From assembly GCF_007860075.1 (NCBI RefSeq), contig NZ_SJPP01000001.1, positions 2,273,980 to 2,337,979 of the forward strand: DNA of 64,000 nt. The letters are read 5' to 3'. The DNA comes from Symmachiella macrocystis (GTDB lineage Bacteria > Planctomycetota > Planctomycetia > Planctomycetales > Planctomycetaceae). Shown in pieces: positions 1 through 64,000 of the stretch; within the stretch, counting starts at the first letter, position 1; the number at the start of each line of letters is the position of its first letter. The position numbers were made by a program, and so were the translations under genes. The notes under the pieces were generated by a model. It searched no databases. It saw nothing but the letters and a program-made list of their open reading frames with translations, and was not told where the DNA came from.

Positions 1-90
1 CCCCTCCTCATAGGCCGCACGCGCCTGATCCAATGCCTTGGCCATGTAGATCTTATGATCATCAAGCGGATTGTCGGGAGGGCGAATCAA
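1..90 (-). CDS. tadA: N-terminus of probable tRNA adenosine(34) deaminase TadA (partial)
   Basis: Only about 30 codons are present and the gene runs off the left edge. The minus strand reads DDHKIYMAKALDQARAAYEE after a short N-terminal arm. This matches the first helix of TadA-type deaminases, which runs YM..AL..A..A...GE before the VPVGA zinc-site region. The family converts adenosine to inosine at tRNA wobble position 34. An in-frame stop lies just upstream, so translation would begin at TTG 90-88 or at the ATG of YMAKAL; TTG is preferred because the conserved DH..YM lies after it. No catalytic residue is visible, so the call rests on the first helix alone. Another cytidine-deaminase-like protein is possible. 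Confidence 0.5.
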   Translation of the reverse strand, partial: MIRPPDNPLDDHKIYMAKALDQARAAYEEG

Positions 91-219
91 CAGCCGGTCT
101 CAGCAAATCGTATGGAATGGGGTTCAGGCGATCAACGACTCAATTCGGTTGTACCACACCGGCGAGATCGAGAACACACAGCCGCCTCTTTTTTAACCCT
201 GGCGACTCTTTATGCCCGT

Positions 220-699
220 CTATACGTCCAAACGAATGATCTCCGCCTTCAGCCCGTCGGTGTCGAGCGTAGCGACCGTCGATTCCCCATGGACCCAACC
301 ACAGTTTTCGCCCGGATTGAGATACAACGTTCCGTTGCGGCGCTCGTTGACGACCTCATGCGTATGCCCGAACAGAATCACATCCACATCGTCGACCGGC
401 GGATGCGCGTCGTCGGGGGGATAGTGGTCAACGCTGATCCGTTTCCCTTTGCATTCGACAAGCAGCGGACCATCGACGATTTGCGGCAGCACCGATTTCA
501 GTCCGCACCGCTCGCCATCGTTATTTCCATAAACCACATGCAACGGACCTTGCCAACTGGCCAAAATCTTAGCGGCAAATGGCGCGATGATGTCTCCGGG
601 ATGAATCAACAACTCAGCCCCTTCTTTTCGCAACCGCTCCAGCCCAGCTTCCAGTCTCGGTAGGTGATCGTGCGAATCAGAAATGATGCCAATCAACAT
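220..699 (-). CDS. YfcE/MJ0936-type metallophosphoesterase
   Basis: A compact 159-residue calcineurin-like phosphodiesterase. All family metal ligands are visible: SDSHDH near residue 10, HPGD near 36, GNND near 61 and GHTHE near 115, ending with a LNPGE-type loop. Members are cytosolic Mn/Ni-dependent phosphodiesterases acting in vitro on model phosphodiesters; the natural substrate is usually unknown. The start is set at ATG 699: an AGGAG lies 9 nt upstream of it, whereas the ATG at 708 directly abuts that Shine-Dalgarno and cannot use it. The tadA-like gene lies 129 bp downstream on the same strand. Length fits the family, and nothing is missing. Confidence 0.88.
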   Translation of the reverse strand: MLIGIISDSHDHLPRLEAGLERLRKEGAELLIHPGDIIAPFAAKILASWQGPLHVVYGNNDGERCGLKSVLPQIVDGPLLVECKGKRISVDHYPPDDAHPPVDDVDVILFGHTHEVVNERRNGTLYLNPGENCGWVHGESTVATLDTDGLKAEIIRLDV

Positions 700-708
700 G
701 CCCCGCAT

Positions 709-1118
709 CTCCTTTGTCTATGACCTTTAATTTGCGAGTTTCCATTTTCGAAAAAGCGTTGATCACGTCAATGCAACGCGCATGACGCATAAACAATCGC
801 CGTTGCGTTGCAAGTGAGGATGATTTCGCCGGCTATCAAACCGTATGGTGAAACTCCCGCTGAGCAGCATCGGTACATAAAGGATGCTTTGTAAAATCTC
901 CAGAGACAATGACACATTCCGGTAGCGCGCGGCTCTGACGGAGCTTCGCCCCCCCGGATCTCTCTACTCAAATGCAAAGCGACCAACGGGAGCGGACCAT
1001 ACAAAACCGAGCGGAAGCTCGCACCAAGCGGCTAAGCCGCACGTCTAGGAATTGGTGGGCTGTGGTTGTAGTATTGAATCGGCGCGCGACTTCACCGGCG
1101 ACAGATAGGCAGTGATCT
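709..1118. other. Intergenic region with a dispersed repeat
   Basis: About 410 bp between the divergent phosphodiesterase and kinase genes. It should hold both promoters, but I see no convincing -35/-10 pair. The right half carries a repeat (978-1040) shared with 26487-26548. A minus-strand open frame at 768-1004 lacks any recognisable domain, has Cys/Arg-rich low-complexity content, and overlaps this repeat, so I do not call it a gene. Confidence 0.6.
978..1040 (+). repeat. Dispersed GCGGCT-AGCCGC repeat, copy 1
   Basis: Starts AGCGACCAACGGGAGCGGAC, continues through GAGCGGAAGCTCGCACCAAG and ends with the small palindrome GCGGCTAAGCCGC. An inverted copy with the same three blocks, in the same order and at similar spacing, lies at 26487-26548. 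Both copies are intergenic. It contains two self-complementary parts (GAGCGGAAGCTC and GCGGCTAAGCCGC), so it can form hairpins and resembles a REP-like element. Confidence 0.75.
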
Positions 1119-2807
1119 ATGTCTAATACCGAGACTTCCCCTTCCGACGATTCCTTAGATCCGGACGAAGAACTCCGCTTCGCCCGTCTGAATGCCTACA
1201 ACGATGCACTCCATCGCGGCGACTACCAACAGCAGGCGCAATTGAAACGGGACCACCCCGACTTGGTCGAGTTGCTCAAATGCCTCGAGGGATTGGATTC
1301 GTTAGCACCGCCTGCCGACGATTCATTACAAACGCTGGTCTACTACGAACAGCAGCACACGCAAACCGACCCATCGGCTGACAATGCCGTCCACATAACC
1401 GAGAGCGTTCAATTCCAAACCGGGTTTCCTCGCCCCTTTGGAAAATATGAACTCCAAGCCGAACTCGGCCGCGGCGGGATGGGTGTCGTCTACAAAGCTT
1501 GGCAAGCGGATCTCGGCCGAGCAGTGGCGCTGAAAATGATCCTCTCCAGCCACCTCGCCTCGCACGACGACGTGCACCGATTTTATGAAGAAGCCAAAGC
1601 CGCCGGCGGACTGCGGCATTCGCACATCGTTGCCGTCCACGAAGTCGGACAGGTGCACGGACAACATTTCTTCGCCATGGATTTCGTCGAAGGTCCCAGT
1701 TTGGCCGAAGCTTTGACGAAGCGGATCTATGCTCCGGAAAAAGCAGCGGCATTCATTATCGCTGCAGCACGGGCTATCGACTATCTGCATCAACACGGCA
1801 TCGTGCATCGCGACCTGAAACCGGCAAACATTCTGATCGATCCGGACGGCGAACCGATCGTCACTGACTTTGGATTAGCCAAAGTCTTCAACACCGAAGA
1901 TAACCTCACCCGCACCGGCACCATTGTCGGCACGCCCAGTTATATGGCGCCCGAACAAGCCGCCGGTCAAGCCTCATCGGTGACCGCCGCCAGCGATGTC
2001 TATAGTTTGGGCGCAATTCTCTACGAAATGCTCACCGGTCGCCCGCCGTTTCAGGAACCCAACCCGCTCGATACGTTGGTGCAGGTCCTCGAAGGAGAAC
2101 CGACCTTGCCCACCAAGCTCAACCGCCATATCCCCCGCGATTTGGAACTGATCTGTTTGCGCTGCTTAGAAAAACGTCCCGAAAAACGCTATGCCTCCGC
2201 GACTGCGCTGGCCGATGACTTGGTCCGCTTTCTCAAACGAGAACCGGTCGAAGCGCGGCCGGTGGGACTTGCTTACCAACTGCGCCGCTGGGCGCGCCGC
2301 GAACCGGCATTGGTCTCGCGGTTAGGGGCGCTGTTGTTAACCATCCTCGTCGTGCAGGCCAAGTATTCCTACGACGGATACGATTGGAGCTTTCACCGCG
2401 ACGTGCTGGTGTTGCTCGGATTATGGGGCTTAACGGCGTTCATGTTTCAATGGATGCTCAATCAAGAACACCTCGCCAATTTCGCCCGCTTTGCGTGGTG
2501 CGCGACCGATGCCATTTTGCTGACCATTCTGCTGGCCATCGTCGACCCACCGGTCGGACCGTTGCTGATCGGCTATCCCATGATCATCGCTGCCGCCGGT
2601 TTGTTCTTCCGCGTGCGTTTGGTCGTGTTCACCACAATGGTGACGATCCTCGCCTTCGCCGTGTTCGCGTGGTTGCGCCCGGAAGAAATCGCACTATTCC
2701 ATTACGGCATCATCTATGCCGCCGTCCAAGGGGTCATTGGTTTCGTCATCGCCCACCAAGTCTACCGCGTACGCGTCCTCAATCGGTACTACGATTCGCG
2801 ACAATAG
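1119..2807 (+). CDS. Membrane-tailed serine/threonine protein kinase
   Basis: 562 residues. After an N-terminal arm of about 105 residues comes a Hanks-type kinase domain: glycine loop GRGGMG at 117-122, ATP lysine in VALKM near 139, catalytic loop HRDLKPANIL at 230-239, DFG at 250-252 and APE at 277-279, so it should be active. From about residue 395 the chain becomes hydrophobic with roughly six membrane segments, replacing the usual PASTA or WD40 sensor. The kinase faces the cytoplasm. Planctomycetes carry many such kinases; substrates cannot be predicted from the sequence. The start ATG has only a weak AGG upstream. No neighbouring phosphatase or anti-sigma gene is present. The polytopic tail may sense a membrane or small-ligand signal (inference). 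Confidence 0.93.
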   Translation: MSNTETSPSDDSLDPDEELRFARLNAYNDALHRGDYQQQAQLKRDHPDLVELLKCLEGLDSLAPPADDSLQTLVYYEQQHTQTDPSADNAVHITESVQFQTGFPRPFGKYELQAELGRGGMGVVYKAWQADLGRAVALKMILSSHLASHDDVHRFYEEAKAAGGLRHSHIVAVHEVGQVHGQHFFAMDFVEGPSLAEALTKRIYAPEKAAAFIIAAARAIDYLHQHGIVHRDLKPANILIDPDGEPIVTDFGLAKVFNTEDNLTRTGTIVGTPSYMAPEQAAGQASSVTAASDVYSLGAILYEMLTGRPPFQEPNPLDTLVQVLEGEPTLPTKLNRHIPRDLELICLRCLEKRPEKRYASATALADDLVRFLKREPVEARPVGLAYQLRRWARREPALVSRLGALLLTILVVQAKYSYDGYDWSFHRDVLVLLGLWGLTAFMFQWMLNQEHLANFARFAWCATDAILLTILLAIVDPPVGPLLIGYPMIIAAAGLFFRVRLVVFTTMVTILAFAVFAWLRPEEIALFHYGIIYAAVQGVIGFVIAHQVYRVRVLNRYYDSRQ

Positions 2808-2880
2808 CGGAGGGAGAACGCGGCCTTGGGCTTTAGTCCGTAGACCGTAGGGAGAGCATCGGCAGGCTCGATCCCACTCG

Positions 2881-3546
2881 TTATTTCTTCGCCGCCGCCG
2901 TCTTCAGGCCCGCCACGTAGTTCGCATGGCTTTCCGAGAGTCGCTTCACCAACTGGTCGACGGTATAAATATGACCCGTCGGCTTGTTGAAATTGCGCCC
3001 TTGTTTGATGTTGGAAAGCTGCTGCCCCAATGCCTTGCCGCCGCGTGAGGTGACCATATACGAAAACATCTTGTAGCCATCGGGACCGTTGAGCAAACCG
3101 CGAAATTCCCGCTTGCTCAGCGGCAGCCGCAGAAACCGCTCCAACCGGTCATACGCCGCGGGTGTCTTCGACAGATCGGCCATAAAGACGCGGCCCTTTT
3201 TGGTGCGCAGTTGCCGGACCATGTAATCGTTATCCGGCAACACCTGAGCCAAAATCTCCTTCTGGTCGGTGACCACCCAGCCCATCGACTTCAACTTGCG
3301 AAACACTTCGCGAACCTCCGACTGCGAAATGATATCGCCGTCGCGAAATCCCCGCTTCCGACCGAAATATTTCTCCACGCCTTTGGAAAACACCGAATAC
3401 TTCGGGAAATTTTTGACCGCATCCGCTTTCGGATCAGCCGCTGTTGTCGTGCTTGGGCCAAAGCAGAAAAACGCCAGGAATGTGACGACCAACGGCCGGA
3501 GAGCGACCCGACACAAATATTGTTTTCCGTTCAGCAAGCCCGCCAT
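2881..3546 (-). CDS. Secreted protein of unknown function
   Basis: 221 residues from ATG 3546, chosen because GGGAG sits 7 nt upstream and a signal peptide follows (Arg/Lys region, hydrophobic VVTFLAFFCF core, Ala-Ala cleavage region before DPKAD). Longer in-frame upstream starts would bury this signal. The mature part is Lys/Arg-rich, largely helical and soluble, with segments such as YFGRKRGFRDGDIISQSEV and a C-terminal helix ending in AAAKK. I recognise no family. It reads toward the convergent kinase gene and is followed on its own strand by 73 bp containing a dispersed CCGTAG-type repeat. About 290 bp separate it from the aminotransferase upstream; I see nothing clear in that gap. Confidence 0.7.
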   Translation of the reverse strand: MAGLLNGKQYLCRVALRPLVVTFLAFFCFGPSTTTAADPKADAVKNFPKYSVFSKGVEKYFGRKRGFRDGDIISQSEVREVFRKLKSMGWVVTDQKEILAQVLPDNDYMVRQLRTKKGRVFMADLSKTPAAYDRLERFLRLPLSKREFRGLLNGPDGYKMFSYMVTSRGGKALGQQLSNIKQGRNFNKPTGHIYTVDQLVKRLSESHANYVAGLKTAAAKK

Positions 3547-3838
3547 CACATTTCTCCCACAACGACACACACAATTTTCCAAGACGAGAATCACGCTCAA
3601 AACCAAGGCGCGCGGCGGTACCGCCCGCTGCATCTTCTATCGGCGTGATATCCGCGAAATTGGCCAGAAATTCAGGTCGAAACGCTGCTGATTCGGCATT
3701 CTTTCGCTGCGGCCACTCACAACTATAGCCCACGCATTCCTGCGGCACGCATCAAGCAATTTTGTCTGTTCGCGCGGATGATGCGGTCTGCGAGCAATGC
3801 AGCGGTCGCAACAATTCTGCGGCGGCGAAAAGCGCCGG

Positions 3839-4978
3839 TTACGATGTCGCTTCCAAGGCCGTGCAGAGCTGCGAAATATCATCCGCGTTGGTGTACGCAT
3901 GCGGACTGACCCGCAGATGCCCGCCGCGCGTGTTGAGAATCACACCCTGCTCTCGGCAGCGGCGCTGGATTTCTGGGAGCGGCTCCGTTGTCGGCCAATC
4001 AAAAGCAACAATGCCCGAACGATGCTGCGGTTCGCGGCAACTGACAATCGTCGCCCCGCGCTGAGTGAGCGCATCGCAAAGCTGGTTGCCGACGTCATCA
4101 ATTCGCGAAGCAATCGCTGAAACGCCATATTCGCTCAACAGCGCGAGCGATGCACCGAGCGCCGCGATGCCCGGCATGTTGTACGAACCCCCTTCATACC
4201 GCCCGGCCGTCTCGCGCAGATCAAAACGACTGTCGCTAAACTCCCCCGCTTGTTTGACGCTGTTCCAACCCACGCCCAACGGCCGCAATCGCTCAAGATG
4301 TTCATGCCGCATATAAAAGACGCCCGCCCCCTCGGGACCAAGCATCCACTTGTGCCCATCAGCAGCGAGAAAATCGACTTCAGTACGCGCGACATCCAAA
4401 GGTTGCACGCCCAGCGCTTGAATCGCATCGACGAACAACAAGGCCCCTCGACTGTGCGCCAACTCCACCAACACATCCAAATCATTTCGCCAACCGGTGG
4501 CATACCCCACCCAACTGACCGACACGATCCGCGTCCGCTCATCACAGGCAGCTGCGACCGCTGTTAGATCCAAACGCTCCCGCTCCGTCGCCACTTGCCG
4601 CACTTCGACACCGCGGTCCGCCAGGTTCAACCAGGGATACAAGTTCGTGGGAAACTCACCCGCAGGGAGCACAACGTTGTCCCCTGCCCTCCAAGGAAAT
4701 CCTTCTGCAACAAGATTGACCCCTTCGGTCGTATTGTGAATCAGCGCAATCTCTGCCTGTTTGGCATTTAATAATTTGGCAGCAGTGCGGCGGACGCGTT
4801 CTACCTCTTTGCGCCACGCACCCCAATTCGCATCCCCATTCTCCGTCACATCCGCCGCCCACTCCTGAAGCACCGTCTGCGCAGGCAAACTTAGCGGCGC
4901 TACGGCTGCATGGTCAAAGTACGCCCACTTCTGTGTCACCGGCATTTGCGAGCGCAGTTGTTCGTACCATTGGGGCAT
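3839..4978 (-). CDS. Class V aminotransferase, cysteine desulfurase-like
   Basis: 379 residues with the fold-type I PLP architecture: NTTEGVNLVA near residue 82, the cofactor aspartate in LLFVDAIQALG (D184), and the Schiff-base lysine K210 in DGHKWMLGPEG. The C-terminal domain ends with the RVSPHAYTNADDI motif of this family. It lacks the GSACSSG-type cysteine loop of IscS/SufS, so it is more likely an isopenicillin-N-epimerase/CsdA-like enzyme than the main Fe-S sulfur donor; the second desulfurase-like gene at 14485-15645 does carry that loop. Substrate unknown. It ends 290 bp before the secreted unknown on the same strand and appears monocistronic. Confidence 0.87.
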   Translation of the reverse strand: MPQWYEQLRSQMPVTQKWAYFDHAAVAPLSLPAQTVLQEWAADVTENGDANWGAWRKEVERVRRTAAKLLNAKQAEIALIHNTTEGVNLVAEGFPWRAGDNVVLPAGEFPTNLYPWLNLADRGVEVRQVATERERLDLTAVAAACDERTRIVSVSWVGYATGWRNDLDVLVELAHSRGALLFVDAIQALGVQPLDVARTEVDFLAADGHKWMLGPEGAGVFYMRHEHLERLRPLGVGWNSVKQAGEFSDSRFDLRETAGRYEGGSYNMPGIAALGASLALLSEYGVSAIASRIDDVGNQLCDALTQRGATIVSCREPQHRSGIVAFDWPTTEPLPEIQRRCREQGVILNTRGGHLRVSPHAYTNADDISQLCTALEATS

Positions 4979-5102
4979 GAGATGAAATGATGACTCCCAT
5001 TACGGCGGCGAACACTTTAACGGGTGCTACTGCGGGCTTACCCAGCAGTGTGATACACGTCACCCATAAACCACGAACGGACAAGCTGCCAACGGCACAC
5101 CA

Positions 5103-6377
5103 TCACGCACCAACCGTCGGCAGCACATACGGACCTTGGGGAATCACCGCCACTTGAGCCTCAGGTCCATATTCCGTCAGCGACGAGGCGACCGCTTCTT
5201 CAACGGTGGCGGCCGACTCGACAAACAAACCGTTGATCGTCTCGGCCGGCAGGCCGTCGGTGACAAATTTGACTTTCGCTTTGCGGCGGACCTTGGCCAG
5301 TTCCTCGAGTTGCCATTGGTCCATCACGAAATACTCTTTGCCCAAAATCCGTTCCATGAAGATCTCCAACGACGCATTGTCGTCGAACAGACTTTGGAAT
5401 TCCGGACTGCCAATCCCTTCGGTCAAACTAGCGGCAATCACAATCGTCCCTCCCTGCTTGACGATCGGCAACGCTCCGGTCAGCCCTTTGACCGCTTGAT
5501 AAAACGTCGTATCCAGCGGATAACCCGCGCTGCAGGTCACGACCACATCCACCGCTTCGGGCAGCGGAGCTTTCACATGTTTTTCGATGAACGACACACC
5601 TGCCAGAAACGCCTCTTCCATGTCGCCGGCCACCACCGACGTTACGCGACGCTCCTTATCGAGCGTAACATTCACAATGAAATCGCAACCCGCTAATTTG
5701 GCGATCAATGTGTTCTCTTCGTGCACCGGATTGCCTTCCAAGAAACCCTGGTCTGCTTTGGGGTGCTCTAAAAAGTCCGGTCCGTGCCAAATCTTGACCG
5801 TTTCCAACGCAGCAATCCCGGGGCAAATCAATTTGCGGCCCCCCGAATACCCGGCCATCAGATGCGGTTCGATCAATCCCGTGGTGATCTTCAGTTCCGC
5901 TTCGATATACCGCGTATCAATCCAAGCCGGCACGCCCCGCTCGGTGGTTCCCAGATATGTATGTTCGTCGAGCACCTTGCCGTGATGATTCTCGCAGCAG
6001 TAATTCTCCGCGACGTCCGCTCCGACCAATTCGACCAACTCGTCCCCTTCGTTGGGACGATGCAGACCCGTTGCCACAAGAATCGTGATCCCCTCGCGCG
6101 GGACCCCCGCCTGTTCGATCGTCGAAAGCAATTCCGGCAAAATCTGTTTGTTCGGGACCGGCCGCGTAATATCACATACGACAATACAGGCCGTCTGTTT
6201 CCCACGGGCCAACTCTGAGAGCGGCTGAGTGCCGATCGGGTCCGCAATCGCCGCCCGAATCGCCGCTTGAGGATCTGTCAGCGGCTCCGCATCCTGGGTC
6301 TGCAACAGCCCCACCACCCGGTCATCCGGCAATTCCACATCCAGCCCGGTCTTCCCATAATCGAGTTGCACACGCAT
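5103..6377 (-). CDS. larA: LarA-family nickel-pincer 2-hydroxyacid racemase
   Basis: 424 residues from ATG 6377 (GGGA 9 nt upstream; the TTG two codons earlier is less likely). It matches lactate racemase LarA (DUF2088): CDITRPVPN near residue 70, ATGLHRPN (catalytic His) near 103, and [19 protein letters not shown] (second His plus the lysine that binds the nickel pincer cofactor) near 172-190. The family interconverts D/L-lactate or related 2-hydroxyacids using NPN made by LarB, LarC and LarE; none of these is in the window. Because the next gene upstream on the strand is a D-tartrate dehydratase, a hydroxy-diacid or sugar-acid substrate is plausible, but that is inference. Specificity cannot be read from the sequence. 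Confidence 0.85.
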
Positions 6378-6497
6378 CAGCAAACATCCCGTTCATTTAT
6401 TTGAAAAGGTTTTAAAACCTATGGAGACAATCAAAAACACTCACGTAATTATACGCGTACGCGGCCACGAACGACCAGCATGCGATCATTGAGCCGA

Positions 6498-7673
6498 CTA
6501 CACCCTCCCCGCCACCAATGCCGCAAACTCCAGCATCAACTCCGCTTTCAGTTCCATTCCAATCCCCGGCACGTCCGGCAATGTGACGTACCCGTTCTCG
6601 ATCGGGCTGTCGTCGGCGAAACCGCCGAACGGTTGGAAGACTTCTGGATACGACTCGTTGCCCCCCAGTCCCATCCCCGCAGCGATGTGTAGTGCGAATT
6701 GGTGTCCCCCATGGGGAATGCAGCGACGACGGCTCCACCCCTGCTCGACCAACATCTCTAGTGTTCGCAAATATTCCACCAAGCCGTAACTCAGCACCGG
6801 ATCGAATTGCAAAATATCGCGATCCGGCCGCAGTCCGCCGTGCCGTATCAGATTGCGGGCATCGGCCATCGAAAACAAATTCTCGCCCGTCGCCAACGGC
6901 CCCTCATACGCTTCCGCGACCTGAGCATGTCCCGCGTAGTTCAATGGTCCGACTGGTTCTTCGTACCACTTGAGCCCCAACGGCGCCAGTGCCGCAGCAT
7001 AGTCCAAAGCAGTTTCGACATCAAAACGCGCATTCGCATCCACCGCCAAATGCTTGCCGTCCCCGACGACTTCCAAGGCGGCTTCGATGCGTCGCAGATC
7101 CTCGTCCAAAGTAGCGCCGCCGATTTTCATCTTGCAGGCGTCATACCCCATGTCGAAATAGCGCCGCAGTTCTTCTTGCAGTCCGCTTCGATCTTTGCCG
7201 GGATAATAATATCCCCCTGCGGCATAAACATAGACCCGCTCGTCCGCTTGTGAGTTGTTGTAGCGCTCCGACAACAGACGATACAACGGTTGGCCGGCGA
7301 TCTTGGCGACTGCATCCCATAGCGCCATATCCACCGTGCCGACTGCTACGCATCGCTCGCCATGTCCGCCCGGCTTTTCATTCGCCAACATCACCTGCTG
7401 CGCTTTGAAGGGGCAAATGTTGGATTGATCGTCCGTCAGCAATGCCTCAGCATCGGCGGCCAACAAGCGCGGAATGATCCGCTCGCGCAAGATCCCTCCT
7501 TGTGCATAACGGCCGTTGGAATTGAAACCGTAACCGATCACCGGTTGACCGTCGCGCACGACATCAGTCACCACCGCTACGCAAGATGTCGTCATCTGCG
7601 AAAAATCGATCACGGAATTGCGAATCGACGACTTCATAGCCGCCGTCCGCTCCAATACTTGGATGATTCGCAT
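6498..7673 (-). CDS. tarD: D-(-)-tartrate dehydratase (enolase superfamily)
   Basis: 391 residues from ATG 7673, which has AGGA 8 nt upstream; upstream in-frame codons lack this spacing. The sequence follows the enolase-superfamily tartrate dehydratase closely: IRNSVIDFSQMTTS at the N-terminus, NEKPGGHGER, VYVYAAGGYYYPGKD, the general-base KMKIGG motif, metal ligands in AVDAN, WYEEP and ATGENLF, and the catalytic His in RCIPHGGHQF. I compared this from memory with Bradyrhizobium TarD, and nearly every signature matches. The reaction is dehydration of D-tartrate to oxaloacetate in the cytoplasm. It lies between the LarA-like racemase downstream (120 bp) and a beta-hydroxyacid dehydrogenase upstream (83 bp), all on one strand, suggesting a hydroxyacid catabolic unit. 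Confidence 0.9.
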   Translation of the reverse strand: MRIIQVLERTAAMKSSIRNSVIDFSQMTTSCVAVVTDVVRDGQPVIGYGFNSNGRYAQGGILRERIIPRLLAADAEALLTDDQSNICPFKAQQVMLANEKPGGHGERCVAVGTVDMALWDAVAKIAGQPLYRLLSERYNNSQADERVYVYAAGGYYYPGKDRSGLQEELRRYFDMGYDACKMKIGGATLDEDLRRIEAALEVVGDGKHLAVDANARFDVETALDYAAALAPLGLKWYEEPVGPLNYAGHAQVAEAYEGPLATGENLFSMADARNLIRHGGLRPDRDILQFDPVLSYGLVEYLRTLEMLVEQGWSRRRCIPHGGHQFALHIAAGMGLGGNESYPEVFQPFGGFADDSPIENGYVTLPDVPGIGMELKAELMLEFAALVAGRV

Positions 7674-7756
7674 CGTACGCATCCTGAAACGCAAAAACCC
7701 ACGGCATAGCCGCGGGCGATTGTTATCTCTGCAAGTGAATTCACGCGTTCATGACA

Positions 7757-8635
7757 TCACGATTTGTCATTCGGCGACGGATCATACACCTTGATGATTG
7801 CGCTATTGTCCTCATCACCGTATCCGTCAACTTGCGCCTTTTTCAAAATCCGTTTGTGCATTTGCGTTAACGGCAGCTTCGCCCCATTTTTAACGCCAAT
7901 ATGCAACATCAAACGGACATCCTTGAGATGCTGCGACAACTTAGCTTGCGGCGTGAAATCGCCCTCAAGCATTTTGTCCCCCTTGGTATCCATCACTGTC
8001 GAATAGGCGGGACTGGCGCGAAGGATCTTCAGCACTTCTTGGGGATCCAAACCTAACGACTCGGCGAACTTCAGCCCCTCGGCCAAAGCTGCGCGATTCA
8101 AACCCAAGACCATATTGACGGCCAGCTTGACTTCGGCACCCGTACCACAGGGACCGACGTAAAATTTTTCCCGAGCGAAGCAATCAAATATCTCGCCGCA
8201 CTCGTCGAACGCTTTGCGCTCACCGCCGGCAATGACAATCGCGTCTCCCTCGCGAACCTGTGCGCTGGAACCCCCGATTGTGGCATCCAAATAGCCGATA
8301 TTTTGGCTGGAAACCATCTTCGACAAGCCAACCATTTTTTCAGGCAAGCCGGTGGTCGTGTCGATCAAGATCGTCGAACTCCATGCCACCGGCAACATTT
8401 CCGATATGACGTGTTTGACGACATCGGAATTCGGTAGGCACAACACGATCCGTGAACATCCCATCGCTACGTCGCGTGAAGAGCGAACCGGTTGCCCTCC
8501 CATCGCTTTCAATCGGTCACGAGCAGCTGGATCCAGGTCGTATCCCAACAAAGAATAGCCAGCGGCTGCAAACCGCTCTGCGAGAGCAGTTCCCAACAAT
8601 CCAAGTCCAACTATCCCAAGCCTTTTGACACTCAT
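7757..8635 (-). CDS. 3-hydroxyisobutyrate dehydrogenase-family NAD(P)-dependent reductase
   Basis: 292 residues. A Rossmann domain opens with GIVGLGLLG (GxGxxG); LCLPNSDVV and a substrate loop IGGSSAQVREG follow near residue 120; the catalytic lysine is in GTGAEVKLAVNM near 170; the C-terminal all-helical dimerisation domain starts after it. The loop is GSSAQ rather than the usual SGG, so substrate preference may be atypical. The family oxidises 3-hydroxyacids or reduces tartronate/malonic semialdehydes. It is the first gene of the hydroxyacid trio (with tarD and the LarA homologue), so a role in sugar-acid or tartrate breakdown is likely but inferred. Confidence 0.86.
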   Translation of the reverse strand: MSVKRLGIVGLGLLGTALAERFAAAGYSLLGYDLDPAARDRLKAMGGQPVRSSRDVAMGCSRIVLCLPNSDVVKHVISEMLPVAWSSTILIDTTTGLPEKMVGLSKMVSSQNIGYLDATIGGSSAQVREGDAIVIAGGERKAFDECGEIFDCFAREKFYVGPCGTGAEVKLAVNMVLGLNRAALAEGLKFAESLGLDPQEVLKILRASPAYSTVMDTKGDKMLEGDFTPQAKLSQHLKDVRLMLHIGVKNGAKLPLTQMHKRILKKAQVDGYGDEDNSAIIKVYDPSPNDKS

Positions 8636-8986
8636 CTGATCGTAAACAATTGGAAATAAAGCGGTTAAGTAATCGCAGCCAAGTTCGTTTTAATAGCGCA
8701 ACAGTCGCGATCGATGTGTGAACGCTGACTAGGAACAAATGGATCATCGCCAATTTGGCCAGTTTCATCAAGTATTCATCTTAATTGATGCAATGACCCT
8801 TAAGCAATAAAGTTCTCCGATGATCCCGGAAAGCCCAAGTAAAACCCTGGAACAGCCCGCTCCAAACTGCCCGAAAGTAGAAGTCCTGCCCAATAACAAG
8901 GCAAAAATCCGAGTTAGGAACTGGATTGAGGCCGGCCTGTGACCTGTATGTGATTGTGGAACGGGTTGGGGATGCAGATGAGCGCG
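8636..8986. other. Intergenic region, no gene seen
   Basis: About 350 bp between the 3' end of gyrB and the start of the reductase gene, both leftward. It should hold the promoter of the hydroxyacid trio. I see neither a strong promoter pair nor a hairpin with a T-run that could end gyrB transcription. Short open frames here have no recognisable product. Confidence 0.5.
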
Positions 8987-11482
<2,496 letters not shown>

Positions 11483-11585
11483 CTATTCTCCGTCCAAGTC
11501 AATGGACTCATTCTTGCCCGGACCGTCCGGCGGTCCCGAAAGGCATGCGAGGAATCGGTCATGTGACCGGCTGTCGTCCCGCCGT

Positions 11586-11903
11586 TCACTTGCCGATGCC
11601 GCCGTTGAGTCGAAACTTCAAGTCCTTGATGTTCAACTCCGGTTGTCGTTCGCGCAGCGCACTCAACAAACCAGGGCGACCAAATGAAACCAACTCGCTC
11701 AACAATGCGGAATTGGAAACTTCCACTTGCAAAGCGCCGCGATTAATTCCCGTGACCCGCGTCTGCTTGGCGACGTCCGCTCCTGCGACCTCCTCCCAAA
11801 CAGTTCGCAATTGCGCTTGGCCCAATGTACGCGCATAGCCGCGACGCTGAATCAATTCACTCAAAGCCGCCGATACATGTACCGGCCCATTTTGCGCAGC
11901 CAT
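11586..11903 (-). CDS. DUF721 / DciA-like protein
   Basis: 105 residues, matching the DUF721/DciA fold: RRGYARTLGQAQLRTVWEEV near residue 18 (KH-like domain entry), VAKQTRVTGINRGALQVEVS and a Leu-rich C-terminal half. DciA proteins load or operate the replicative helicase DnaB in the many bacteria that lack DnaC or DnaI. The gene starts 5 bp after the dnaN stop and precedes gyrB, the usual place for DciA-type genes near recF/gyrB in origin clusters. recF itself, often found here, is absent. Role inferred from family and location. Confidence 0.8.
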   Translation of the reverse strand: MAAQNGPVHVSAALSELIQRRGYARTLGQAQLRTVWEEVAGADVAKQTRVTGINRGALQVEVSNSALLSELVSFGRPGLLSALRERQPELNIKDLKFRLNGGIGK

Positions 11904-11908
11904 GATTT

Positions 11909-13021
11909 TTAACGATCCCTCGACAACGGCATGATGACGTAGATGTATCCGTCGTCCGTCTTCAATGCAGCTGCGCTTTCGCCGTCGGTCAATTCCAGCG
12001 TGATCTGTTTTTCCGGTTCCAAGACCCGTAAAAATTCAGCCACAAATCGCGGATCGAAGGTGATGCTGATTTCCGGACCGTCGTAGCTGATCGGTACTTC
12101 CACGCGCGACTGACCCACGGTTGAAGCCCGGCTGTCCAACGACAACAAACCGGGTGCAAAATTGAAATTGACCCCGCGACTCTCCTGGTCCGTTACGATC
12201 TGCGCCTGTCGCACGGCCGAATAAAAAGGATCGACCACCAACTGCAACGAAACCTCCGATTGTTTCGGAATCACCGCATCGTACTTCGGAAAGCGACCTT
12301 CGACCAGGCGGCTATAAATCGTGGAATGTCCCGAACGAATTAAAATGTCGTTGTCGCGAATAGCAATGTGCACTTCCTTGTCGTCATCCGAAAGCGAACG
12401 TTCGATCATCGACATCGCCTTCGCGGGGATGACCGGCGGACTTTCCGGTGTGGGCGGCTCGCCCTTGTAACTGCAACTCGCCGACATCAACGCCAAGCGG
12501 CGACTGTCGGTGGCAACCAGTTTGATCGACTCGCCCTCGGTTTCCACCAGGATCCCACCCAAGGCATATCGCGTGCTCTCTGTATCGGTCGCAAAGATCG
12601 TTCGACGAATCATCTGCCGAATCGTTGCAGCCTCGACAATGATATAATTCTCTGCGTCGAATTCACTGATGGAAGGAAACTCTGCTGGATCTTCCAACGG
12701 CAATTCAAATTCGCTATGCCCCGATTTGATGCGTACGGTGTCGCCGGTCGACTCCAACATCACCGTCTCGTCGCGCAGCTCACGCAAGATGGCAATGATC
12801 CGACTGGCCGGCAACAACAACTCGCCCGCTTCGGCCGTGTCGACATCTTGGATCACATAACGAATGCCGACTTCCTGGTCCGTTCCGATCAAAGCGATCG
12901 AATTTTCAAAGACTTCCAGCTTCACGTTCTTCAAAATCTCTTTGGGAGTTCTTGAAGGAACGACGCCGCTGACGGTCTGAAAGGCGTTTGCGAGAATCGC
13001 GCAATTACAAGTGAGTTTCAT
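11909..13021 (-). CDS. dnaN: DNA polymerase III sliding clamp, beta subunit
   Basis: 370 residues from ATG 13021 (MKLTCN), the standard N-terminus; the open frame extends 18 codons upstream but without homology. Three clamp domains are evident, with family segments AFQTVSGVVPSRTPKEILKN, the ATDSRRLALM loop and RFPKYDAVIP, and a C-terminal YIYVIMPLSR matching the conserved MPmR end. The ring-shaped dimer tethers Pol III to DNA. It lies first in dnaN-dciA-gyrB, directly downstream of the AT-rich origin candidate. Confidence 0.96.
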   Translation of the reverse strand: MKLTCNCAILANAFQTVSGVVPSRTPKEILKNVKLEVFENSIALIGTDQEVGIRYVIQDVDTAEAGELLLPASRIIAILRELRDETVMLESTGDTVRIKSGHSEFELPLEDPAEFPSISEFDAENYIIVEAATIRQMIRRTIFATDTESTRYALGGILVETEGESIKLVATDSRRLALMSASCSYKGEPPTPESPPVIPAKAMSMIERSLSDDDKEVHIAIRDNDILIRSGHSTIYSRLVEGRFPKYDAVIPKQSEVSLQLVVDPFYSAVRQAQIVTDQESRGVNFNFAPGLLSLDSRASTVGQSRVEVPISYDGPEISITFDPRFVAEFLRVLEPEKQITLELTDGESAAALKTDDGYIYVIMPLSRDR

Positions 13022-13399
13022 GCCGACACGGTTACCTGATAAAAACGATAGGTATCGGAAATTGGGAAGCCCCAATCGGACGCAATGCCCGACTTCATCT
13101 TACCCACAATTTTTGCTTTGAATGGAGCCGTTTCTTTATAGATAATTTAAAATTATCAGTAGTAGTATCAAGGCACCTATTTTGCTGTGGATACTTTGGC
13201 AATCATTTTACGAAAGTGTATGATATGAAAACACTTAAAAAACGTCAACCAGCTGATGTGGCTGTTTAGAGATTGTTGAAAATTGGGTGAAAAAACGTCG
13301 AGAATTTGTCAACAACTGCCCAGTTATCGACGGTGACTCAGGCACTGGAGTCAACACGCATTTTCACCACAAATTCATCGCCAATCCATCAACAAGTTA
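13022..13399. other. oriC: Candidate replication origin (oriC) between dnaA and dnaN
   Basis: 378 bp without a gene, markedly A/T-rich compared with its surroundings. DnaA-box-like nonamers: TTACCCACA at 13100-13108 and TGTGGATAC at 13186-13194 (reverse GTATCCACA), each one mismatch from TTATCCACA; weaker TTGTCAACA at 13306-13314 and TTATCGACG at 13324-13332. A perfect AT palindrome GATAATTTAAAATTATC lies at 13141-13157 inside the most AT-rich stretch, a possible unwinding element. Placement between dnaA and dnaN is classic. The number of good boxes is low, so this is a candidate; the region must also carry the dnaN promoter. Confidence 0.6.
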
Positions 13400-14473
13400 C
13401 TAACAATTTGGACTCGCAGAAGTGTTGAGCGTTTGGAGAATCTGGGTAATATGGCGACGTATTTCGGCGCTCTCCAACGCTCGCGATTTGATCCGACGAC
13501 AGGCATAGACGACCGTCGCATGGTCCCGATTCCCAAAGTAGCGGCCAATCTCCTCCAACCGCTTTTCCGTCAACTCACGCGCTAAATACATCGCGCACTG
13601 CCGCGCCAATGCTGACTCCTGGTTGCGACTTCTAGAACGAAGCCGACTGACAGAAATATCAAACTGCCGCGCCACGGCTCGTGTGATGTCCGACAATCCG
13701 AGGTCGGGCCGCTTGGCTTCATGCTGTAGGTAGTTGCGGACAAACGGTGTGTCGATCCGGCAACCTCCTAAACGCGCTGCTGCTTCGACCTGAATGATCG
13801 CTGCCCGTAGTTCCCGCGGCGAAACTGACAATTCCACGGCCAGCAATTCCGCTGCTGCGTCGGGGAGCGGAATCATTTCTACGCTGGCGAAATGCGCCAA
13901 TAACTGTTTGCGGCTCGAGAGACTGGGCAGTGGTATGGCTGCGCAGACACCGCCAATACAGCGGTTGACTAGTTTTTCGTTGCTGTTTTTGAGTTCTCCT
14001 GGGCTTTTTCGCGACGTGAACAGAATCTGCCCGCCACGCGCAATAATGCGGTCAACTTGCGCCAACAACTGTTGTTGGCTTTCCGGGGAGCCTTCAAACG
14101 CCTGAAAATCTTCAATCACCAAACAGTGGATCGCCGCAAAAGATTGCTGAAATTGCGGAATGTTGTTGGCTTGGGCCGCTTCGACGAATTCGTCGATAAA
14201 CTCAGCCGCATGTTTGAACATCACTGTCGGACGCCGGTCGGCGGAGCGAACGCGCTGCAGAAAATGCTGCGCCAGTTGCGTTTTCCCCACACCCGAAGGC
14301 CCATAAATAAAGGCGATTTGGGCGTTTTTGCTGTGCGGCGTTTCTGAAAGCGTTTCGACAGCTGTAAATGCCAATGCGTTTTCAGGCAAAACCAGCAGGT
14401 GCGAATCGACGCGCGACGGCATCGAAACGATTCGACCAGATTCGGCTTTTGCAGGGCTGACGCTCATGGTCAT
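13400..14473 (-). CDS. dnaA: Compact replication initiator DnaA
   Basis: 357 residues from ATG 14473 (ATG 14467 is also possible). AAA+ domain III: Walker A GPSGVGKT at about 58-65, Walker B CLVIEDFQAFEG, sensor-I ILFTSRKSP, box VII arginine in LVNRC. Domain IV: ARQCAMYLARELTEKRLEEIG then GNRDHATVVYACRRI, the DnaA signature that reads DnaA boxes. Compared with the 450-470 residue standard, domains I and II are essentially missing: Walker A begins 58 residues from the start, and no DnaB/DiaA-binding KH domain is visible. The Walker B motif has ED in place of DD. The gene begins 11 bp after the cysteine desulfurase stop and is probably cotranscribed with it. Confidence 0.9.
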   Translation of the reverse strand: MTMSVSPAKAESGRIVSMPSRVDSHLLVLPENALAFTAVETLSETPHSKNAQIAFIYGPSGVGKTQLAQHFLQRVRSADRRPTVMFKHAAEFIDEFVEAAQANNIPQFQQSFAAIHCLVIEDFQAFEGSPESQQQLLAQVDRIIARGGQILFTSRKSPGELKNSNEKLVNRCIGGVCAAIPLPSLSSRKQLLAHFASVEMIPLPDAAAELLAVELSVSPRELRAAIIQVEAAARLGGCRIDTPFVRNYLQHEAKRPDLGLSDITRAVARQFDISVSRLRSRSRNQESALARQCAMYLARELTEKRLEEIGRYFGNRDHATVVYACRRIKSRALESAEIRRHITQILQTLNTSASPNC

Positions 14474-14484
14474 TCCGGTTTTGT

Positions 14485-15645
14485 TTATGAGGAGCAATTG
14501 TCTCGCATGCGGTTCACGACGCCGGCGATTCGACCGACGGCATCATCCATTTCCGCCTCTGTATTCCCGACTCCCACACTGAAACGAATCGAACAATCCA
14601 GCACTTCGTCCGGACAATTCATCGCCACCAAAACGGGGGCCGGCTCCGACGAACCGCTGGCACAGGCGCTTCCCAACGAACAGGCGATTCCTTCCAAATC
14701 GAGAGCAATCAGCAGCGGATCCCCCCCCAAACCAGGAAAGGCGATGTTCAGCGTATTGGGCAAGCGATGTTGCTGCGAGCCATTGACGATAACCGGTGGA
14801 CACCGCTCCCGCAATCCTGCTTGCAACCGGTCGCGGAGTTGCTGCAACAGTTCGAATCGTGACGTCGGATCCGCGTGAAATGCCTCCAAGGCAGCCGCCA
14901 TGCCCGCAATCAAAGCCACCGGTTCGGTACCTGGTCGCCGCTCTGCTTCCTGATGCCCCCCAAAAATCAACGGATTCAGCCTCCGCTCCGCTTTGATCAA
15001 CAATCCGCCAATCCCCCGCGGGCCATTGAATTTGTGCGCACCGATGCTCATGGCATCGACGCCCAGCGCATGAATATCGACCGGAATCTTGCCCGCTGCT
15101 TGAACGGCATCCACGTGCAACGGAACGCGATGCTGCTGGCACAACGCTGCCAACGGGCCCAGATCCTGGATCACGCCGGTTTCGTTATGTGCCAATATCA
15201 CCGTAACCAGTTGCAAATCCTCCCACGGCAGTTGAGGAAACTGTTCATCAATCAACCGGCCTTCGCCGTCGATATCGAGAAAATGCAGTTTCCAGCCGCG
15301 CCGCTGCAGGGCGCGACATGCTTCGAGAGTCGCAGGATGTTCTCCGTGCGGTAGGGCGATTGTGCCGGGGGTCGTGCCAACCAAGCCGCGTATGGCGAGG
15401 TTGATCGATTCGGTGCCGCCGCTGGTAAAGATCAGTTCCTCCGGCGTGGCTCCCAGAATCTGAGCGATCGATTCGCGAGATGCCTCCAGCACCTTGCGAG
15501 CAGCGCGACCGGCTGCGTGTCGACTCCCGGGATTTGCAAAACTGTCGGCGAAATGTCGCTGCATCACGTCAAGCACTTCCGGCAACGGCCGTGTGGTGGC
15601 GTTGTTGTCGAGATAGATCCAGTGATCAGACGTGTCAGCGGCCAT
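14485..15645 (-). CDS. Cysteine desulfurase (IscS/NifS family)
   Basis: 386 residues with class V aminotransferase features: YLDNNATT at the start, FTSGGTESINLAI, AHNETG near residue 154, HVDAVQAAGKI, PLP lysine in SIGAHKFNGPRGIGG and the sulfur-carrying cysteine in GSACASGSSEPAPVL. The enzyme takes sulfur from cysteine as a persulfide for Fe-S cluster or tRNA thiolation. No iscU or sufE is adjacent. It stands directly upstream of dnaA with only 11 bp between them, so the two are likely transcribed together, an unusual pairing. Its upstream region is shared with the divergent RDD gene. Confidence 0.92.
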   Translation of the reverse strand: MAADTSDHWIYLDNNATTRPLPEVLDVMQRHFADSFANPGSRHAAGRAARKVLEASRESIAQILGATPEELIFTSGGTESINLAIRGLVGTTPGTIALPHGEHPATLEACRALQRRGWKLHFLDIDGEGRLIDEQFPQLPWEDLQLVTVILAHNETGVIQDLGPLAALCQQHRVPLHVDAVQAAGKIPVDIHALGVDAMSIGAHKFNGPRGIGGLLIKAERRLNPLIFGGHQEAERRPGTEPVALIAGMAAALEAFHADPTSRFELLQQLRDRLQAGLRERCPPVIVNGSQQHRLPNTLNIAFPGLGGDPLLIALDLEGIACSLGSACASGSSEPAPVLVAMNCPDEVLDCSIRFSVGVGNTEAEMDDAVGRIAGVVNRMRDNCSS

Positions 15646-15869
15646 GATTGCACGACGTCGTGGAGAGAAAAAAAGAGGGGGAGTTCATGCTGTTTTACCT
15701 GGAAAGCTGTCGACATCACAAGCGGCGGGGCGGGTGGATTTGGCGGTCGAGGTCAACAACACAGTAGCGTTGCGGCGGGCGGCGGTTTACGATCTAGGTG
15801 TGGACTTCGTTTTCTGTTGGCGAAGTCTTCCTGGTTTCCAAGATCCTTCCACGGTTGGCGCTCGACTGA

Positions 15870-16733
15870 ATGAGTTCCCTCGACCTGACATCCAGCGACG
15901 TTCCGGCGATTGTCGAATTGCACAGCGCTATCGAAACGCCCGAAAACGTGGTGTTGACCTATCGGCTAGCGGGGCCGGCGCTGCGGTTGTGGGCCTATGT
16001 AATCGACACGGTCATTCGCGGGATCGTATTGTTCGTGGCGGCCATCGTGGCGGAGATCTCGGAAATGGCCATCGAAGGGGTGCCGATGGGCCTGTGGCTG
16101 GTGCTGTTGTTCCTCATGGAGTGGGGCTACTTCGCCATCTTCGAGGGGTTCTTTCGCGGCAAGACGATCGGCAAACATGCGATGAGCATCCGCGTGATTC
16201 AAGAAGCGGGCTATCCGATCAGTTTTTGGTCGGCGTTGATGCGCAACTTTCTCCGCGCGGCTGACATGATTCCACTCTACGGCATCGGCTTCATTTCCGC
16301 ATTCACTTCCGGCAAGTTTCGACGACTGGGCGACCTGGCTGCGGGAACGGTTGTGATTGAGGAACGCAAAGTGCAGCTTCCGCGCGAACCGATCATCCTA
16401 GAAAAAATTCAACCGCTGTCCCGCACGGACATCGGCACCTACGTTCCACCACACAAAACGTTGACATTGATCGAAGAATTCTTACAGCGGCGGTTCGTCG
16501 TTACGCATCAACGGGGCCACGAATTGGCGGCGCGTTTGGCAGCGGTCTTAGCGAAGAAACTCAACTTCCAAGGGGAAGCAAATTTTGTTGAGGAATACCC
16601 CATGGCTTTTTTAGCGCGCGTCTACGTGACATTCCATCGCACCATGAACAACGACGCCGACGAAATCCATGACCACCACCCAGACCAGCGACAACAGGCC
16701 GTCGCCGGCGAGGCCATGTTTACGTCACCGTAA
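15870..16733 (+). CDS. RDD-family membrane protein
   Basis: 287 residues. The RDD domain covers roughly residues 35-165: first membrane segment beginning LRLWAYVIDTVIRG (Arg..Asp), second around WLVLLFLMEWGYF followed by GKTIGKHAMSIRV, third around MIPLYGIGFISAF, closing with RRLGDLAAGTVVI. A cytoplasmic tail of about 110 residues without recognised motifs follows. RDD proteins are polytopic; some act in transport or in envelope-associated complexes. It is the first gene of a rightward block RDD-SpoIIM-polytopic-DUF4129-DUF4350. The next gene is 92 bp away, across a hairpin repeat. Confidence 0.85.
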   Translation: MSSLDLTSSDVPAIVELHSAIETPENVVLTYRLAGPALRLWAYVIDTVIRGIVLFVAAIVAEISEMAIEGVPMGLWLVLLFLMEWGYFAIFEGFFRGKTIGKHAMSIRVIQEAGYPISFWSALMRNFLRAADMIPLYGIGFISAFTSGKFRRLGDLAAGTVVIEERKVQLPREPIILEKIQPLSRTDIGTYVPPHKTLTLIEEFLQRRFVVTHQRGHELAARLAAVLAKKLNFQGEANFVEEYPMAFLARVYVTFHRTMNNDADEIHDHHPDQRQQAVAGEAMFTSP

Positions 16734-16735
16734 CG

Positions 16736-16760
16736 CGTTCCCAAACGGAGATTGGGAACG
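16736..16760 (+). repeat. Short hairpin repeat CGTTCCCAA / TTGGGAACG
   Basis: Perfect 9-bp inverted arms separated by 7 nt, starting just after the RDD stop codon. There is no T-run on either side, so it is not a standard terminator. A closely related hairpin with GTTCCCAAACT arms lies at 47594-47616, pointing to a REP-like family. It may modulate mRNA stability between the RDD and SpoIIM genes. Confidence 0.7.
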
Positions 16761-16825
16761 AGTAGTAAAGCATTTTGGAACGTTTTTAACTTGCCCATCG
16801 CGTCACACGAAGCGGATTTGCCTGC

Positions 16826-17794
16826 ATGATTAGCAAACGGGAATATCGACGCAAGCGCCAAGCGGACTGGACCCGCTTTGAGGCGTTGATCCACAAGGTG
16901 GACAATAAAGGCTGGAAAAAGTTATCCGGAAACGATGCCTCACAGTTCTCGCAGCTATTCCGTGAAGTCTGCCACGACTTATCCATCGTCCGCACGCGCG
17001 ATTGGGGAGCAGGCTTGACCTCCTACCTGAACGATTTGGTCACCAAGGGGCACAACATTTTCTATAAGGCCCCGCCGACGCGTAGCCACGATTTTTTCGC
17101 CTTCCTCTCCAGAGGTTTCCCCCGCATTTTTCGCCGGAACATCGGCTTTTTCATCACCGCAGCTGCAATGTTCTTTCTGCCGCTATTGATCACGTGGATC
17201 GTCGTGCAAAATCGGCCGGAGCTGGCCACCCGCATTCTGCCTGTGCAACAACTCGACCAGATGGAAGACATGTACGCCGAGGCTGAGTTTGAAGAGTTCG
17301 GGACCGACCGCGCGGCAATGGGGGGATTTTATGTCATGAACAATGTCGGCATCGCACTGCGGTGTTTCGCCATGGGAGTCTTATTGGGCACCGGCACGGT
17401 CTACCTGCTGTTGACCAACGGCATCGTCATCGGTGCGACGTTCGGTTATCTCATCGGCAAAGGGCACGGTGAAAACCTCTTGAGTTTCGTCGTCTCACAC
17501 GGGTCGTTTGAATTGACCGCCATCGCTGTCGCCGGTGGCGCCGGACTGATGCTGGGCGAGGCCATCGTGCATCCCGGCCAGCGGACGCGGATTGATTCGC
17601 TCAGAACCCGCGGACTCGAAGCAGTGCAAATCGCCGGCGGCGCCGCTGTGATGTTGATGGTGGCCGCCATGATCGAAGCCTTCTGGTCGCCGGCGCCCAT
17701 AGCGGATGAAATCAAATATACCGCCGGCGGCATGCTGTGGCTGTTAGTGATTTTGTATCTCACACTCGCGGGTCGCGGCGAGGAGGTGGCATGA
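16826..17794 (+). CDS. SpoIIM-family (DUF95) membrane protein
   Basis: 322 residues: a soluble charged N-terminal region of about 95 residues, then the DUF95 membrane domain with around six hydrophobic segments (IGFFITAAAMFFLPLLITWI; the glycine-rich block around GVLLGTGTVYLLLTNGIVIG; SFELTAIAVAGGAGLMLGEA, typical of the SpoIIM/DUF95 family). In sporulating Firmicutes SpoIIM acts in engulfment; in Gram-negatives such proteins accompany RDD, DUF58 and MoxR genes with unclear roles, and no sporulation is implied here. Its TGA overlaps the next start as ATGA, indicating translational coupling. Confidence 0.88.
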   Translation: MISKREYRRKRQADWTRFEALIHKVDNKGWKKLSGNDASQFSQLFREVCHDLSIVRTRDWGAGLTSYLNDLVTKGHNIFYKAPPTRSHDFFAFLSRGFPRIFRRNIGFFITAAAMFFLPLLITWIVVQNRPELATRILPVQQLDQMEDMYAEAEFEEFGTDRAAMGGFYVMNNVGIALRCFAMGVLLGTGTVYLLLTNGIVIGATFGYLIGKGHGENLLSFVVSHGSFELTAIAVAGGAGLMLGEAIVHPGQRTRIDSLRTRGLEAVQIAGGAAVMLMVAAMIEAFWSPAPIADEIKYTAGGMLWLLVILYLTLAGRGEEVA

Positions 17795-18663
17795 GGTTCG
17801 ATCACGTCCGTATCCGCCTAGAACCGCTGAGCGTTTCCAATTGCCTCGACATGGCTGTGCTATTCTACCGCCAATATTTTAAGCCAATCGCTCAGTTGCT
17901 GGCCCTGTTTGCTTTGCCTTGTTGCGTCGCAGTTTATGTGATGGTGTACTTCTACGAATACGATTTGCGCCTGCCGGCGCTGTTGTTTTTCGTCCTCAGT
18001 TCCCCCCTGGGCATTTTGCTCATCAGTGGCACGGCCGCAGCGTCGTTCGGCGAACCGTTCTCCTGGCGGCGCGTGTTGAAACAGAAACCGGGCCGATTGA
18101 TCAGCCTGTTCTTTCGAGGACTGTTGTTGCGGGCGGCTGTGGGCTCGGTGATCCTGATGTTCTTTCTTGAAGATTGGGACCTCGCAATTCGAGTGCTACT
18201 GGGCTTTGTGTTGTGCCTGTTTCCCGGCGTGTGGTTGGCCATTCGTTCCGGATTTCTCGTGGAGCGGACCGTGTTGGCGGACTTGTCGCATCATGTGCAC
18301 GAAACGCGGGGCAGCAAATTGATTCATAAGCAGTTTGGCGAACTGTTGATCGGCGGTGGCATGATTGTGGGATATTGTGCGTTGTTGTGGTTGGTGTTCT
18401 TTTTGGTCTTTGATTTGGCGATCAATTTTTTGTTTCACATTCCCATTTTCTTCCCACGACTTGGCCCCGACGGTGACATGGGCTTTTTGTTATGGGGTGA
18501 CCCCAAGGTGCTCTGCTTGATCACGTTTTGCGCCTTTTTGGTCTATCCCTTGGGGCGTTTGGCGTGGTTCTTCACCTACATCGACCTCCGCGTCCGCCGC
18601 GATTGCTGGGATATGGAATTGGAATTGGCGCAGGAAGCCGATCGACTGGAGGCCACGTCATGA
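17791..18663 (+). CDS. Polytopic membrane protein of unknown function
   Basis: 290 residues from ATG 17791, chosen for the strong GAGGAGG just upstream and the 4-bp overlap with the SpoIIM stop; a longer open frame begins inside that gene. Six or so hydrophobic stretches are visible (PIAQLLALFALPCCVAVYVM, LLFFVLSSPLGILLISGTAA, the GFVLCLFPGVWLAI region, IVGYCALLWLVFFLVFDLAI, LITFCAFLVYPLGRLAWFF), ending with YIDLRVRRDCWDMELEL, a motif seen in GlpQ-membrane-domain-like proteins next to DUF4129 genes. Function unknown; membership of the SpoIIM/DUF4129 block implies an inner-membrane complex. It overlaps the next gene by 4 bp. Confidence 0.8.
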   Translation: MRFDHVRIRLEPLSVSNCLDMAVLFYRQYFKPIAQLLALFALPCCVAVYVMVYFYEYDLRLPALLFFVLSSPLGILLISGTAAASFGEPFSWRRVLKQKPGRLISLFFRGLLLRAAVGSVILMFFLEDWDLAIRVLLGFVLCLFPGVWLAIRSGFLVERTVLADLSHHVHETRGSKLIHKQFGELLIGGGMIVGYCALLWLVFFLVFDLAINFLFHIPIFFPRLGPDGDMGFLLWGDPKVLCLITFCAFLVYPLGRLAWFFTYIDLRVRRDCWDMELELAQEADRLEATS

Positions 18664-19406
18664 TCACGCTGACAAACCGCGCGCTGGCCTGCGTTTGTTG
18701 GTTGGTCCTGATCGCGCTGGCGGCTGCTCCGCTCAACGCACAGGACGGACCGCAGCCGACCGCATTCGAAGATCCCAATGTCGTCCGCGACGAGATCGAG
18801 GATATTTTCTCCACACCGGAATTTCGCCGATTGAAGTACGATCGCAGCGACGCTGAAATCACGGATTCGGAATTCAAACCGGCCGAATTGCCCGATTGGG
18901 TCAAGAGAACCACCGAGGCAATCGGCAGTGTACTGGGACCGATGTTGTCCTATATGTTTTGGATCGTCGTCGCCGTGCTCTGCGGGTTGATTGTCTATGT
19001 GGTCTACGTGGGGATTACGTCGATAAAGCGCCGTTCCAAAAAGGAAGACTGGCTGCCTGATGATTTTGAGGAAGGGGATGCTGCCCTCTCCCCAGCGGAA
19101 TTGTCGGCCGACGTTTACCTGAATCGCGCCGCTGAATTGGCCGCCGCCGGCAATACGCGCGAAGCCATTGCCCAACTATTATTAGGAGCGATGAGCTACA
19201 TCGAACGGGAAGGCTTGATTCGATTTCGTCGCGGATTGACGTGTCGCGACTATCTCCGTGCGGTGCGTTCGCGAAATGAGTTGTATGCAGCGCTGGGCCA
19301 GATCGTAGGGATCTACGAGCCAATCTGTTTCGGCCGCCGCGATGTGCTTCCCGAACATTACGAAACGTCGCTGGACAATTATCTGGGGGCGTTTCATGCG
19401 ACGTAA
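18660..19406 (+). CDS. DUF4129-domain membrane protein
   Basis: 248 residues from ATG 18660, overlapping the previous stop (ATGA). A signal peptide (LACVCWLVLIALAAAPLNAQ) is followed by a periplasmic segment, a single membrane helix around residues 92-116 (LSYMFWIVVAVLCGLIVYVV) and a cytoplasmic DUF4129 domain with the family signature YLNRAAELAAAGNTREAIAQ, then RRGLTCRDYLRAVR. DUF4129 proteins occur with MoxR, DUF58 and transglutaminase-like genes, thought to act in protein maturation or envelope assembly. The domain ends 11 bp into the next gene, so expression is coupled. Confidence 0.87.
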   Translation: MITLTNRALACVCWLVLIALAAAPLNAQDGPQPTAFEDPNVVRDEIEDIFSTPEFRRLKYDRSDAEITDSEFKPAELPDWVKRTTEAIGSVLGPMLSYMFWIVVAVLCGLIVYVVYVGITSIKRRSKKEDWLPDDFEEGDAALSPAELSADVYLNRAAELAAAGNTREAIAQLLLGAMSYIEREGLIRFRRGLTCRDYLRAVRSRNELYAALGQIVGIYEPICFGRRDVLPEHYETSLDNYLGAFHAT

Positions 19407-20601
19407 CGCGTCCACATTCTGGTCCTGGTTGTGGCAGGCCGGATTGATAGCGGTGATCTCGCTGCATTTCTGGTTTCCGCGCTATTCGCAGCAACCGTTG
19501 AACGATACCTACAGCACCGAACGCGCGGGCAAAAAGGCGTTTTTCCTGCTGGAGCAACGAAGATTTGTCGAAGCCCGCCGCAATGATCTTTCGCCGGCCA
19601 GCGTTGTGGAAGAGATGTACGACGACGACGTTTTCTGCCTGCTCGGCCCGAGTCGGCAACCCGATCAACGCGAATGGAAGGTGTTGTTGGATTGGGTCGA
19701 GCAAGGTGGCTCGCTGATCATCGCACCCGCCTATGGTGCTCCGTCATTAAAGATTGACGAGCTAGGGCTGCAGGTCGAACCGCTGTTCGATTTTGATATT
19801 AATCTTGGAGAAATGCTGGAGCAGGTGCAGGAACAAAATCAGGAAGAGGAACCGCAGCCGGTACAGACCACGCTATTTGGCGGCGGCGAGCTGCGCTGGC
19901 GATCGACTGGGAAGGTCACCGGCGACGGGGGCGAGGTTATTGTTGAGTTTGACGACGCGGCGCAAGCCGTGTTGAAACCGTATGGCTCGGGCCGCGTCTT
20001 ATTGCTTGCCTCAGATGAGATTTTTTCCAATGGATCGTTGGCGTATAAGGACAACGGCATCTTGGCGCAGCGGTTGGTGGAATCAGTCGCCTCGCCGGAG
20101 AGTCATGTCATTTTCGACGAATATTACAACTCGATCGGCGCGCCGAAGGTCGTGGGTTTGTTATTCGATCCCTTATTGCGTCCGTTGACAGTGCAGTTGT
20201 TGGCCTTGTTGCTGTTGTTTGTTTGGTACGGCTCACGGCGATTCGGTCGGCAACTTCCAGCGTTGTATAAACCGCGACACAATATCGTGGACCACACCGA
20301 CGCACTGGGGAACATGTATTATCGTACGGGTGACGGCCGTATGGCTCTGCGCGACTATTACGAACAGTTGCGCAAGGATCTGCAGTTTCGTCATATGTCG
20401 CTCACTGACAACCAAGCTCTGGAAACACTGGCCCGCCGCGCGGATCAGGAACCGCAACAGGTGCGAGACCTACTCGCGCGCGCTAACAGTGCAATCAATG
20501 GATCCAAATTAAAACGCCGCGCCGCCGCGGAAATCATCCGCGATCTCGCCACATTGCGCGCTGGAATTCTCCGCAAACAAAGCGTACGAGCGAAAAGCTA
20601 A
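19396..20601 (+). CDS. DUF4350-domain membrane protein
   Basis: 401 residues from ATG 19396, overlapping the DUF4129 gene by 11 bp. An N-terminal helix (LWQAGLIAVISLHFWF) anchors the protein; YSTERAGKKAFFLLEQRR introduces the DUF4350 domain with LLGPSRQPDQREWKVLLDWV, a GATase-like fold that lacks a catalytic triad I can identify. A second membrane helix lies near residue 270 (VQLLALLLLFVWYGSRRFG), followed by a cytoplasmic tail. The family normally follows DUF4129 and precedes MoxR and DUF58. Here the operon stops: the next gene, tsf, is on the opposite strand, so the MoxR/DUF58 partners must be elsewhere. Confidence 0.85.
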   Translation: MRRNASTFWSWLWQAGLIAVISLHFWFPRYSQQPLNDTYSTERAGKKAFFLLEQRRFVEARRNDLSPASVVEEMYDDDVFCLLGPSRQPDQREWKVLLDWVEQGGSLIIAPAYGAPSLKIDELGLQVEPLFDFDINLGEMLEQVQEQNQEEEPQPVQTTLFGGGELRWRSTGKVTGDGGEVIVEFDDAAQAVLKPYGSGRVLLLASDEIFSNGSLAYKDNGILAQRLVESVASPESHVIFDEYYNSIGAPKVVGLLFDPLLRPLTVQLLALLLLFVWYGSRRFGRQLPALYKPRHNIVDHTDALGNMYYRTGDGRMALRDYYEQLRKDLQFRHMSLTDNQALETLARRADQEPQQVRDLLARANSAINGSKLKRRAAAEIIRDLATLRAGILRKQSVRAKS

Positions 20602-20620
20602 ACTGTGGTGGTGAGGATTC

Positions 20621-20657
20621 TTAGCCACAGATTGAACACAGATAAAACGCAGATTAA
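20621..20657 (+). repeat. CACAGAT periodic repeat, single end
   Basis: Begins TTAGCCACAGATTGAACACA and continues with two further degenerate ACNCAGAT units. The same 35-nt sequence bounds the inverted-repeat unit at 25369-25615 and stands at 52469-52502. Here only one end is present, just after the DUF4350 stop. It shares a 330-bp gene-free gap (20602-20931) with a long palindrome and the tsf terminator. Confidence 0.8.
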
Positions 20658-20752
20658 CGGGAGTCAAACCTAAGCCCCCAAACCGACGGCTTGCCGTCGT
20701 GCACGGCGCTCCTAATGAATTCAGCGCTTCATCACGATTGATTACTAGGATG

Positions 20753-20828
20753 GGGTGCCACTGGCTTTGCCAGTGCGATTTCCCGTGTGTGCGATATTTG
20801 CGAAACACTGGCATAGCCAGTGGCACCC
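20753..20828. repeat. Long palindromic element, 23-bp arms
   Basis: Left arm GGGTGCCACTGGCTTTGCCA plus GTG (20753-20775) and right arm CACTGGCATAGCCAGTGGCA plus CCC (20806-20828), differing mainly in the middle of each arm, with a 30-nt centre. Each arm is itself a small palindrome (CACTGGC-TT-TGCCAGTG, CACTGGC-AT-AGCCAGTG). It carries no gene and lies between the convergent DUF4350 and tsf genes. It resembles a miniature palindromic (REP/MITE-like) repeat. Confidence 0.85.
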
Positions 20829-20861
20829 TCGTTTTTTATGTTTGACGATTAAGGTGCGCAT

Positions 20862-20894
20862 AAAAAAACCGACGAGAACTTGCTTTGGTTCTCG
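20862..20894 (-). terminator. Rho-independent terminator of tsf
   Basis: On the minus strand a stem CGAGAAC / GTTCTCG with an 8-nt loop is followed, after TCGG, by seven T residues (the A-run at 20862-20868). It lies about 40 bp beyond the tsf stop and fits an intrinsic terminator of the rpsB-tsf operon. Confidence 0.8.
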
Positions 20895-20931
20895 CCCGTT
20901 TTAGATTTCTCAATGTCAGTTCATCGAGGAA

Positions 20932-21771
20932 CTACTTTTTCCCCAATTCCCAGCAGGTAAAGCCGACCGCTTTGAGGCCCGCTTCGTCCAATGCTTTTTC
21001 GACCGTTTTAGAATCATCCTTGGCGAAGGCTTGTGCGATCAGCACGCCTTGTTCGTCGAAGAACTTCTTCATTTGACCGTCAACGATTTTGTCGACAATG
21101 TTTTCCGGTTTGCCCGAGGCTTTGGCCTTTTCGGACAACTCTCCGCGTTGCGCTTCCACAGCAGCCGCGTCGAGTTCTTCGGGCAAGGCGACTTTGGGTT
21201 TCAGTGCGGCGATGTGCATCGCCATGTCCTTGAGGATATCCTCGGATTTGGAGTCTCCGGCCGCTTGGAACAACACGCCGGTTTTGCCGTCGTGATGCAC
21301 GTAGGACCCCACCGGACCGTCGACTTTGATCACGCGACCGATCACCATTTTTTCACGGATCTTGTTGGTGATCTCTTCGTGCAGATCTTTGAGCGTTTTC
21401 GACGGATCATCCGGAACAGGCTGTGCCAACAATTCGTCAGCCGTCGCTGCGCCCGGGCCGGTCAATAGTTGTTTGGCACACTGGGCGGCGAGAAAATTGA
21501 AGTCGTCGCTTTTGGAGACCGGATCAGACTCGCACATCATTTCAATCATCACGCCGGCGCTGCCATCGTCGGCAATCGCCACGCAGAACTTGCCCTCGGC
21601 CGTGACGTTGTCTTTGCGCTTGTCCATCACTTTGCCGACTTGGTTCTTCAGGTACTCAACAGCGCCTTCTTCATCACCATTGGCGGCGACCAATGCTTTT
21701 TTGCATTCCATCATCGGGAGGTCGGTCCGCTCCCGCAGTGCCTTCACAGCGGCAGCTGTGATTTCTGCCAT
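20932..21771 (-). CDS. tsf: Translation elongation factor Ts
   Basis: 279 residues from ATG 21771. The UBA-like N-terminus reads MAEITAAAVKALRERTDLP then MMECKKALVAANGD, the EF-Ts signature, followed by EGAVEYLKNQ; the core continues with VMIEMMCESDPVSKSDDF and ends in a C-terminal helix. EF-Ts recharges EF-Tu with GTP. It follows rpsB by 152 bp on the same strand, the standard arrangement, and is closed by an intrinsic terminator. The upstream 37-codon extension of the open frame lies in the rpsB-tsf spacer and is not expected to be translated. Confidence 0.97.
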   Translation of the reverse strand: MAEITAAAVKALRERTDLPMMECKKALVAANGDEEGAVEYLKNQVGKVMDKRKDNVTAEGKFCVAIADDGSAGVMIEMMCESDPVSKSDDFNFLAAQCAKQLLTGPGAATADELLAQPVPDDPSKTLKDLHEEITNKIREKMVIGRVIKVDGPVGSYVHHDGKTGVLFQAAGDSKSEDILKDMAMHIAALKPKVALPEELDAAAVEAQRGELSEKAKASGKPENIVDKIVDGQMKKFFDEQGVLIAQAFAKDDSKTVEKALDEAGLKAVGFTCWELGKK

Positions 21772-21923
21772 CGTGCCTACTTTCTTTTTTCTATTGGTAA
21801 CGTTTAGCCGCAAACTGCCCAACGCATGGTTTTGCGGCGACTGTGTTGAAGCAAATACGAATCGGTTGGGGGCCCATCCCACTTAAGGGCGGGCCCCACC
21901 GGTTCATCATAAGGCTATTCGGT

Positions 21924-22664
21924 CTAGAGCGACGGAACGGGAGCAGGTTCGGGGGGAGCAGCCGGTGCGTCGTCTTTGGGGACGTCGACTTTGCCTCCGT
22001 TGATGGCCTGACTCAAGTGTTGCAGGATCAGATGGATCGAGCGGATGCTGTCATCATTGCCGGGAATGGGCAGATCGACAGAATCGGGGTCCGAGTCGGT
22101 GTCGATCAAAGCAACCACTTTGATTCCCAAAATTCGTGCCTCGTGGACGGCGTTTTTCTCTTTGCGGGGATCGATGACGACCAGCACTTCGGGAAGGCGG
22201 TTCATCGCGCGAATTCCGCTCAAGTTGCGGAAAATCTTCGTCCGCTCGCGGTTGAGCGACGATTGCATTTTCTTGGAAAACGTCGCCAGTTTGCCGCTTT
22301 CTTCCAGCGCTTCCAACTCTTCCAAACGCCGCAGTCGACTGCGAATCGTGCGGAAGTTCGTTAGCGTGCCACCTAACCAACGTTCGGTGACGTAGGGCAT
22401 TCCGCAAGCCTTGGCCGCTTGTTCGACCGGATCGGCCGCTTGGCGCTTCGTGCCGCAAAACAGGATCAAACTGCCTTGCGAGGAGACTTGCGAGAGGTAC
22501 TTTTTCGCCCGCAACAGCCCGCGGACGGTTTCCTTTAAGTCGATGATATGAATCAAGTTGCGGCGACCATAAATGTACGGCCGCATCTTGGGATTCCATT
22601 TGCTCACTCGGTGACCGAAGTGAACACCTGCTTCCAAAATTTCCTTGACGACAATATTCGGCAT
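21924..22664 (-). CDS. rpsB: 30S ribosomal protein S2
   Basis: 246 residues with the S2 hallmarks: [20 protein letters not shown] at the N-terminus, [52 protein letters not shown] and [20 protein letters not shown] short Pro/Ala-rich tail ([14 protein letters not shown]) extends past the usual end. S2 is assembled late into the small ribosomal subunit. A GAGGAG lies about 11 nt upstream of the ATG. It leads the rpsB-tsf operon; the 465 bp in front must carry its promoter. Confidence 0.97.
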
Positions 22665-23129
22665 GCGACGAAAATCTCCTCAGATTTTGACCAGAAAAAC
22701 GGCGTGACCGGCAGTCGCATTTCAGCGCGACTAGATGCGGCAAACTCGTGTACTGGAAAGGCTTTGTCTCCAGACGAGCTTTTGCGTTTGACTAGCGTGG
22801 CGGGTAGATAACTATTAGGAATTCCGTTGCACAGGGACCCGCCTTTTGACCCGGCGCGCATACGGATTTCTCACGTCGTGAGGGCTGGATCGTAACGCGT
22901 TGGTGCCCATTCGTCAATTAACTACGTTGTGAACAACGGCAGCACACCCTCCGGGCGAATCCATTCTCGCGCGACCTCCCCTCCCCCCCAACATCTCAAA
23001 AAAACCGAAGTTGCTGCAATTTTGAACATTCGTTAACATCCCGCCCGTTTCCCTCCGTCCGCCTAGGCCGGGACACGATTTACTATCCACCGGATGTTGC
23101 TCATTTTTTAAGCGAACACCCGATTCCGA
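22665..23129. other. Divergent intergenic region upstream of rpsB
   Basis: 465 bp between rpsB (leftward) and the 739-codon unknown gene (rightward), so it must hold both promoters. No RNA gene was recognised. A leader structure binding S2 is common before rpsB, but I cannot delineate one here. Around 22873 a small CTCACGTCGTGAG palindrome is visible, a possible protein-binding site. Confidence 0.4.
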
Positions 23130-25349
23130 ATGAATGCTCCTTCGGTCAAGGATCGACCGGAGTTAATGAGATCGCACATGCAGGACCGACCGTGCGTCGC
23201 CGTCGCAGAGACGACAAGCGCAATCCAATTTTCTCCGCCCGGCAAAATTGGTTTGGTGCCCGCGCGCAACAATTGGGTCCCACAGAAGATTGAGTCTCTA
23301 CTCAAATTGGGGGCGGGTCGGGCCGCCGAGGCGATACTCGTCAAAGCTCGCGACCAAACCGGCCACACCCGCTTGTGTGTCGAAAAAATCTTTCGACCAG
23401 GTTGGCTGACTCGTGCGGTCTATCGCTGCGCCTTTCAAGCGCCGTTTGCCTACCAAAATTCCGAAGATGCCATTCTTGCCTGCTTCTATCGCCGACGAGT
23501 CGCGGCAAGACTGGTCGAAGCGCTCGTCCCCGGTGTGCGCGTGGCTGAACCGTTGTACGTTCGCTGGGACCGTTCCAGCCGCGCGTTCGTACTGGGAAGC
23601 GAATTGATTCGCGGCCGGGGGATTCGTCCCGCTGCGGCTGATCTTCAAACATTGCGCCGCACGCTGCGAAACGGCTTTGGAAATCCGTACGGAAACAATC
23701 AGCAGCCCCCGGAAGAAATCGACGATCTGTTGCGGATCATGCGGCGGTTGGAAGCATTGATGCACGAATGCGGGTTGGTTGGCTCTGGTTGGCAGGTGAG
23801 TCAATCGGCTGTCGTCGCCACGGCGAATCTACTCCGGACCAAATCCGAGTACGTCGTCGTCGACCTCGAATCCGGCATTCCTGCATTACTCGTCCCCTTT
23901 TACCTCGCAGCAGGTTGGCGAATGCGGTCGATGCCGCTGTTCGATGATCTAGAGCCGCGCATGCTGCGAAATTTCGTTGAAGAGCATTGGCCGAAATTGC
24001 AATCCGAACTGGGCCGCACGGGGTTTCAACAGTTGGCCGACGATGTCGAGGCTTTGATCGAGCATACAGAGCGGTGGAAACAAGCCGAGATTGCCCTGGG
24101 CCGCCGCAGCACATCTTTGTTTTCACGTTCCTTTCGCAAAGCGCAGCGACTACGCTGTTTTGACATCTGGCAACGGCACGAAATCATCGACGAAAAGACG
24201 GCAAACCAATTCCGCTCATCGTCACGACTCTGGTCGCGACCGATCTTTTGGCTGGGCGTGATTCCCGGCAGCCCAGGGCGATTTCTGCAACAGATGTGCG
24301 GCAATCGGCTGGCCCGTCGCACAGCCCGGCAGGCGATCCTGCATCGCAGTTTTCGCCGCAAACAATTTGCCGAATATTGTGATCGCAAAACCAAACAATG
24401 GCGAAAGGCGGGACGCATTTCTCCGGAGCGGAGATTTGCACGGCTGTCTCCTCGATTCTTGACGAATGCCATCTTAGCCAAATTGACGCCGGCTGGCCTG
24501 CAGCGCTGGTTGTCCGATCCGCAACAGCGACGGACACAACTGGCACGATTTGTCTTGTTGATCGCCTCGGGACGTTATCAACGTGAATATGGCCGGCAGA
24601 TGATTCGTCGGTCGTTGCGGGAATGGACGACTGCCGGTCGACTGCCTCCCCGTGAACAGGCCAGCTTAGAAAAACAATCGGATTCCCACGAACTCGACGA
24701 ATACGCGCGGTGCTTTGGCATGCATCTCAGTTTGAAGCTGATCATGCCGGTGCTGATTCCTCTCAAAGTGGGCGGACTGGCGGCTTTTGCGGTCACAAAA
24801 GATCCGTGGTATCTGTTGCCCATGGCTGTTTCTCCCATCGCTCGAACGGCAATCACATTGTGGCGAATGGCACGCAATCGCTGGCGCGGCGTTCGCTATG
24901 GCGAAGCACTGGCGATCGGGATCTTACCGCTGGTCGGGAGTTTGGCCTTTCCCGTACAAATGTATGCAGCTCACAAACAACTGGCGACCTTTTTGATTCG
25001 GGACAATGCTGCGCGCTTGGGACGGTGGATCCCCATTTACGGCGGACGCAATTCCCGTTTGGAAATCGCTGCCATCAAAGCAGCCGACATACCGATTGAA
25101 CTGCTCGACATCGGGCTGTCGGTCATCGCGTGGTTCCGAGGATTGTTTCCGCAATGGAAATCGGTCCAACCAGAAGAAGTTGCCCCGGCAACACTCTCCG
25201 CCTCGCGTTGGCAACGGTGGGTCGATCACCACATCAAAAAACTGATCGAATCCGAAGCAGCACAACAACTCATCAACGATCACATCGACAACCTATACAA
25301 ACAACAAACCCATTACCGCCAACCAAACCACTACCGCAAAGCATCGTGA
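23130..25349 (+). CDS. Large unknown protein with a kinase-like N-terminal half
   Basis: 739 residues, no family recognised with certainty. Residues 55-250 read like a degenerate protein-kinase fold: LGAGRAAEAILVKA (glycine-loop-like), CVEKIF with K86 as ATP-lysine candidate, LGSELIRGRGI as hinge, ATANLL near 230 and VVVDLESGI near 243 in place of HRDxxxxN and DFG. The HRD motif is missing. A basic middle region rich in Arg/Gln follows, then a C-terminal part with three hydrophobic segments from about 530 (LKLIMPVLIPLKVGGLAAFA; WYLLPMAVSPIARTAITLW; EALAIGILPLVGSLAFPVQM) and a charged tail. It stands alone between rpsB and a repeat element. A membrane-attached pseudokinase is possible, not shown. 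Confidence 0.6.
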   Translation: MNAPSVKDRPELMRSHMQDRPCVAVAETTSAIQFSPPGKIGLVPARNNWVPQKIESLLKLGAGRAAEAILVKARDQTGHTRLCVEKIFRPGWLTRAVYRCAFQAPFAYQNSEDAILACFYRRRVAARLVEALVPGVRVAEPLYVRWDRSSRAFVLGSELIRGRGIRPAAADLQTLRRTLRNGFGNPYGNNQQPPEEIDDLLRIMRRLEALMHECGLVGSGWQVSQSAVVATANLLRTKSEYVVVDLESGIPALLVPFYLAAGWRMRSMPLFDDLEPRMLRNFVEEHWPKLQSELGRTGFQQLADDVEALIEHTERWKQAEIALGRRSTSLFSRSFRKAQRLRCFDIWQRHEIIDEKTANQFRSSSRLWSRPIFWLGVIPGSPGRFLQQMCGNRLARRTARQAILHRSFRRKQFAEYCDRKTKQWRKAGRISPERRFARLSPRFLTNAILAKLTPAGLQRWLSDPQQRRTQLARFVLLIASGRYQREYGRQMIRRSLREWTTAGRLPPREQASLEKQSDSHELDEYARCFGMHLSLKLIMPVLIPLKVGGLAAFAVTKDPWYLLPMAVSPIARTAITLWRMARNRWRGVRYGEALAIGILPLVGSLAFPVQMYAAHKQLATFLIRDNAARLGRWIPIYGGRNSRLEIAAIKAADIPIELLDIGLSVIAWFRGLFPQWKSVQPEEVAPATLSASRWQRWVDHHIKKLIESEAAQQLINDHIDNLYKQQTHYRQPNHYRKAS

Positions 25350-25368
25350 CGTTTTGTTTGACAAGAAT

Positions 25369-25615
25369 TCTTAGCCACGGATGAAACACAGATTAAACAC
25401 GGATTCGATACCGTCGATCAGTGATTCCCAAGACGACCGCTGACTGTCACGCACGACCAGCCGTACCGAGAAATGTAACTCTCAGTGTCCAGCATACAGC
25501 AATAGGTGTTTCATTCGTTGTTTCGTTGCACAACGAAATGACTTGGAATTGTGAGTACGAGGACCAATAGCAACTTTTTTGATCTGTGTTCAATCTGTGT
25601 TTCATCTGTGGCTAA
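25369..25615. repeat. Inverted-repeat unit with CACAGAT-type ends
   Basis: Left end 25369-25403 (TTAGCCACGGATGAAACACA and on) and right end 25582-25615, its reverse complement (ATCTGTGTTC... ending TCATCTGTGGCTAA). Each end is an array of three CACAGAT-like units about 12 nt apart. The 180-bp centre has no open reading frame of note. It occupies most of the 328-bp gap between the kinase-like gene and the glycosyltransferase. Single ends of this family lie at 20621-20657 and 52469-52502. Confidence 0.85.
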
Positions 25616-25677
25616 TTTAAAGCCGTAAAAAACCGAACGACTCGGCGATCTCGATTCGTTCAAAAAGGGCAGTTTTC

Positions 25678-26487
25678 ATGAACGGCCAAGGTCCCGAGGT
25701 TGAAGTCGGCATCATTTATACCGGTGAACGGCACTTTATGACGCCGCTGATCGCGTCGCTGGCAGCGTCGGATGGGACCGATAATGTGGGGCTGATTCTT
25801 GTCGACAATTGTTCCGCTGACGGGACCGGGGATTGGGAGCAAACCTTCCCTGCTACACAGGTGATTCACAACGAGCAGCGGCTGGGCTATGCCGAGAATC
25901 TCAACCGGATTCTCAAAGCGTCAACGGCGCGCTACATCTTGTTGATGAACACCGACATGCATTTCGATATCGATTCGCGCTGCGTTTCGCGGATGGTCGA
26001 ATTCATGGATGCCTATCCCGATTGCGGCTTGGCCAGTTGCGGGATTTATCATCCCGACGGCAACTACGCGCACCCCGCTCGACGATTCCAAACCATCAAG
26101 ACGATCGCAGCGCGGCGGTTGGGAATGGAGATGATTTTTCCCAAGGCGATCGCGGATTACCTCTGCATGGAGCAGGACCACAGCGGCACGGTCGACTGCG
26201 ACTGGGTGTCGGGTTGTTTCATGCTGCTCCGTCGCGAAACGTACGAACAGGTCGGCGCGTTCGACAACCGGTTTGCCAAGTATTTTGAAGACGTCGACAT
26301 GTGCCGCCGCGTGTCCCAGGCGGGTTGGCGCGTCATGATCAACGGGGCTGCTCGTTGCTATCATCACGAGCAACGCGGCAGCAAAAGCGTCCTCTCCCGC
26401 GATGCGCTGTTGCATCTGCAATCGTATCTGCGCTGGATCTCAAAATGGGGCTTCGACTCCGGCCAATCCAATCGCCGTGCGGCATAG
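25678..26487 (+). CDS. Family 2 glycosyltransferase
   Basis: 269 residues of GT-A fold, rhamnosyltransferase-like: VEVGIIYTGERHFMTPLIAS at the start, ILVDNCSADGTGDW, NEQRLGYAENLNRIL, the nucleotide/metal motif LLMNTDMHF (NTD in place of DxD), and the acceptor-side WVSGCFMLLRRETYEQVGAFD and YFEDVDMC (catalytic ED). These are the hallmarks of inverting enzymes that add a sugar from a nucleotide donor to a polysaccharide or lipid-linked acceptor at the cytoplasmic face. Donor and acceptor cannot be told. It is a lone gene enclosed by repeats: a CACAGAT unit before it, and a dispersed repeat that starts at its own stop codon. Confidence 0.9.
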   Translation: MNGQGPEVEVGIIYTGERHFMTPLIASLAASDGTDNVGLILVDNCSADGTGDWEQTFPATQVIHNEQRLGYAENLNRILKASTARYILLMNTDMHFDIDSRCVSRMVEFMDAYPDCGLASCGIYHPDGNYAHPARRFQTIKTIAARRLGMEMIFPKAIADYLCMEQDHSGTVDCDWVSGCFMLLRRETYEQVGAFDNRFAKYFEDVDMCRRVSQAGWRVMINGAARCYHHEQRGSKSVLSRDALLHLQSYLRWISKWGFDSGQSNRRAA

Positions 26488-26548
26488 CGGCTCAGCCGCT
26501 TGGTGCGAGCTGCCGCTCGAGGTGATTGGTCCGCTCCCGTTGGTCGCT
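26487..26548 (-). repeat. Dispersed GCGGCT-AGCCGC repeat, copy 2
   Basis: Inverted copy of 978-1040: GCGGCTCAGCCGC, then CTTGGTGCGAGCTGCCGCTC, then GGTCCGCTCCCGTTGGTCGC. It begins at the last base of the glycosyltransferase TAG. It is the left part of a 452-bp gene-free stretch (26488-26939) that also holds the CCGTAG and CACGGAG ends below; the rest (26645-26939) shows no convincing gene. Confidence 0.75.
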
Positions 26549-26574
26549 ATACGCTATTGCCACGTTGCGAATTC

Positions 26575-26642
26575 TCCCTACGGCCTACGGTCTAAAGCCG
26601 ACAGCCTTTCTGACTCTGTGTCCTCCGTGCCTCCGTGGTGAT
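26575..26642 (-). repeat. CACGGAG periodic repeat, single end with CCGTAG block
   Basis: CTCCCTACGGCCTACGGTCT followed by AAAGCC, then CTCTGTGTCCTCCGTGCCTC and CGTGGTGAT. Read on the minus strand this is the CACGGAG-periodic end joined to the GGCTTTAGACCGTAGGCCGT block found at 28031-28105, 31289-31353 and, as the second block only, at 2826-2857. The partner end is missing here, suggesting a decayed unit. Confidence 0.8.
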
Positions 26643-26939
26643 CGGGTTCATAGACCGGCCTTGATCACCACCCCGCCAGTTGTCGTTCGTGCAAAGTGGG
26701 TGTGACGATTTTACAACCTCGCTGCCGGCTGCCGCTCACCGCGAAATTGGGATACGCGACCGCTGCGAAAAAAACATTTCCGCAACCCGCTACCGTGCCA
26801 AGTGGTTGGTGTCTCTCGAAAAGAATTCTTCCGCCGCCAGGCTGCGAAGTGGCAAGCGATTTGCATTGAGTCCCGGCACGTGAGCAGCAACAGCAACCTG
26901 CCATGTGACCCACCACTCTCTGAGAATAGGACTCTCAAA

Positions 26940-27695
26940 ATGAATGTAACGCCTTTCAGTCTCGTACTCGGCGGAATCATCACGATCGCCTGTGCCGCCG
27001 ATGCGGACGAAACCTGTTGCCCCTGCCCCAGGAGTCAACGCTCCGCGACCTGTACACGTTCCCCACGACATCCCGCAGCAACAGCCAAGGCGATGACGCC
27101 CGCGACAGAGATCCTCGCCTTCGAGGCTGATTGGTGTGGACCATGTCAAAAGATGGCACCGGTGCTGGCCCAATTGGAAAAGCAGGGCCTGAAGATTCGG
27201 CGAATCGATGTTGATAAAGACCGGGCGATGACCCGCAAGTTTCGGGTGACATCGCTGCCCACCATGGTGAAGTTAATCCGCGGACGCGAAGCGGGCCGGT
27301 TAGTGGGAATGACTTCTGCCGATCAAGTCACCATCTTGGCTGGCAAAGTCGCTCAGGCTTCCGGTTTGGGCGGGAAAGCGAAGTTCGCTGAATCTGCCAC
27401 CGACTGTCCTGCCTGCTGCGAGTCTGAGCACTGTTGTGCGGACGCACTCTGTGAAATCCCGGCGGCGACCGAGGTCGAAACGTTGCTGCGGGCGACCTAT
27501 GCGGTCCCACACGACAAAGCGGCCGCGCTGGTCGGTCTGCTGGAGAAAACCACCCAGGTTTCGATGGAAACCAAAATTGCCGATGGCAAATTGACCATCA
27601 CAACCACGCCGGCAGCGCAGCGGACGATTGGCGCGTTTATCAATGCCTTCCTCCGCGATTCGTCTGTGTCCCCGCTGTCGGCGTGTTCCTCATAA
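26940..27695 (+). CDS. Secreted thioredoxin-like protein with extra C-terminal domain
   Basis: 251 residues from ATG 26940 (AGGA 8 nt upstream; longer in-frame starts bury the signal). Signal peptide MNVTPFSLVLGGIITIACAA, a Cys-rich stretch (ETCCPCPR), then a thioredoxin fold: FEADWCGPCQKMAPVLAQLE with the redox pair CGPC, DVDKDRAMTRKFRVTSLPT with the cis-proline, and GREAGRLVGM. After about residue 155 comes a second Cys cluster (CPACCESEHCCADALC) and a small alpha/beta domain ending at the C-terminus. The CGPC pair favours a disulfide reductase, probably facing the periplasm. The two Cys clusters are unusual and could bind metal or act as redox relays. Followed by a terminator. Confidence 0.87.
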   Translation: MNVTPFSLVLGGIITIACAADADETCCPCPRSQRSATCTRSPRHPAATAKAMTPATEILAFEADWCGPCQKMAPVLAQLEKQGLKIRRIDVDKDRAMTRKFRVTSLPTMVKLIRGREAGRLVGMTSADQVTILAGKVAQASGLGGKAKFAESATDCPACCESEHCCADALCEIPAATEVETLLRATYAVPHDKAAALVGLLEKTTQVSMETKIADGKLTITTTPAAQRTIGAFINAFLRDSSVSPLSACSS

Positions 27696-27696
27696 C

Positions 27697-27766
27697 AGAC
27701 CGTTGAACGAGGGCACCGTCGGGAACTCACCGACCGAGGGATGTCCCGCTGTTCAACGGTCTTTTC
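27697..27766 (+). terminator. Terminator of the thioredoxin gene
   Basis: Perfect 12-bp arms AGACCGTTGAAC (27697-27708) and GTTCAACGGTCT (27751-27762) start 2 nt after the stop and are followed by TTTT. The 42-nt loop is long but can pair internally. It fits an intrinsic terminator. The rest of the 418-bp gap to 28113 has no gene; GGGTGGTACG at 27800-27809 and its reverse CGTACCACCC at 27992-28001 form another loose inverted pair. Confidence 0.75.
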
Positions 27767-28030
27767 CCCATGACTTTATCCCCGCAATGCCCCGTGGACG
27801 GGTGGTACGTCGCAGCCAAGTTTTGGTTTTGTCAATTGATCACGGCAGTTCGGTCCACCGAAATCGAGCGCGGGTGCCTTGTCCGCCCCTGCCCGACCGG
27901 CACAGCCGGCTGCCCGATCAATGTGCTTTTCAGCACCAGTCGAGCGTGACCCCATTTCTCGTGATGCCCCACGCTCGTCACCAAACCGCGGCGTACCACC
28001 CACCTTTTTTTGATGGGATCTTGATTGGGG

Positions 28031-28550
28031 TTCACCACGGAGGCACGGAGGGCACGGAGTAAGAAATAGGCTTTGGGCTTTAGACTTTAGACTGTAGTCC
28101 TTATGGAACCAGTCTATAGTGCCATGCGTTTTATGCCGTGCTTCATGAGGGGGACGTTGAAGTTCATTAACAGTCCCACACGCTTTTGGCTGAGTTTCAA
28201 ATAGGTTAGTAGCTGGGCTTCGTGGATTTTGTCCAGTTGTTCGACGGCCTTGAGTTCTAAAACGATTTTTTCGTCAACAAGAATGTCGATCCGGTAGGCA
28301 CAATCCAAACACATTCCCTTGTATTGAACCGGTAACTCGATTTCTTTCCGGAAGGGAATCTCTCGGAGATTCAATTCGTGGCATAAACACCTTTGATACG
28401 CCGATTCCAATAACCCCGGACCCAATTGCCGATGGACCTCAATGGCGGCACCAAAAATCTCGCTAGAAAGTTTCTCGTAGAGCAACATACGACCCCTCTC
28501 TCTATTTTTTGTCTAACTTCTCTCCGTGTCCTCTGTGCCTCCGTGGTGAA
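28031..28550. mobile_element. Inverted-repeat unit carrying a GxxExxY gene
   Basis: Left end 28031-28059 starts TTCACCACGGAGGCACGGAG and continues into the AAGAAATAGGCTTTGGGCTT block to about 28105; right end 28522-28550 reads CTCCGTGTCCTCTGTGCCTC then CGTGGTGAA, the reverse complement of the left end with a few mismatches. Between them lies one leftward gene, 28114-28488. The unit is wedged between the thioredoxin terminator and the 3' end of rodA, its right end only 5 bp from the rodA stop. A gene-less sibling with the same left 65 bp occupies 31289-31447. No transposase is present, so mobility is inferred from structure only. Confidence 0.5.
28114..28488 (-). CDS. GxxExxY protein (PD-(D/E)XK-like)
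   Basis: 124 residues, nearly exactly the family pattern: IFGAAIEVHRQLGPGLLESA then Y, with G25..E28..Y31 giving the family name, FRKEIELPVQYKG, the restriction-endonuclease-fold core YRIDILVDEKIVLELKAVEQ (D68, E78, K80) and TYLKLSQKRVGLLMNFNVPL near the end. The core suggests a PDDEXK nuclease, but no activity has been established for the family as far as I know. It lies alone inside a CACGGAG inverted-repeat unit. The start is ATG 28488; an AGAGAG-rich stretch upstream can serve as a ribosome site. Confidence 0.9.
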   Translation of the reverse strand: MLLYEKLSSEIFGAAIEVHRQLGPGLLESAYQRCLCHELNLREIPFRKEIELPVQYKGMCLDCAYRIDILVDEKIVLELKAVEQLDKIHEAQLLTYLKLSQKRVGLLMNFNVPLMKHGIKRMAL

Positions 28551-28555
28551 CCCGA

Positions 28556-29686
28556 TTACCCGCGCGAGAAGCGGAATGGCTCACTAGCGATGTGATAACC
28601 GGGGCGCAGAGCGACGTTCATCAGCAGACCCAGCGCCACGCAGGTGAACAACAGGCTTGAACCGCCATAACTGGCGAGCGGCAATGTCAAACCGGTGATC
28701 GGCATCAGTCCCACCACCATGCCGGTGTTGATCACCGTTTGAGCTGCCAGCAAAGCGACGATGCCTACGGCTATCAGTCGTCCGAACGGTTCGCGGGTCG
28801 AGGCGGCAACTGCTAATCCGCGGGCGAAGAGAAACAGGTACAAAACCAACATGACAGCACACCCCACCAGTCCCCAGCGTTCGCCGATCATGCAAAAGAT
28901 AAAGTCCGTTCGGGCAGCGGGGAGGTGATAGGCGCGGGGGTCGTCGACCGCCATGCCAGTGGTTTCACTTCCCCAGACGCCTCCCAAGGCGATGACTTGT
29001 TTAGATTGATGCAGATGATAACCATCTCCCGCCGGGGCACGTCCCGAATCCTGTTGCACAAACAAAGTCACGATCCGCGACTTTTGTTCCGCACTCATTC
29101 CCATCCACAATAACGGCAGCACGGCGATGCCCAAACAGGCGATCGACACCAAATGCCGTGTCCGCGCGCCGGCGGCGAATAACATGGCGAACAGCACCGG
29201 CAGGAACAACATCGCCGTTCCCAGGTCAGGTTCGCGGAGAATCAGCGCCAACGGAACGAGCGACAACAAAAACGGCACAAGCAGTCCGGTCAGATTGCGG
29301 TAGTTGGCGCGGTACATCAAATAGCGAGCCAGCGCCAGAATGTAAGCCAGCTTGGCCAGTTCCGAGGGTTGGAAATTCATCACGCCCAGCGGAATCCAAC
29401 GATGCGAGCCGTTGCGAATCGGGAAAAAATAGACCGCCAACAACAGCACCAAGCTGATGCCGAACAGCAAGTAGCTATTGCGTTTGAACAACTGATACGG
29501 CACCAGCGTCGCGGCCAACATCGCGGGGAGCGAGATGACCAGCCAGACGACTTGCCGTTCGAAGAAGGCACCTTCTCCGGCGAGCGCGTCGCCATGGGCA
29601 ATTCCCGACAGTCCGCACAGCGCCAACGAGACCGTGCAAAACACGATCATCCACGGCAGCCGGCGAAACCACTCCCCACGATTCAC
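28556..29686 (-). CDS. rodA: Peptidoglycan polymerase RodA (FtsW/RodA/SpoVE family)
   Basis: 376 residues, polytopic (about ten helices). SEDS signatures: [20 protein letters not shown], the [20 protein letters not shown] motif, [11 protein letters not shown] with the catalytic-type Asp, and [20 protein letters not shown] near the end. SEDS proteins polymerise lipid II glycan strands with a class B PBP. Planctomycetes lack FtsZ but retain wall-elongation genes, and the short form fits RodA rather than FtsW. Start is GTG 29686 with AGGGAGG 8 nt upstream. No mreB or pbpA gene is adjacent. Its 3' end touches the GxxExxY unit. Confidence 0.93.
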
Positions 29687-29808
29687 AAATTCGCCTCCCT
29701 GCGAAAATCATGACAGATTAAATTGAATTATGTATGCAACGCTGTGAGCGACCGTAAGCAGTCGGTTTAATAATCTTTCCGGCCACTCACCACCGGCCAC
29801 TTTTTAAT

Positions 29809-31248
29809 TCACGCCAAAATATCATGCAACACATGCCCATGGACATCGGTCAGTCGCATGTCGCGGCCGGAAAAACGGAACGTCAACTTTTCGTGATTCA
29901 TGCCCAACAGGTGCAACATCGTGGCGTGTAGATCATAGATTTCGACGCGATTTTCGACCGCATGATAGCCAAATTCGTCGGTGGCACCATAGCGGATTCC
30001 CCCTTGGATCCCCCCGCCGGCCATCCACAGCGAAAACCCCTGTGGATTGTGGTCCCGGCCGTTTTTCCCTTGTGCAAACGGGGTGCGGCCGAATTCGCCT
30101 GACCAGACCACCAGCGTCTCATCCAGCATGCCACGAGCCTTGAGATCGGACAACAAAGCCGCGATCGGTTGGTCGACGACGAGGGCGTTTTTTTCGTGGC
30201 CTTCTTTGAGGTTTCGGTGTTGATCCCAGCGGTCATTGCCCACGTTGGGGCAGGTCAACTCAATGAACCGCACCCCCCGTTCCACAAGCCGCCGCGCGAT
30301 CAGGCATTGTGCAGCGAATATTTGTGTTTGTTTGAAGTCATGGTCCATGCCGTACAGTTGTTGCGTCGCCGGGGTTTCGCCGCTGAGGTCCATCAGTTCC
30401 GGCACCGCCATCTGCATCCGGTAGGCGAGTTCGTAGTTGGCGATTGCCGATTCCAAAGAGTCGACCCGTCCGACGCGGTCCAACGTCCCGGCATCCAAAT
30501 TTCGCATCAGCGCCAACTTGTTGCGCTGCAATTGCGAGTTTTGTTCGCTGCGTTTGATATTGGCCACCGGCGGGTTCGAGGGTTTGAAGATCGAGCCCTG
30601 GTGCGTCGCCGGGAGAAATCCGCTGTTGAAGCAATCTAACCCTCCCGGCGGAATCAAGCCGCCATTGAGCACGACGAAACCGGGCAGGTCCTGGTTTTCA
30701 CTCCCCAGCCCATAACTGGCCCAGGCCCCCATGCTGGGCCGCCCTTGGATGCCGTGTCCCGTGTGCAGAAAATAGTTGGCGTTGGTGTGTTCCGGGAATT
30801 GCGCGACCATGGAATTGATCACGCACAGGTCATCCATGTGTGTCGCGATGTGCGGAAACAACGAACTGACCGGCAGTCCGCTCTCGCCATGTTTTTTGAA
30901 TTTCCAGGGCGACCGCATCACCTTGCCGACGGCATCGAATTGCGTCGGTTCGACCTTCAGAACCGAGTGCGGATCCTTTCCGTCATGTTTGTCGAGCGCC
31001 GGTTTGGGATCAAATGTATCGACTTGCGACGGCCCACCATCCATATACAGATAGATTACACTTTTCGCTTTGGGAGCAAAGTGCGGCTCTTTGGGGGCGA
31101 AAGGATTTTTGTCCGATGATGTCTTCCCAGCCGAAACCGTTTCACCAAACAAACCGGCCAAAGCCAACCCGCCAAAACCATTGGCGCAGCGCAACAACAT
31201 CTCGCGACGACAGATGGGCTGTTCGATGAATTGTCGGCAATGGGACAT
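29809..31248 (-). CDS. DUF1501 Tat-exported planctomycete protein
   Basis: 479 residues from ATG 31248. A twin-arginine-type leader (ICRREMLLRCANGFGGLALA) is followed by the DUF1501 body: FAPKAKSVIYLYMDGGPSQV, DTFDPKP, HTGHGIQGRPSMGAWASYGL, ERGVRFIELTC and VWSGEFGRTPFAQGKNGRDH, an alkaline-phosphatase-like metal-site order typical of sulfatase-superfamily relatives. The family is highly expanded in planctomycetes, exported, and nearly always paired with a PSD1 protein. It follows that partner on the same strand; a 159-bp repeat unit has come to lie in the 216-bp spacer between them. Substrate unknown; polysaccharide-related roles are often guessed. Confidence 0.93.
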   Translation of the reverse strand: MSHCRQFIEQPICRREMLLRCANGFGGLALAGLFGETVSAGKTSSDKNPFAPKEPHFAPKAKSVIYLYMDGGPSQVDTFDPKPALDKHDGKDPHSVLKVEPTQFDAVGKVMRSPWKFKKHGESGLPVSSLFPHIATHMDDLCVINSMVAQFPEHTNANYFLHTGHGIQGRPSMGAWASYGLGSENQDLPGFVVLNGGLIPPGGLDCFNSGFLPATHQGSIFKPSNPPVANIKRSEQNSQLQRNKLALMRNLDAGTLDRVGRVDSLESAIANYELAYRMQMAVPELMDLSGETPATQQLYGMDHDFKQTQIFAAQCLIARRLVERGVRFIELTCPNVGNDRWDQHRNLKEGHEKNALVVDQPIAALLSDLKARGMLDETLVVWSGEFGRTPFAQGKNGRDHNPQGFSLWMAGGGIQGGIRYGATDEFGYHAVENRVEIYDLHATMLHLLGMNHEKLTFRFSGRDMRLTDVHGHVLHDILA

Positions 31249-31288
31249 GATTTGACTGCTATTTTTAAAGGGACGGTTTTTTGTTGGA

Positions 31289-31447
31289 CCACGGAGGCAC
31301 GGAGGCACGGAGTAAGAAATAGGCTTTAGGCTGTAGACTTTAGTCCTTAGGAATAAAAATACTTGTTCGCCCTGGTATGTCTTTCCTAAAGACTACGGCC
31401 TAAAGCCTGTCCCCCCAACTCCGTCTCCTTAGTGCCTCCGTGGTGAA
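31289..31447. repeat. Gene-less CACGGAG inverted-repeat unit
   Basis: Left end 31289-31312 (CCACGGAGGCACGGAGGCAC then GGAG), followed by TAAGAAATAGGCTTTAGGCT and TAGTCCTTAGGAA; right end 31419-31447 CTCCGTCTCCTTAGTGCCTC then CGTGGTGAA, with CTACGGCCTAAAGCCTGTCC before it. The two halves are imperfect inverted repeats throughout, so the whole unit can fold into one long hairpin. Its left 65 bp nearly equal those of the GxxExxY unit at 28031. It sits between the functionally paired PSD1 and DUF1501 genes. Confidence 0.85.
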
Positions 31448-31464
31448 TCAATCCGCAACGGGCA

Positions 31465-34400
31465 TCACTCCACAAACGTAAACTCTTTGAGCGTTATCAG
31501 TACATGGCATAAATCGGCCCACACGCGTGGATCGTTTGTGGCTTCCTCGCCAGCGATGTCGTAGGCTGTTGCTTGTGATATCAAAAACGCCTCCGCCGTT
31601 TCAGTCTCTTTCGTGCTCGGCGGACGGGCGTAGGCTTGTTGGTACATCGTTTGAATCCGCTGGGCACGATCGTTTTCAGCATCAATCAACCGCTGGGCCC
31701 ACAACTCGGCCTGTTGTTTCACGAAGGGGTCGTTCATCAAGATCAAGGCTTGCGCGGGGACGTTCGATTCCGAGCGACCGCCGACGGTGCTGAAGGGGAT
31801 GGGGGTGTCGAAGGCCAGCATCATTGGCGAGAGGAAATTGCGGTTCACGCGAATATAAATACTGCGCCGCCCGTCGCCGTCGAGCGGGCCGTCTTTTTTG
31901 GGACGTCCGCGGCCTTCCATGAATCGGGTCAGGTGGATGGGAATGCTGTTGCCGAAGTGTCGGCTGTCGAGCCGTCCGGAAATCAGCAAGATCGCATCAC
32001 GAATCGCCTCTCCTTCGAGACGTTGCATCCGCATGCGGTGCAGCAGTAGATTCTCTGGATCGGTCTCTTCGGCCGCCGGATCGGTGACGTGGCTCGTCAT
32101 TTGATACGTCCGCGATAAGACCAACCGGCGAATCAAACGTTTGATCGACCAACCATCGGCCATGAATTCCGCCGCGAGGTGGTCGAGCAGTTCCGGATGT
32201 GTCGGTGGCTGCCCCAGCACACCAAAGTTATCGACCGAAGCCACAATTCCCCGGCCAAACAGGTGATGCCACACGCGATTGACGATCACCCGAGCCGTGA
32301 GCGGATTTGTGGGATCGACGATCTGCTGTGCCAATTCTAAACGTCCGCACGCGTTGAGGATTGGTGGTTGATCAGGTCCGGCAAGAACCTCCAAAAATCG
32401 TCGTTGCGCAACTTTGCCCAGTTTTTTGTGGCTGCCGCGAATATGAATCCGTTCATCTTCCGGCGAACCAGCGGTGAGGGCCAAGGCTTTGATCGGAGTG
32501 GGGACCGCGTCGGCGCGTGCCTGCCATTGCTTGGTCGTGGCCGCCCAATCGCTTTCAGGCAGTTCAATCAATTGCCCAGCCATGACCCAGTGCAACAACT
32601 GCAGGTCATGCGCATCAGCCTCGCCCGCGTGCCACTTCGATAGCGCGGTTCGCCAGCGCTGCCCGGCAACGGTACTGAGTGCAGCGGCCGAATTGAGCGG
32701 TTCGCTTTTTAGCAATTCAAGAATCACCGGGTCAGGCGTGTCGTGCGGTTGGCTGTTGCCAATCCGAATTTCATCGACTGCCACAAATCCGTCGCCATCG
32801 TCGATCAGTTCGATGTAGGCCTGATGGCCCAGATACTTGCCGACGTTCTGCTTTCGCCAAACATAACGGCCATCGGTGTTGACGTCGAATTTCATATCCC
32901 CAAACAGCAGCCCGCTGAATTCGTTCATGTAGTAGCCATCGATGATCAACCGAATCCGCCCTCCGCGGCCCGCCATGCGATAGAACATTCGATTGCCGGT
33001 GATCGTAAACGTCGGCGACCGCAGCACGCCTTGCAGTTTGCCTGCCAATTGTCCGCTATGGGCCACGCCCGCCGGCGCGGGTGCTGCTACGGGAGACGTT
33101 GCATCGCTGTCATGTGCCTGGGTCGGACCCGCGCCAAACGCAGTTCCCGTGACAAACCAATCGCCGTAGTCACCCGCATTAAAATCGGCGAACAGCTCGG
33201 TGTTGGCAAACGTGTCCTCAGCCGTTTTTGCAGCTGTCGCCAACTCGGCAATGACGTCTTGTTTCCAAGCGGCAAAAGTTGATTGCGGTTTTTGTTGCAG
33301 ACTTTTGACGAGTGACTTAAATAGGAAATCGGGCTGCGCGGGTTGATCCTTGTCCGTCGGTTTGACGGCTTCGATCCAACGATTTAGCCGCTCCGGATCG
33401 AGCCCCCGTTCTTGCGCGAATGCCCCGGCCGTTGATTCTGAGGTCGTTTGTGAAAAATCAAACGCCGCACCGAGATACGCGGCAAAATCCGCGGCGGATT
33501 CATCCGACGGTTGGGGAACAACTGTTGTGAATTCCGCGTTCGCCTTGTTGCGCAGCTGGCTCAACTGGGCAGCAGCGTTGGCGATTTTTCCGTGTGGGTC
33601 CAGTAATGCCACATCTTTGCGCGAGCTTTGCAGAAAACCGGCCAGCGCGTAGTAATCTGCGGTCGTAATCGGATCAAACTTGTGGTCGTGGCAGCGGGCA
33701 CAGGCGACGGTGATTCCCAGAAACGTCTTGGCCATCACGTCAATCTGGTTATCGATGCGACCCGCTTCGTCGCCGCGCACATCAACCGGGGCGTGTGTCG
33801 CTTCACCCAAATACCAAAACCCGGTGCCGAGGATCGATTCGTTGTACTGTTCCTCCGGGTGCATCCGCGGATGCGGCAGGAGATCGCCGGCAATGTGTTC
33901 GCGGACAAAGTCGTCGTACGGCACATCGGCGTTCAATGCGCGGATGACATAATCGCGATACCGCCAGGCATGATGTATCGGAAAATCAAATTCGTGACCG
34001 TGCGACTCGGCGTAGCGGACCAGATCCAACCAATGTCGCCCCCAACGTTCTCCGAATTGCGGTGAGGCCAACAATCGATCGACCAGCCGCTCGCTGGCTT
34101 GTGGGGTATCGTCCTTGAGAAACGCATCGACTTCTGCCGGTGTGGGGGGCAGTCCGGTGATGGCGAACGATAAACGCCGAATCAGCACGCGACGCGAAGC
34201 CTCGCCCGCCGGTTGCAGGCCGCTCTGCTCCAATGCTGCCAGAATGTAACGGTCGGCGACCGTGCGCGGCCAAGTCGTATTTTGCACAGAGGGAGGATCG
34301 GTTTTTTGCAGCGGTTGAAACGACCAGTGTTTGGCGCGCTCAGCGAGATCAAATCCGTTGTTCGTGGTTGAGTCGGGGACCTCTTCAGCGGGCCACGGCG

Positions 34401-34767
34401 CGCCCATTTTGACCCACTTCGTCAAATCGTTGATGGCAGCGGCCGGCAGTTTTCCGGACGGAGGCATCTGGTAGCCGTCGTCGCCGTACCGGATCGATTC
34501 AATCAACAGACTCTCGTCCGGCTCGCCCGGCACGATCGCTTCGCCGGTATCGCCGCCTTGTATCAACCCCGCCCGCGAGTCGAGTCGCAAAGCCCCTTTT
34601 TGTTTATTGGCGCTGTGACATTTGTAGCAGTGCGTCGCCAACACCGGCCGCACTTTTTTCTCAAAAAACTCCAATTCCGCCGCCGTGGGATCTTTAGCGA
34701 AACACGCAGACGCGTCACCGCACAATGCAACAATGCAGGCCAACACAAATCGGGGGAATAGTTTCAT
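31465..34767 (-). CDS. PSD1 protein: planctomycete cytochrome c + DUF1549 + DUF1553
   Basis: 1100 residues from ATG 34767; signal peptide LFPRFVLACIVALCGDASAC. PSCyt1 domain with a heme site CYKCH near residue 52 in HCYKCHSANKQKGALRLDSR. DUF1549 follows (WPRTVADRYILAALEQSGLQ to the end of VACARCHDHKFDPITTADYY, which contains a second CxxCH). A central jelly-roll-like insert (about 540-690) resembles a carbohydrate-binding or LamG-type region, then DUF1553 (NPLTARVIVNRVWHHLFGRG, MRMQRLEGEAIRDAILLISG, RSIYIRVNRN) to the C-terminus. Such giant exported proteins are a planctomycete hallmark; they are presumed redox-active and tied to DUF1501 partners, here the next gene downstream. Exact reaction unknown. 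Confidence 0.95.
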   Translation of the reverse strand: MKLFPRFVLACIVALCGDASACFAKDPTAAELEFFEKKVRPVLATHCYKCHSANKQKGALRLDSRAGLIQGGDTGEAIVPGEPDESLLIESIRYGDDGYQMPPSGKLPAAAINDLTKWVKMGAPWPAEEVPDSTTNNGFDLAERAKHWSFQPLQKTDPPSVQNTTWPRTVADRYILAALEQSGLQPAGEASRRVLIRRLSFAITGLPPTPAEVDAFLKDDTPQASERLVDRLLASPQFGERWGRHWLDLVRYAESHGHEFDFPIHHAWRYRDYVIRALNADVPYDDFVREHIAGDLLPHPRMHPEEQYNESILGTGFWYLGEATHAPVDVRGDEAGRIDNQIDVMAKTFLGITVACARCHDHKFDPITTADYYALAGFLQSSRKDVALLDPHGKIANAAAQLSQLRNKANAEFTTVVPQPSDESAADFAAYLGAAFDFSQTTSESTAGAFAQERGLDPERLNRWIEAVKPTDKDQPAQPDFLFKSLVKSLQQKPQSTFAAWKQDVIAELATAAKTAEDTFANTELFADFNAGDYGDWFVTGTAFGAGPTQAHDSDATSPVAAPAPAGVAHSGQLAGKLQGVLRSPTFTITGNRMFYRMAGRGGRIRLIIDGYYMNEFSGLLFGDMKFDVNTDGRYVWRKQNVGKYLGHQAYIELIDDGDGFVAVDEIRIGNSQPHDTPDPVILELLKSEPLNSAAALSTVAGQRWRTALSKWHAGEADAHDLQLLHWVMAGQLIELPESDWAATTKQWQARADAVPTPIKALALTAGSPEDERIHIRGSHKKLGKVAQRRFLEVLAGPDQPPILNACGRLELAQQIVDPTNPLTARVIVNRVWHHLFGRGIVASVDNFGVLGQPPTHPELLDHLAAEFMADGWSIKRLIRRLVLSRTYQMTSHVTDPAAEETDPENLLLHRMRMQRLEGEAIRDAILLISGRLDSRHFGNSIPIHLTRFMEGRGRPKKDGPLDGDGRRSIYIRVNRNFLSPMMLAFDTPIPFSTVGGRSESNVPAQALILMNDPFVKQQAELWAQRLIDAENDRAQRIQTMYQQAYARPPSTKETETAEAFLISQATAYDIAGEEATNDPRVWADLCHVLITLKEFTFVE

Positions 34768-35009
34768 GCTTCGGTCGGGTTTGAACAGGAGTGCAGCGGT
34801 TTTGGGGTGGGCGCGAGGATTGTCGAGGTGCAAAGAATGCTCAACTGTTGATTATCGACTCTCGCACCTACGTGCGTCAATGTTAGGTAGTTTTCTCTGC
34901 GACATGGCGCTTGTCAGCGAGCTGTCTTAAGAGGTTGGGGCGGGATTTTATTAGCAATCCGTCGCAAACCCGTGTTACGATACGCCTCATCCGCACGCGC
35001 TATTCTCCT

Positions 35010-36182
35010 ATGAGTCGCCCCGTGACCGACATCCTCCAAGACGATGAACTGTTGCTCGACGCCCTGCGGCTTAGCCTCGTGACGGGGATCGGGCCGCGGC
35101 TGACTCAAGTGCTGCTTGAGCGGTTCGGCACACCCCGAGAGGTGTTGGCTGCGCCGCCCGACATGTTGCGTGCTGTGCCGGGCATCGGACCGAAAGTTGC
35201 TGCTGCGCTGTTTGAGGCGCGGAGTAGCGATGCGGCGCAATTGGTCCTCGCGCGTTGTCGGCAACGGGGAGTGAACTTGCTAGCGCCGCACCGCGCGGAC
35301 TATCCAAATATGCTGCGAGAAATCCCCGACCCGCCGGCGGTACTCTATTGCCAGGGTCAGTTCGAACCGCGCGATTCTTTGGCCATTGCGATGGTCGGTT
35401 CACGAAGCTGTTCGCATTACGGGCGGCAAATTGCGGAAAAATTGGCCGGTGGGTTGGCCCGCGCCGGAATGACGGTCGTCAGCGGATTGGCGCGGGGCAT
35501 TGATGGCTTCGCGCATCGCGGCGCTCTACAAGCCGGCGGTCGCACGATTGCCGTACTTGCGACCGGTGTGGACGAAATCTACCCGGCCGAGCATGTCGAG
35601 TTGGCTCGTGAAGTCGCAGCGCAGGGCGCGGTAGTTAGTGAATCGTCGTTGGGACAAAAACCGTTGGCGGGATTGTTCCCGCAACGCAATCGCATCATCA
35701 GCGGATTGTCATTGGGGGTGATCGTCGTCGAGGCCTCACGAAAAAGCGGCGCGCTGCATACCGCGCGGCATGCTATGGAACAGGGCCGCGAAGTCTTCGC
35801 CATCCCCGGCCGGATCGACTCCCCCGCTAGCGGCGGTTGTCATGACCTCATTCGTGACGGCGCACGCCTGGTGACGTCGGTCGATGATGTCCTCGAAGAA
35901 CTCGGCCCGTTGACCGAACCGGTCGCGCTTCCCAAACAGTCGTCGCCACCGCCGGAACAAAGTGCTCCCCCGGCCACCGAGGAGGTCCACAGTCCGCGGG
36001 AATTATCGCTCAGCGATCAGGAACGGCAGATTCTGAGTTTGGTCCCCAAGGAGTCCGTGCACATCGACGAAATCCTCCGCCACGCTGACATCGAACATTC
36101 CCGTATCTTGTCGACATTGACGGTCTTGGAAATGAAACGCATGGTGCGGCGGTACCCCGGCGGGAACTATTGCCGCTGTTGA
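35010..36182 (+). CDS. dprA: DNA-processing protein DprA/Smf
   Basis: 390 residues from ATG 35010. Two helix-hairpin-helix turns at the N-terminus (LVTGIGPRLTQVLLERFG and AVPGIGPKVAAALFEA), then the Rossmann-type DprA core: AIAMVGSRSCSHYGRQIAEK, VVSGLARGIDGFAHRGAL, AVLATGVDEIYPAEHVEL, LFPQRNRIISGLSLGVIVVE and the closing IPGRIDSPASGGCHDLIRDG. A winged-helix domain ends the protein (about 325-390). DprA loads RecA on incoming single-stranded DNA in transformation; many non-competent bacteria keep it. No Shine-Dalgarno is evident before the chosen ATG, so the start is less certain than the body. Divergent from the PSD1 gene. Confidence 0.94.
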   Translation: MSRPVTDILQDDELLLDALRLSLVTGIGPRLTQVLLERFGTPREVLAAPPDMLRAVPGIGPKVAAALFEARSSDAAQLVLARCRQRGVNLLAPHRADYPNMLREIPDPPAVLYCQGQFEPRDSLAIAMVGSRSCSHYGRQIAEKLAGGLARAGMTVVSGLARGIDGFAHRGALQAGGRTIAVLATGVDEIYPAEHVELAREVAAQGAVVSESSLGQKPLAGLFPQRNRIISGLSLGVIVVEASRKSGALHTARHAMEQGREVFAIPGRIDSPASGGCHDLIRDGARLVTSVDDVLEELGPLTEPVALPKQSSPPPEQSAPPATEEVHSPRELSLSDQERQILSLVPKESVHIDEILRHADIEHSRILSTLTVLEMKRMVRRYPGGNYCRC

Positions 36183-36461
36183 GGCAGCGGCTGAGCAAGC
36201 GTCGTGGTTGCTTGGCGCGACCATCGAAAATTCGCGGACCCACGCTGGAGTATGGGGTTGAATGCCTCAATGGGCCGTCCTGCAAGGTTTTTCTCATCGC
36301 AGAGAATCGGTAAATCTGTTGCAATCCCCTAGCCATGGGTGTTGAGCGGTCTGAGGCCGTATATTACGATGACTGCCCATTTAATTAGCACGACGGCAAA
36401 TACATGACGGTCCTGAGCCCGTCCCCAATCAGTCGCAGTCACCCACACGGCGAGGTCCATG

Positions 36462-37091
36462 ATGGCAAAAAAAGGGTACGACACGGTTTTATTATTTGGC
36501 GCACCCGGCGCGGGCAAAGGGACCCAAGGCGCGATTCTTGGGCAAATTCCCGGTTTTTTTCATCTGTCGTGTGGCGATGTCTTTCGCGGCCTGCACATGA
36601 ATTCCCCTGAAGGGCGGGAGATCTATAAATACAGTTCCCAGGGGAAATTGGCACCCAACGATCTGACGGTGCGGATCTGGAAGCGGGGCATGGACGCATT
36701 CACGACCCGGTCGGACTACAAACCGGAGGAAGATTTGCTGGTGCTCGACGGCATTCCGCGGAATGTCGAACAGGCCGAGATGATCGTCGAGCACGTCAAC
36801 GTTCTCAAGCTGATCCACCTGGTCTGTCCCAGCGAAGAGGCAATGATGCACCGCATGCGACGACGGGCGATTCGCGAAAACCGCGCCGACGACGCCAACG
36901 AAACTGTCATCCGCCATCGCTTCGAGGTTTACCGTCAAGAGACGTACCCGGTCTTGGATCACTACCCCAGCGAAATGATCTCCGAAATCAACGCCATGGG
37001 TTCCCCGGCAGAGGTACTACAACAAATCCTCAACGTCGTCGTCCCGGTCCAAAACGAACACTTCGCGAAAATCGGGCACGAGATGTTGTAG
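36462..37091 (+). CDS. Adenylate kinase-like nucleoside monophosphate kinase
   Basis: 209 residues from ATG 36462 (GAGG 6 nt upstream; an ATG one codon earlier is spaced too close). P-loop GAPGAGKGTQ near residue 13, FFHLSCGDVFRG (NMP-binding), VLDGIPRNVEQAEM near 95 and RMRRRAIRENRADDANETVI plus HRFEVYRQETYPVLDHYP, equivalent to the LID/arginine region. The LID is short and lacks zinc cysteines. AMP (or another NMP) is phosphorylated by ATP in the cytosol. Sequence places it with the variant adenylate kinases of planctomycetes; whether this is the essential Adk or a paralogue cannot be told. About 280 bp precede it, with no feature recognised. Confidence 0.88.
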   Translation: MAKKGYDTVLLFGAPGAGKGTQGAILGQIPGFFHLSCGDVFRGLHMNSPEGREIYKYSSQGKLAPNDLTVRIWKRGMDAFTTRSDYKPEEDLLVLDGIPRNVEQAEMIVEHVNVLKLIHLVCPSEEAMMHRMRRRAIRENRADDANETVIRHRFEVYRQETYPVLDHYPSEMISEINAMGSPAEVLQQILNVVVPVQNEHFAKIGHEML

Positions 37092-37206
37092 GCGGGGCGT
37101 GGTGGGGATGCGGTCCCGGAGAGTAAACGACTGGTAAGGCATCACTATTATTTTCTGCCGAATGGCTAATTCGCAGTACCCTATGGCAATGCTAGGGATC
37201 CCCTGC

Positions 37207-37653
37207 TTAGTAGATGTTCTTTGGATTTCTGGCGTAGACTTCGGCCGGTTCTTTTCCAACGAGCAGCACTAACCCAGCAATGGACATCGGATAGGAGAGC
37301 ATCCACATCCAATAGCCAACGCCTACGCGGACGGTCAGCATCCATGCCGCAGTAGCCGCAAAACAAGCAACACTTAAGCAGGCCAAATAAATGATCACCA
37401 CTTTGGGCCGACCATTCACGAAAAACGGCGTCAGCCAGAAAGCGACGTTCACTAAAGTGTAGAAAAACGCGATCGGATCGAACATCCAGAAAACGGGGTA
37501 ACAAACATACAAAAGAATTTCGTAGCCCATTAGAAGGTTTGGAATAGCATTGCCATCATTGCCGAAAACTGCTGCCGGAAGGTAAAGTGCCGCGTCGTAA
37601 CTGCACCAAGCCAGGCCCAACAGAACTGATCCCCAAGTCGTGCGGTGATTCAT
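37207..37653 (-). CDS. Small integral membrane protein, unknown
   Basis: 148 residues with four hydrophobic segments (VLLGLAWCSYDAALYLPAAV, PVFWMFDPIAFFYTLVNVAF, VVIIYLACLSVACFAATAAW, YWMWMLSYPMSIAGLVLLVG) and short charged loops; a cytoplasmic-type tail KEPAEVYARNPKNIY ends it. No signal peptide, no motif recognised. It lies downstream of mutS on the other side of a small gap and is convergent with the adenylate kinase gene. It could be a lone lineage-specific protein. The frame is supported by its hydrophobic pattern and by fitting the gap exactly. Confidence 0.65.
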   Translation of the reverse strand: MNHRTTWGSVLLGLAWCSYDAALYLPAAVFGNDGNAIPNLLMGYEILLYVCYPVFWMFDPIAFFYTLVNVAFWLTPFFVNGRPKVVIIYLACLSVACFAATAAWMLTVRVGVGYWMWMLSYPMSIAGLVLLVGKEPAEVYARNPKNIY

Positions 37654-37716
37654 AACAGCCGACCTTCATATTGTTGCGTAATCCGGGCCGTTCGAAACAA
37701 ATTCCACATTTTCACT

Positions 37717-40350
37717 TCACTGCCGCAATTCATCCTTCATCTGCTGCAACTTCTCCAGCGCCGCCAACGGTGTCATCGTGTTGATGTCCATGTCGCGGAT
37801 TGAATCCAGCATGGGATGCGGCTCGACGCCGAAGAGTGAAAGTTGGCGGTTGTTGCGGTCGGTGTGGCGGCGGGGGATTTTGGTGCGGCCGTGTTCATCG
37901 ACGTGGTCCGCTTCGAGCGTTGATAAAATGACGTCGGCCCGTTCCAGCACGCCGGTCGGCACACCCGCTAAGCGAGCGACGTGGATGCCGTAACTTTTAT
38001 CCGCCGAGCCTTCGACGATTTTGTGCAAAAACACAATCCCATCGTCATCTTCGTGCACCGAAACGTTCCAGTTGCTGGTGGCTGAAAGCGTTTTGCTCAG
38101 TTCGGTCAGCTCGTGGTAATGCGTGGCGAACAATGTGCGGCAGGCGATGATGTCGTGCAAAAACTCGGTGATTGCCCAGGCGAGCGAAATACCGTCGTAG
38201 GTGCTCGTCCCACGGCCGATTTCATCTAGAATCACCACGCTCCGCTCGGTGGCGGCGTTGAGAATGCGGGCGGTCTCGGTCATTTCGACCATAAACGTAC
38301 TTTGCCCGCGGCCCAATTCGTCGCTGGCCCCGACCCGCGCGAAGATGCGGTCGGCAATGCCGATCGTGGCTGCGTTGGCCGGGACGAATGAACCCATTTG
38401 CGCCATGATCGTCAGCAGCGCCGCTTGGCGGATATAGGTACTCTTTCCCGCCATGTTCGGGCCGGTGATCAATTGCACCATGCAGTTTTCCGGATCAAGC
38501 AACACATCGTTGGGAACGAATTGCCCGGTCGGCTGCAGTCGATCCAACACCGGATGCCGGCCGTCGCGAATATCGAGCAACGGATCGTCCGTCAGTTGTG
38601 GCCGGCAATAATCGTTGCCCACCGCCAACACGGACAACGCCGTCAGCACATCGATCTGAGCCAGAATCTCAGCCGTGGTTTGCAAGCGGGCGACGTGTCC
38701 GCGGACCGATTCCCGCAGGGCTGAGAACAACTCCTGTTCCAAGGCATTTGCTTGATGTTCCGCTGTGAGCACCTTCTCTTCGTGCTCTTTGAGTGCGGGG
38801 GTGATATAGCGTTCTTGGTTTTTGAGCGTCTGTTTGCGAATATACTCCGTCGGCACTTTGTCGGCGTTGGCGGCGGTGACTTCCAGGTAATACCCAAAAA
38901 CCTTGTTGAAACCGACTTTCAGATTTGGAATGCCGATCCGTTCCGCTTCGGCCGCTTGGTAACGGGCGATCCATTCCTTGCCGCCGCGGGCGAGGTCGCG
39001 GAGTTCATCCAGTTTCTCATGAAAACCAACGCGAATCAGTCCCCCGTCGGTATAGTTGAGTGGCGGTTCATCAACGAGTGTGTTGTCGATATCGGCGCGG
39101 ATGTCGGCGCACAGGTCGAGGTTGGCTTCCAGTTCGCGCAACAATTCACTGCTGCGGCCGGCAAGCTTGGCTTTGAATTTCGGTAACAGCGTCAAAGTCG
39201 CAGCGAGAAATCCGAGATCCCGCGGGCTGGCGCGGCCGGTGGCAATACGGGCGGTCAGTCGCTGCAGGTCGTAGGTCTGTTTCAAACAATCGCGGACGTC
39301 ACGGCAAAGTACCGCATCGGGCAGCAACTCCTCGATCGCATCGAGCCGCCGATTAATAGGCACCGGGTCGGTGAGCGGGTTGGACAGCCAGTCAGAGAGC
39401 AACCGCGCCCCCATGGGCGAAACGGTTTCGTCGATCACCGAGAGCAAGCTGCCGTCACGCGCGCCGTCGCGGAGTGTTTGCGTCAATTCCAAGCTGCGGC
39501 GGGTTGCTTCATCAATGATCAAATTCGTGCCGCGACGATACGGTTCCAGCCGCGTAATATGATCCAGCGAACTTTTTTGCGTCTCCTGCACATACTCCAA
39601 CAGCGCTCCAGCGGCAGCCACGCCGGGGGAGGTGATATCGACATCGAACCCCTCCAGCGTCGTTGTACCAAAGTGTTTGAGTAATGTTTGCCCGGCATTG
39701 TCGGCCGCGAAACTCCACGGCGGACGTTCGCCGATCAGCATCCCGTCGGCAAAGCTGAGAGTCTCTTCCAGCCAGTCGGGACGTTGGCCGCTGGGGACGA
39801 GACACTCCGAAGGTTGCAGCCGCGCCAGTTCGTCGCCCAGATGCGCCGGTGCTAAATCGGCCGTGACAAAGCGTCCAGTGGAGAGTTCCAGCCACGCGAT
39901 ACCGACGGCTGTTTTGGTGGGAAAGATCGTGGCCAAAAAGTTGTGTTGCCGCGGATCGAGCAGAGCGTCTTCGGTCAGTGTGCCGGGGGTGACAACGCGT
40001 GTCACCTCGCGGCGGACCAACCCTTTGGCCTGTTTGGGGTCTTCGACCTGTTCGCAGACTGAGGCGCGAAAACCGGCCTGAATCAATTTATGCAGATAAC
40101 CGTCCAGCGCATGGTAGGGAAACCCGGCCATTGGCACCGGATTGGCGGAGGATTTGTCTCGGCTGGTCAGCGTGAGATTCAAAACCCGCGCGGCTGACTC
40201 GGCATCCTCGTAAAACAGTTCATAAAAATCGCCCATTCGAAACAGCAGCAGCGAATCGGGATACTCCGCTTTGACCTCCAAGTACCGCTGCATCATCGGC
40301 GTCAGTTTTTTTGTGTCGCTTTTGGAAGCAGTCGTTTTGGATGCGGCCAT
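37717..40350 (-). CDS. mutS: DNA mismatch repair protein MutS
   Basis: 877 residues, full-length MutS. Domain [21 protein letters not shown] with [11 protein letters not shown] holding the mismatch-probing Phe-x-Glu; connector and lever domains; clamp ([20 protein letters not shown]); ATPase with Walker A in [20 protein letters not shown], Walker [21 protein letters not shown] and the H-loop [12 protein letters not shown]. The C-terminus ends with a short helix-rich tail ([17 protein letters not shown]), the beginning of the dimerisation motif. MutS detects mispairs and recruits MutL, which is not in this window. Prs lies 89 bp upstream on the same strand, possibly in one transcript. Confidence 0.97.
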
Positions 40351-40439
40351 CGGTGGTGTGGATTCAAAAAGTAATAGGGCGAAATCGCGAACGTCGCTGT
40401 GAGCGCTTAAAGGATACCTGCGACCGAAAGCTGGTACTC

Positions 40440-41450
40440 CTATTTTTCCGGAAACAGTTGGCTGACGCTGGTGCGGTCGTGGACCGAGCGGATCGCTTCG
40501 GCGAAGACCGGGGCGACGGGGATGATTTCGATGTTATCGGGAAATTCGTCAAGCCGATATTCGATGGTGTCGGTCATGAACAGTTTTTTAATCACGCTCT
40601 CCCCAATACGCGGCGCTGCTCCGCGGGAGAGCACGCCGTGGGTGACAGCAGCGTAGATGTCCTTGGCGCCGCGCAGTTTGAGAATGTCGGCCATGGCAAT
40701 TAGCGTTCCGCCAGAGATGGTAAAGTCATCCACCAACAGCACGTTTTTATCTTCGACGTTGCCGATCACTTCCAATGCCTGGACGGTTTCGTCGTGGCTG
40801 GTGCGGAGTTTGTTGCCGATGACAACCGGCGTGCCAAGCAGGTCCGCATAGGCAGCCGCATCTTTGGCGAAACCAATGTCGGGGCTACAGACGACCAGAT
40901 CTGGGATGTTCAGTTTTTGGATATGATCGCAGATGACGTGCCGGCCGTAGAGATGATCGACGGGGATGCCGAAGAATCCTTGGATTTGCGGACTGTGCAG
41001 GTCCATTGTCAGCACGCGGTCGCAGCCGGCGACTTCTAAGGCGTCGGCGCATACCCGCGCGCGGATGGAGACACGCGGTTCGTCTTTTTTATCCCCTTTG
41101 GAATAGCTGAAAAAGGGAATTACGGCGGTCACTTGCTGTGCGCTGGCTCGTTTGAGCGCGTCGATCCAAAACAGCAGTTCCATAAAGTTGTCATTGACCG
41201 GCAGGTGGACGCCTTGAATGACGTAGACGTCGCGGCCGCGGACGTTTTCCAGCACCCGGACAAAGACGTTCCCCTCGCTGAACCGCGGCGCTTCGGACGG
41301 AAGCAGTTGCACACCCAATTCCGCAGCGATTTTTGCTGCCAATTGTGGATTTCCGGTCCCCGCCAACAGCGTCAAGTCCCCTTGCGGGGCTTGAAACGAT
41401 TGGGGCCGCGGCCCTGGTCGCGGGCCTGGTGCCGGTGTCAATTCCGTCAT
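40440..41450 (-). CDS. prs: Ribose-phosphate pyrophosphokinase
   Basis: 336 residues. Both PRPP synthase domains are complete: [40 protein letters not shown], the ATP-site [19 protein letters not shown], and the ribose-5-phosphate loop [19 protein letters not shown]. The PRPP loop here is FTISGGT rather than the common MIDTAGT, a variant class. A Pro-rich leader of about 20 residues ([13 protein letters not shown]) precedes the conserved core and is not part of the usual family start. It makes PRPP from ATP and ribose-5-phosphate for purine, pyrimidine, His, Trp and NAD synthesis. It lies just upstream of mutS and diverges from the HPr-rel-A cluster. Confidence 0.94.
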
Positions 41451-41829
41451 AAGTCGGGTTCCACGTTGTCGGTTGGGCAGAAGAGTGGTTGCGTTTCATT
41501 CGCGCAATGGTTTCGCCCCGCTGCGACGGGACGTCCGCCGATTCCCTCGGGAGCCACTGTTTCTCTCCGGAGAGCGCGCGCGAGGGCGATTTTTCCTATC
41601 TTTGCATCATATCGGGGGGCGACGACAACTCAAGCGCGGCGTCGTTTTGGACCGCACCTGTGGCAGGGGGAGGAAAAAATCCCCTGAAAAAATGCCGTTT
41701 CTATCGGTTTTCGGGGTTGCGACAGCTTCGTCGGCCGATCAGGATGATGGGGAACAGCGGCTTGCTGTTGGAATGACTCAGGGTTTTCCTCTATTCCCTG
41801 ACTTTTCAAGACTACCAAGCGAAATTTCG

Positions 41830-41858
41830 TTGACACGGCCTTGATTGTCCGTGATAAT
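41830..41858 (+). promoter_or_regulatory. Near-consensus sigma-70 promoter for the HPr-rel-A cluster
   Basis: TTGACA at 41830-41835 and GATAAT at 41853-41858 with the ideal 17-bp spacer. Transcription would begin near 41865, leaving a leader of about 105 nt before the ATG at 41970. It is the clearest promoter in the window. The rest of the 519-bp gap between prs and the cluster (41451-41829) holds no other feature that I can support. Confidence 0.75.
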
Positions 41859-41969
41859 TCCAGGAACATAATATAGGCTGTATGGGGCAAATCTTAAGCA
41901 ATTTGGGCAGTCTTCGTCATGCATGGGGCCAATTTTGTGTGACGTGCCGGGTAAGAAGGTGACCAAACG

Positions 41970-42239
41970 ATGATCAACAACAACGACGAAAATCACGAAA
42001 TCGATATGACACCACAAGACGCTCATCGCGCGAAACGACGGCAGTTGCTCAAACGTGGAGCATTGCTGGTTCCAGCAATTGTCACGCTGCACGCACGTCC
42101 CGCGCATGCCCAAACCAACGGATCGTATGGCTACAATAGCTACACGATCGTGAATGGATCGCCGGAGTCGGTCAATGGCTGCTGGCACACGCAAGAAGAG
42201 GCTCGCGAACACGATGAGAGACGAAGAAGTCGTCGCTAA
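41970..42239 (+). CDS. Small Tat-signal protein, candidate substrate of the HPr-rel-A system
   Basis: 89 residues. A charged N-terminus ends in KRRQLLKRGALLVPAIVTLH (twin Arg R23-R24, LLK) and an AHA cleavage site before Q48, so a Tat-type export signal is likely; the mature product would be 42 residues (QTNGSYGYNSYTIVNGSPES, VNGCWHT, then a tail ending DERRRSRR) with a single Cys (C71) and Ser87 near the end. AAGG lies about 11 nt upstream of the ATG. It is transcribed just ahead of the PqqD-like chaperone and the kinase-nucleotidyltransferase. A modified peptide or small exported protein acted on by that pair is the natural hypothesis. No homologue is recognised. Confidence 0.7.
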   Translation: MINNNDENHEIDMTPQDAHRAKRRQLLKRGALLVPAIVTLHARPAHAQTNGSYGYNSYTIVNGSPESVNGCWHTQEEAREHDERRRSRR

Positions 42240-42295
42240 TCCCTTATTTTTGCAGTCCCTAAATCTCCATGCGTTGGCCCTGCTGGCCGGTTCCT

Positions 42296-42589
42296 ATGAC
42301 ACAGCCTCATCAACTGTGGACCGCTTCGCGCTTGGGAACATTTCAATGGCGCAATTGGGATGAAACCGAAACCATTCTGTTTCATACCGCCTCAGGCGAT
42401 ACGCACGTCTTGAGTCCCCCCGCCGCTGTAGTCCTCAAAGAATTGGAACACGCCAGTTTGCCCTTCGAGGAAATTGTGAAACGCGTTACCATCTCACTGG
42501 GTGATGTGCACGACGACAGCTTGGCCGATCAGGTCGAGCAACTCTTGGACGACTTCGACCAACTGGGGCTGATTGAGCCGGTTACGTGA
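42296..42589 (+). CDS. PqqD-family peptide chaperone, HPr-rel-A type
   Basis: 97 residues from ATG 42296; the ATG at 42269 is also possible (neither has a strong ribosome site), and the family core begins with the Trp after the later one. Core: LWTASRLGTFQWRNWDETET, ILFHTASGDTHVLSPPAAVV (the G.TH.L signature) and a winged-helix end closing in LDDFDQLGLIEPV. PqqD-like (RRE) domains bind leader peptides and present them to modifying enzymes. This subgroup is named for occurring beside HprK-related kinase A. Its stop overlaps the start of that kinase gene by 4 bp, which implies coupled translation. Confidence 0.85.
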   Translation: MTQPHQLWTASRLGTFQWRNWDETETILFHTASGDTHVLSPPAAVVLKELEHASLPFEEIVKRVTISLGDVHDDSLADQVEQLLDDFDQLGLIEPVT

Positions 42590-44673
42590 AGCTAAATGAT
42601 CTTTCCATAACACAGTTAGTCCAACGGGCAGCCAGTGAGGGCCTGTGTTGGCGCGTGGGACCATTCATTGTCCGCCTGCGAACGCCGCTTCCAGACATCG
42701 TCGAGAACATCGCCTTCCTTTATGCCGGCTTCCCGGTACTGGATGGCGCAGACTACGCCGATCATGAAGTCGTGGTCCTTCCCCGCGGTATGACGGGAAA
42801 ACGGTTCAGTATCATCGCCGATGGGCGCGCGATCTATCCTTCGGAACCGCGCGCCATTGCTGTGCCGTTGTTGGAATGGACGCTCAACCTCTGTGTGTTT
42901 CACCAACCGAGCACCAATTTGATTCTGCACGCCGCTGTCGTAGAACGAAGCGGCTGTGCGCTGATCATGCCGGCAGTCCCCGGTTCGGGCAAAAGCACTT
43001 TCTGCGCCGCACTGGCGCATCGCGGTTGGCGATTGCTCTCCGATGAGGTGGCGATCTTGCGGCGGAGCGACGGCCGCGTTGTGCCGGCGACCCGGCCCAT
43101 CGGCCTGAAAGACGCTTCGATCGACGTGATCCAACAATTCGCCCCTGAGGCGGTGCTCGGCCCCAGTTGGCCCGGCACGGTAAAAGGGACAGTCGCGCAT
43201 TGCCTACCCAGCCCAGAGAGCATCCGTCGTGCGGGGGAGACCGCCCAGCCGCGCTGGTTGATGTTTCCCGCATATCGCCACGGAGCTGAAACGGAGCTGA
43301 CACCAATCTCCAAACCGCGCGCCTTGGTCCATGCCGCTGCCGATTCCTTCAACTACAGTGTGCTTGGCACCGAGGGCTTTACAGCTTTGTCGCGCTTGGT
43401 CGATGCGTGTGACTGTTATGAACTGACTTACAGTGATTTAGAAGATGCGGTGACCGTGGTCGGGGAATGGACCCAGTTAGTTGGCTCGACACAGCCCGAG
43501 TCTACTCCAGAGCAATCGATACCGGCCGAGACACCGCCTGTCCACACGGGGGCTACCCAGGAGAGTCCCGCAAAAATCGGCGCATCGCCGCTGCGGATAC
43601 GCGAATTGCTGTTGGGAGCGCTGCGGCACCCCGAAGATCTAGAACAGCTCTCGCCCGCGGAATGGGATGTGTTGTTACGTGCGGCGCGCGTGACCAGTTT
43701 GCTTTCCAGTTTGGCGGTCCGTGCTGCCGAATTGGAATTGCTGGAGAAGATCCCCGCCGGTCCCCGTCCGCACTTGGAAGCCGCGCGAACCGTTGCCATT
43801 CAACATGAGCGGATCGCCTTGTGGGAAGTCAAACGGGTTGAACGCGCGCTCGTGGAGATGGAAACACCTGTCGTCTTTCTCAAAGGCGCTGCCTACCTCT
43901 TGGCCGGATGCCGCTTTTCAAGGGGGCGCGTGATTACTGATGTCGATATCTTGCTCCCTCGACAAAACTTGGCCGCCGCCGAAGAACAGTTTCGCGACTG
44001 GGGATGGATCGCCGATGAGGAAAGCCCGCTCGATGAACAATACTACCGCGAATGGTTGCACGAGTTGCCACCGCTGACACACTTCCGTCGCGGCACGTCG
44101 CTCGATGTGCACCATACGATTTTGCCGCGAACTGATCGCTTAGAGGTGCGGCCCGAATTGTTGTTCGACGAGGCGGTCCCTTACGAAGAGGGGAACGATC
44201 AATTCCTGGTGCTCTGTCCGGCGGACATGTTTTTACATGCGGCGACGCATCTTTTCCGCAACGGCGATTTTTCCAAAGGCCTGCGGGATTTGGCCGATTT
44301 ACGGGGCATGCTGGAGGAGTTTGCGACGACCGAGAACTTTTGGCGACAACTCGTGACCCGCGCTGAACAATTGGACTTGGCCGGTCCTTGTTATTACGCC
44401 TTGCGGTATACGGCCCGGTATTTCGATTGCCGGATCCCGGATGATGTCAACGCGGCGACGCGGGCCTGGAAACCGGTTTGGCCGCCGCTGATGGTGATGG
44501 ATCGCCTGGTCGACGCAGCTGTCATCCCCCGCTATCTAGATCGCATCGACCACCGGCGTGAGCGCGCGATCGGGATTTTAGCGCGGTTGTATCTGCCCCG
44601 TTTGCGTGTCGCAGCGTCGCCATCGTTTTGGAAAAAGCGCGTGCCACAGTGGTTTGGGCCTCGCAAACCCTAG
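42586..44673 (+). CDS. HprK-related kinase A fused to a nucleotidyltransferase domain
   Basis: 695 residues, GTG start in a GTGA overlap with the chaperone gene. Residues 1-300: HprK-related kinase A, with FIVRLRTPLPDIVENIAFLY, P-loop AVPGSGKST at 130-138, and LLSDEVAIL near 150-158 carrying the HprK-type acidic residue. A Pro/Glu/Thr-rich linker (about 303-333) joins it to a NTP_transf_5-like nucleotidyltransferase: PVVFLKGAAYLLAGCRF with K433, VITDVDILLP with D452/D454, and HFRRGTSLDVHHTILP. These two activities are normally separate genes. In lasso-peptide clusters an HprK-like kinase phosphorylates the peptide C-terminus and a nucleotidyltransferase extends this; here no lasso protease or cyclase is present. 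Convergent with the PQQ gene, 14 bp away. Confidence 0.88.
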   Translation: MKLNDLSITQLVQRAASEGLCWRVGPFIVRLRTPLPDIVENIAFLYAGFPVLDGADYADHEVVVLPRGMTGKRFSIIADGRAIYPSEPRAIAVPLLEWTLNLCVFHQPSTNLILHAAVVERSGCALIMPAVPGSGKSTFCAALAHRGWRLLSDEVAILRRSDGRVVPATRPIGLKDASIDVIQQFAPEAVLGPSWPGTVKGTVAHCLPSPESIRRAGETAQPRWLMFPAYRHGAETELTPISKPRALVHAAADSFNYSVLGTEGFTALSRLVDACDCYELTYSDLEDAVTVVGEWTQLVGSTQPESTPEQSIPAETPPVHTGATQESPAKIGASPLRIRELLLGALRHPEDLEQLSPAEWDVLLRAARVTSLLSSLAVRAAELELLEKIPAGPRPHLEAARTVAIQHERIALWEVKRVERALVEMETPVVFLKGAAYLLAGCRFSRGRVITDVDILLPRQNLAAAEEQFRDWGWIADEESPLDEQYYREWLHELPPLTHFRRGTSLDVHHTILPRTDRLEVRPELLFDEAVPYEEGNDQFLVLCPADMFLHAATHLFRNGDFSKGLRDLADLRGMLEEFATTENFWRQLVTRAEQLDLAGPCYYALRYTARYFDCRIPDDVNAATRAWKPVWPPLMVMDRLVDAAVIPRYLDRIDHRRERAIGILARLYLPRLRVAASPSFWKKRVPQWFGPRKP

Positions 44674-44687
44674 ACATGACCCTGCGG

Positions 44688-46472
44688 CTATTCGGCCGGT
44701 TTCGCCAACGGCAATTCGTAACAAGCGGCTTCCAGATCGTTGCGGACAATCAGTATGCCGTGTGCGAAGGCGAGCGTGTTCCAAGTCTTGCTGGACAAGG
44801 CGGGGATGCGGCCGAGCTCGATCAGTTTTTCCGGATCGGGATCAACGAGCACCACCGGCCCCTTTTCGGTTTGCACAAGAATTAAGTCGCCCACCTGCAG
44901 GATTTGTCCGTGTCCGTAGCGCCCTTTCTTCCAGACATGCTTGCCGGTTTTCAACGAAATGCAGGCGAAGATGCCGTTGTCCAAACCATAGACGTAGTCG
45001 CCGTCGATCACCGCTGTGGTGAATTTCGTAGCCATACGGCGGCTGGTCCATTCTGAGGTGATGTTCCACTTGCCATCGGTCCGTTTGACAGTGATCAATT
45101 CGCTGCCCACACCGTATCCGCTACTGAGAAAGATTTGATCGTCTCGCCCGGGGACCATTAACGGTTGCGAGGCGTTGATCCCTTGATCGTTACCAAAATC
45201 ATGTTGCCACAACACCTGGCCGGTTTCCGGATCATGGCTGAGCAGGCCACTGCGCGTGAAGTTCAAGACCTGAGGAACACCGTCGACGTTCACCAAAATC
45301 GGCGAGCTGTAACTGGTTTTCCATTCCCCTGCGGCAAAAACTTTTTCGCCCGTCTCTCGATCGTAGCCGACCAAAGCGGGGTGCTCGCCGCCGGTCAATC
45401 CGATCATTACCAATGTGTCGGTCACCAGCGGCGACGAACTCGTGCCATAGGTGAGATTGTTTGCGTCGGATTCCTCCAGCACGTTTTTTGACCAAATCGA
45501 CTCCCCGGTTGTACCATCCAAGCAATCCAGCACGCCGGTGGCGCCCCAAGTATAAACGCGATTCTCGCTAACGGTCGGAGTCCCCCGCGGGCCGGGGCCG
45601 CCCAGCGTGGAATCGTAAAAGGCATCGTCGCCGTGCACCCAGATTTCATTGCCGGTATTGATGTCATAACAGACCACGCATTCCTGGTCGTTGCGCTGTT
45701 CTTGCGTCAGCGCGTAATCACCCACGATGGAAAATCCGCTCCAACCGTACCCCACCGGTTTACGCCACAACAATTGGGGCGGATTCGCTTCCCAGTCGCG
45801 AGCCAAATTCACACCCGCGATGACACCGTTGCGATCCGGGCCGAGAAACTGCGGAAAATCACCCGGGGCCACGTTCAGCGTGTGTTCAGCGGGATCAACC
45901 GCGTCATTGGCTTGGGGTTTATTGTCTGCGGCAAACGTCCGCTGTGCGGTCGTGCGAAATGCAAAGTCGACTTTGCCATCGCCGGTCAAACCGGCCACGC
46001 GATAAAACATGAGAAACGGGACGAGCAACACCGCCGTCACGCAGGTCACAAACAACCGTCGCCGCCAGGACCAGGGCAAAAACGCAATCCAACCCAGCCA
46101 GAGCACAAATAGCGTCGCCGGTAAAAATCCCGGCAGCAGAGAAAACCGCGAAATCACCGTGCCGGAGTTCGTCCAAATCAACGCCACATTGGCCGCCAAC
46201 CAGGAGGCCACGACGCAGCCCAACAGCACGTATTTGGTGCGGGGGTGCCTGAATTTACTGCCCACTCCATAGGTCAGCACCGCCAACCCAGCAATGGTGG
46301 CGATCAGCAATTGCAGAAACGATGTTTCCGGTGCCCCTTGGGACATCCAATATACGATCGTGCGACCCCATGTGTAGGGCAGTATGGATAACGTCCCGAC
46401 CCAGGCGACGACCAAGCGAATAATCGCAATCGTCCGGCCGGCACCGTTGACCTGTGCAAATTCAGTTTCCAT
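44688..46472 (-). CDS. Membrane-anchored PQQ-binding-like beta-propeller protein
   Basis: 594 residues from ATG 46472 (GGGA upstream; the TTG four codons earlier is less likely). About five hydrophobic helices occupy the first 190 residues (TIAIIRLVVAWVGTLSILPY, FLQLLIATIAGLAVLTYGVG, PATLFVLWLGWIAFLPW and others). From FPQFLGPDRNGVI, a seven-bladed PQQ-type propeller follows with repeated W-x-DG / ATGE-type blades (CYDINTGNEIWVH, CLDGTTGESIWSK, SHDPETGQVLWQH, CISLKTGKHVWKK). The propeller is probably periplasmic. No quinoprotein catalytic residues are recognised, so a binding or scaffold role is as likely as an enzyme. Confidence 0.88.
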   Translation of the reverse strand: METEFAQVNGAGRTIAIIRLVVAWVGTLSILPYTWGRTIVYWMSQGAPETSFLQLLIATIAGLAVLTYGVGSKFRHPRTKYVLLGCVVASWLAANVALIWTNSGTVISRFSLLPGFLPATLFVLWLGWIAFLPWSWRRRLFVTCVTAVLLVPFLMFYRVAGLTGDGKVDFAFRTTAQRTFAADNKPQANDAVDPAEHTLNVAPGDFPQFLGPDRNGVIAGVNLARDWEANPPQLLWRKPVGYGWSGFSIVGDYALTQEQRNDQECVVCYDINTGNEIWVHGDDAFYDSTLGGPGPRGTPTVSENRVYTWGATGVLDCLDGTTGESIWSKNVLEESDANNLTYGTSSSPLVTDTLVMIGLTGGEHPALVGYDRETGEKVFAAGEWKTSYSSPILVNVDGVPQVLNFTRSGLLSHDPETGQVLWQHDFGNDQGINASQPLMVPGRDDQIFLSSGYGVGSELITVKRTDGKWNITSEWTSRRMATKFTTAVIDGDYVYGLDNGIFACISLKTGKHVWKKGRYGHGQILQVGDLILVQTEKGPVVLVDPDPEKLIELGRIPALSSKTWNTLAFAHGILIVRNDLEAACYELPLAKPAE

Positions 46473-46987
46473 CAAAGATCCCAATGCGGCATCGCCTGAG
46501 AATTGGTTTCAAAACCTGGTGATGTTTGTTCGACATTCGATCATGCCAGAATGTTCATAGCAAATCGGAAAGTTTTGAGACGGCCTGTCGAGAAAGAGTC
46601 GAATCCCCGCACCGATCTCTGCACCCCATCTCAAAACTGAATTCCCCATGTTGAATCACCACCGGTTGTATTCGTAACATCAGTAAGAATAGTAGCTTCC
46701 GATGCAGTGTGCTACTGTTAACCAGTCCAACAGTGCGAGCAGAGGACAAGCTTTCCATCCCGGCAGACCTGCAACGAGGTGTGCGCTGGCGTGCTAGATT
46801 CATCCGGGATTGCTGAACTTCAGAGCTCCGGCAATTTTGGCGGGGAGAACAAACTCCAATTGCATCAAAATTCGAGCTTGGGTAAAGTCCCCCGTCTTGC
46901 GTGGAGCTGGATGGAGCGGACTTGGTCTTTCGCTTTCCCGTTCGCCGCATAGACAACCCGCGAAGACAAGAAAGAGGTGTAGAGCCG
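46473..46987. other. Intergenic region, no supported gene
   Basis: 515 bp between the divergent PQQ-propeller and 187-residue genes. A minus-strand open frame (46555-47046) covers most of it but overlaps the following gene, is rich in Ser/Arg/Cys without hydrophobic order, and has no family features, so I treat it as chance. The promoters of both neighbours must lie here; I could not place them. Confidence 0.5.
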
Positions 46988-47551
46988 ATGTCGAAGCCCC
47001 TAAAACAGTCCAAGCGTCCCGTGCAGCGGCACTTCGGCGTGATCATTTGCTTGTCGTTGGCGATTTTCTGGGCCTGGACATCGTATGTCGACCATCATCC
47101 AGCTGTTGCTGAAAAACAGCCGGCGGCTTTGGCGATTCAATCCTTGCCTCCACGCAGCGACAACCCGTCGCCGGAGATTGCTCTCCCCGTCCCCGGTGAC
47201 GACCGTGACGAAGAGTTGCGGCAAAAAGCGATCGGGACGTGGGAGGATGATTATCACGGCAAACGAACCATGGACCTCCGCGCGGACGGCACAGCCACGA
47301 TGATCGTGGAACCCGAAGGCATCGGGGCGGCGTTATTTGCTAAAAAACTGACGTTCGATATCCAATGGAAGATCGAACAAGGGGTGATGATTCTCAAAAC
47401 GTTGGGCGGAACCCCCGCGAAGAAAATTGCGCTGGTCTCGAAAATCTACGGCGATCAAGCTGAAGAGATCATCATCGAATTGACCGACAACCGCTTGTTG
47501 GTGGAACACGACGAGTCCACCGACTTCGATTGGCGGCGCGTGAGCGAATGA
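46988..47551 (+). CDS. Membrane-anchored small protein, unknown
   Basis: 187 residues from ATG 46988, with GAGG about 13 nt upstream; a longer frame starts without homology. An N-terminal basic region then FGVIICLSLAIFWAWTSYV as signal anchor, a Pro-rich linker, then a compact beta-rich domain: GTWEDDYHGKRTMDLRADGT, TMIVEPEGIGAALFAKKL, FDIQWKIEQGVMILKTLGG and EEIIIELTDNRLLVEHDEST. The alternation looks like a small lipocalin- or DUF-type beta barrel but I do not recognise it. Exported, likely periplasmic. It ends in a strong perfect hairpin 2 bp after the stop. Confidence 0.75.
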   Translation: MSKPLKQSKRPVQRHFGVIICLSLAIFWAWTSYVDHHPAVAEKQPAALAIQSLPPRSDNPSPEIALPVPGDDRDEELRQKAIGTWEDDYHGKRTMDLRADGTATMIVEPEGIGAALFAKKLTFDIQWKIEQGVMILKTLGGTPAKKIALVSKIYGDQAEEIIIELTDNRLLVEHDESTDFDWRRVSE

Positions 47552-47552
47552 A

Positions 47553-47583
47553 CGTGTAGGTCATGCTGTGCATGACCTACACG
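47553..47583. terminator. Strong perfect hairpin after the small anchored protein gene
   Basis: Arms CGTGTAGGTCATGC (47553-47566) and GCATGACCTACACG (47570-47583), 14 bp, perfect, with a TGT loop, starting 2 bp after the stop. There is no T-run afterwards, so it may end transcription in a Rho-assisted way or act as an RNA stabiliser. It also resembles a REP-like element, since another hairpin repeat follows within 11 bp. Confidence 0.65.
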
Positions 47584-47593
47584 ATTGCCCCTG

Positions 47594-47616
47594 GTTCCCA
47601 AACTCCAGTTTGGAAC
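47594..47616. repeat. Hairpin repeat GTTCCCAAACT / AGTTTGGAAC
   Basis: Arms pair except for one bulged base; the core GTTCCCAAAC matches the arm at 16736-16760. It lies between two convergent genes, the small anchored protein and the SpoIIAA-like gene, where such repeats commonly sit. Confidence 0.65.
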
Positions 47617-47636
47617 GCGTATCGAACCGAGATGCA

Positions 47637-47999
47637 TCATTCTTTGAGCCATGTCATGGCCGCTTCCCGGTCTCCGAATGCAAAGTGCCGCACTTCGGCT
47701 TGGACAAAATGGCTGGCGATCTTTGGTGCGATTGTGAGGAACTCACTGTCGGAAACGGCTGCGATCTTTTTCACATGGCGATGATGATTGCGTACGAATT
47801 GTACGTGTGAAACAAAGGAGCCAAAGTCGTGCCACCCCGGGAAGGACTCCGCCTCGATCAGAATTCCTTGGAGATTCCCCTTCGAATCGATGTAAGGGTC
47901 GACCTCTGCTGCAATCCCTTTGAAGTCGTCCGACGTTAAAGGTGCCTGGGGAGTCAGTACGAGAATGCCTTCAGCTTCGAGCAATTTGTGATCTAGCAT
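47637..47999 (-). CDS. SpoIIAA-like (STAS-related) protein
   Basis: 120 residues from ATG 47999 (GGAG 9 nt upstream; an in-frame TTG lies 5 codons earlier). It matches the SpoIIAA-like family: GILVLTPQAPLTSDDFKGIA, DPYIDSKGNLQGILIEAESF, WHDFGSFVSHVQFVRNHHRH, KKIAAVSDSEFLTIAPKIAS and ending REAAMTWLKE. The phosphorylatable Ser of true anti-anti-sigma factors is not present in the usual D-S-[ST] form, so a regulatory switch role is uncertain. The fold is that of small cytosolic lipid- or protein-binding STAS relatives. No sigma factor is nearby. Confidence 0.85.
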   Translation of the reverse strand: MLDHKLLEAEGILVLTPQAPLTSDDFKGIAAEVDPYIDSKGNLQGILIEAESFPGWHDFGSFVSHVQFVRNHHRHVKKIAAVSDSEFLTIAPKIASHFVQAEVRHFAFGDREAAMTWLKE

Positions 48000-48160
48000 G
48001 CGAACGATCTCCAAGTCAGGTTAAAGTGATATCAGTCTTCTCGAATCCTTGCTTCGATTGAAGTGTGTCACGATTACTCCTCGAGGAGGTGAAGTGAGGC
48101 CTTGCTTGATCTCCGCGTCTTGGCGACTTTGCGCGAGTCCTTATTGTTTGAAAAACGGCA

Positions 48161-49111
48161 CTAACGCCCGATCGCCTTACGGAGCTGATTGATGTATTTG
48201 GGGATCTCGGTTTTTGGTTCGCCTTTGCCTTCGTACTCCAACACCACATACCCGCGATATCCGGCATCGTCCAGAATCTTGATAATCCGATCGAGGTCCG
48301 CCGGTTCTTGCGGTCGGTCGGCTGGTTTCATGTCGACCTTGATTTGCGCGTTGACGGCATACGGCGCGATCTTGGCCAAATCGCCATACGGGTCCGCCGT
48401 GCGGAAATTGCCGCTGTCAAAGTTCACACCAAACCAAGGCGAATCTTGCACGCGTTCGCAGATTGCCAACAGACCGTCCGCCTCGGCTGTGATCCCCCCG
48501 TGGTTTTCGATCGCCAGCACGACCCCCTTTTGAGCGGCATAGTCCAGCGATTCGTTCACGCCGGCGACGCACCGCTCTAAGGCGTCGTCAAACGTCTCCT
48601 CTTGCGGGACATAACCGGCAAAGATGCGGATCACCGGTGCGCCGATGATGGCGGCATAGTCGATCCAGCGTCGCGTATGTTCCAACGACTTTTGCCGGGC
48701 TTCTCCTTCCGGCAGGCAGAAGTTGTTGTTGATCGCTGTGCCGGAAATATCCAACCCCAAGCGAAACGCCTGTTCCTTGAGCGAGAGCAAATACGCGGTG
48801 TCAATTTCTGCAGGGTAATTCGCAAACCAATAACTGGTCAGTTCACATCCATCGAGATTGAGCGACGCCGCCTCGGTGATGAAATCGGGCATCGTCATTG
48901 TGGGGTTTTTGAAATCCAGATACTTGCGGTACGAATAGGCCGCCAAGCTGAGCTTCATATACGGCTTGCCAGTTCGCACGATTGGTTTGGCGGCCGTGAC
49001 TTCTTGAGAGAGGACCGTGCCGCCGGCCACCGCTGCCCCGAGGGCCAAACTTTGTTTCAGAAAATGGCGGCGGTCCGGATGGGTATCGTGCGGTTGTGGT
49101 GTGGCTGTCAT
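48161..49111 (-). CDS. Tat-exported sugar phosphate isomerase/epimerase-like TIM barrel
   Basis: 316 residues from ATG 49111 (AGGAG upstream). A Tat leader (RRHFLKQSLALGAAVAGGTV) precedes an AP-endonuclease-2 type TIM barrel: LDGCELTSYWFANYPAEIDT, HTRRWIDYAAIIGAPVIRIF, VVLAIENHGGITAEADGLLA, GVNFDSGNFRTADPY and GYRGYVVLEYEGKGEPKTEI. The metal-binding E, D, H and E residues of the fold are in place. Members isomerise or epimerise keto-sugars (xylose/hydroxypyruvate type). Substrate unknown; the export signal puts it in the periplasm, as with many planctomycete paralogues. Confidence 0.87.
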   Translation of the reverse strand: MTATPQPHDTHPDRRHFLKQSLALGAAVAGGTVLSQEVTAAKPIVRTGKPYMKLSLAAYSYRKYLDFKNPTMTMPDFITEAASLNLDGCELTSYWFANYPAEIDTAYLLSLKEQAFRLGLDISGTAINNNFCLPEGEARQKSLEHTRRWIDYAAIIGAPVIRIFAGYVPQEETFDDALERCVAGVNESLDYAAQKGVVLAIENHGGITAEADGLLAICERVQDSPWFGVNFDSGNFRTADPYGDLAKIAPYAVNAQIKVDMKPADRPQEPADLDRIIKILDDAGYRGYVVLEYEGKGEPKTEIPKYINQLRKAIGR

Positions 49112-49238
49112 GGGATTGCGAGACTCCTGTGCGAGATGGGCCGGCAGTGATTCGTAAGGAACCGGCGGAATCACTGCACTATACCGCGCCACGGGTCTCG
49201 CCGACCACCATCGCCGAATACCGCTGCGGGTAAAAAAG

Positions 49239-49426
49239 CCTCACGCCAAGCCGCAAAGTTCGCAAAGGGGTTTGCAATGTCGATGCGCTGGGCATCGGTT
49301 GGCGTGGATCGCGCTCAACAGGCAAAGCAATGATCGTTTACAAACGATATCCCCACCACGCAGCTGCCCGTGATTAATCCGTTTTTCCTGGTCACTCCTT
49401 TGCGGCCTTTGCGGCTTTGCGTGAAG
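49239..49426. repeat. Inverted-repeat unit with CGCAAAG periodic ends
   Basis: Left end 49239-49268 (CCTCACGCCAAGCCGCAAAG then TTCGCAAAGG) and right end 49397-49426 (CCTTTGCGGCCTTTGCGGCT then TTGCGTGAAG), its reverse complement. Each end repeats a 9-nt GCCGCAAAG unit two or three times. The 128-bp centre has no gene. It fills most of the 371-bp gap between the isomerase gene and the next. A single such end is at 52590-52616. Confidence 0.85.
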
Positions 49427-49482
49427 CTTACTTTCCCGCGCTTTAACGTTTAGGGTGGGGCTTCTGGCCCCGTGACGAACCG

Positions 49483-50007
49483 TTAGGGGACACTCAAATC
49501 CCTTCCCTGGTAAATAGCTACGATTGCCCCCACCACAATACCCAAGAACATCGCCATCAATATCGACACGATCAACGTGATACAGGACAAAACTGTGCCC
49601 AAGGGAGTAAAAACGAGTGATATCAGGGCCGCCCGGCCTGGCTTCGCGGGAAGTTGGTTGTGAGTGACGATGGCGAGGCTGATGAACTCAACCATCATGG
49701 CAATTGCTGCAAATTCAAGAAAGGCTGCATCAAATTCGAAAGGTCGTAAAAGTGGTACTCCACGCAGCTGTTGAATCACCAACACAAGCGGAATCGTCGG
49801 GACGAGTGAGGTCAATAATATTCTGGAGGCGGTGGCTGGTGTTGGTTCTGCGGTCAATAGTGAGAGTCGTAAAAATGATGTCCATTGATTGCAGACGGCT
49901 ACGACTTTTATATAAAGCACTGCTGCATTTCTGAATGCGTTAAACGAGCAGCAGCCCAATGAAACGACGAACAAGACTACCATCATGATAATGTCAAGAG
50001 TTTGCAT
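49483..50007 (-). CDS. Integral membrane protein, unknown
   Basis: 174 residues from ATG 50007 (GGAG 8 nt upstream). Four to five hydrophobic stretches: TLDIIMMVVLFVVSLGCCSF, VPTIPLVLVIQQLRGV, FLEFAAIAMMVEFISLAIVT, AALISLVFTPLGTVLSCITL and VSILMAMFLGIVVGAIVAIY. No motif recognised. It lies 61 bp downstream of the DHDPS-family lyase on the same strand and may be cotranscribed with it. If so, a transport or membrane role linked to that enzyme is possible, but nothing in the sequence shows it. Confidence 0.65.
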   Translation of the reverse strand: MQTLDIIMMVVLFVVSLGCCSFNAFRNAAVLYIKVVAVCNQWTSFLRLSLLTAEPTPATASRILLTSLVPTIPLVLVIQQLRGVPLLRPFEFDAAFLEFAAIAMMVEFISLAIVTHNQLPAKPGRAALISLVFTPLGTVLSCITLIVSILMAMFLGIVVGAIVAIYQGRDLSVP

Positions 50008-50068
50008 ATCGATGGCTCCGAGTGGTGGGAATGAAAGCATGCTATTGCGCGCGACGTTCCCGCCTCGC

Positions 50069-51091
50069 TTACGCCATGCCGCGGCGCTGGAGTTCGGACA
50101 TCACGTTTTGGACGATCGCGTCGACCTCGCTGCGGTCCACTGTGTTGGCCTGGACGGGGCAACCGCCGACCGGTTGGCCGGTGAAGCCTTGCTCGGCCAA
50201 CAGGCATTGTAACGTTTTGCTGAGCATGCCGAGGTCGGTACTTTGGTTTTCCGACATCGGTTGACGGCCGGTGCCCATGTTGAAGCCGCGTAACTCGACA
50301 GCGGCGCGGAAGCCTTCGGGGAATTCGGCGGAATACAGCATCGCGTCGAACAACGTTACCAGGTCGTATTGCACTTGCCGTGCTTCATCAAGCTGGCCGG
50401 CAGTGGTGAGGTCGTAAAGTTTACGAGTAATTTCCGGCACGACACCGGAGGTGGCATTGGTTCCGCCGTCGCAACCGATCAACAACAGCGGCATCAGTGC
50501 CGCATCCCAACCGGTCAAAAAACTGAACTCCGGCCGATTGGGCCGCACTGCTTGAATCATGCGAATCATGTGCGGGATGTCGCCCGAGGAATCCTTGATC
50601 GCCACGATCTTCTCGAAGTTGTCGGCCAGCCGTTGCACGGTCGGCACATCGATCGGGCTGGCAAACATGGGAATGTTGTACAGCGTGACGTCGACTGGTG
50701 TATTGCGGCCAATCTCGGCGAAGTAGGCGTAGACTGATTCGGGGCTGAGCTTGTAATAGAACGGCGCCACGATCGCGACCGCCCGCACCCCCAGCTCGTG
50801 ATAGAACTCGCAGGCTTTGATCGTTTCCTTGACGTTGGCTTCGGCGGCTCCGGCGAGAATCGGTACGCGGCCCCGCGTCTGATCGACCATGATTTCAATA
50901 ATCCGCCGCCGCTCCTCAACCGTGAAGCGGGTGAATTCGCCGGTCGACCCGTTGGGATACAAACCATGCACGCCCCGATCGATCAGCCAATCGGTATAAC
51001 GCCGCAGTTCCCCTTCATCGATTTCACCCCGGGCATCGAGGGGCACAAGATTGGGCGTAAAAATACCTTGGAGTTTGGCGGAATTCGGCAT
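50069..51091 (-). CDS. DHDPS/NAL-family lyase with a microcompartment-like C-terminal tail
   Basis: 340 residues from ATG 51091 (GTG 51100 is an alternative). TIM-barrel aldolase of the dihydrodipicolinate synthase family: [60 protein letters not shown] with the active-site Tyr, and [12 protein letters not shown] with the Schiff-base lysine. The family cleaves or condenses 2-keto-acid compounds (4-hydroxy-2-oxoacids, sialic acids, dipicolinate). After a Gly/Pro linker ([13 protein letters not shown]) an amphipathic helix [20 protein letters not shown] ends the chain. This linker-plus-helix form resembles encapsulation peptides that target enzymes to bacterial microcompartments. No shell gene lies in the window. 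Confidence 0.85.
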
Positions 51092-51291
51092 GGGACTCAC
51101 ATCATTTCCGTGTAGATAAACAACTGGGAGACGCGTTTATCATAACATGCGGAGCAGGCGCGGGCAGGGGTAGCGGGGTAGGTTCCGTTGACTTTTTCGC
51201 TGGGCAACCCTGCGGGAGCGACCGATCATCCGCGCAATCGGAAAAAGCGGCACATGTCGACGCCGCATTGCTGGAGCGACGCTGTGAGCAG

Positions 51292-51525
51292 TTAGACGCG
51301 GCGGCTGGAGCGGCAGACGGCGAAGATGGAAACTCCGAACAAGAAAATCACAGCGAAAGCGGGCAAAATGAAATCGGTCCCCGACATGGGATCCACGGCA
51401 GCGGCTCCGCCACCCTGCGGGGGCAAGTCTTGACCCCGTGCTGCGGCCGCTTGCCACAGGATCGCCCAGCCGGTGGCGGTGAAGGCGGCCATCCTCTGGC
51501 AACGTCGCCCGTTTAACCAATTCAT
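51292..51525 (-). CDS. Small exported membrane protein, unknown
   Basis: 77 residues from ATG 51525 with AGGA 8 nt upstream. An N-terminal signal-like segment (MAAFTATGWAILWQAAAARG) is followed by a short QDLPPQGGG linker, then one membrane helix (FILPAFAVIFLFGVSIFAVC) and a basic end (RSSRRV). It lies alone between the lyase gene and the HYExAFE gene, on the same strand as both. The pattern (signal, spacer, anchor) is typical of real small planctomycete membrane proteins and the ribosome site is good, but no family is recognised. The overlapping longer frame at 51140-51520 is its shadow. Confidence 0.6.
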   Translation of the reverse strand: MNWLNGRRCQRMAAFTATGWAILWQAAAARGQDLPPQGGGAAAVDPMSGTDFILPAFAVIFLFGVSIFAVCRSSRRV

Positions 51526-51824
51526 GCGCGTATTCCTCGGGGAAGCTGTTTCATCAACGGGCATTTATTTACAACTCGTTTCAAAATCCTCTGACGCGTC
51601 TAACTGACACTGGTCTGTAGGTTTCGAGGACAAGCGCTACCGGGTTTTGAAACTGGTTCTAATGTGATTGCAGGATGTTTGGGTCGCAGATTTCGTTTGA
51701 GCGTCTCTTCAAAATACGTCTGTGAACTGCCTTTTCCCGTCCTGGGAGGGGGAAGACACGCTTTTAGATCCAGCATACGCTCCCGCGGGTGCCGGTACCA
51801 GTGGCAAATTGCAGCAGTCGCATT

Positions 51825-52334
51825 TTATAACAATTCGCTGAGCGGAACCCGCAGGCGGCGAAACTCGCGACTCGGCAGGCACACCGTATCCCAACCGGCG
51901 GAGCGGGTTTTCATGACCTCCAGATAGGCATCGGCCCAGACGCCGAAGAACGCATAACGGCGGCCGCGAAATTCAAACAGTTCGTCGAAATGCTGACAGT
52001 GCTTTTCGTGCACAATGTGATAGGCAAAGGCCAGCAGCCCGCGAAATCCTGTGCCGAACACTTCCTGCCATTGCAACAGCGCCGGCACATCTTCGGCACC
52101 GGTCCAGTTCTCCCACTTGTGCCCGTCTGTGCGACGCCCGGAAGGAAACCGCCGCCCCTTCACATCGACCAGAAGATTGGTCTCGCCGGGAGAATAGACA
52201 ATAAAGTCCATCGACTTGAGCGAAGCGCCGTCCAGCAACGCGCGGCGGCGTTCGTCGACAAAGACGTAAGGCGTCTTGCGTCCGCGCAGAAATTCTTCGA
52301 ACGCCACATCGTAATGATTGCACCGCAGGCCCAT
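51825..52334 (-). CDS. HYExAFE family protein, restriction-endonuclease-like fold
   Basis: 169 residues. The family name-motif is visible as NHYDVAFEEFLRGRKTPYV, followed by SMDFIVYSPGETNLLVDVKG, which supplies an acidic D43 and D57-V-K59, the D...(D/E)xK layout of PD-(D/E)XK nucleases. WENWTGAEDVPALLQWQEVF and AFYAYL-like FFGVWADAYLEVM continue. Such small proteins are widespread in planctomycetes with unknown role. GGGGAG upstream of ATG 52334 supports the start. DNA or RNA cleavage is a guess from fold only. The 299-bp gap in front (51526-51824) holds nothing recognised. Confidence 0.75.
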   Translation of the reverse strand: MGLRCNHYDVAFEEFLRGRKTPYVFVDERRRALLDGASLKSMDFIVYSPGETNLLVDVKGRRFPSGRRTDGHKWENWTGAEDVPALLQWQEVFGTGFRGLLAFAYHIVHEKHCQHFDELFEFRGRRYAFFGVWADAYLEVMKTRSAGWDTVCLPSREFRRLRVPLSELL

Positions 52335-52468
52335 ACTCTTCCACTCCCCACCAACTGCGCGCAGTTGGTCGCTGAGACATTCATCTGGAAATACGCTGCC
52401 TGCGTGTTAATCAGCATATTCGCAGCCGTGACTGATTGCAATCCGAACTGCTGTGCGCTGTGGTTGTC

Positions 52469-52616
52469 TTAGCCACAGATTGAACAGAGATGAAACACAG
52501 ATTTTTTCAGATCGCTCAATCGATTGTTCGGATGGGTCTCAGGAAATGATGTTGCCTGCAGAGAAAAAAGTAAGCGATGGCTAAAATTTCTTTGCGGCTT
52601 TGCGCGAGGCTTTTTT
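52469..52616. repeat. Mixed repeat: CACAGAT end and CGCAAAG end
   Basis: A CACAGAT-type left end (52469-52502, TTAGCCACAGATTGAACAGA and on) is followed after about 90 bp by a CGCAAAG-type right end (52590-52616, TTTGCGGCTTTGCGCGAGGC then a T-run). The two belong to different families found as complete pairs at 25369-25615 and 49239-49426. The stretch is inside the 307-bp gap 52335-52641, just after the DUF4159 gene, and its T-run could help end that transcript. Confidence 0.75.
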
Positions 52617-52641
52617 GAAGTCAAAAACACGCGGCGGCGGC

Positions 52642-55026
52642 TTATTGGGCGATGGAATACAGCACGACGTTTAAGGCGATTTTGACGGCGTCCTCGTGGA
52701 CGTACCCGGCGCAGGCAACTGAGGATTGGCGTTCCAAAGCGCAACTGATGTCGAACTTGCTATAGATGACGGCAATGCGACCATCAATCTCGATCCCCTC
52801 CAGTAACGGTTCGACTTCGAAGACGTTCGATTTGAGTGTCACTTTGGTGCTGCCCGATTCGGGGGCCCGCCGCTGCACCTTGCGGATATCGAACCCTCCC
52901 AATTGTGAGGTAAAGATCTCATGGTCCATCGGCAACCGTTTCAGCGGCGCATCGGGATAAATCTGCTCCATCAATTCCCGGAAACTCTTATCAAACTGCG
53001 GGGCGCCGCAACAGGCATCGGCGAATAAGAAGCCCCCTTGGTCGAGGTACTTTCGCAGGTTCTCTTGTTCCTGGCGGCTGAATTCAAACCGGTGACGGCC
53101 ATGCATGTAGAGAATAGGGTACTTGAAGATATTGTCATCGACCGCAACCAGATCGCGCTCGGTTGTCGAGGCCACCATGCCTAATTTGTCGTTCAGCGCA
53201 AAGAGCATATTGCGCAGCGCTGTGGGAGCGGTGTTCCAGCTTCCCGCGTGGCGGACTTTGGCGACTTGCAACAAGCCCCGTGTCACCTTGACCTGCGCCC
53301 CTTCTTCGGCGGCCAGGCGATTGTCGTCCAGTTTTTCCATCAGCTCCCGGCCGGTGGCATAGGCGATCACATTCACGCCCACCTTCATGGCCCTGAGCAC
53401 CATGGATGTTAAGGCGGGGGCACGTTTTTCCGGAATGCGTAGCCGCCATTTGTCCCATAAACAGGACAGATCGTCCGGCGAATAAATAATCACCGTCCGG
53501 CAGCCGAGTTCCACACCCCACAGTTCGACCGACTCAGAATCGAGTCGGTATTCGCTGCGATAGACTTCATGATCGGGTCCCAGACGCACCAACTCCGCTT
53601 CCCCATCAGGGTACATTTTGCGGATCAACTCGCGAAAACTGCGATCAAAGTCTTCGCCGTCGCAGCAGGACTCGACAAAGATCGTCCCGCCACCGCTGAC
53701 GTATTCCTTGAGCTTGCCCCGTTCCGCTTGGGTGAAGTCGTAGCCGTAGCGGCCGCTGATGAAGACGACCGGCGCTTGATGCAAATCGGCGACAGTCGCT
53801 GCTCGGCTATCAACTTGCTGCCAGGTCAGCAATTTTGGCCATTTTTCCAAGCCGCTGATGTGTTTGGTGAGGTTGTTGACATCGTTGTGGTGATTGTCCC
53901 AATCCTCCTCGGTGAGGCGGCCGTTGTTTTCCCGCGGCCCATATTTCAATTTATTGACCAAGACCGGTGCCAGTCCCTTGGAGAGAAATAGTAGGGCGAA
54001 CGATGTGGAGATAATTTCGTCCTCCATATGCCCGCTCCCTTTCCAGCTTCCGGCGATCGTTGCTTGCCGGGCAACCAGATATTCTGCTCCTTCGCGGTAC
54101 CAATCGTGCTGGCCGAAAAATCGCCGCGCGCTGAGCCGTCCGGCCCGCTCCAGGCCGTACAGATAATACAGTTGCCACGTGTGAGCCTTGGGGTTCATGC
54201 CGACCGCGAAATTTCGTGTCAGCCATTCGACGCCCCGTTCGAGTGCTTTCAGATAGGGATCTTCTTCCGGGGTTCCGCAACAAATCGGACGGCCATCCTC
54301 GTCGATTTCGTTGGCATCGTCGCTGAGCATGGAATGCACGATGACCATACTGGCGATTCCGGCGACCGTCATGCTGCCGGTGCTTGAACCGGAACTAACG
54401 GTGTAACCCCAACCACCGTCGACGTTTTGCGCGCCAAGCCAATGTGCTCGAATCCGCTCCCAGGTTGCGGTACTGACTTCCACCCCGTATTCCTGTGCGT
54501 CGCGCAGTCCCAACACCGCATATTGGCTATTGCTGTTATCTCCCCCCGCCATATTCAGCCGGCCGCCGGGTGCAGTGCCGTACGACCACCCGCCTCGTCC
54601 TTCGCCGCGGCGGATTTGGCTGTCTTCCAACATCTCCACCAATTCCCCAATGAGCGCTGCATCCCGTTTGCCATCTTTAGCTGCAGCGAGCGCCATGATC
54701 ATCAACGCGACCTCGTAGGTGCGATTCGGCTTGTTGCGGGGTTCGCGCAAAAAGCGCAGCGCCCGCGCCATCTGTGGATGATCGGCTGGGACTTTGGCAT
54801 TGAACAGCGCCAATGCGGTCAGGCTCGTGACACCCACGTCCCAATTCCCGCCGCTGGCCCAAGAGCCGTTGTCGTTCTGTCGCCGCAACAGGAACTTCAC
54901 ACCGCTATCGATCGAATGATGGACCTTCTGAGCTGTAATTTCGGCCCGGGCATTTCGGTGGGAGCTGGCGAGGATCGCGAGCGTACAGATCACGATCAGA
55001 AGGTGGCGGGCGATTCCGCAGCGCAT
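52642..55026 (-). CDS. DUF4159 protein with prenyltransferase/squalene-cyclase-like repeats
   Basis: 794 residues from ATG 55026 (GGGAGA upstream). A signal segment (HLLIVICTLAILASSHRNAR) leads into an alpha-toroid repeat region of roughly 340 residues like squalene/terpene cyclases (KFLLRRQNDNGSWASGGNWD, LTALALFNAKVPADHPQMAR, LRDAQEYGVEVSTATWERIR). Two DUF4159 domains follow, each with GRYGYDF/GRHRFEF, then FVESCCDGEDFDRSFRELI and FADACCGAPQFDKSFRELM and an IIYS or VIYS strand. The duplication is clear by eye. The domain, common in planctomycetes, has no established function. No catalytic DXDD motif was seen in the toroid. Divergent from the TetR gene. Confidence 0.85.
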   Translation of the reverse strand: MRCGIARHLLIVICTLAILASSHRNARAEITAQKVHHSIDSGVKFLLRRQNDNGSWASGGNWDVGVTSLTALALFNAKVPADHPQMARALRFLREPRNKPNRTYEVALMIMALAAAKDGKRDAALIGELVEMLEDSQIRRGEGRGGWSYGTAPGGRLNMAGGDNSNSQYAVLGLRDAQEYGVEVSTATWERIRAHWLGAQNVDGGWGYTVSSGSSTGSMTVAGIASMVIVHSMLSDDANEIDEDGRPICCGTPEEDPYLKALERGVEWLTRNFAVGMNPKAHTWQLYYLYGLERAGRLSARRFFGQHDWYREGAEYLVARQATIAGSWKGSGHMEDEIISTSFALLFLSKGLAPVLVNKLKYGPRENNGRLTEEDWDNHHNDVNNLTKHISGLEKWPKLLTWQQVDSRAATVADLHQAPVVFISGRYGYDFTQAERGKLKEYVSGGGTIFVESCCDGEDFDRSFRELIRKMYPDGEAELVRLGPDHEVYRSEYRLDSESVELWGVELGCRTVIIYSPDDLSCLWDKWRLRIPEKRAPALTSMVLRAMKVGVNVIAYATGRELMEKLDDNRLAAEEGAQVKVTRGLLQVAKVRHAGSWNTAPTALRNMLFALNDKLGMVASTTERDLVAVDDNIFKYPILYMHGRHRFEFSRQEQENLRKYLDQGGFLFADACCGAPQFDKSFRELMEQIYPDAPLKRLPMDHEIFTSQLGGFDIRKVQRRAPESGSTKVTLKSNVFEVEPLLEGIEIDGRIAVIYSKFDISCALERQSSVACAGYVHEDAVKIALNVVLYSIAQ

Positions 55027-55244
55027 GTCATTATCTCCCAAAGCACGTCCGTGGAACCAAAACGGCGGATGACGTGTCCTGCATGACATCATAACAGTCC
55101 CTCGGATGGCCAACAATAAAAACCGCAAACGCTGCATGGCAAACGTGGTTTTGGATTGGAATCTTAAGAAAACCGCGAGAGATGCGAATGGATTCCAAAG
55201 GAGGGGGATTGGATTGGGGAGGTTGGAAAAGGGGGGAAGTGAAC

Positions 55245-55272
55245 TTGACGTTGATCAGTTGTTTTATACAAT
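55245..55272 (+). promoter_or_regulatory. Promoter of the TetR-type regulator gene
   Basis: TTGACG at 55245-55250 and TACAAT at 55267-55272 with a 16-bp spacer, each one or two mismatches from sigma-70 consensus. Transcription would begin around 55279, so the palindrome at 55277-55292 would overlap the start site. The DUF4159 gene diverges to the left. Confidence 0.6.
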
Positions 55273-55276
55273 TGTT

Positions 55277-55292
55277 TCAAACGACTGTTTGA
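55277..55292. promoter_or_regulatory. Palindromic operator candidate TCAAACGACTGTTTGA
   Basis: Perfect 6-bp arms TCAAAC / GTTTGA around GACT, placed 30 bp upstream of the TetR start and over the predicted transcription start. Size and position match autoregulated TetR-family operators. Confidence 0.65.
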
Positions 55293-55321
55293 TTTGCATT
55301 TCTAGACAGCCTCTCTTTCCT

Positions 55322-56035
55322 ATGTCCACAGACGATACTCGAACTCGAATTCTCAATGCGGCCGGCCCCGTCTTTGCGGAAAAGGGCTTTTCCGATGCGA
55401 CGGTGCGCGATATTTGCCAAGCGGCGAATGTGAACGTCGCCAGTGTGAATTATCATTTCGGTGACAAGGAGCAATTGTATATCGCGACGGTGACGCAGGC
55501 CCGTGAGTTGAGGGTGCGGAAGGTTCAGTTTCCCGTCTGGTCGGCGGAGACGTTGCCAGAGGAAAAGCTGCGTGATTATTTGATGACGATGATCACACGG
55601 ATGCTGGGGACGAATCAGGCACCCTGGCAGGCGACGTTGATGATGCGTGAAGTTTTGCATCCCACGGCTGCCTGTAAGGCGCTGGTCAAGGATCATTTTC
55701 GTCCCGATTTCGATCTGCTGGTGGGAATTTTGCGGGAGATCATGCCTGAAGGGACTCCCGATTTCAAACTGCATCTCATCGGTTTCAGTATTCTAGGACA
55801 GTGTTTGAATTACCGGGTGGCGGGTGAAGTGGTCGCCATCATGATTGACGAACAAGAGCGACGGGATCATTACAGCATCACACAACTTGCTGAACATATT
55901 GCCGAGTTTTCATTGGCCGCATTGGGCTGCATCGCGCCTTACTCCGAACGGTCTCAGTCACAGTCAAGTCGGAGTATTCCCGCCCCCAACCATTCCCGTG
56001 CTTCGACAACAGCGGGTCGTAGCGTTTCGCGTTAA
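55322..56035 (+). CDS. TetR/AcrR-family regulator, CecR-like
   Basis: 237 residues from ATG 55322; the open frame extends 72 codons upstream but only past this ATG does homology begin. HTH: MSTDDTRTRILNAAGPVFAE, then GFSDATVRDICQAANVNVAS and VNYHFGDKEQLYIATVTQA. The ligand domain (DYLMTMITRMLGTNQAPWQA, MMREVLHPTAACKALVKDHF, FSILGQCLNYRV) is of the CerR/CecR (DUF1956) kind. A Ser-rich tail (SQSQSSRS, NHSRASTTAGRS) ends it. It is followed 41 bp later by the RND adaptor and the pump, so it probably represses this efflux operon and itself, through the palindrome just upstream. Confidence 0.9.
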   Translation: MSTDDTRTRILNAAGPVFAEKGFSDATVRDICQAANVNVASVNYHFGDKEQLYIATVTQARELRVRKVQFPVWSAETLPEEKLRDYLMTMITRMLGTNQAPWQATLMMREVLHPTAACKALVKDHFRPDFDLLVGILREIMPEGTPDFKLHLIGFSILGQCLNYRVAGEVVAIMIDEQERRDHYSITQLAEHIAEFSLAALGCIAPYSERSQSQSSRSIPAPNHSRASTTAGRSVSR

Positions 56036-56076
56036 CCAAGTTTGAGTCTCAATCGTTTGAAGGTTGTTTCCCTACG

Positions 56077-57468
56077 ATGAAATTTCTCCGTTACCTCATC
56101 CTACGGATCGTTTTGCCGGTCATCATTTTGATAGGCGGCATCGTTGGATTTCAGGTTCTCAGCGCGCGTCCCGAGATGGTGATCGAAGACGAACAAGCCC
56201 AGATGGATCCTCTCGTCGAGTGGGTTCCCGTTGCGGCACACGCGTCGGGATTGGACATCGAAACTGATGGAGTTGTGGTGCCGCACCGAGAAATCTACCT
56301 CTCCGCCGAAGTGGCGGGACGCATCACGTTCAAGTCGGACGAGTGCAACTCGGGCAACTATGTGAAGGCGGGGACGCTGTTGTTGGAAATTGATCCCCGC
56401 GACTATGAATTAGAAGTTCGCCGGTTGAGCAAGGAGATCGCACAAGCGGAAGCGGATTTGCAGGAGAACGATGTCGAGATCAAAAACGCCGAGATGATGG
56501 TGGGATTGAGCCAGGAAGATTTGGTACTGCAAGGACAAGAAATGAAGCGGGTACAGGATCTCTCGAAGCGGGGCGTGATCACCGAATCGGACATCGACGT
56601 TGCTAAGCGTGACGAGTTGGCCGCCCGGAATAGCCTGCAGGTGCAAAAGAACTTGTTGACGTTGCAAAAATCCCGCCGCCAGCGATTGCAAAGCGCGCTG
56701 GAGTTGAAGGGCACGCAATTGGAGAAAGCCCAATTGGACCTGAGCCGAACTAAGATCACAGCCCCGCTGAGCGGTGTGATCATCGAGGATTTGGTGGAAA
56801 CCGATACGCACGTCACCAACGGCACCCAACTGGTTCGCATCAATGATTCGTCGACCGCTGAAGTGAAATGCGGCTTGAAAATGGACGAATTGTTTTGGAT
56901 CTGGAATCAAACGGGTGAACGGTATGTGAGCGATCAAGCCATGTCAGCGGCCGCCACCTTTGAAATTCCCGAAACGCCGGTGACAGTCACTTACCGGTTG
57001 ATGGACCGCAATTTTCATTGGCAGGGGGTTTTATCTCGGTACGAAGGAACGGGGCTCGACATTGCGACGCGCACGATCCCTTGCCGAGTTGTCGTTAAAA
57101 AACCTCGCGAGGTCCGCATCACCGACGATCAAGGGCGACCGATGGATTTTCACGGACCGCGAGCGATGGTCACCGGCATGTACACCACAGTCCGCGTTCA
57201 CGCCCAGCCTACTGCGCGGTTATTGAGTGTACCCGAAAGCGCGGTCCGGCCCGGCAACCGCATTTGGGTTGTCCGGAACGGGGTACTCTCCATCGAAACC
57301 ATTCAGCCTGCCGAGACACTCGATGGGGCTGTCATACTTCCGGCGGCATCGTCAAAAATCGAAGCGGGCGACCACGTCGTCACCTCGCCGCTCGCGGAGG
57401 TCCGCAACGGCATGAAAGTCCGCGAATCGTCCCAGCCAGTGGCCACAACAACCCCCGAAATGAACTAA
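56077..57468 (+). CDS. RND efflux periplasmic adaptor (HlyD/AcrA family)
   Basis: 463 residues. An N-terminal anchor (YLILRIVLPVIILIGGIVGF), a lipoyl half (VVVPHREIYLSAEVAGRITF, GTLLLEIDPRDYELEVRRLS), a long alpha-helical hairpin of roughly 120 residues (coiled coil), then VIIEDLVETDTHVTNGTQLV closing the barrel, and a membrane-proximal domain. This is a membrane fusion protein linking the pump to an outer-membrane channel; no TolC homologue is nearby. It sits 41 bp after the regulator and 207 bp before the pump, the spacer holding one hairpin repeat. Substrate is not indicated. Confidence 0.9.
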   Translation: MKFLRYLILRIVLPVIILIGGIVGFQVLSARPEMVIEDEQAQMDPLVEWVPVAAHASGLDIETDGVVVPHREIYLSAEVAGRITFKSDECNSGNYVKAGTLLLEIDPRDYELEVRRLSKEIAQAEADLQENDVEIKNAEMMVGLSQEDLVLQGQEMKRVQDLSKRGVITESDIDVAKRDELAARNSLQVQKNLLTLQKSRRQRLQSALELKGTQLEKAQLDLSRTKITAPLSGVIIEDLVETDTHVTNGTQLVRINDSSTAEVKCGLKMDELFWIWNQTGERYVSDQAMSAAATFEIPETPVTVTYRLMDRNFHWQGVLSRYEGTGLDIATRTIPCRVVVKKPREVRITDDQGRPMDFHGPRAMVTGMYTTVRVHAQPTARLLSVPESAVRPGNRIWVVRNGVLSIETIQPAETLDGAVILPAASSKIEAGDHVVTSPLAEVRNGMKVRESSQPVATTTPEMN

Positions 57469-57588
57469 CCACAAGAGACACAAACCGAGCGCCGCACATG
57501 TTTGTTACTACTTGCCGGTCGAAGTGAGATTTATGAAACGAACTGCCAAGCCACGGCGCAGCTGACCGAAGCGGAGCTTCGAGAGATT

Positions 57589-57616
57589 GGTTTTCCCAAC
57601 CTGAGTTTGGAAAACC
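57589..57616. repeat. Hairpin repeat GGTTTTCC / GGAAAACC
   Basis: Inverted arms GGTTTTCCCAA and TTTGGAAAACC around CCTGAG, in the 207-bp spacer between the RND adaptor and pump genes. No T-run follows, so read-through is likely. Related in shape to the hairpins at 16736 and 47594. Confidence 0.6.
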
Positions 57617-57675
57617 CGCAAAAACTTCCTACGGTCGACAGCCCCTAGCCTTTTAGCCTCTCTAACGACATCGCC

Positions 57676-60600
57676 ATGAAATCGATTATCCGTTGGGCCG
57701 TTTCTAATTCTCCCGCCATGAACACGCTGATGATTGGCGTGCTCCTGATGGGGAGCGCCAGTCTGTTCATGATGCGCCGCGAAGTCTTTCCAGAATTTGA
57801 GATGGAAGTCATCTTGATCACCGTGCCGTATCCCGGCGCGAGTCCCGATGAAGTGGAGGAGGGGATTTGCCAGAAGATCGAAGAGTCGGTGCACTCGATT
57901 ACGGGCATTAAAAAGAAGACAGCCGTCGCACGCGAGAGTTTTGGGTATTTGATTCTGGAATTGGAATCGAATATTCCCGATGTGCAAAAGACGTTGGCCG
58001 AAGTACGTTCGGAAATCGACCGGATTCCCAGTTTTCCCGAATTGGCCGAAGACCCGGAAATCAAACAGATCACGTTTCGGCAACCGGCGATTCGTGTGGG
58101 AATTTTGGGGACCGCCGACGACTCACCTGATGCGGCTTTAAAACTGCGTGAGGTGACCGAACAGGTCCGCCGCGACTTGTTGCAACTCCCCTCGGTGTCG
58201 CAAGCGAATATCATTGGCGGCAAGGATTATCAGATCGACATCGAAATCTCGGAAACGGCGCTACGCAAGCATGGCTTGTCGCTGGGGCAGGTTGCCGAAA
58301 TCGTGAGACGGCAAAACCTGGAATTGCCCGGCGGTAGCATCAAAACCGATTCTCAAGAGGTCTTGCTGCGTGGCAAGAACAAGCAGACCATCGGCGAGGA
58401 TATCGCGAAGATCCCGCTCGTTACGCAGTCGGGCGGAGTAGTGCTCACCATCGACGATCTGGGCAATGTGCAGGATGAATTCGCCGATATGACTGCCGAG
58501 ACAGTCATCAATGGACGGCCCGGTTTGCTGATTTCCGTCGACCGCACCGCTAGTGAAGATTTGCTGGCCATTGTCAATGAAGTCAAGGAATACACAGCCC
58601 GCCAAGAGGTCCCCGCCGGGTATGAATTGCAAACTTGGCGCGATCGATCGGTGGACGTGCGCGATCGTATGGACTTGTTGACCCGCAACGGTCTGCAAGG
58701 ATTAGCGCTGGTCTTTTTGGTGTTGGCCCTGTTTTTGGAATTGCGACTAGCGTTTTGGGTCGCGCTGGGCATTCCCATTGCCATCCTGGGGGCCAGCGCG
58801 GTGTTGTTATTTACCGGACATACGCTCAACATGCTGACGATGTTCGCATTTCTGTTGGCGTTGGGGATCGTGGTTGACGATGCCATCGTGATCGGTGAAA
58901 ATATCTATGCGCATCGCCAACTGGGCAAGCCGCTGCTGCAAGCGGCCATTGACGGAACAGCCGAGGTGGTCCCCGCGGTGGTCGCCTCGGTCGCCACCAC
59001 GATCATTGCCTTTTTGCCGCTGATGTATGTCTCAGGGGTGATGGGCAAATTCATTGCCGTGATGCCGGTTGCCGTAATTGCCATGTTGGTCATCTCGCTG
59101 GTGGAGAGCAGTTTTGTGCTGCCTTGCCACTTGGCGCACAAACGGGGCATGTTTTTGATGGTGGTCGAATGGCTGCTCTATCCGTTTCGTCCCTTGGCCA
59201 TCATTTTTGGCTGGATGAACCGGTACTGCATTCGGCTCTTGGATTGGATCATTAAGCGTGTGTATGTGCCGACTTTGCGCAAGTCGGTCAATAATCCGGC
59301 CATTGTCATCAGTGGGGCGATTGCGTTGATGATGATTTGCTTCGGCCTCATTGCCGGCGGGATCGCTCCTTGGAGCATTTTTCCCAAATTGGACAGCAAC
59401 ACCATCATCGCCAAGGTGGTCTATCCCGACGGAACGCCGAGTTCGATCACCGACGAAGCGACCCAACGGATGGAGGAGGCCATCGTAAAAATTAACCAGA
59501 AGTATGCCGACCAGGGTATGAATTTGGTCGACCTAACGCGGCGAACGGTGGGGAGTGTCAGTACAGATGGTCCAATCGGCGCGGGAGGGCAATCCACCGG
59601 CAGCAACGTAGGTGAAGTCACAATCGAACTCGTGCCGCCCGAACAGCGATCGATTGTCAGCTTGGATATTGTCAAAGAGTGGCGGGAAGGATGTGGAGAA
59701 TTTCCCGGCGCGCAAAGCGTGTCGTTCCGTAGCCCGAGCATGGGGCCTGAAGGCTTGCCGATCGAATTTCGACTGCTGGCGGATGAGTCCCACTTCGGCT
59801 CGCTGGAGGCTGCTGTCGAAGAATGTAAAACACAATTGCGCAAATATCCCGGTGTCGCCGACGTGGCTGACGACTCGACGCCGGGGAAATGGGAATTTCA
59901 GATTAAGGTCAAGGAGGATGCGCAAGCCATGGGCGTGACGGTTGGCGATTTGGCCGAAACCGTCCGCAATTCCTATTACGGGGCCGAAGTCATGAGGCTA
60001 CAGCGGGGGCGGCATGAAGTGAAACTCATGGTCCGTTATCCCACCGAGGAACGTCGATCGCTGACGAATTTCAACGACATTCGCGTCCGTACGGATGACG
60101 GCACCGAACGGCCATTGACGGAATTGGCCGACATCACCGTCGCCCGCAGCTATGGCGAAATCAACCGCATCGATCAAATGCGGTCCATCACCGTCACAGC
60201 TGACATGGATGAGCAATTGGGAAATACGTCACAAACGATGGCGGCGCTGCGTAGCGACTATATGCCGGAACTGTTGGCCAAATATCCCGGTGTTTATGCC
60301 CGCTATGAAGGGGAAGCCGAGCAAACGCAAGATTCGGTCACCAGCATGATGCAAGGCTTTGTCGTCGCCGTGCTGGGCATGTTTGTTTTGTTAACCGTCC
60401 AGTTCCGTTCCTATCTGCAGCCGTTGTTGATTCTGGCGATCATCCCCTTCGGTATGATTGGTGCCGTGATCGGACATGCGTTCATGGGTTTACCGATCTC
60501 GCTGTTTAGCCTGTTTGGTCTTGTGGCGTTGACGGGTGTGGTGGTGAACGACTCCATCGTTTTGGTCGATTTTATTAATAGCCGCTTGGGGGATGGGTTG

Positions 60601-60993
60601 CCGCTGAAGGCGGCGCTTTTGGAAGCCGGGGAACGACGTTTTCGTCCTGTGTTGTTGACATCAGTTACCACGGTGGCCGGACTGGCGCCGATGTTGGCTG
60701 AAACGTCGTTCCAGGCACAGATCTTAATTCCCATGGCGGTCAGTCTATGCTTTGGTTTGATGTTGGCCACCGTGTTGGTTTTGTACCTCGTGCCGGTGTT
60801 TTATCTGGTGTATTACAAGACCACCATGTGGTTCGAATCGATCATGCAGCACGATGACGGACTCGACGATGCACCCGCGCCGGAACCGGAGTCCCCGCTC
60901 CGCAAACCGAACTTCGTGAATGGAAACCAAGAGAGCTGGCCAGCGGGGGACGAGAAACCCCAAGTCCCCGATGAACCGGCCGTTGTCAAATAG
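57676..60993 (+). CDS. RND-family efflux permease (AcrB-like)
   Basis: 1105 residues, the trimeric inner-membrane proton/substrate antiporter. Twelve hydrophobic helices in two halves: first-half signatures MNTLMIGVLLMGSASLFMMR, FPEFEMEVILITVPYPGASP, LGIPIAILGASAVLLFTG and the proton-relay GIVVDDAIVIGENIYAH (DD in helix 4); second half LLILAIIPFGMIGAVIGHAF and VVVNDSIVLVDFINSRLGD. The porter loops lie between. Encoded after its adaptor and TetR regulator. Multidrug or hydrophobic compound export is expected, substrate unknown. A soluble acidic tail (HDDGLDDAPAPEPESPLRK) of about 55 residues is longer than in AcrB. Confidence 0.95.
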   Translation: MKSIIRWAVSNSPAMNTLMIGVLLMGSASLFMMRREVFPEFEMEVILITVPYPGASPDEVEEGICQKIEESVHSITGIKKKTAVARESFGYLILELESNIPDVQKTLAEVRSEIDRIPSFPELAEDPEIKQITFRQPAIRVGILGTADDSPDAALKLREVTEQVRRDLLQLPSVSQANIIGGKDYQIDIEISETALRKHGLSLGQVAEIVRRQNLELPGGSIKTDSQEVLLRGKNKQTIGEDIAKIPLVTQSGGVVLTIDDLGNVQDEFADMTAETVINGRPGLLISVDRTASEDLLAIVNEVKEYTARQEVPAGYELQTWRDRSVDVRDRMDLLTRNGLQGLALVFLVLALFLELRLAFWVALGIPIAILGASAVLLFTGHTLNMLTMFAFLLALGIVVDDAIVIGENIYAHRQLGKPLLQAAIDGTAEVVPAVVASVATTIIAFLPLMYVSGVMGKFIAVMPVAVIAMLVISLVESSFVLPCHLAHKRGMFLMVVEWLLYPFRPLAIIFGWMNRYCIRLLDWIIKRVYVPTLRKSVNNPAIVISGAIALMMICFGLIAGGIAPWSIFPKLDSNTIIAKVVYPDGTPSSITDEATQRMEEAIVKINQKYADQGMNLVDLTRRTVGSVSTDGPIGAGGQSTGSNVGEVTIELVPPEQRSIVSLDIVKEWREGCGEFPGAQSVSFRSPSMGPEGLPIEFRLLADESHFGSLEAAVEECKTQLRKYPGVADVADDSTPGKWEFQIKVKEDAQAMGVTVGDLAETVRNSYYGAEVMRLQRGRHEVKLMVRYPTEERRSLTNFNDIRVRTDDGTERPLTELADITVARSYGEINRIDQMRSITVTADMDEQLGNTSQTMAALRSDYMPELLAKYPGVYARYEGEAEQTQDSVTSMMQGFVVAVLGMFVLLTVQFRSYLQPLLILAIIPFGMIGAVIGHAFMGLPISLFSLFGLVALTGVVVNDSIVLVDFINSRLGDGLPLKAALLEAGERRFRPVLLTSVTTVAGLAPMLAETSFQAQILIPMAVSLCFGLMLATVLVLYLVPVFYLVYYKTTMWFESIMQHDDGLDDAPAPEPESPLRKPNFVNGNQESWPAGDEKPQVPDEPAVVK

Positions 60994-61121
60994 ACGGCCC
61001 CGCATGACTTTAGCTGAGCAATGCCAGCGGCCGTTCGCCTGGGTTTCGGCGACCCGCGACGGGCGGTATATTGGAAGGATCGATCGTCTTATAGATCCTC
61101 CCCTGCGAAAAGGTGCACTCC

Positions 61122-64000
61122 ATGCTGCGCAATTTCCTGATACCCGCCCTCCTGATTCTTTGTGTGTCGCCGTTGTCCGCTGCTGATTGGACACAGTTTC
61201 GCGGCAATGCCGCACGCGACGGTTACACGACCGACAGCCTGCCGGCGGAACTCGCGTTGGCTTGGGTGCATCACCCGGCACATCCTCCGCAAACGGCTTG
61301 GCCGCGCGATGACCGCATGCTGTTCGACCGCGCGTTTCACGTCGTGGCCGCGGGGGACACCGTTTTTTACGGCAGTTCCGCCGACGGCCAAATTCACGCG
61401 CTCGACGCCGCCACGGGGCAAGAAAAATGGACGTTTTATACCGACGGCCCTGTGCGGTTCGCACCGGTGGTCTGGCGGGATCAAGTTTATGCCGTGAGCG
61501 ACGACGGATACTTGTACTGCCTGTCCGCCGCAGACGGGTCGTTGATCCGTAAATGGCGCGGTGGTCCTGAGGATGACATGGTGTTAGGCAACGGCACGTT
61601 GACGTCGCGTTGGCCGGCGCGGGGGGGACCGGTCATTCTGGAGGACACGCTGTATTACGCGGCCGGGATTTGGCAGTCGGAAAAAGTCTTCCTGCACGCA
61701 CTGGATTTAGCGACCGGTGAAAGTGTCTGGACCAACGGCGAATCGGGCCAGATCGAGATGCCGCAACCGCACGGCGGTGCCAATGCCAACAGCGGCATCT
61801 CCGCACAAGGTTATGTGGTTGCTGCAGGTGATCAATTATTTGTCCCCACGGGCCGCGCGGTTCCGGCGGCGTTTCAACGGACCGACGGTGCCTTTCAATA
61901 TTATCATCTGCAAAAAAACGGACACACCGGCGGCACCTCGACGATGGCCGCTGGACCGTTTTTCTATAACGGCGGACTGGCGTTTGTGGCGAGCGATGGT
62001 GTTGCCTCCGACAAGCTAGGCGCCGGTACCGTGGCTGCGTTCCCCGAAGGGCTGCTCCATGCCGATGGCCACACGCTGCGGGCGCTCAAGCCGGTAGAAA
62101 CCACCGAACCGGATCGTCGCGGTAAACCGCAAACGAAAATGACGCACAAAGAATTGTGGAAGGCGGAGAAGATTCCCGGCGGGACGTCATTGATCGTTGC
62201 CGGTGAGACCATTGTTTCCGGTGCCAGTGACAGCGTCGCCACCTTTGGACTCACGGACCGAGAACAACAATGGACGGCGCAGGTCGACGGCAAGCCGTAC
62301 GGATTGGCAGTCGCCGAGGGGCGTTTGTACGTCAGCACCGATCAAGGCACGATCTATAGTTTCGCCGCAGCCAGTCCCGATGAAACAAAAACGGTAAAGA
62401 TCGAACCACAAGAAACTGCCGCCGATGAATTGGTTGCCAAAGCAGCAGAAGAGATTATCAAAACGACCGGCGTATCGGCCGGGTATTGCGTTGATTTTGG
62501 TTGCGGCGATGGACGGTTGGCGTTGGAATTGGCCAAGCAAACCGACTTAACCATCTTTGCGGTCGATTCCGATCCCGCGAACGTCGCCGCTGCCCGTCAG
62601 CTCATCAATGACGCCGGACTGTACGGCACACGGGTCACCGTACATCAACGCGATCTCGCGGCGACGACCTATCCCAAGTATTTCGCGAACCTGATCGTCT
62701 CAGGGCGTTCCGTGGCTGGCGAGGAGATCGCCGAGGGCCAAGAAGAAATCGCTCGGTTGCAGCGGCCCTATGGCGGTATGATTTGTCTGGGTACTCCGGG
62801 AGAAATGTCCGTGAAAACACGCGGCGCACTCGCCGATGCGGGGCAGTGGACGCATCAGTATTCGAACCCGGCCAACACCTGTAGCAGTGTTGATACGATC
62901 AAAGGTCCGCTCAGCATCCTGTGGTTCCGCGACGTCGCGCTGGAGATGCCGCAGCGTCACGGTCGGGGACATGCACCGCTGTTCCATCAGGGGCGGCTGT
63001 TTGTCGAAGGAATGGATGCGCTCCGCGCGGTCGATGCCTACAACGGACGCACGCTGTGGGAGTATGCATTGCCTGGCGTGCAGCGAGCCCACGACGCCGA
63101 CCACCTGATGGGCACCGCCGGCACGGGGAGTAATTTCTGTGCTGCTGGAGACAGTGTGTTCGTCCGCTGGGACGATACTTGTGTGCGACTCGACGCAGCG
63201 ACCGGGAAAGTGCTGACGCGTTACGAAGCCCCGCAATCGCCCGAGGGCAAAAAAGGGAAGTGGGGCTACATTGCCTGCGAGGATGGCATTCTGTTCGGGT
63301 CGGTGGTCAATGAGGACCACATTGTGCGACATTCCTGGAAGCCGGCCGACATGAGCGAACTCTTCACCGAGTCAAAAACGCTGTTCGCCTTCGACGTCGA
63401 GAGTGGTGAAAAGCTGTGGCAATACGATGCGCAGGAATCGATTCGCAACAACGCGATTGCTATCGGCGACGGTCAGGTCTTTTTGATCGACCGCGCCTTA
63501 GCTCCCGGCGACCGGTTGGATCAAGCGGAGAAACGCCGCGGCAAGAAGGATTTGAAATCGGACGAGCACCCGACCGGTGAATTGGTGATTTTGAATGCTC
63601 GCAGCGGCAAAATCAAAATGAAAAACGACAAGGACATTTTCGGAACGGTCCTAGTTTTCAGCGAAGCAAACGACATGCTGCTCATGAGCTACCAACCGAC
63701 GCGATTTCGTCTGCCGTCGGAGGTAGGAGGCCGCATCGCAGTGTTTCGTGCCTCGGAAGGGTATCGCGTGTGGGACAAACCGATGAAGTATGTCACCCGC
63801 CCGCTCATCACTGACCGCACCATCTATACCCAAGGCGGCGCCTGGGACCTGCTGACGGGGGAAACGCAGCCCTTTGAATTCAAACGTTCCTACGGTTGCG
63901 GACAATTGGCCGCTGGGAAAAACATGTTATTGTTCCGCTCGGCGACGTTGGGGTATTTGGATTTGTCACGGCCCGAAGGACGCGAGGACTTTGGCGGGAT
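61122..64000 (+). CDS. Secreted PQQ-propeller protein with inserted methyltransferase-like domain (partial)
   Basis: Open to the right edge: 959 codons and the end missing. Start ATG 61122 with AAGG 8 nt upstream; signal peptide MLRNFLIPALLILCVSPLSA. The first propeller part reads DWTQFRGNAARDGYT, HALDAATGQEKWTFY, YCLSAADGSLIRKWR. Near residue 428 a class I SAM-methyltransferase motif begins: GYCVDFGCGDGRLALELA then TIFAVDSDPANVAAARQ (motif I and the acidic loop) and VHQRDLAATTYPKYFANLIV. Afterwards propeller blades resume (AVDAYNGRTLWEYALPG, RLDAATGKVLTRYEAPQ). It may be periplasmic, where SAM is not expected, so the methyltransferase may be a binding remnant. 128 bp separate it from the RND gene. 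Confidence 0.85.
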   Translation, partial: MLRNFLIPALLILCVSPLSAADWTQFRGNAARDGYTTDSLPAELALAWVHHPAHPPQTAWPRDDRMLFDRAFHVVAAGDTVFYGSSADGQIHALDAATGQEKWTFYTDGPVRFAPVVWRDQVYAVSDDGYLYCLSAADGSLIRKWRGGPEDDMVLGNGTLTSRWPARGGPVILEDTLYYAAGIWQSEKVFLHALDLATGESVWTNGESGQIEMPQPHGGANANSGISAQGYVVAAGDQLFVPTGRAVPAAFQRTDGAFQYYHLQKNGHTGGTSTMAAGPFFYNGGLAFVASDGVASDKLGAGTVAAFPEGLLHADGHTLRALKPVETTEPDRRGKPQTKMTHKELWKAEKIPGGTSLIVAGETIVSGASDSVATFGLTDREQQWTAQVDGKPYGLAVAEGRLYVSTDQGTIYSFAAASPDETKTVKIEPQETAADELVAKAAEEIIKTTGVSAGYCVDFGCGDGRLALELAKQTDLTIFAVDSDPANVAAARQLINDAGLYGTRVTVHQRDLAATTYPKYFANLIVSGRSVAGEEIAEGQEEIARLQRPYGGMICLGTPGEMSVKTRGALADAGQWTHQYSNPANTCSSVDTIKGPLSILWFRDVALEMPQRHGRGHAPLFHQGRLFVEGMDALRAVDAYNGRTLWEYALPGVQRAHDADHLMGTAGTGSNFCAAGDSVFVRWDDTCVRLDAATGKVLTRYEAPQSPEGKKGKWGYIACEDGILFGSVVNEDHIVRHSWKPADMSELFTESKTLFAFDVESGEKLWQYDAQESIRNNAIAIGDGQVFLIDRALAPGDRLDQAEKRRGKKDLKSDEHPTGELVILNARSGKIKMKNDKDIFGTVLVFSEANDMLLMSYQPTRFRLPSEVGGRIAVFRASEGYRVWDKPMKYVTRPLITDRTIYTQGGAWDLLTGETQPFEFKRSYGCGQLAAGKNMLLFRSATLGYLDLSRPEGREDFGG

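Follow-up and report, generated by a model that had tools for sequence, protein, structure and literature searches.

The LPP clusters of Bacillota encode an RRE, an HprK-like kinase, an NTP transferase, a SipW-like peptidase and an MsbA-like transporter (PMC13381572, 2026). LppK phosphorylates Ser3 in the core of the linear LPP precursor multiple times, and nothing visible changed in LPP expression when lppN was deleted (PMC13381572). The LPP leader carries the motif YxxPxVLxHQxIxFETxxS, in which the proline lies 12 residues from T-1, and LPPs are, according to the authors, restricted to Bacillota (PMC13381572). A PqqD-like RRE, an HprK-like kinase and a nucleotidyltransferase also occur in the clusters of phosphorylated lasso peptides (paeninodin type), together with a B2 protease, a macrolactam cyclase and a lasso leader. 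The SynChlorMet cassette contains an HprK-like and PqqD-like pair (ScmC/ScmD), and in the DUF2063-associated RRE systems an export signal is carried by the precursor peptide, DUF2282 (PMC12710340).

The enzymes of the HPr-rel-A system are already named in annotation pipelines. The curated models name the enzymes only; the leader protein described here is covered by no NCBIfam or Pfam model and is labelled "hypothetical protein" in two annotated plasmid records. No papers using the name HPr-rel-A or HprK-related kinase A were found in the literature searched, which mostly excludes subscription papers and bioRxiv preprints. Nothing related was found there that joins twin-arginine, PqqD and RiPP, and no name for the candidate substrate was found in the papers and family libraries that were searched.

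A three-gene cassette behind one promoter was identified on the plus strand of a planctomycete genome, within the window (the whole 64,000-nucleotide stretch analysed, contig positions 2273980-2337979). We read it, with a probability of about 0.62, as a leader-guided linear peptide-phosphorylation system in which ORF A would be the precursor and its leader would be both the RRE site and the Tat signal. Its features are as follows.

41830..41858, plus strand: sigma-70-type promoter TTGACA-17-GATAAT, consensus at 11/12 positions
41970..42239, plus strand: ORF A, candidate precursor/substrate, 89 aa, with leader residues 19-47 and mature residues 48-89 (sequence, conservation, dN/dS)
42024..42110, plus strand: system-specific, Tat-like leader, residues 19-47, with xxPxI in the h-region and predicted cleavage after A47 (profile match, geometry)
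42111..42236, plus strand: mature peptide QTNGSYGYNSYTIVNGSPESVNGCWHTQEEAREHDERRRSRR, with candidate modification residues T49 and S52 (Ser/Thr position in relatives)
42296..42589, plus strand: ORF B, PqqD-like RRE (HPr-rel-A system PqqD family peptide chaperone; TIGR04353, PF05402), its start backed by G294 and G295
42586..44673, plus strand: ORF C, HprK-related kinase A fused to an NTP_transf_5 nucleotidyltransferase, 695 aa (TIGR04352, PF14907)

Gene organization, enzymes and relation to known systems

The near-consensus promoter of the preliminary description is retained, with identical hexamers and 17 spacing, in the other two genomes of the genus, G294 and the diverged G295; in G295 the surrounding upstream DNA has largely changed. 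The end of ORF B is overlapped by the start of ORF C (GTGA). The closest flanking genes, mutS, prs and a PQQ-repeat gene, are all on the opposite strand. No B2 protease or cyclase was found among these neighbours, in agreement with the absence noted earlier. The nearest Transglut_core3 gene found lies about 0.9 Mb from the cassette, its frame being about 517 aa long, and a lasso cluster with a distant B2 was rejected.

ORF B scores 53.5 bits with TIGR04353 (cut-off 35) and 24.5 bits with PF05402 (cut-off 23.4). The kinase half of ORF C (residues 21-292) scores 307 bits with TIGR04352 (cut-off 200), so that the PqqD-like chaperone and HprK-related kinase named earlier both exceed the curated NCBIfam HPr-rel-A cut-offs. 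The nucleotidyltransferase half (residues 357-614) scores 168.8 bits with PF14907 (NTP_transf_5, cut-off 31.2), and the interdomain linker spans about residues 295-340. The kinase residues H115, K136, D153 and E154 are invariant (72/72), as are K476, G477, R491, D495, D497 and D550 of the nucleotidyltransferase (71/71). The His-Lys-Asp-Asp set of lasso kinases (PMC9266682) corresponds here, as mapped by eye, to His-Lys-Asp-Glu. The predicted kinase model has the PEPCK/HprK fold and matches PEPCK and HprK structures. In the model of the fused protein the nucleotidyltransferase half is poor, probably because kinase and nucleotidyltransferase rows were mixed in the alignment, and the fold of this half was not used.

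An NTP_transf_5 gene is adjacent in 71/74 loci from the proteobacterial search described below, adjacency being our own criterion for a cassette. The fusion of the two enzymes, which headed the preliminary description, does exist as one 695-aa frame, but it is peculiar to the three genomes of the window's genus and was rejected as the key feature: it is absent from all 74 of these loci and from G374, G350, G063 and G185. At two loci of the same family (L040 in G374, L041 in G350) each of the two enzymes has a gene of its own; the fusion therefore arose near the window's genus.

Like the LPP systems, the cassette has a discrete RRE, an HprK-like kinase and an NTP transferase without a cyclase, and, as candidate precursor, a linear peptide whose leader is conserved and whose C-terminus varies strongly; precursors measure 35-200 aa, and some clusters have several. 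Leader removal is of the signal-peptidase type (predicted here), with 12 residues from Pro to the cleavage site. It differs from them in its twin-arginine leader, in which the Tyr/Trp of [Y/W]xxP is mostly replaced. Set against the LPP motif, LLVPAIVTLHARPAHA of the window keeps the Pro, the aliphatic residue and the +12 cleavage geometry, but lacks the Tyr and HQ/FET. The SipW-like signal peptidase and MsbA-like transporter are missing from the window cassette, where mutS, prs and the PQQ-repeat gene are the neighbours. The hosts are Proteobacteria and Planctomycetes rather than Bacillota, and the kinase and nucleotidyltransferase are fused in the window's genus. The phosphorylated lasso peptides share the PqqD-like RRE, HprK-like kinase and nucleotidyltransferase, whereas their B2 protease, macrolactam cyclase and leader are all missing here. 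With the SynChlorMet models the scores are far below the cut-offs (ScmC, 23.6 of 125 bits; ScmD, 17.1 of 100 bits), and the window cassette has no radical SAM gene. The export signal of the DUF2063-associated systems is Sec, not Tat, and their enzymes are unrelated (PMC12710340). The cassette is neither an LPP nor a lasso member, because the full LPP leader motif, the LPP peptidase and transporter, and the lasso B2 and cyclase were not found in it. The earlier proposal of peptide phosphorylation or nucleotidylation with no cyclisation step is supported: a close relative of that reaction, in which an RRE and an HprK-like kinase act on a linear, uncyclised peptide, has been demonstrated experimentally in Bacillota (PMC13381572).

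The leader and its occurrence beside the enzymes

ORF A had been described as an 89-residue protein with a Tat-type leader and a mature part of about 42 residues. The twin Arg is at residues 23-24, AHA at residues 45-47, and the mature part has 42 aa. Compared with G294, dN/dS is 0.08 for the whole gene; the leader alone gives 0.022 and the mature part 0.149. ORF A is therefore real coding DNA, and a chance ORF is ruled out by dN/dS and conservation. The twin Arg, a moderately hydrophobic core and A-x-A are all present, and the position of A-x-A/G is fixed in most relatives. The genome encodes TatC (153 bits, above the cut-off). The curated Tat models PF10518 and TIGR01409, which are short and uncalibrated here on known Tat signals, gave no match to ORF A and matched 1/32 relatives, weakly. 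The motif and the presence of TatC suggest that the leader of ORF A is a Tat signal.

The leader consensus, RRR[FL]xKxGxxAxPVxLTLxSRxALA, is nearly without gaps. Column 17 is Pro in 27/44 and Gly in 12/44, about one third having Gly or Ala for Pro, and the Pro and the final residue of A-x-A are 12 residues apart. The aromatic residue of [Y/W]xxP is missing from most HPr-rel-A leaders, Leu being at that position in the window; complete [Y/W]xxPx[I] motifs occur in two relatives of the planctomycete phylum, L016 (YLTPAI) and L128 (WIPPAI). RREs are reported to recognise W/Y/LxxP-type sequences (PMC12710340), and the xxPx[ILV] stretch is a candidate RRE site set within the Tat hydrophobic core.

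Profile A5, which contains proteobacterial leaders only, gave one significant match in the full six-frame 7.6-Mb genome, ORF A (42030-42116, 3.5e-7; next match, 0.245). The leader was likewise the one significant match in G294 and in G295. A natural control is a xylose-isomerase-like TIM-barrel protein of the window (48161-49192, minus strand), whose Tat-like signal is of the ordinary kind and which gave E 1.9 with the leader HMM. Because the proteobacterial profile picks ORF A alone genome-wide, the leader is more than a generic Tat signal, and the latter account is ruled out. Over 170 family genomes the top four A5 matches (33-39 bits) are in four of the five cluster-bearing genomes, and the best non-cluster match (27 bits) is within a 509-aa frame; in the fifth, G374, the leader in the cluster scores 0.0086, among generic matches. 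Over 294 phylum genomes just three matches were obtained at E<=1e-4, each beside PqqD, HprK-like and NTP_transf_5 genes. Two of these adjoin kinases far below the TIGR04352 cut-off, and such HprK-like clusters were sampled in the window's phylum only. The weaker leaders of G063 (0.0074) and G185 (2.2e-5) were scored by a locus-only search with the proteobacterial HMM and are unreported at the genome-wide threshold.

A search of genome contigs with kinase alignment A1 gave 74 loci, mostly from Beta- and Gammaproteobacteria. With seven planctomycete loci, including the window, the total is 81 HprK_rel_A loci, of which 78 are assessable, L096, L111 and L113 being cut by contig ends. Immediately upstream of pqqD, an ORF was matched by the leader HMM in 72/81 loci, and in four more (L071, L072, L080 and L116) the upstream leader ORF was recognised by eye. 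Absence of the small gene from relatives that keep the other two had been named beforehand as a refutation; the test did not refute, the short Tat-leader ORF being present in 78/78 assessable loci and directly upstream of pqqD in 76. The other two are rearranged: two leader genes are directly downstream of pqqD in L056, whereas in L090 the leader gene appears to lie about 13.5 kb off on the same contig, and a transposase-like ORF is now upstream of pqqD. The leader HMM was seeded from the regions under test and was cross-validated in halves. At E<1e-3, 63/64 held-out loci were matched, with three matches elsewhere per half; these loci were taken from the already-matched set, and the figure gauges how general the leader is, rather than how often it accompanies the enzymes. 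A second leader match at G295 -1361 was discarded as false: its frame belongs to the adjoining prs region and has no leader. Since almost every bacterium that has the RRE and the two enzymes also has such a small leader gene next to them, ORF A is very probably the peptide modified by these enzymes before export.

Mature parts

The leader is conserved, whereas the mature parts are hypervariable (10-236 aa). Cores of about 13-53 aa occur at the seven planctomycete HPr-rel-A loci and in the genome of L090. Those of the window, G295 and G447 are alike near the N-terminus (GSYGYNSY, TYGINGY and GSMGINYG, respectively). When the mature parts were compared for a conserved residue, as proposed earlier, every relative (68/68) had a Ser/Thr among its first 8 mature residues, against 74.5% of later windows, a contrast weakened by kinship. 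No target residue common to the mature parts across phyla was found. Ser/Thr near the mature N-terminus fits Ser3 of the LPPs. The C-terminal "SCWxSF" of some gammaproteobacterial partners, spotted by eye, was rejected as a target site; it is unconserved, the window having GCWHT and G295 TRWRT. Tandem leader genes with differing mature parts are present in L072, L056 and L016, as in RiPP clusters.

In most Proteobacteria the mature part is a folded domain, about 150 aa long, that opens with CxxPSGxxSGNxS...CxGxSPGYW. AlphaFold2 models this domain well (pLDDT about 95 across most of residues 80-214), and no fold match for it was found in the PDB. The partner at L045:5028-5669 is one such case, with a confidently modelled mature domain, the C..PSG..SGN.S and SPGYW signature and no PDB fold match.

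Proposed function and alternatives

Gene order, the system-specific leader, purifying selection, intact catalytic residues and the lack of a cyclase or B2 are directly established. From them we infer RRE–leader binding, phosphorylation, the target residue, the order of events and export. The PqqD-like RRE would grip xxPx[ILV] within the leader's hydrophobic core, presenting the peptide to the fused enzyme. The HprK-like half would then phosphorylate, perhaps repeatedly, a Ser/Thr near the new N-terminus (T49 or S52), and the nucleotidyltransferase half may attach a further nucleotidyl or phosphate-linked group; its reaction is uncertain because of the lppN deletion result. RRE binding could hide the Tat signal until modification is complete, as a proofreading step. 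Modification in the cytoplasm followed by Tat export is proposed because the twin-arginine leader replaces the LPP peptidase and transporter; signal peptidase would cleave after A-x-A, 12 residues past the proline. Several points stand against this reading: the aromatic residue is mostly missing, the Pro is often replaced, the curated Tat models are silent on ORF A, the mature parts have no target residue in common across phyla, and the folded proteobacterial partner of about 150 aa is unlike a typical RiPP core.

Tat substrates are known to use signal-binding chaperones, and in ORF A conservation peaks in the leader and is low in the mature part. With ORF A as cognate partner, the RRE, kinase and nucleotidyltransferase could be a Tat escort or control export, PqqD delaying it and the enzymes regulating binding, while the mature part stays unmodified. 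We consider this unlikely: two intact catalytic domains exceed the needs of an escort, it is the core that these enzymes modify in LPPs and in phosphorylated lasso peptides, and Ser/Thr is always near the cleavage site. HprK-type kinases classically phosphorylate HPr, and the mature part is unconserved across phyla, as expected if ORF A were an ordinary Tat-exported operon partner and the true target an HPr-like protein or small molecule. Leader specificity across whole genomes and 78/78 co-occurrence, including the rearranged loci, make this highly improbable, and the Tat-like neighbour at 48161-49192 scores poorly with the leader HMM.

The phosphate might instead be an intermediate that the nucleotidyltransferase or an unlinked enzyme (e.g., of surface-polysaccharide synthesis) uses to attach a sugar or lipid; the product would then be a glyco- or lipopeptide of the cell surface. 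Exopolysaccharide/PEP-CTERM genes adjoin the cassettes at L045 (ManC), L059 (Poly_export, PEP-CTERM), L108 (UDP-sugar dehydrogenase) and L129 (Poly_export), which echoes the capsule-locus setting of LPPs (PMC13381572). Such neighbours are not universal: the window cassette has none, and several others adjoin housekeeping genes (e.g., prmC and dnaE). This outcome seems distinctly doubtful.

One conserved leader with variable partners in Proteobacteria and Planctomycetes makes the HPr-rel-A system testable. If leader-guided phosphorylation is correct, LPP-type phosphopeptide biosynthesis reaches beyond Bacillota, and a single leader both recruits the enzymes and directs export by Tat. For a broader form of it we would give even odds: a widespread Gram-negative class in which one sequence is RRE site and Tat signal, phosphorylation or nucleotidylation is checked before export, and cores range from 10 residues to folded domains of about 150 residues without a PDB match.

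Two further arrangements were observed. Locus L128 (G206, 2754-6528), a radical-SAM variant of the system, contains a 55-aa Tat-leader ORF (mature part about 10 aa, WIPPAI) followed by radical SAM/SPASM, PqqD, HprK-like and NTP_transf_5 genes. In L016/L129 (G133), two tandem short Tat-leader genes with differing Gly/Pro-rich mature parts precede the PqqD, HprK-like and NTP_transf_5 genes, and the cassette adjoins a polysaccharide export gene.
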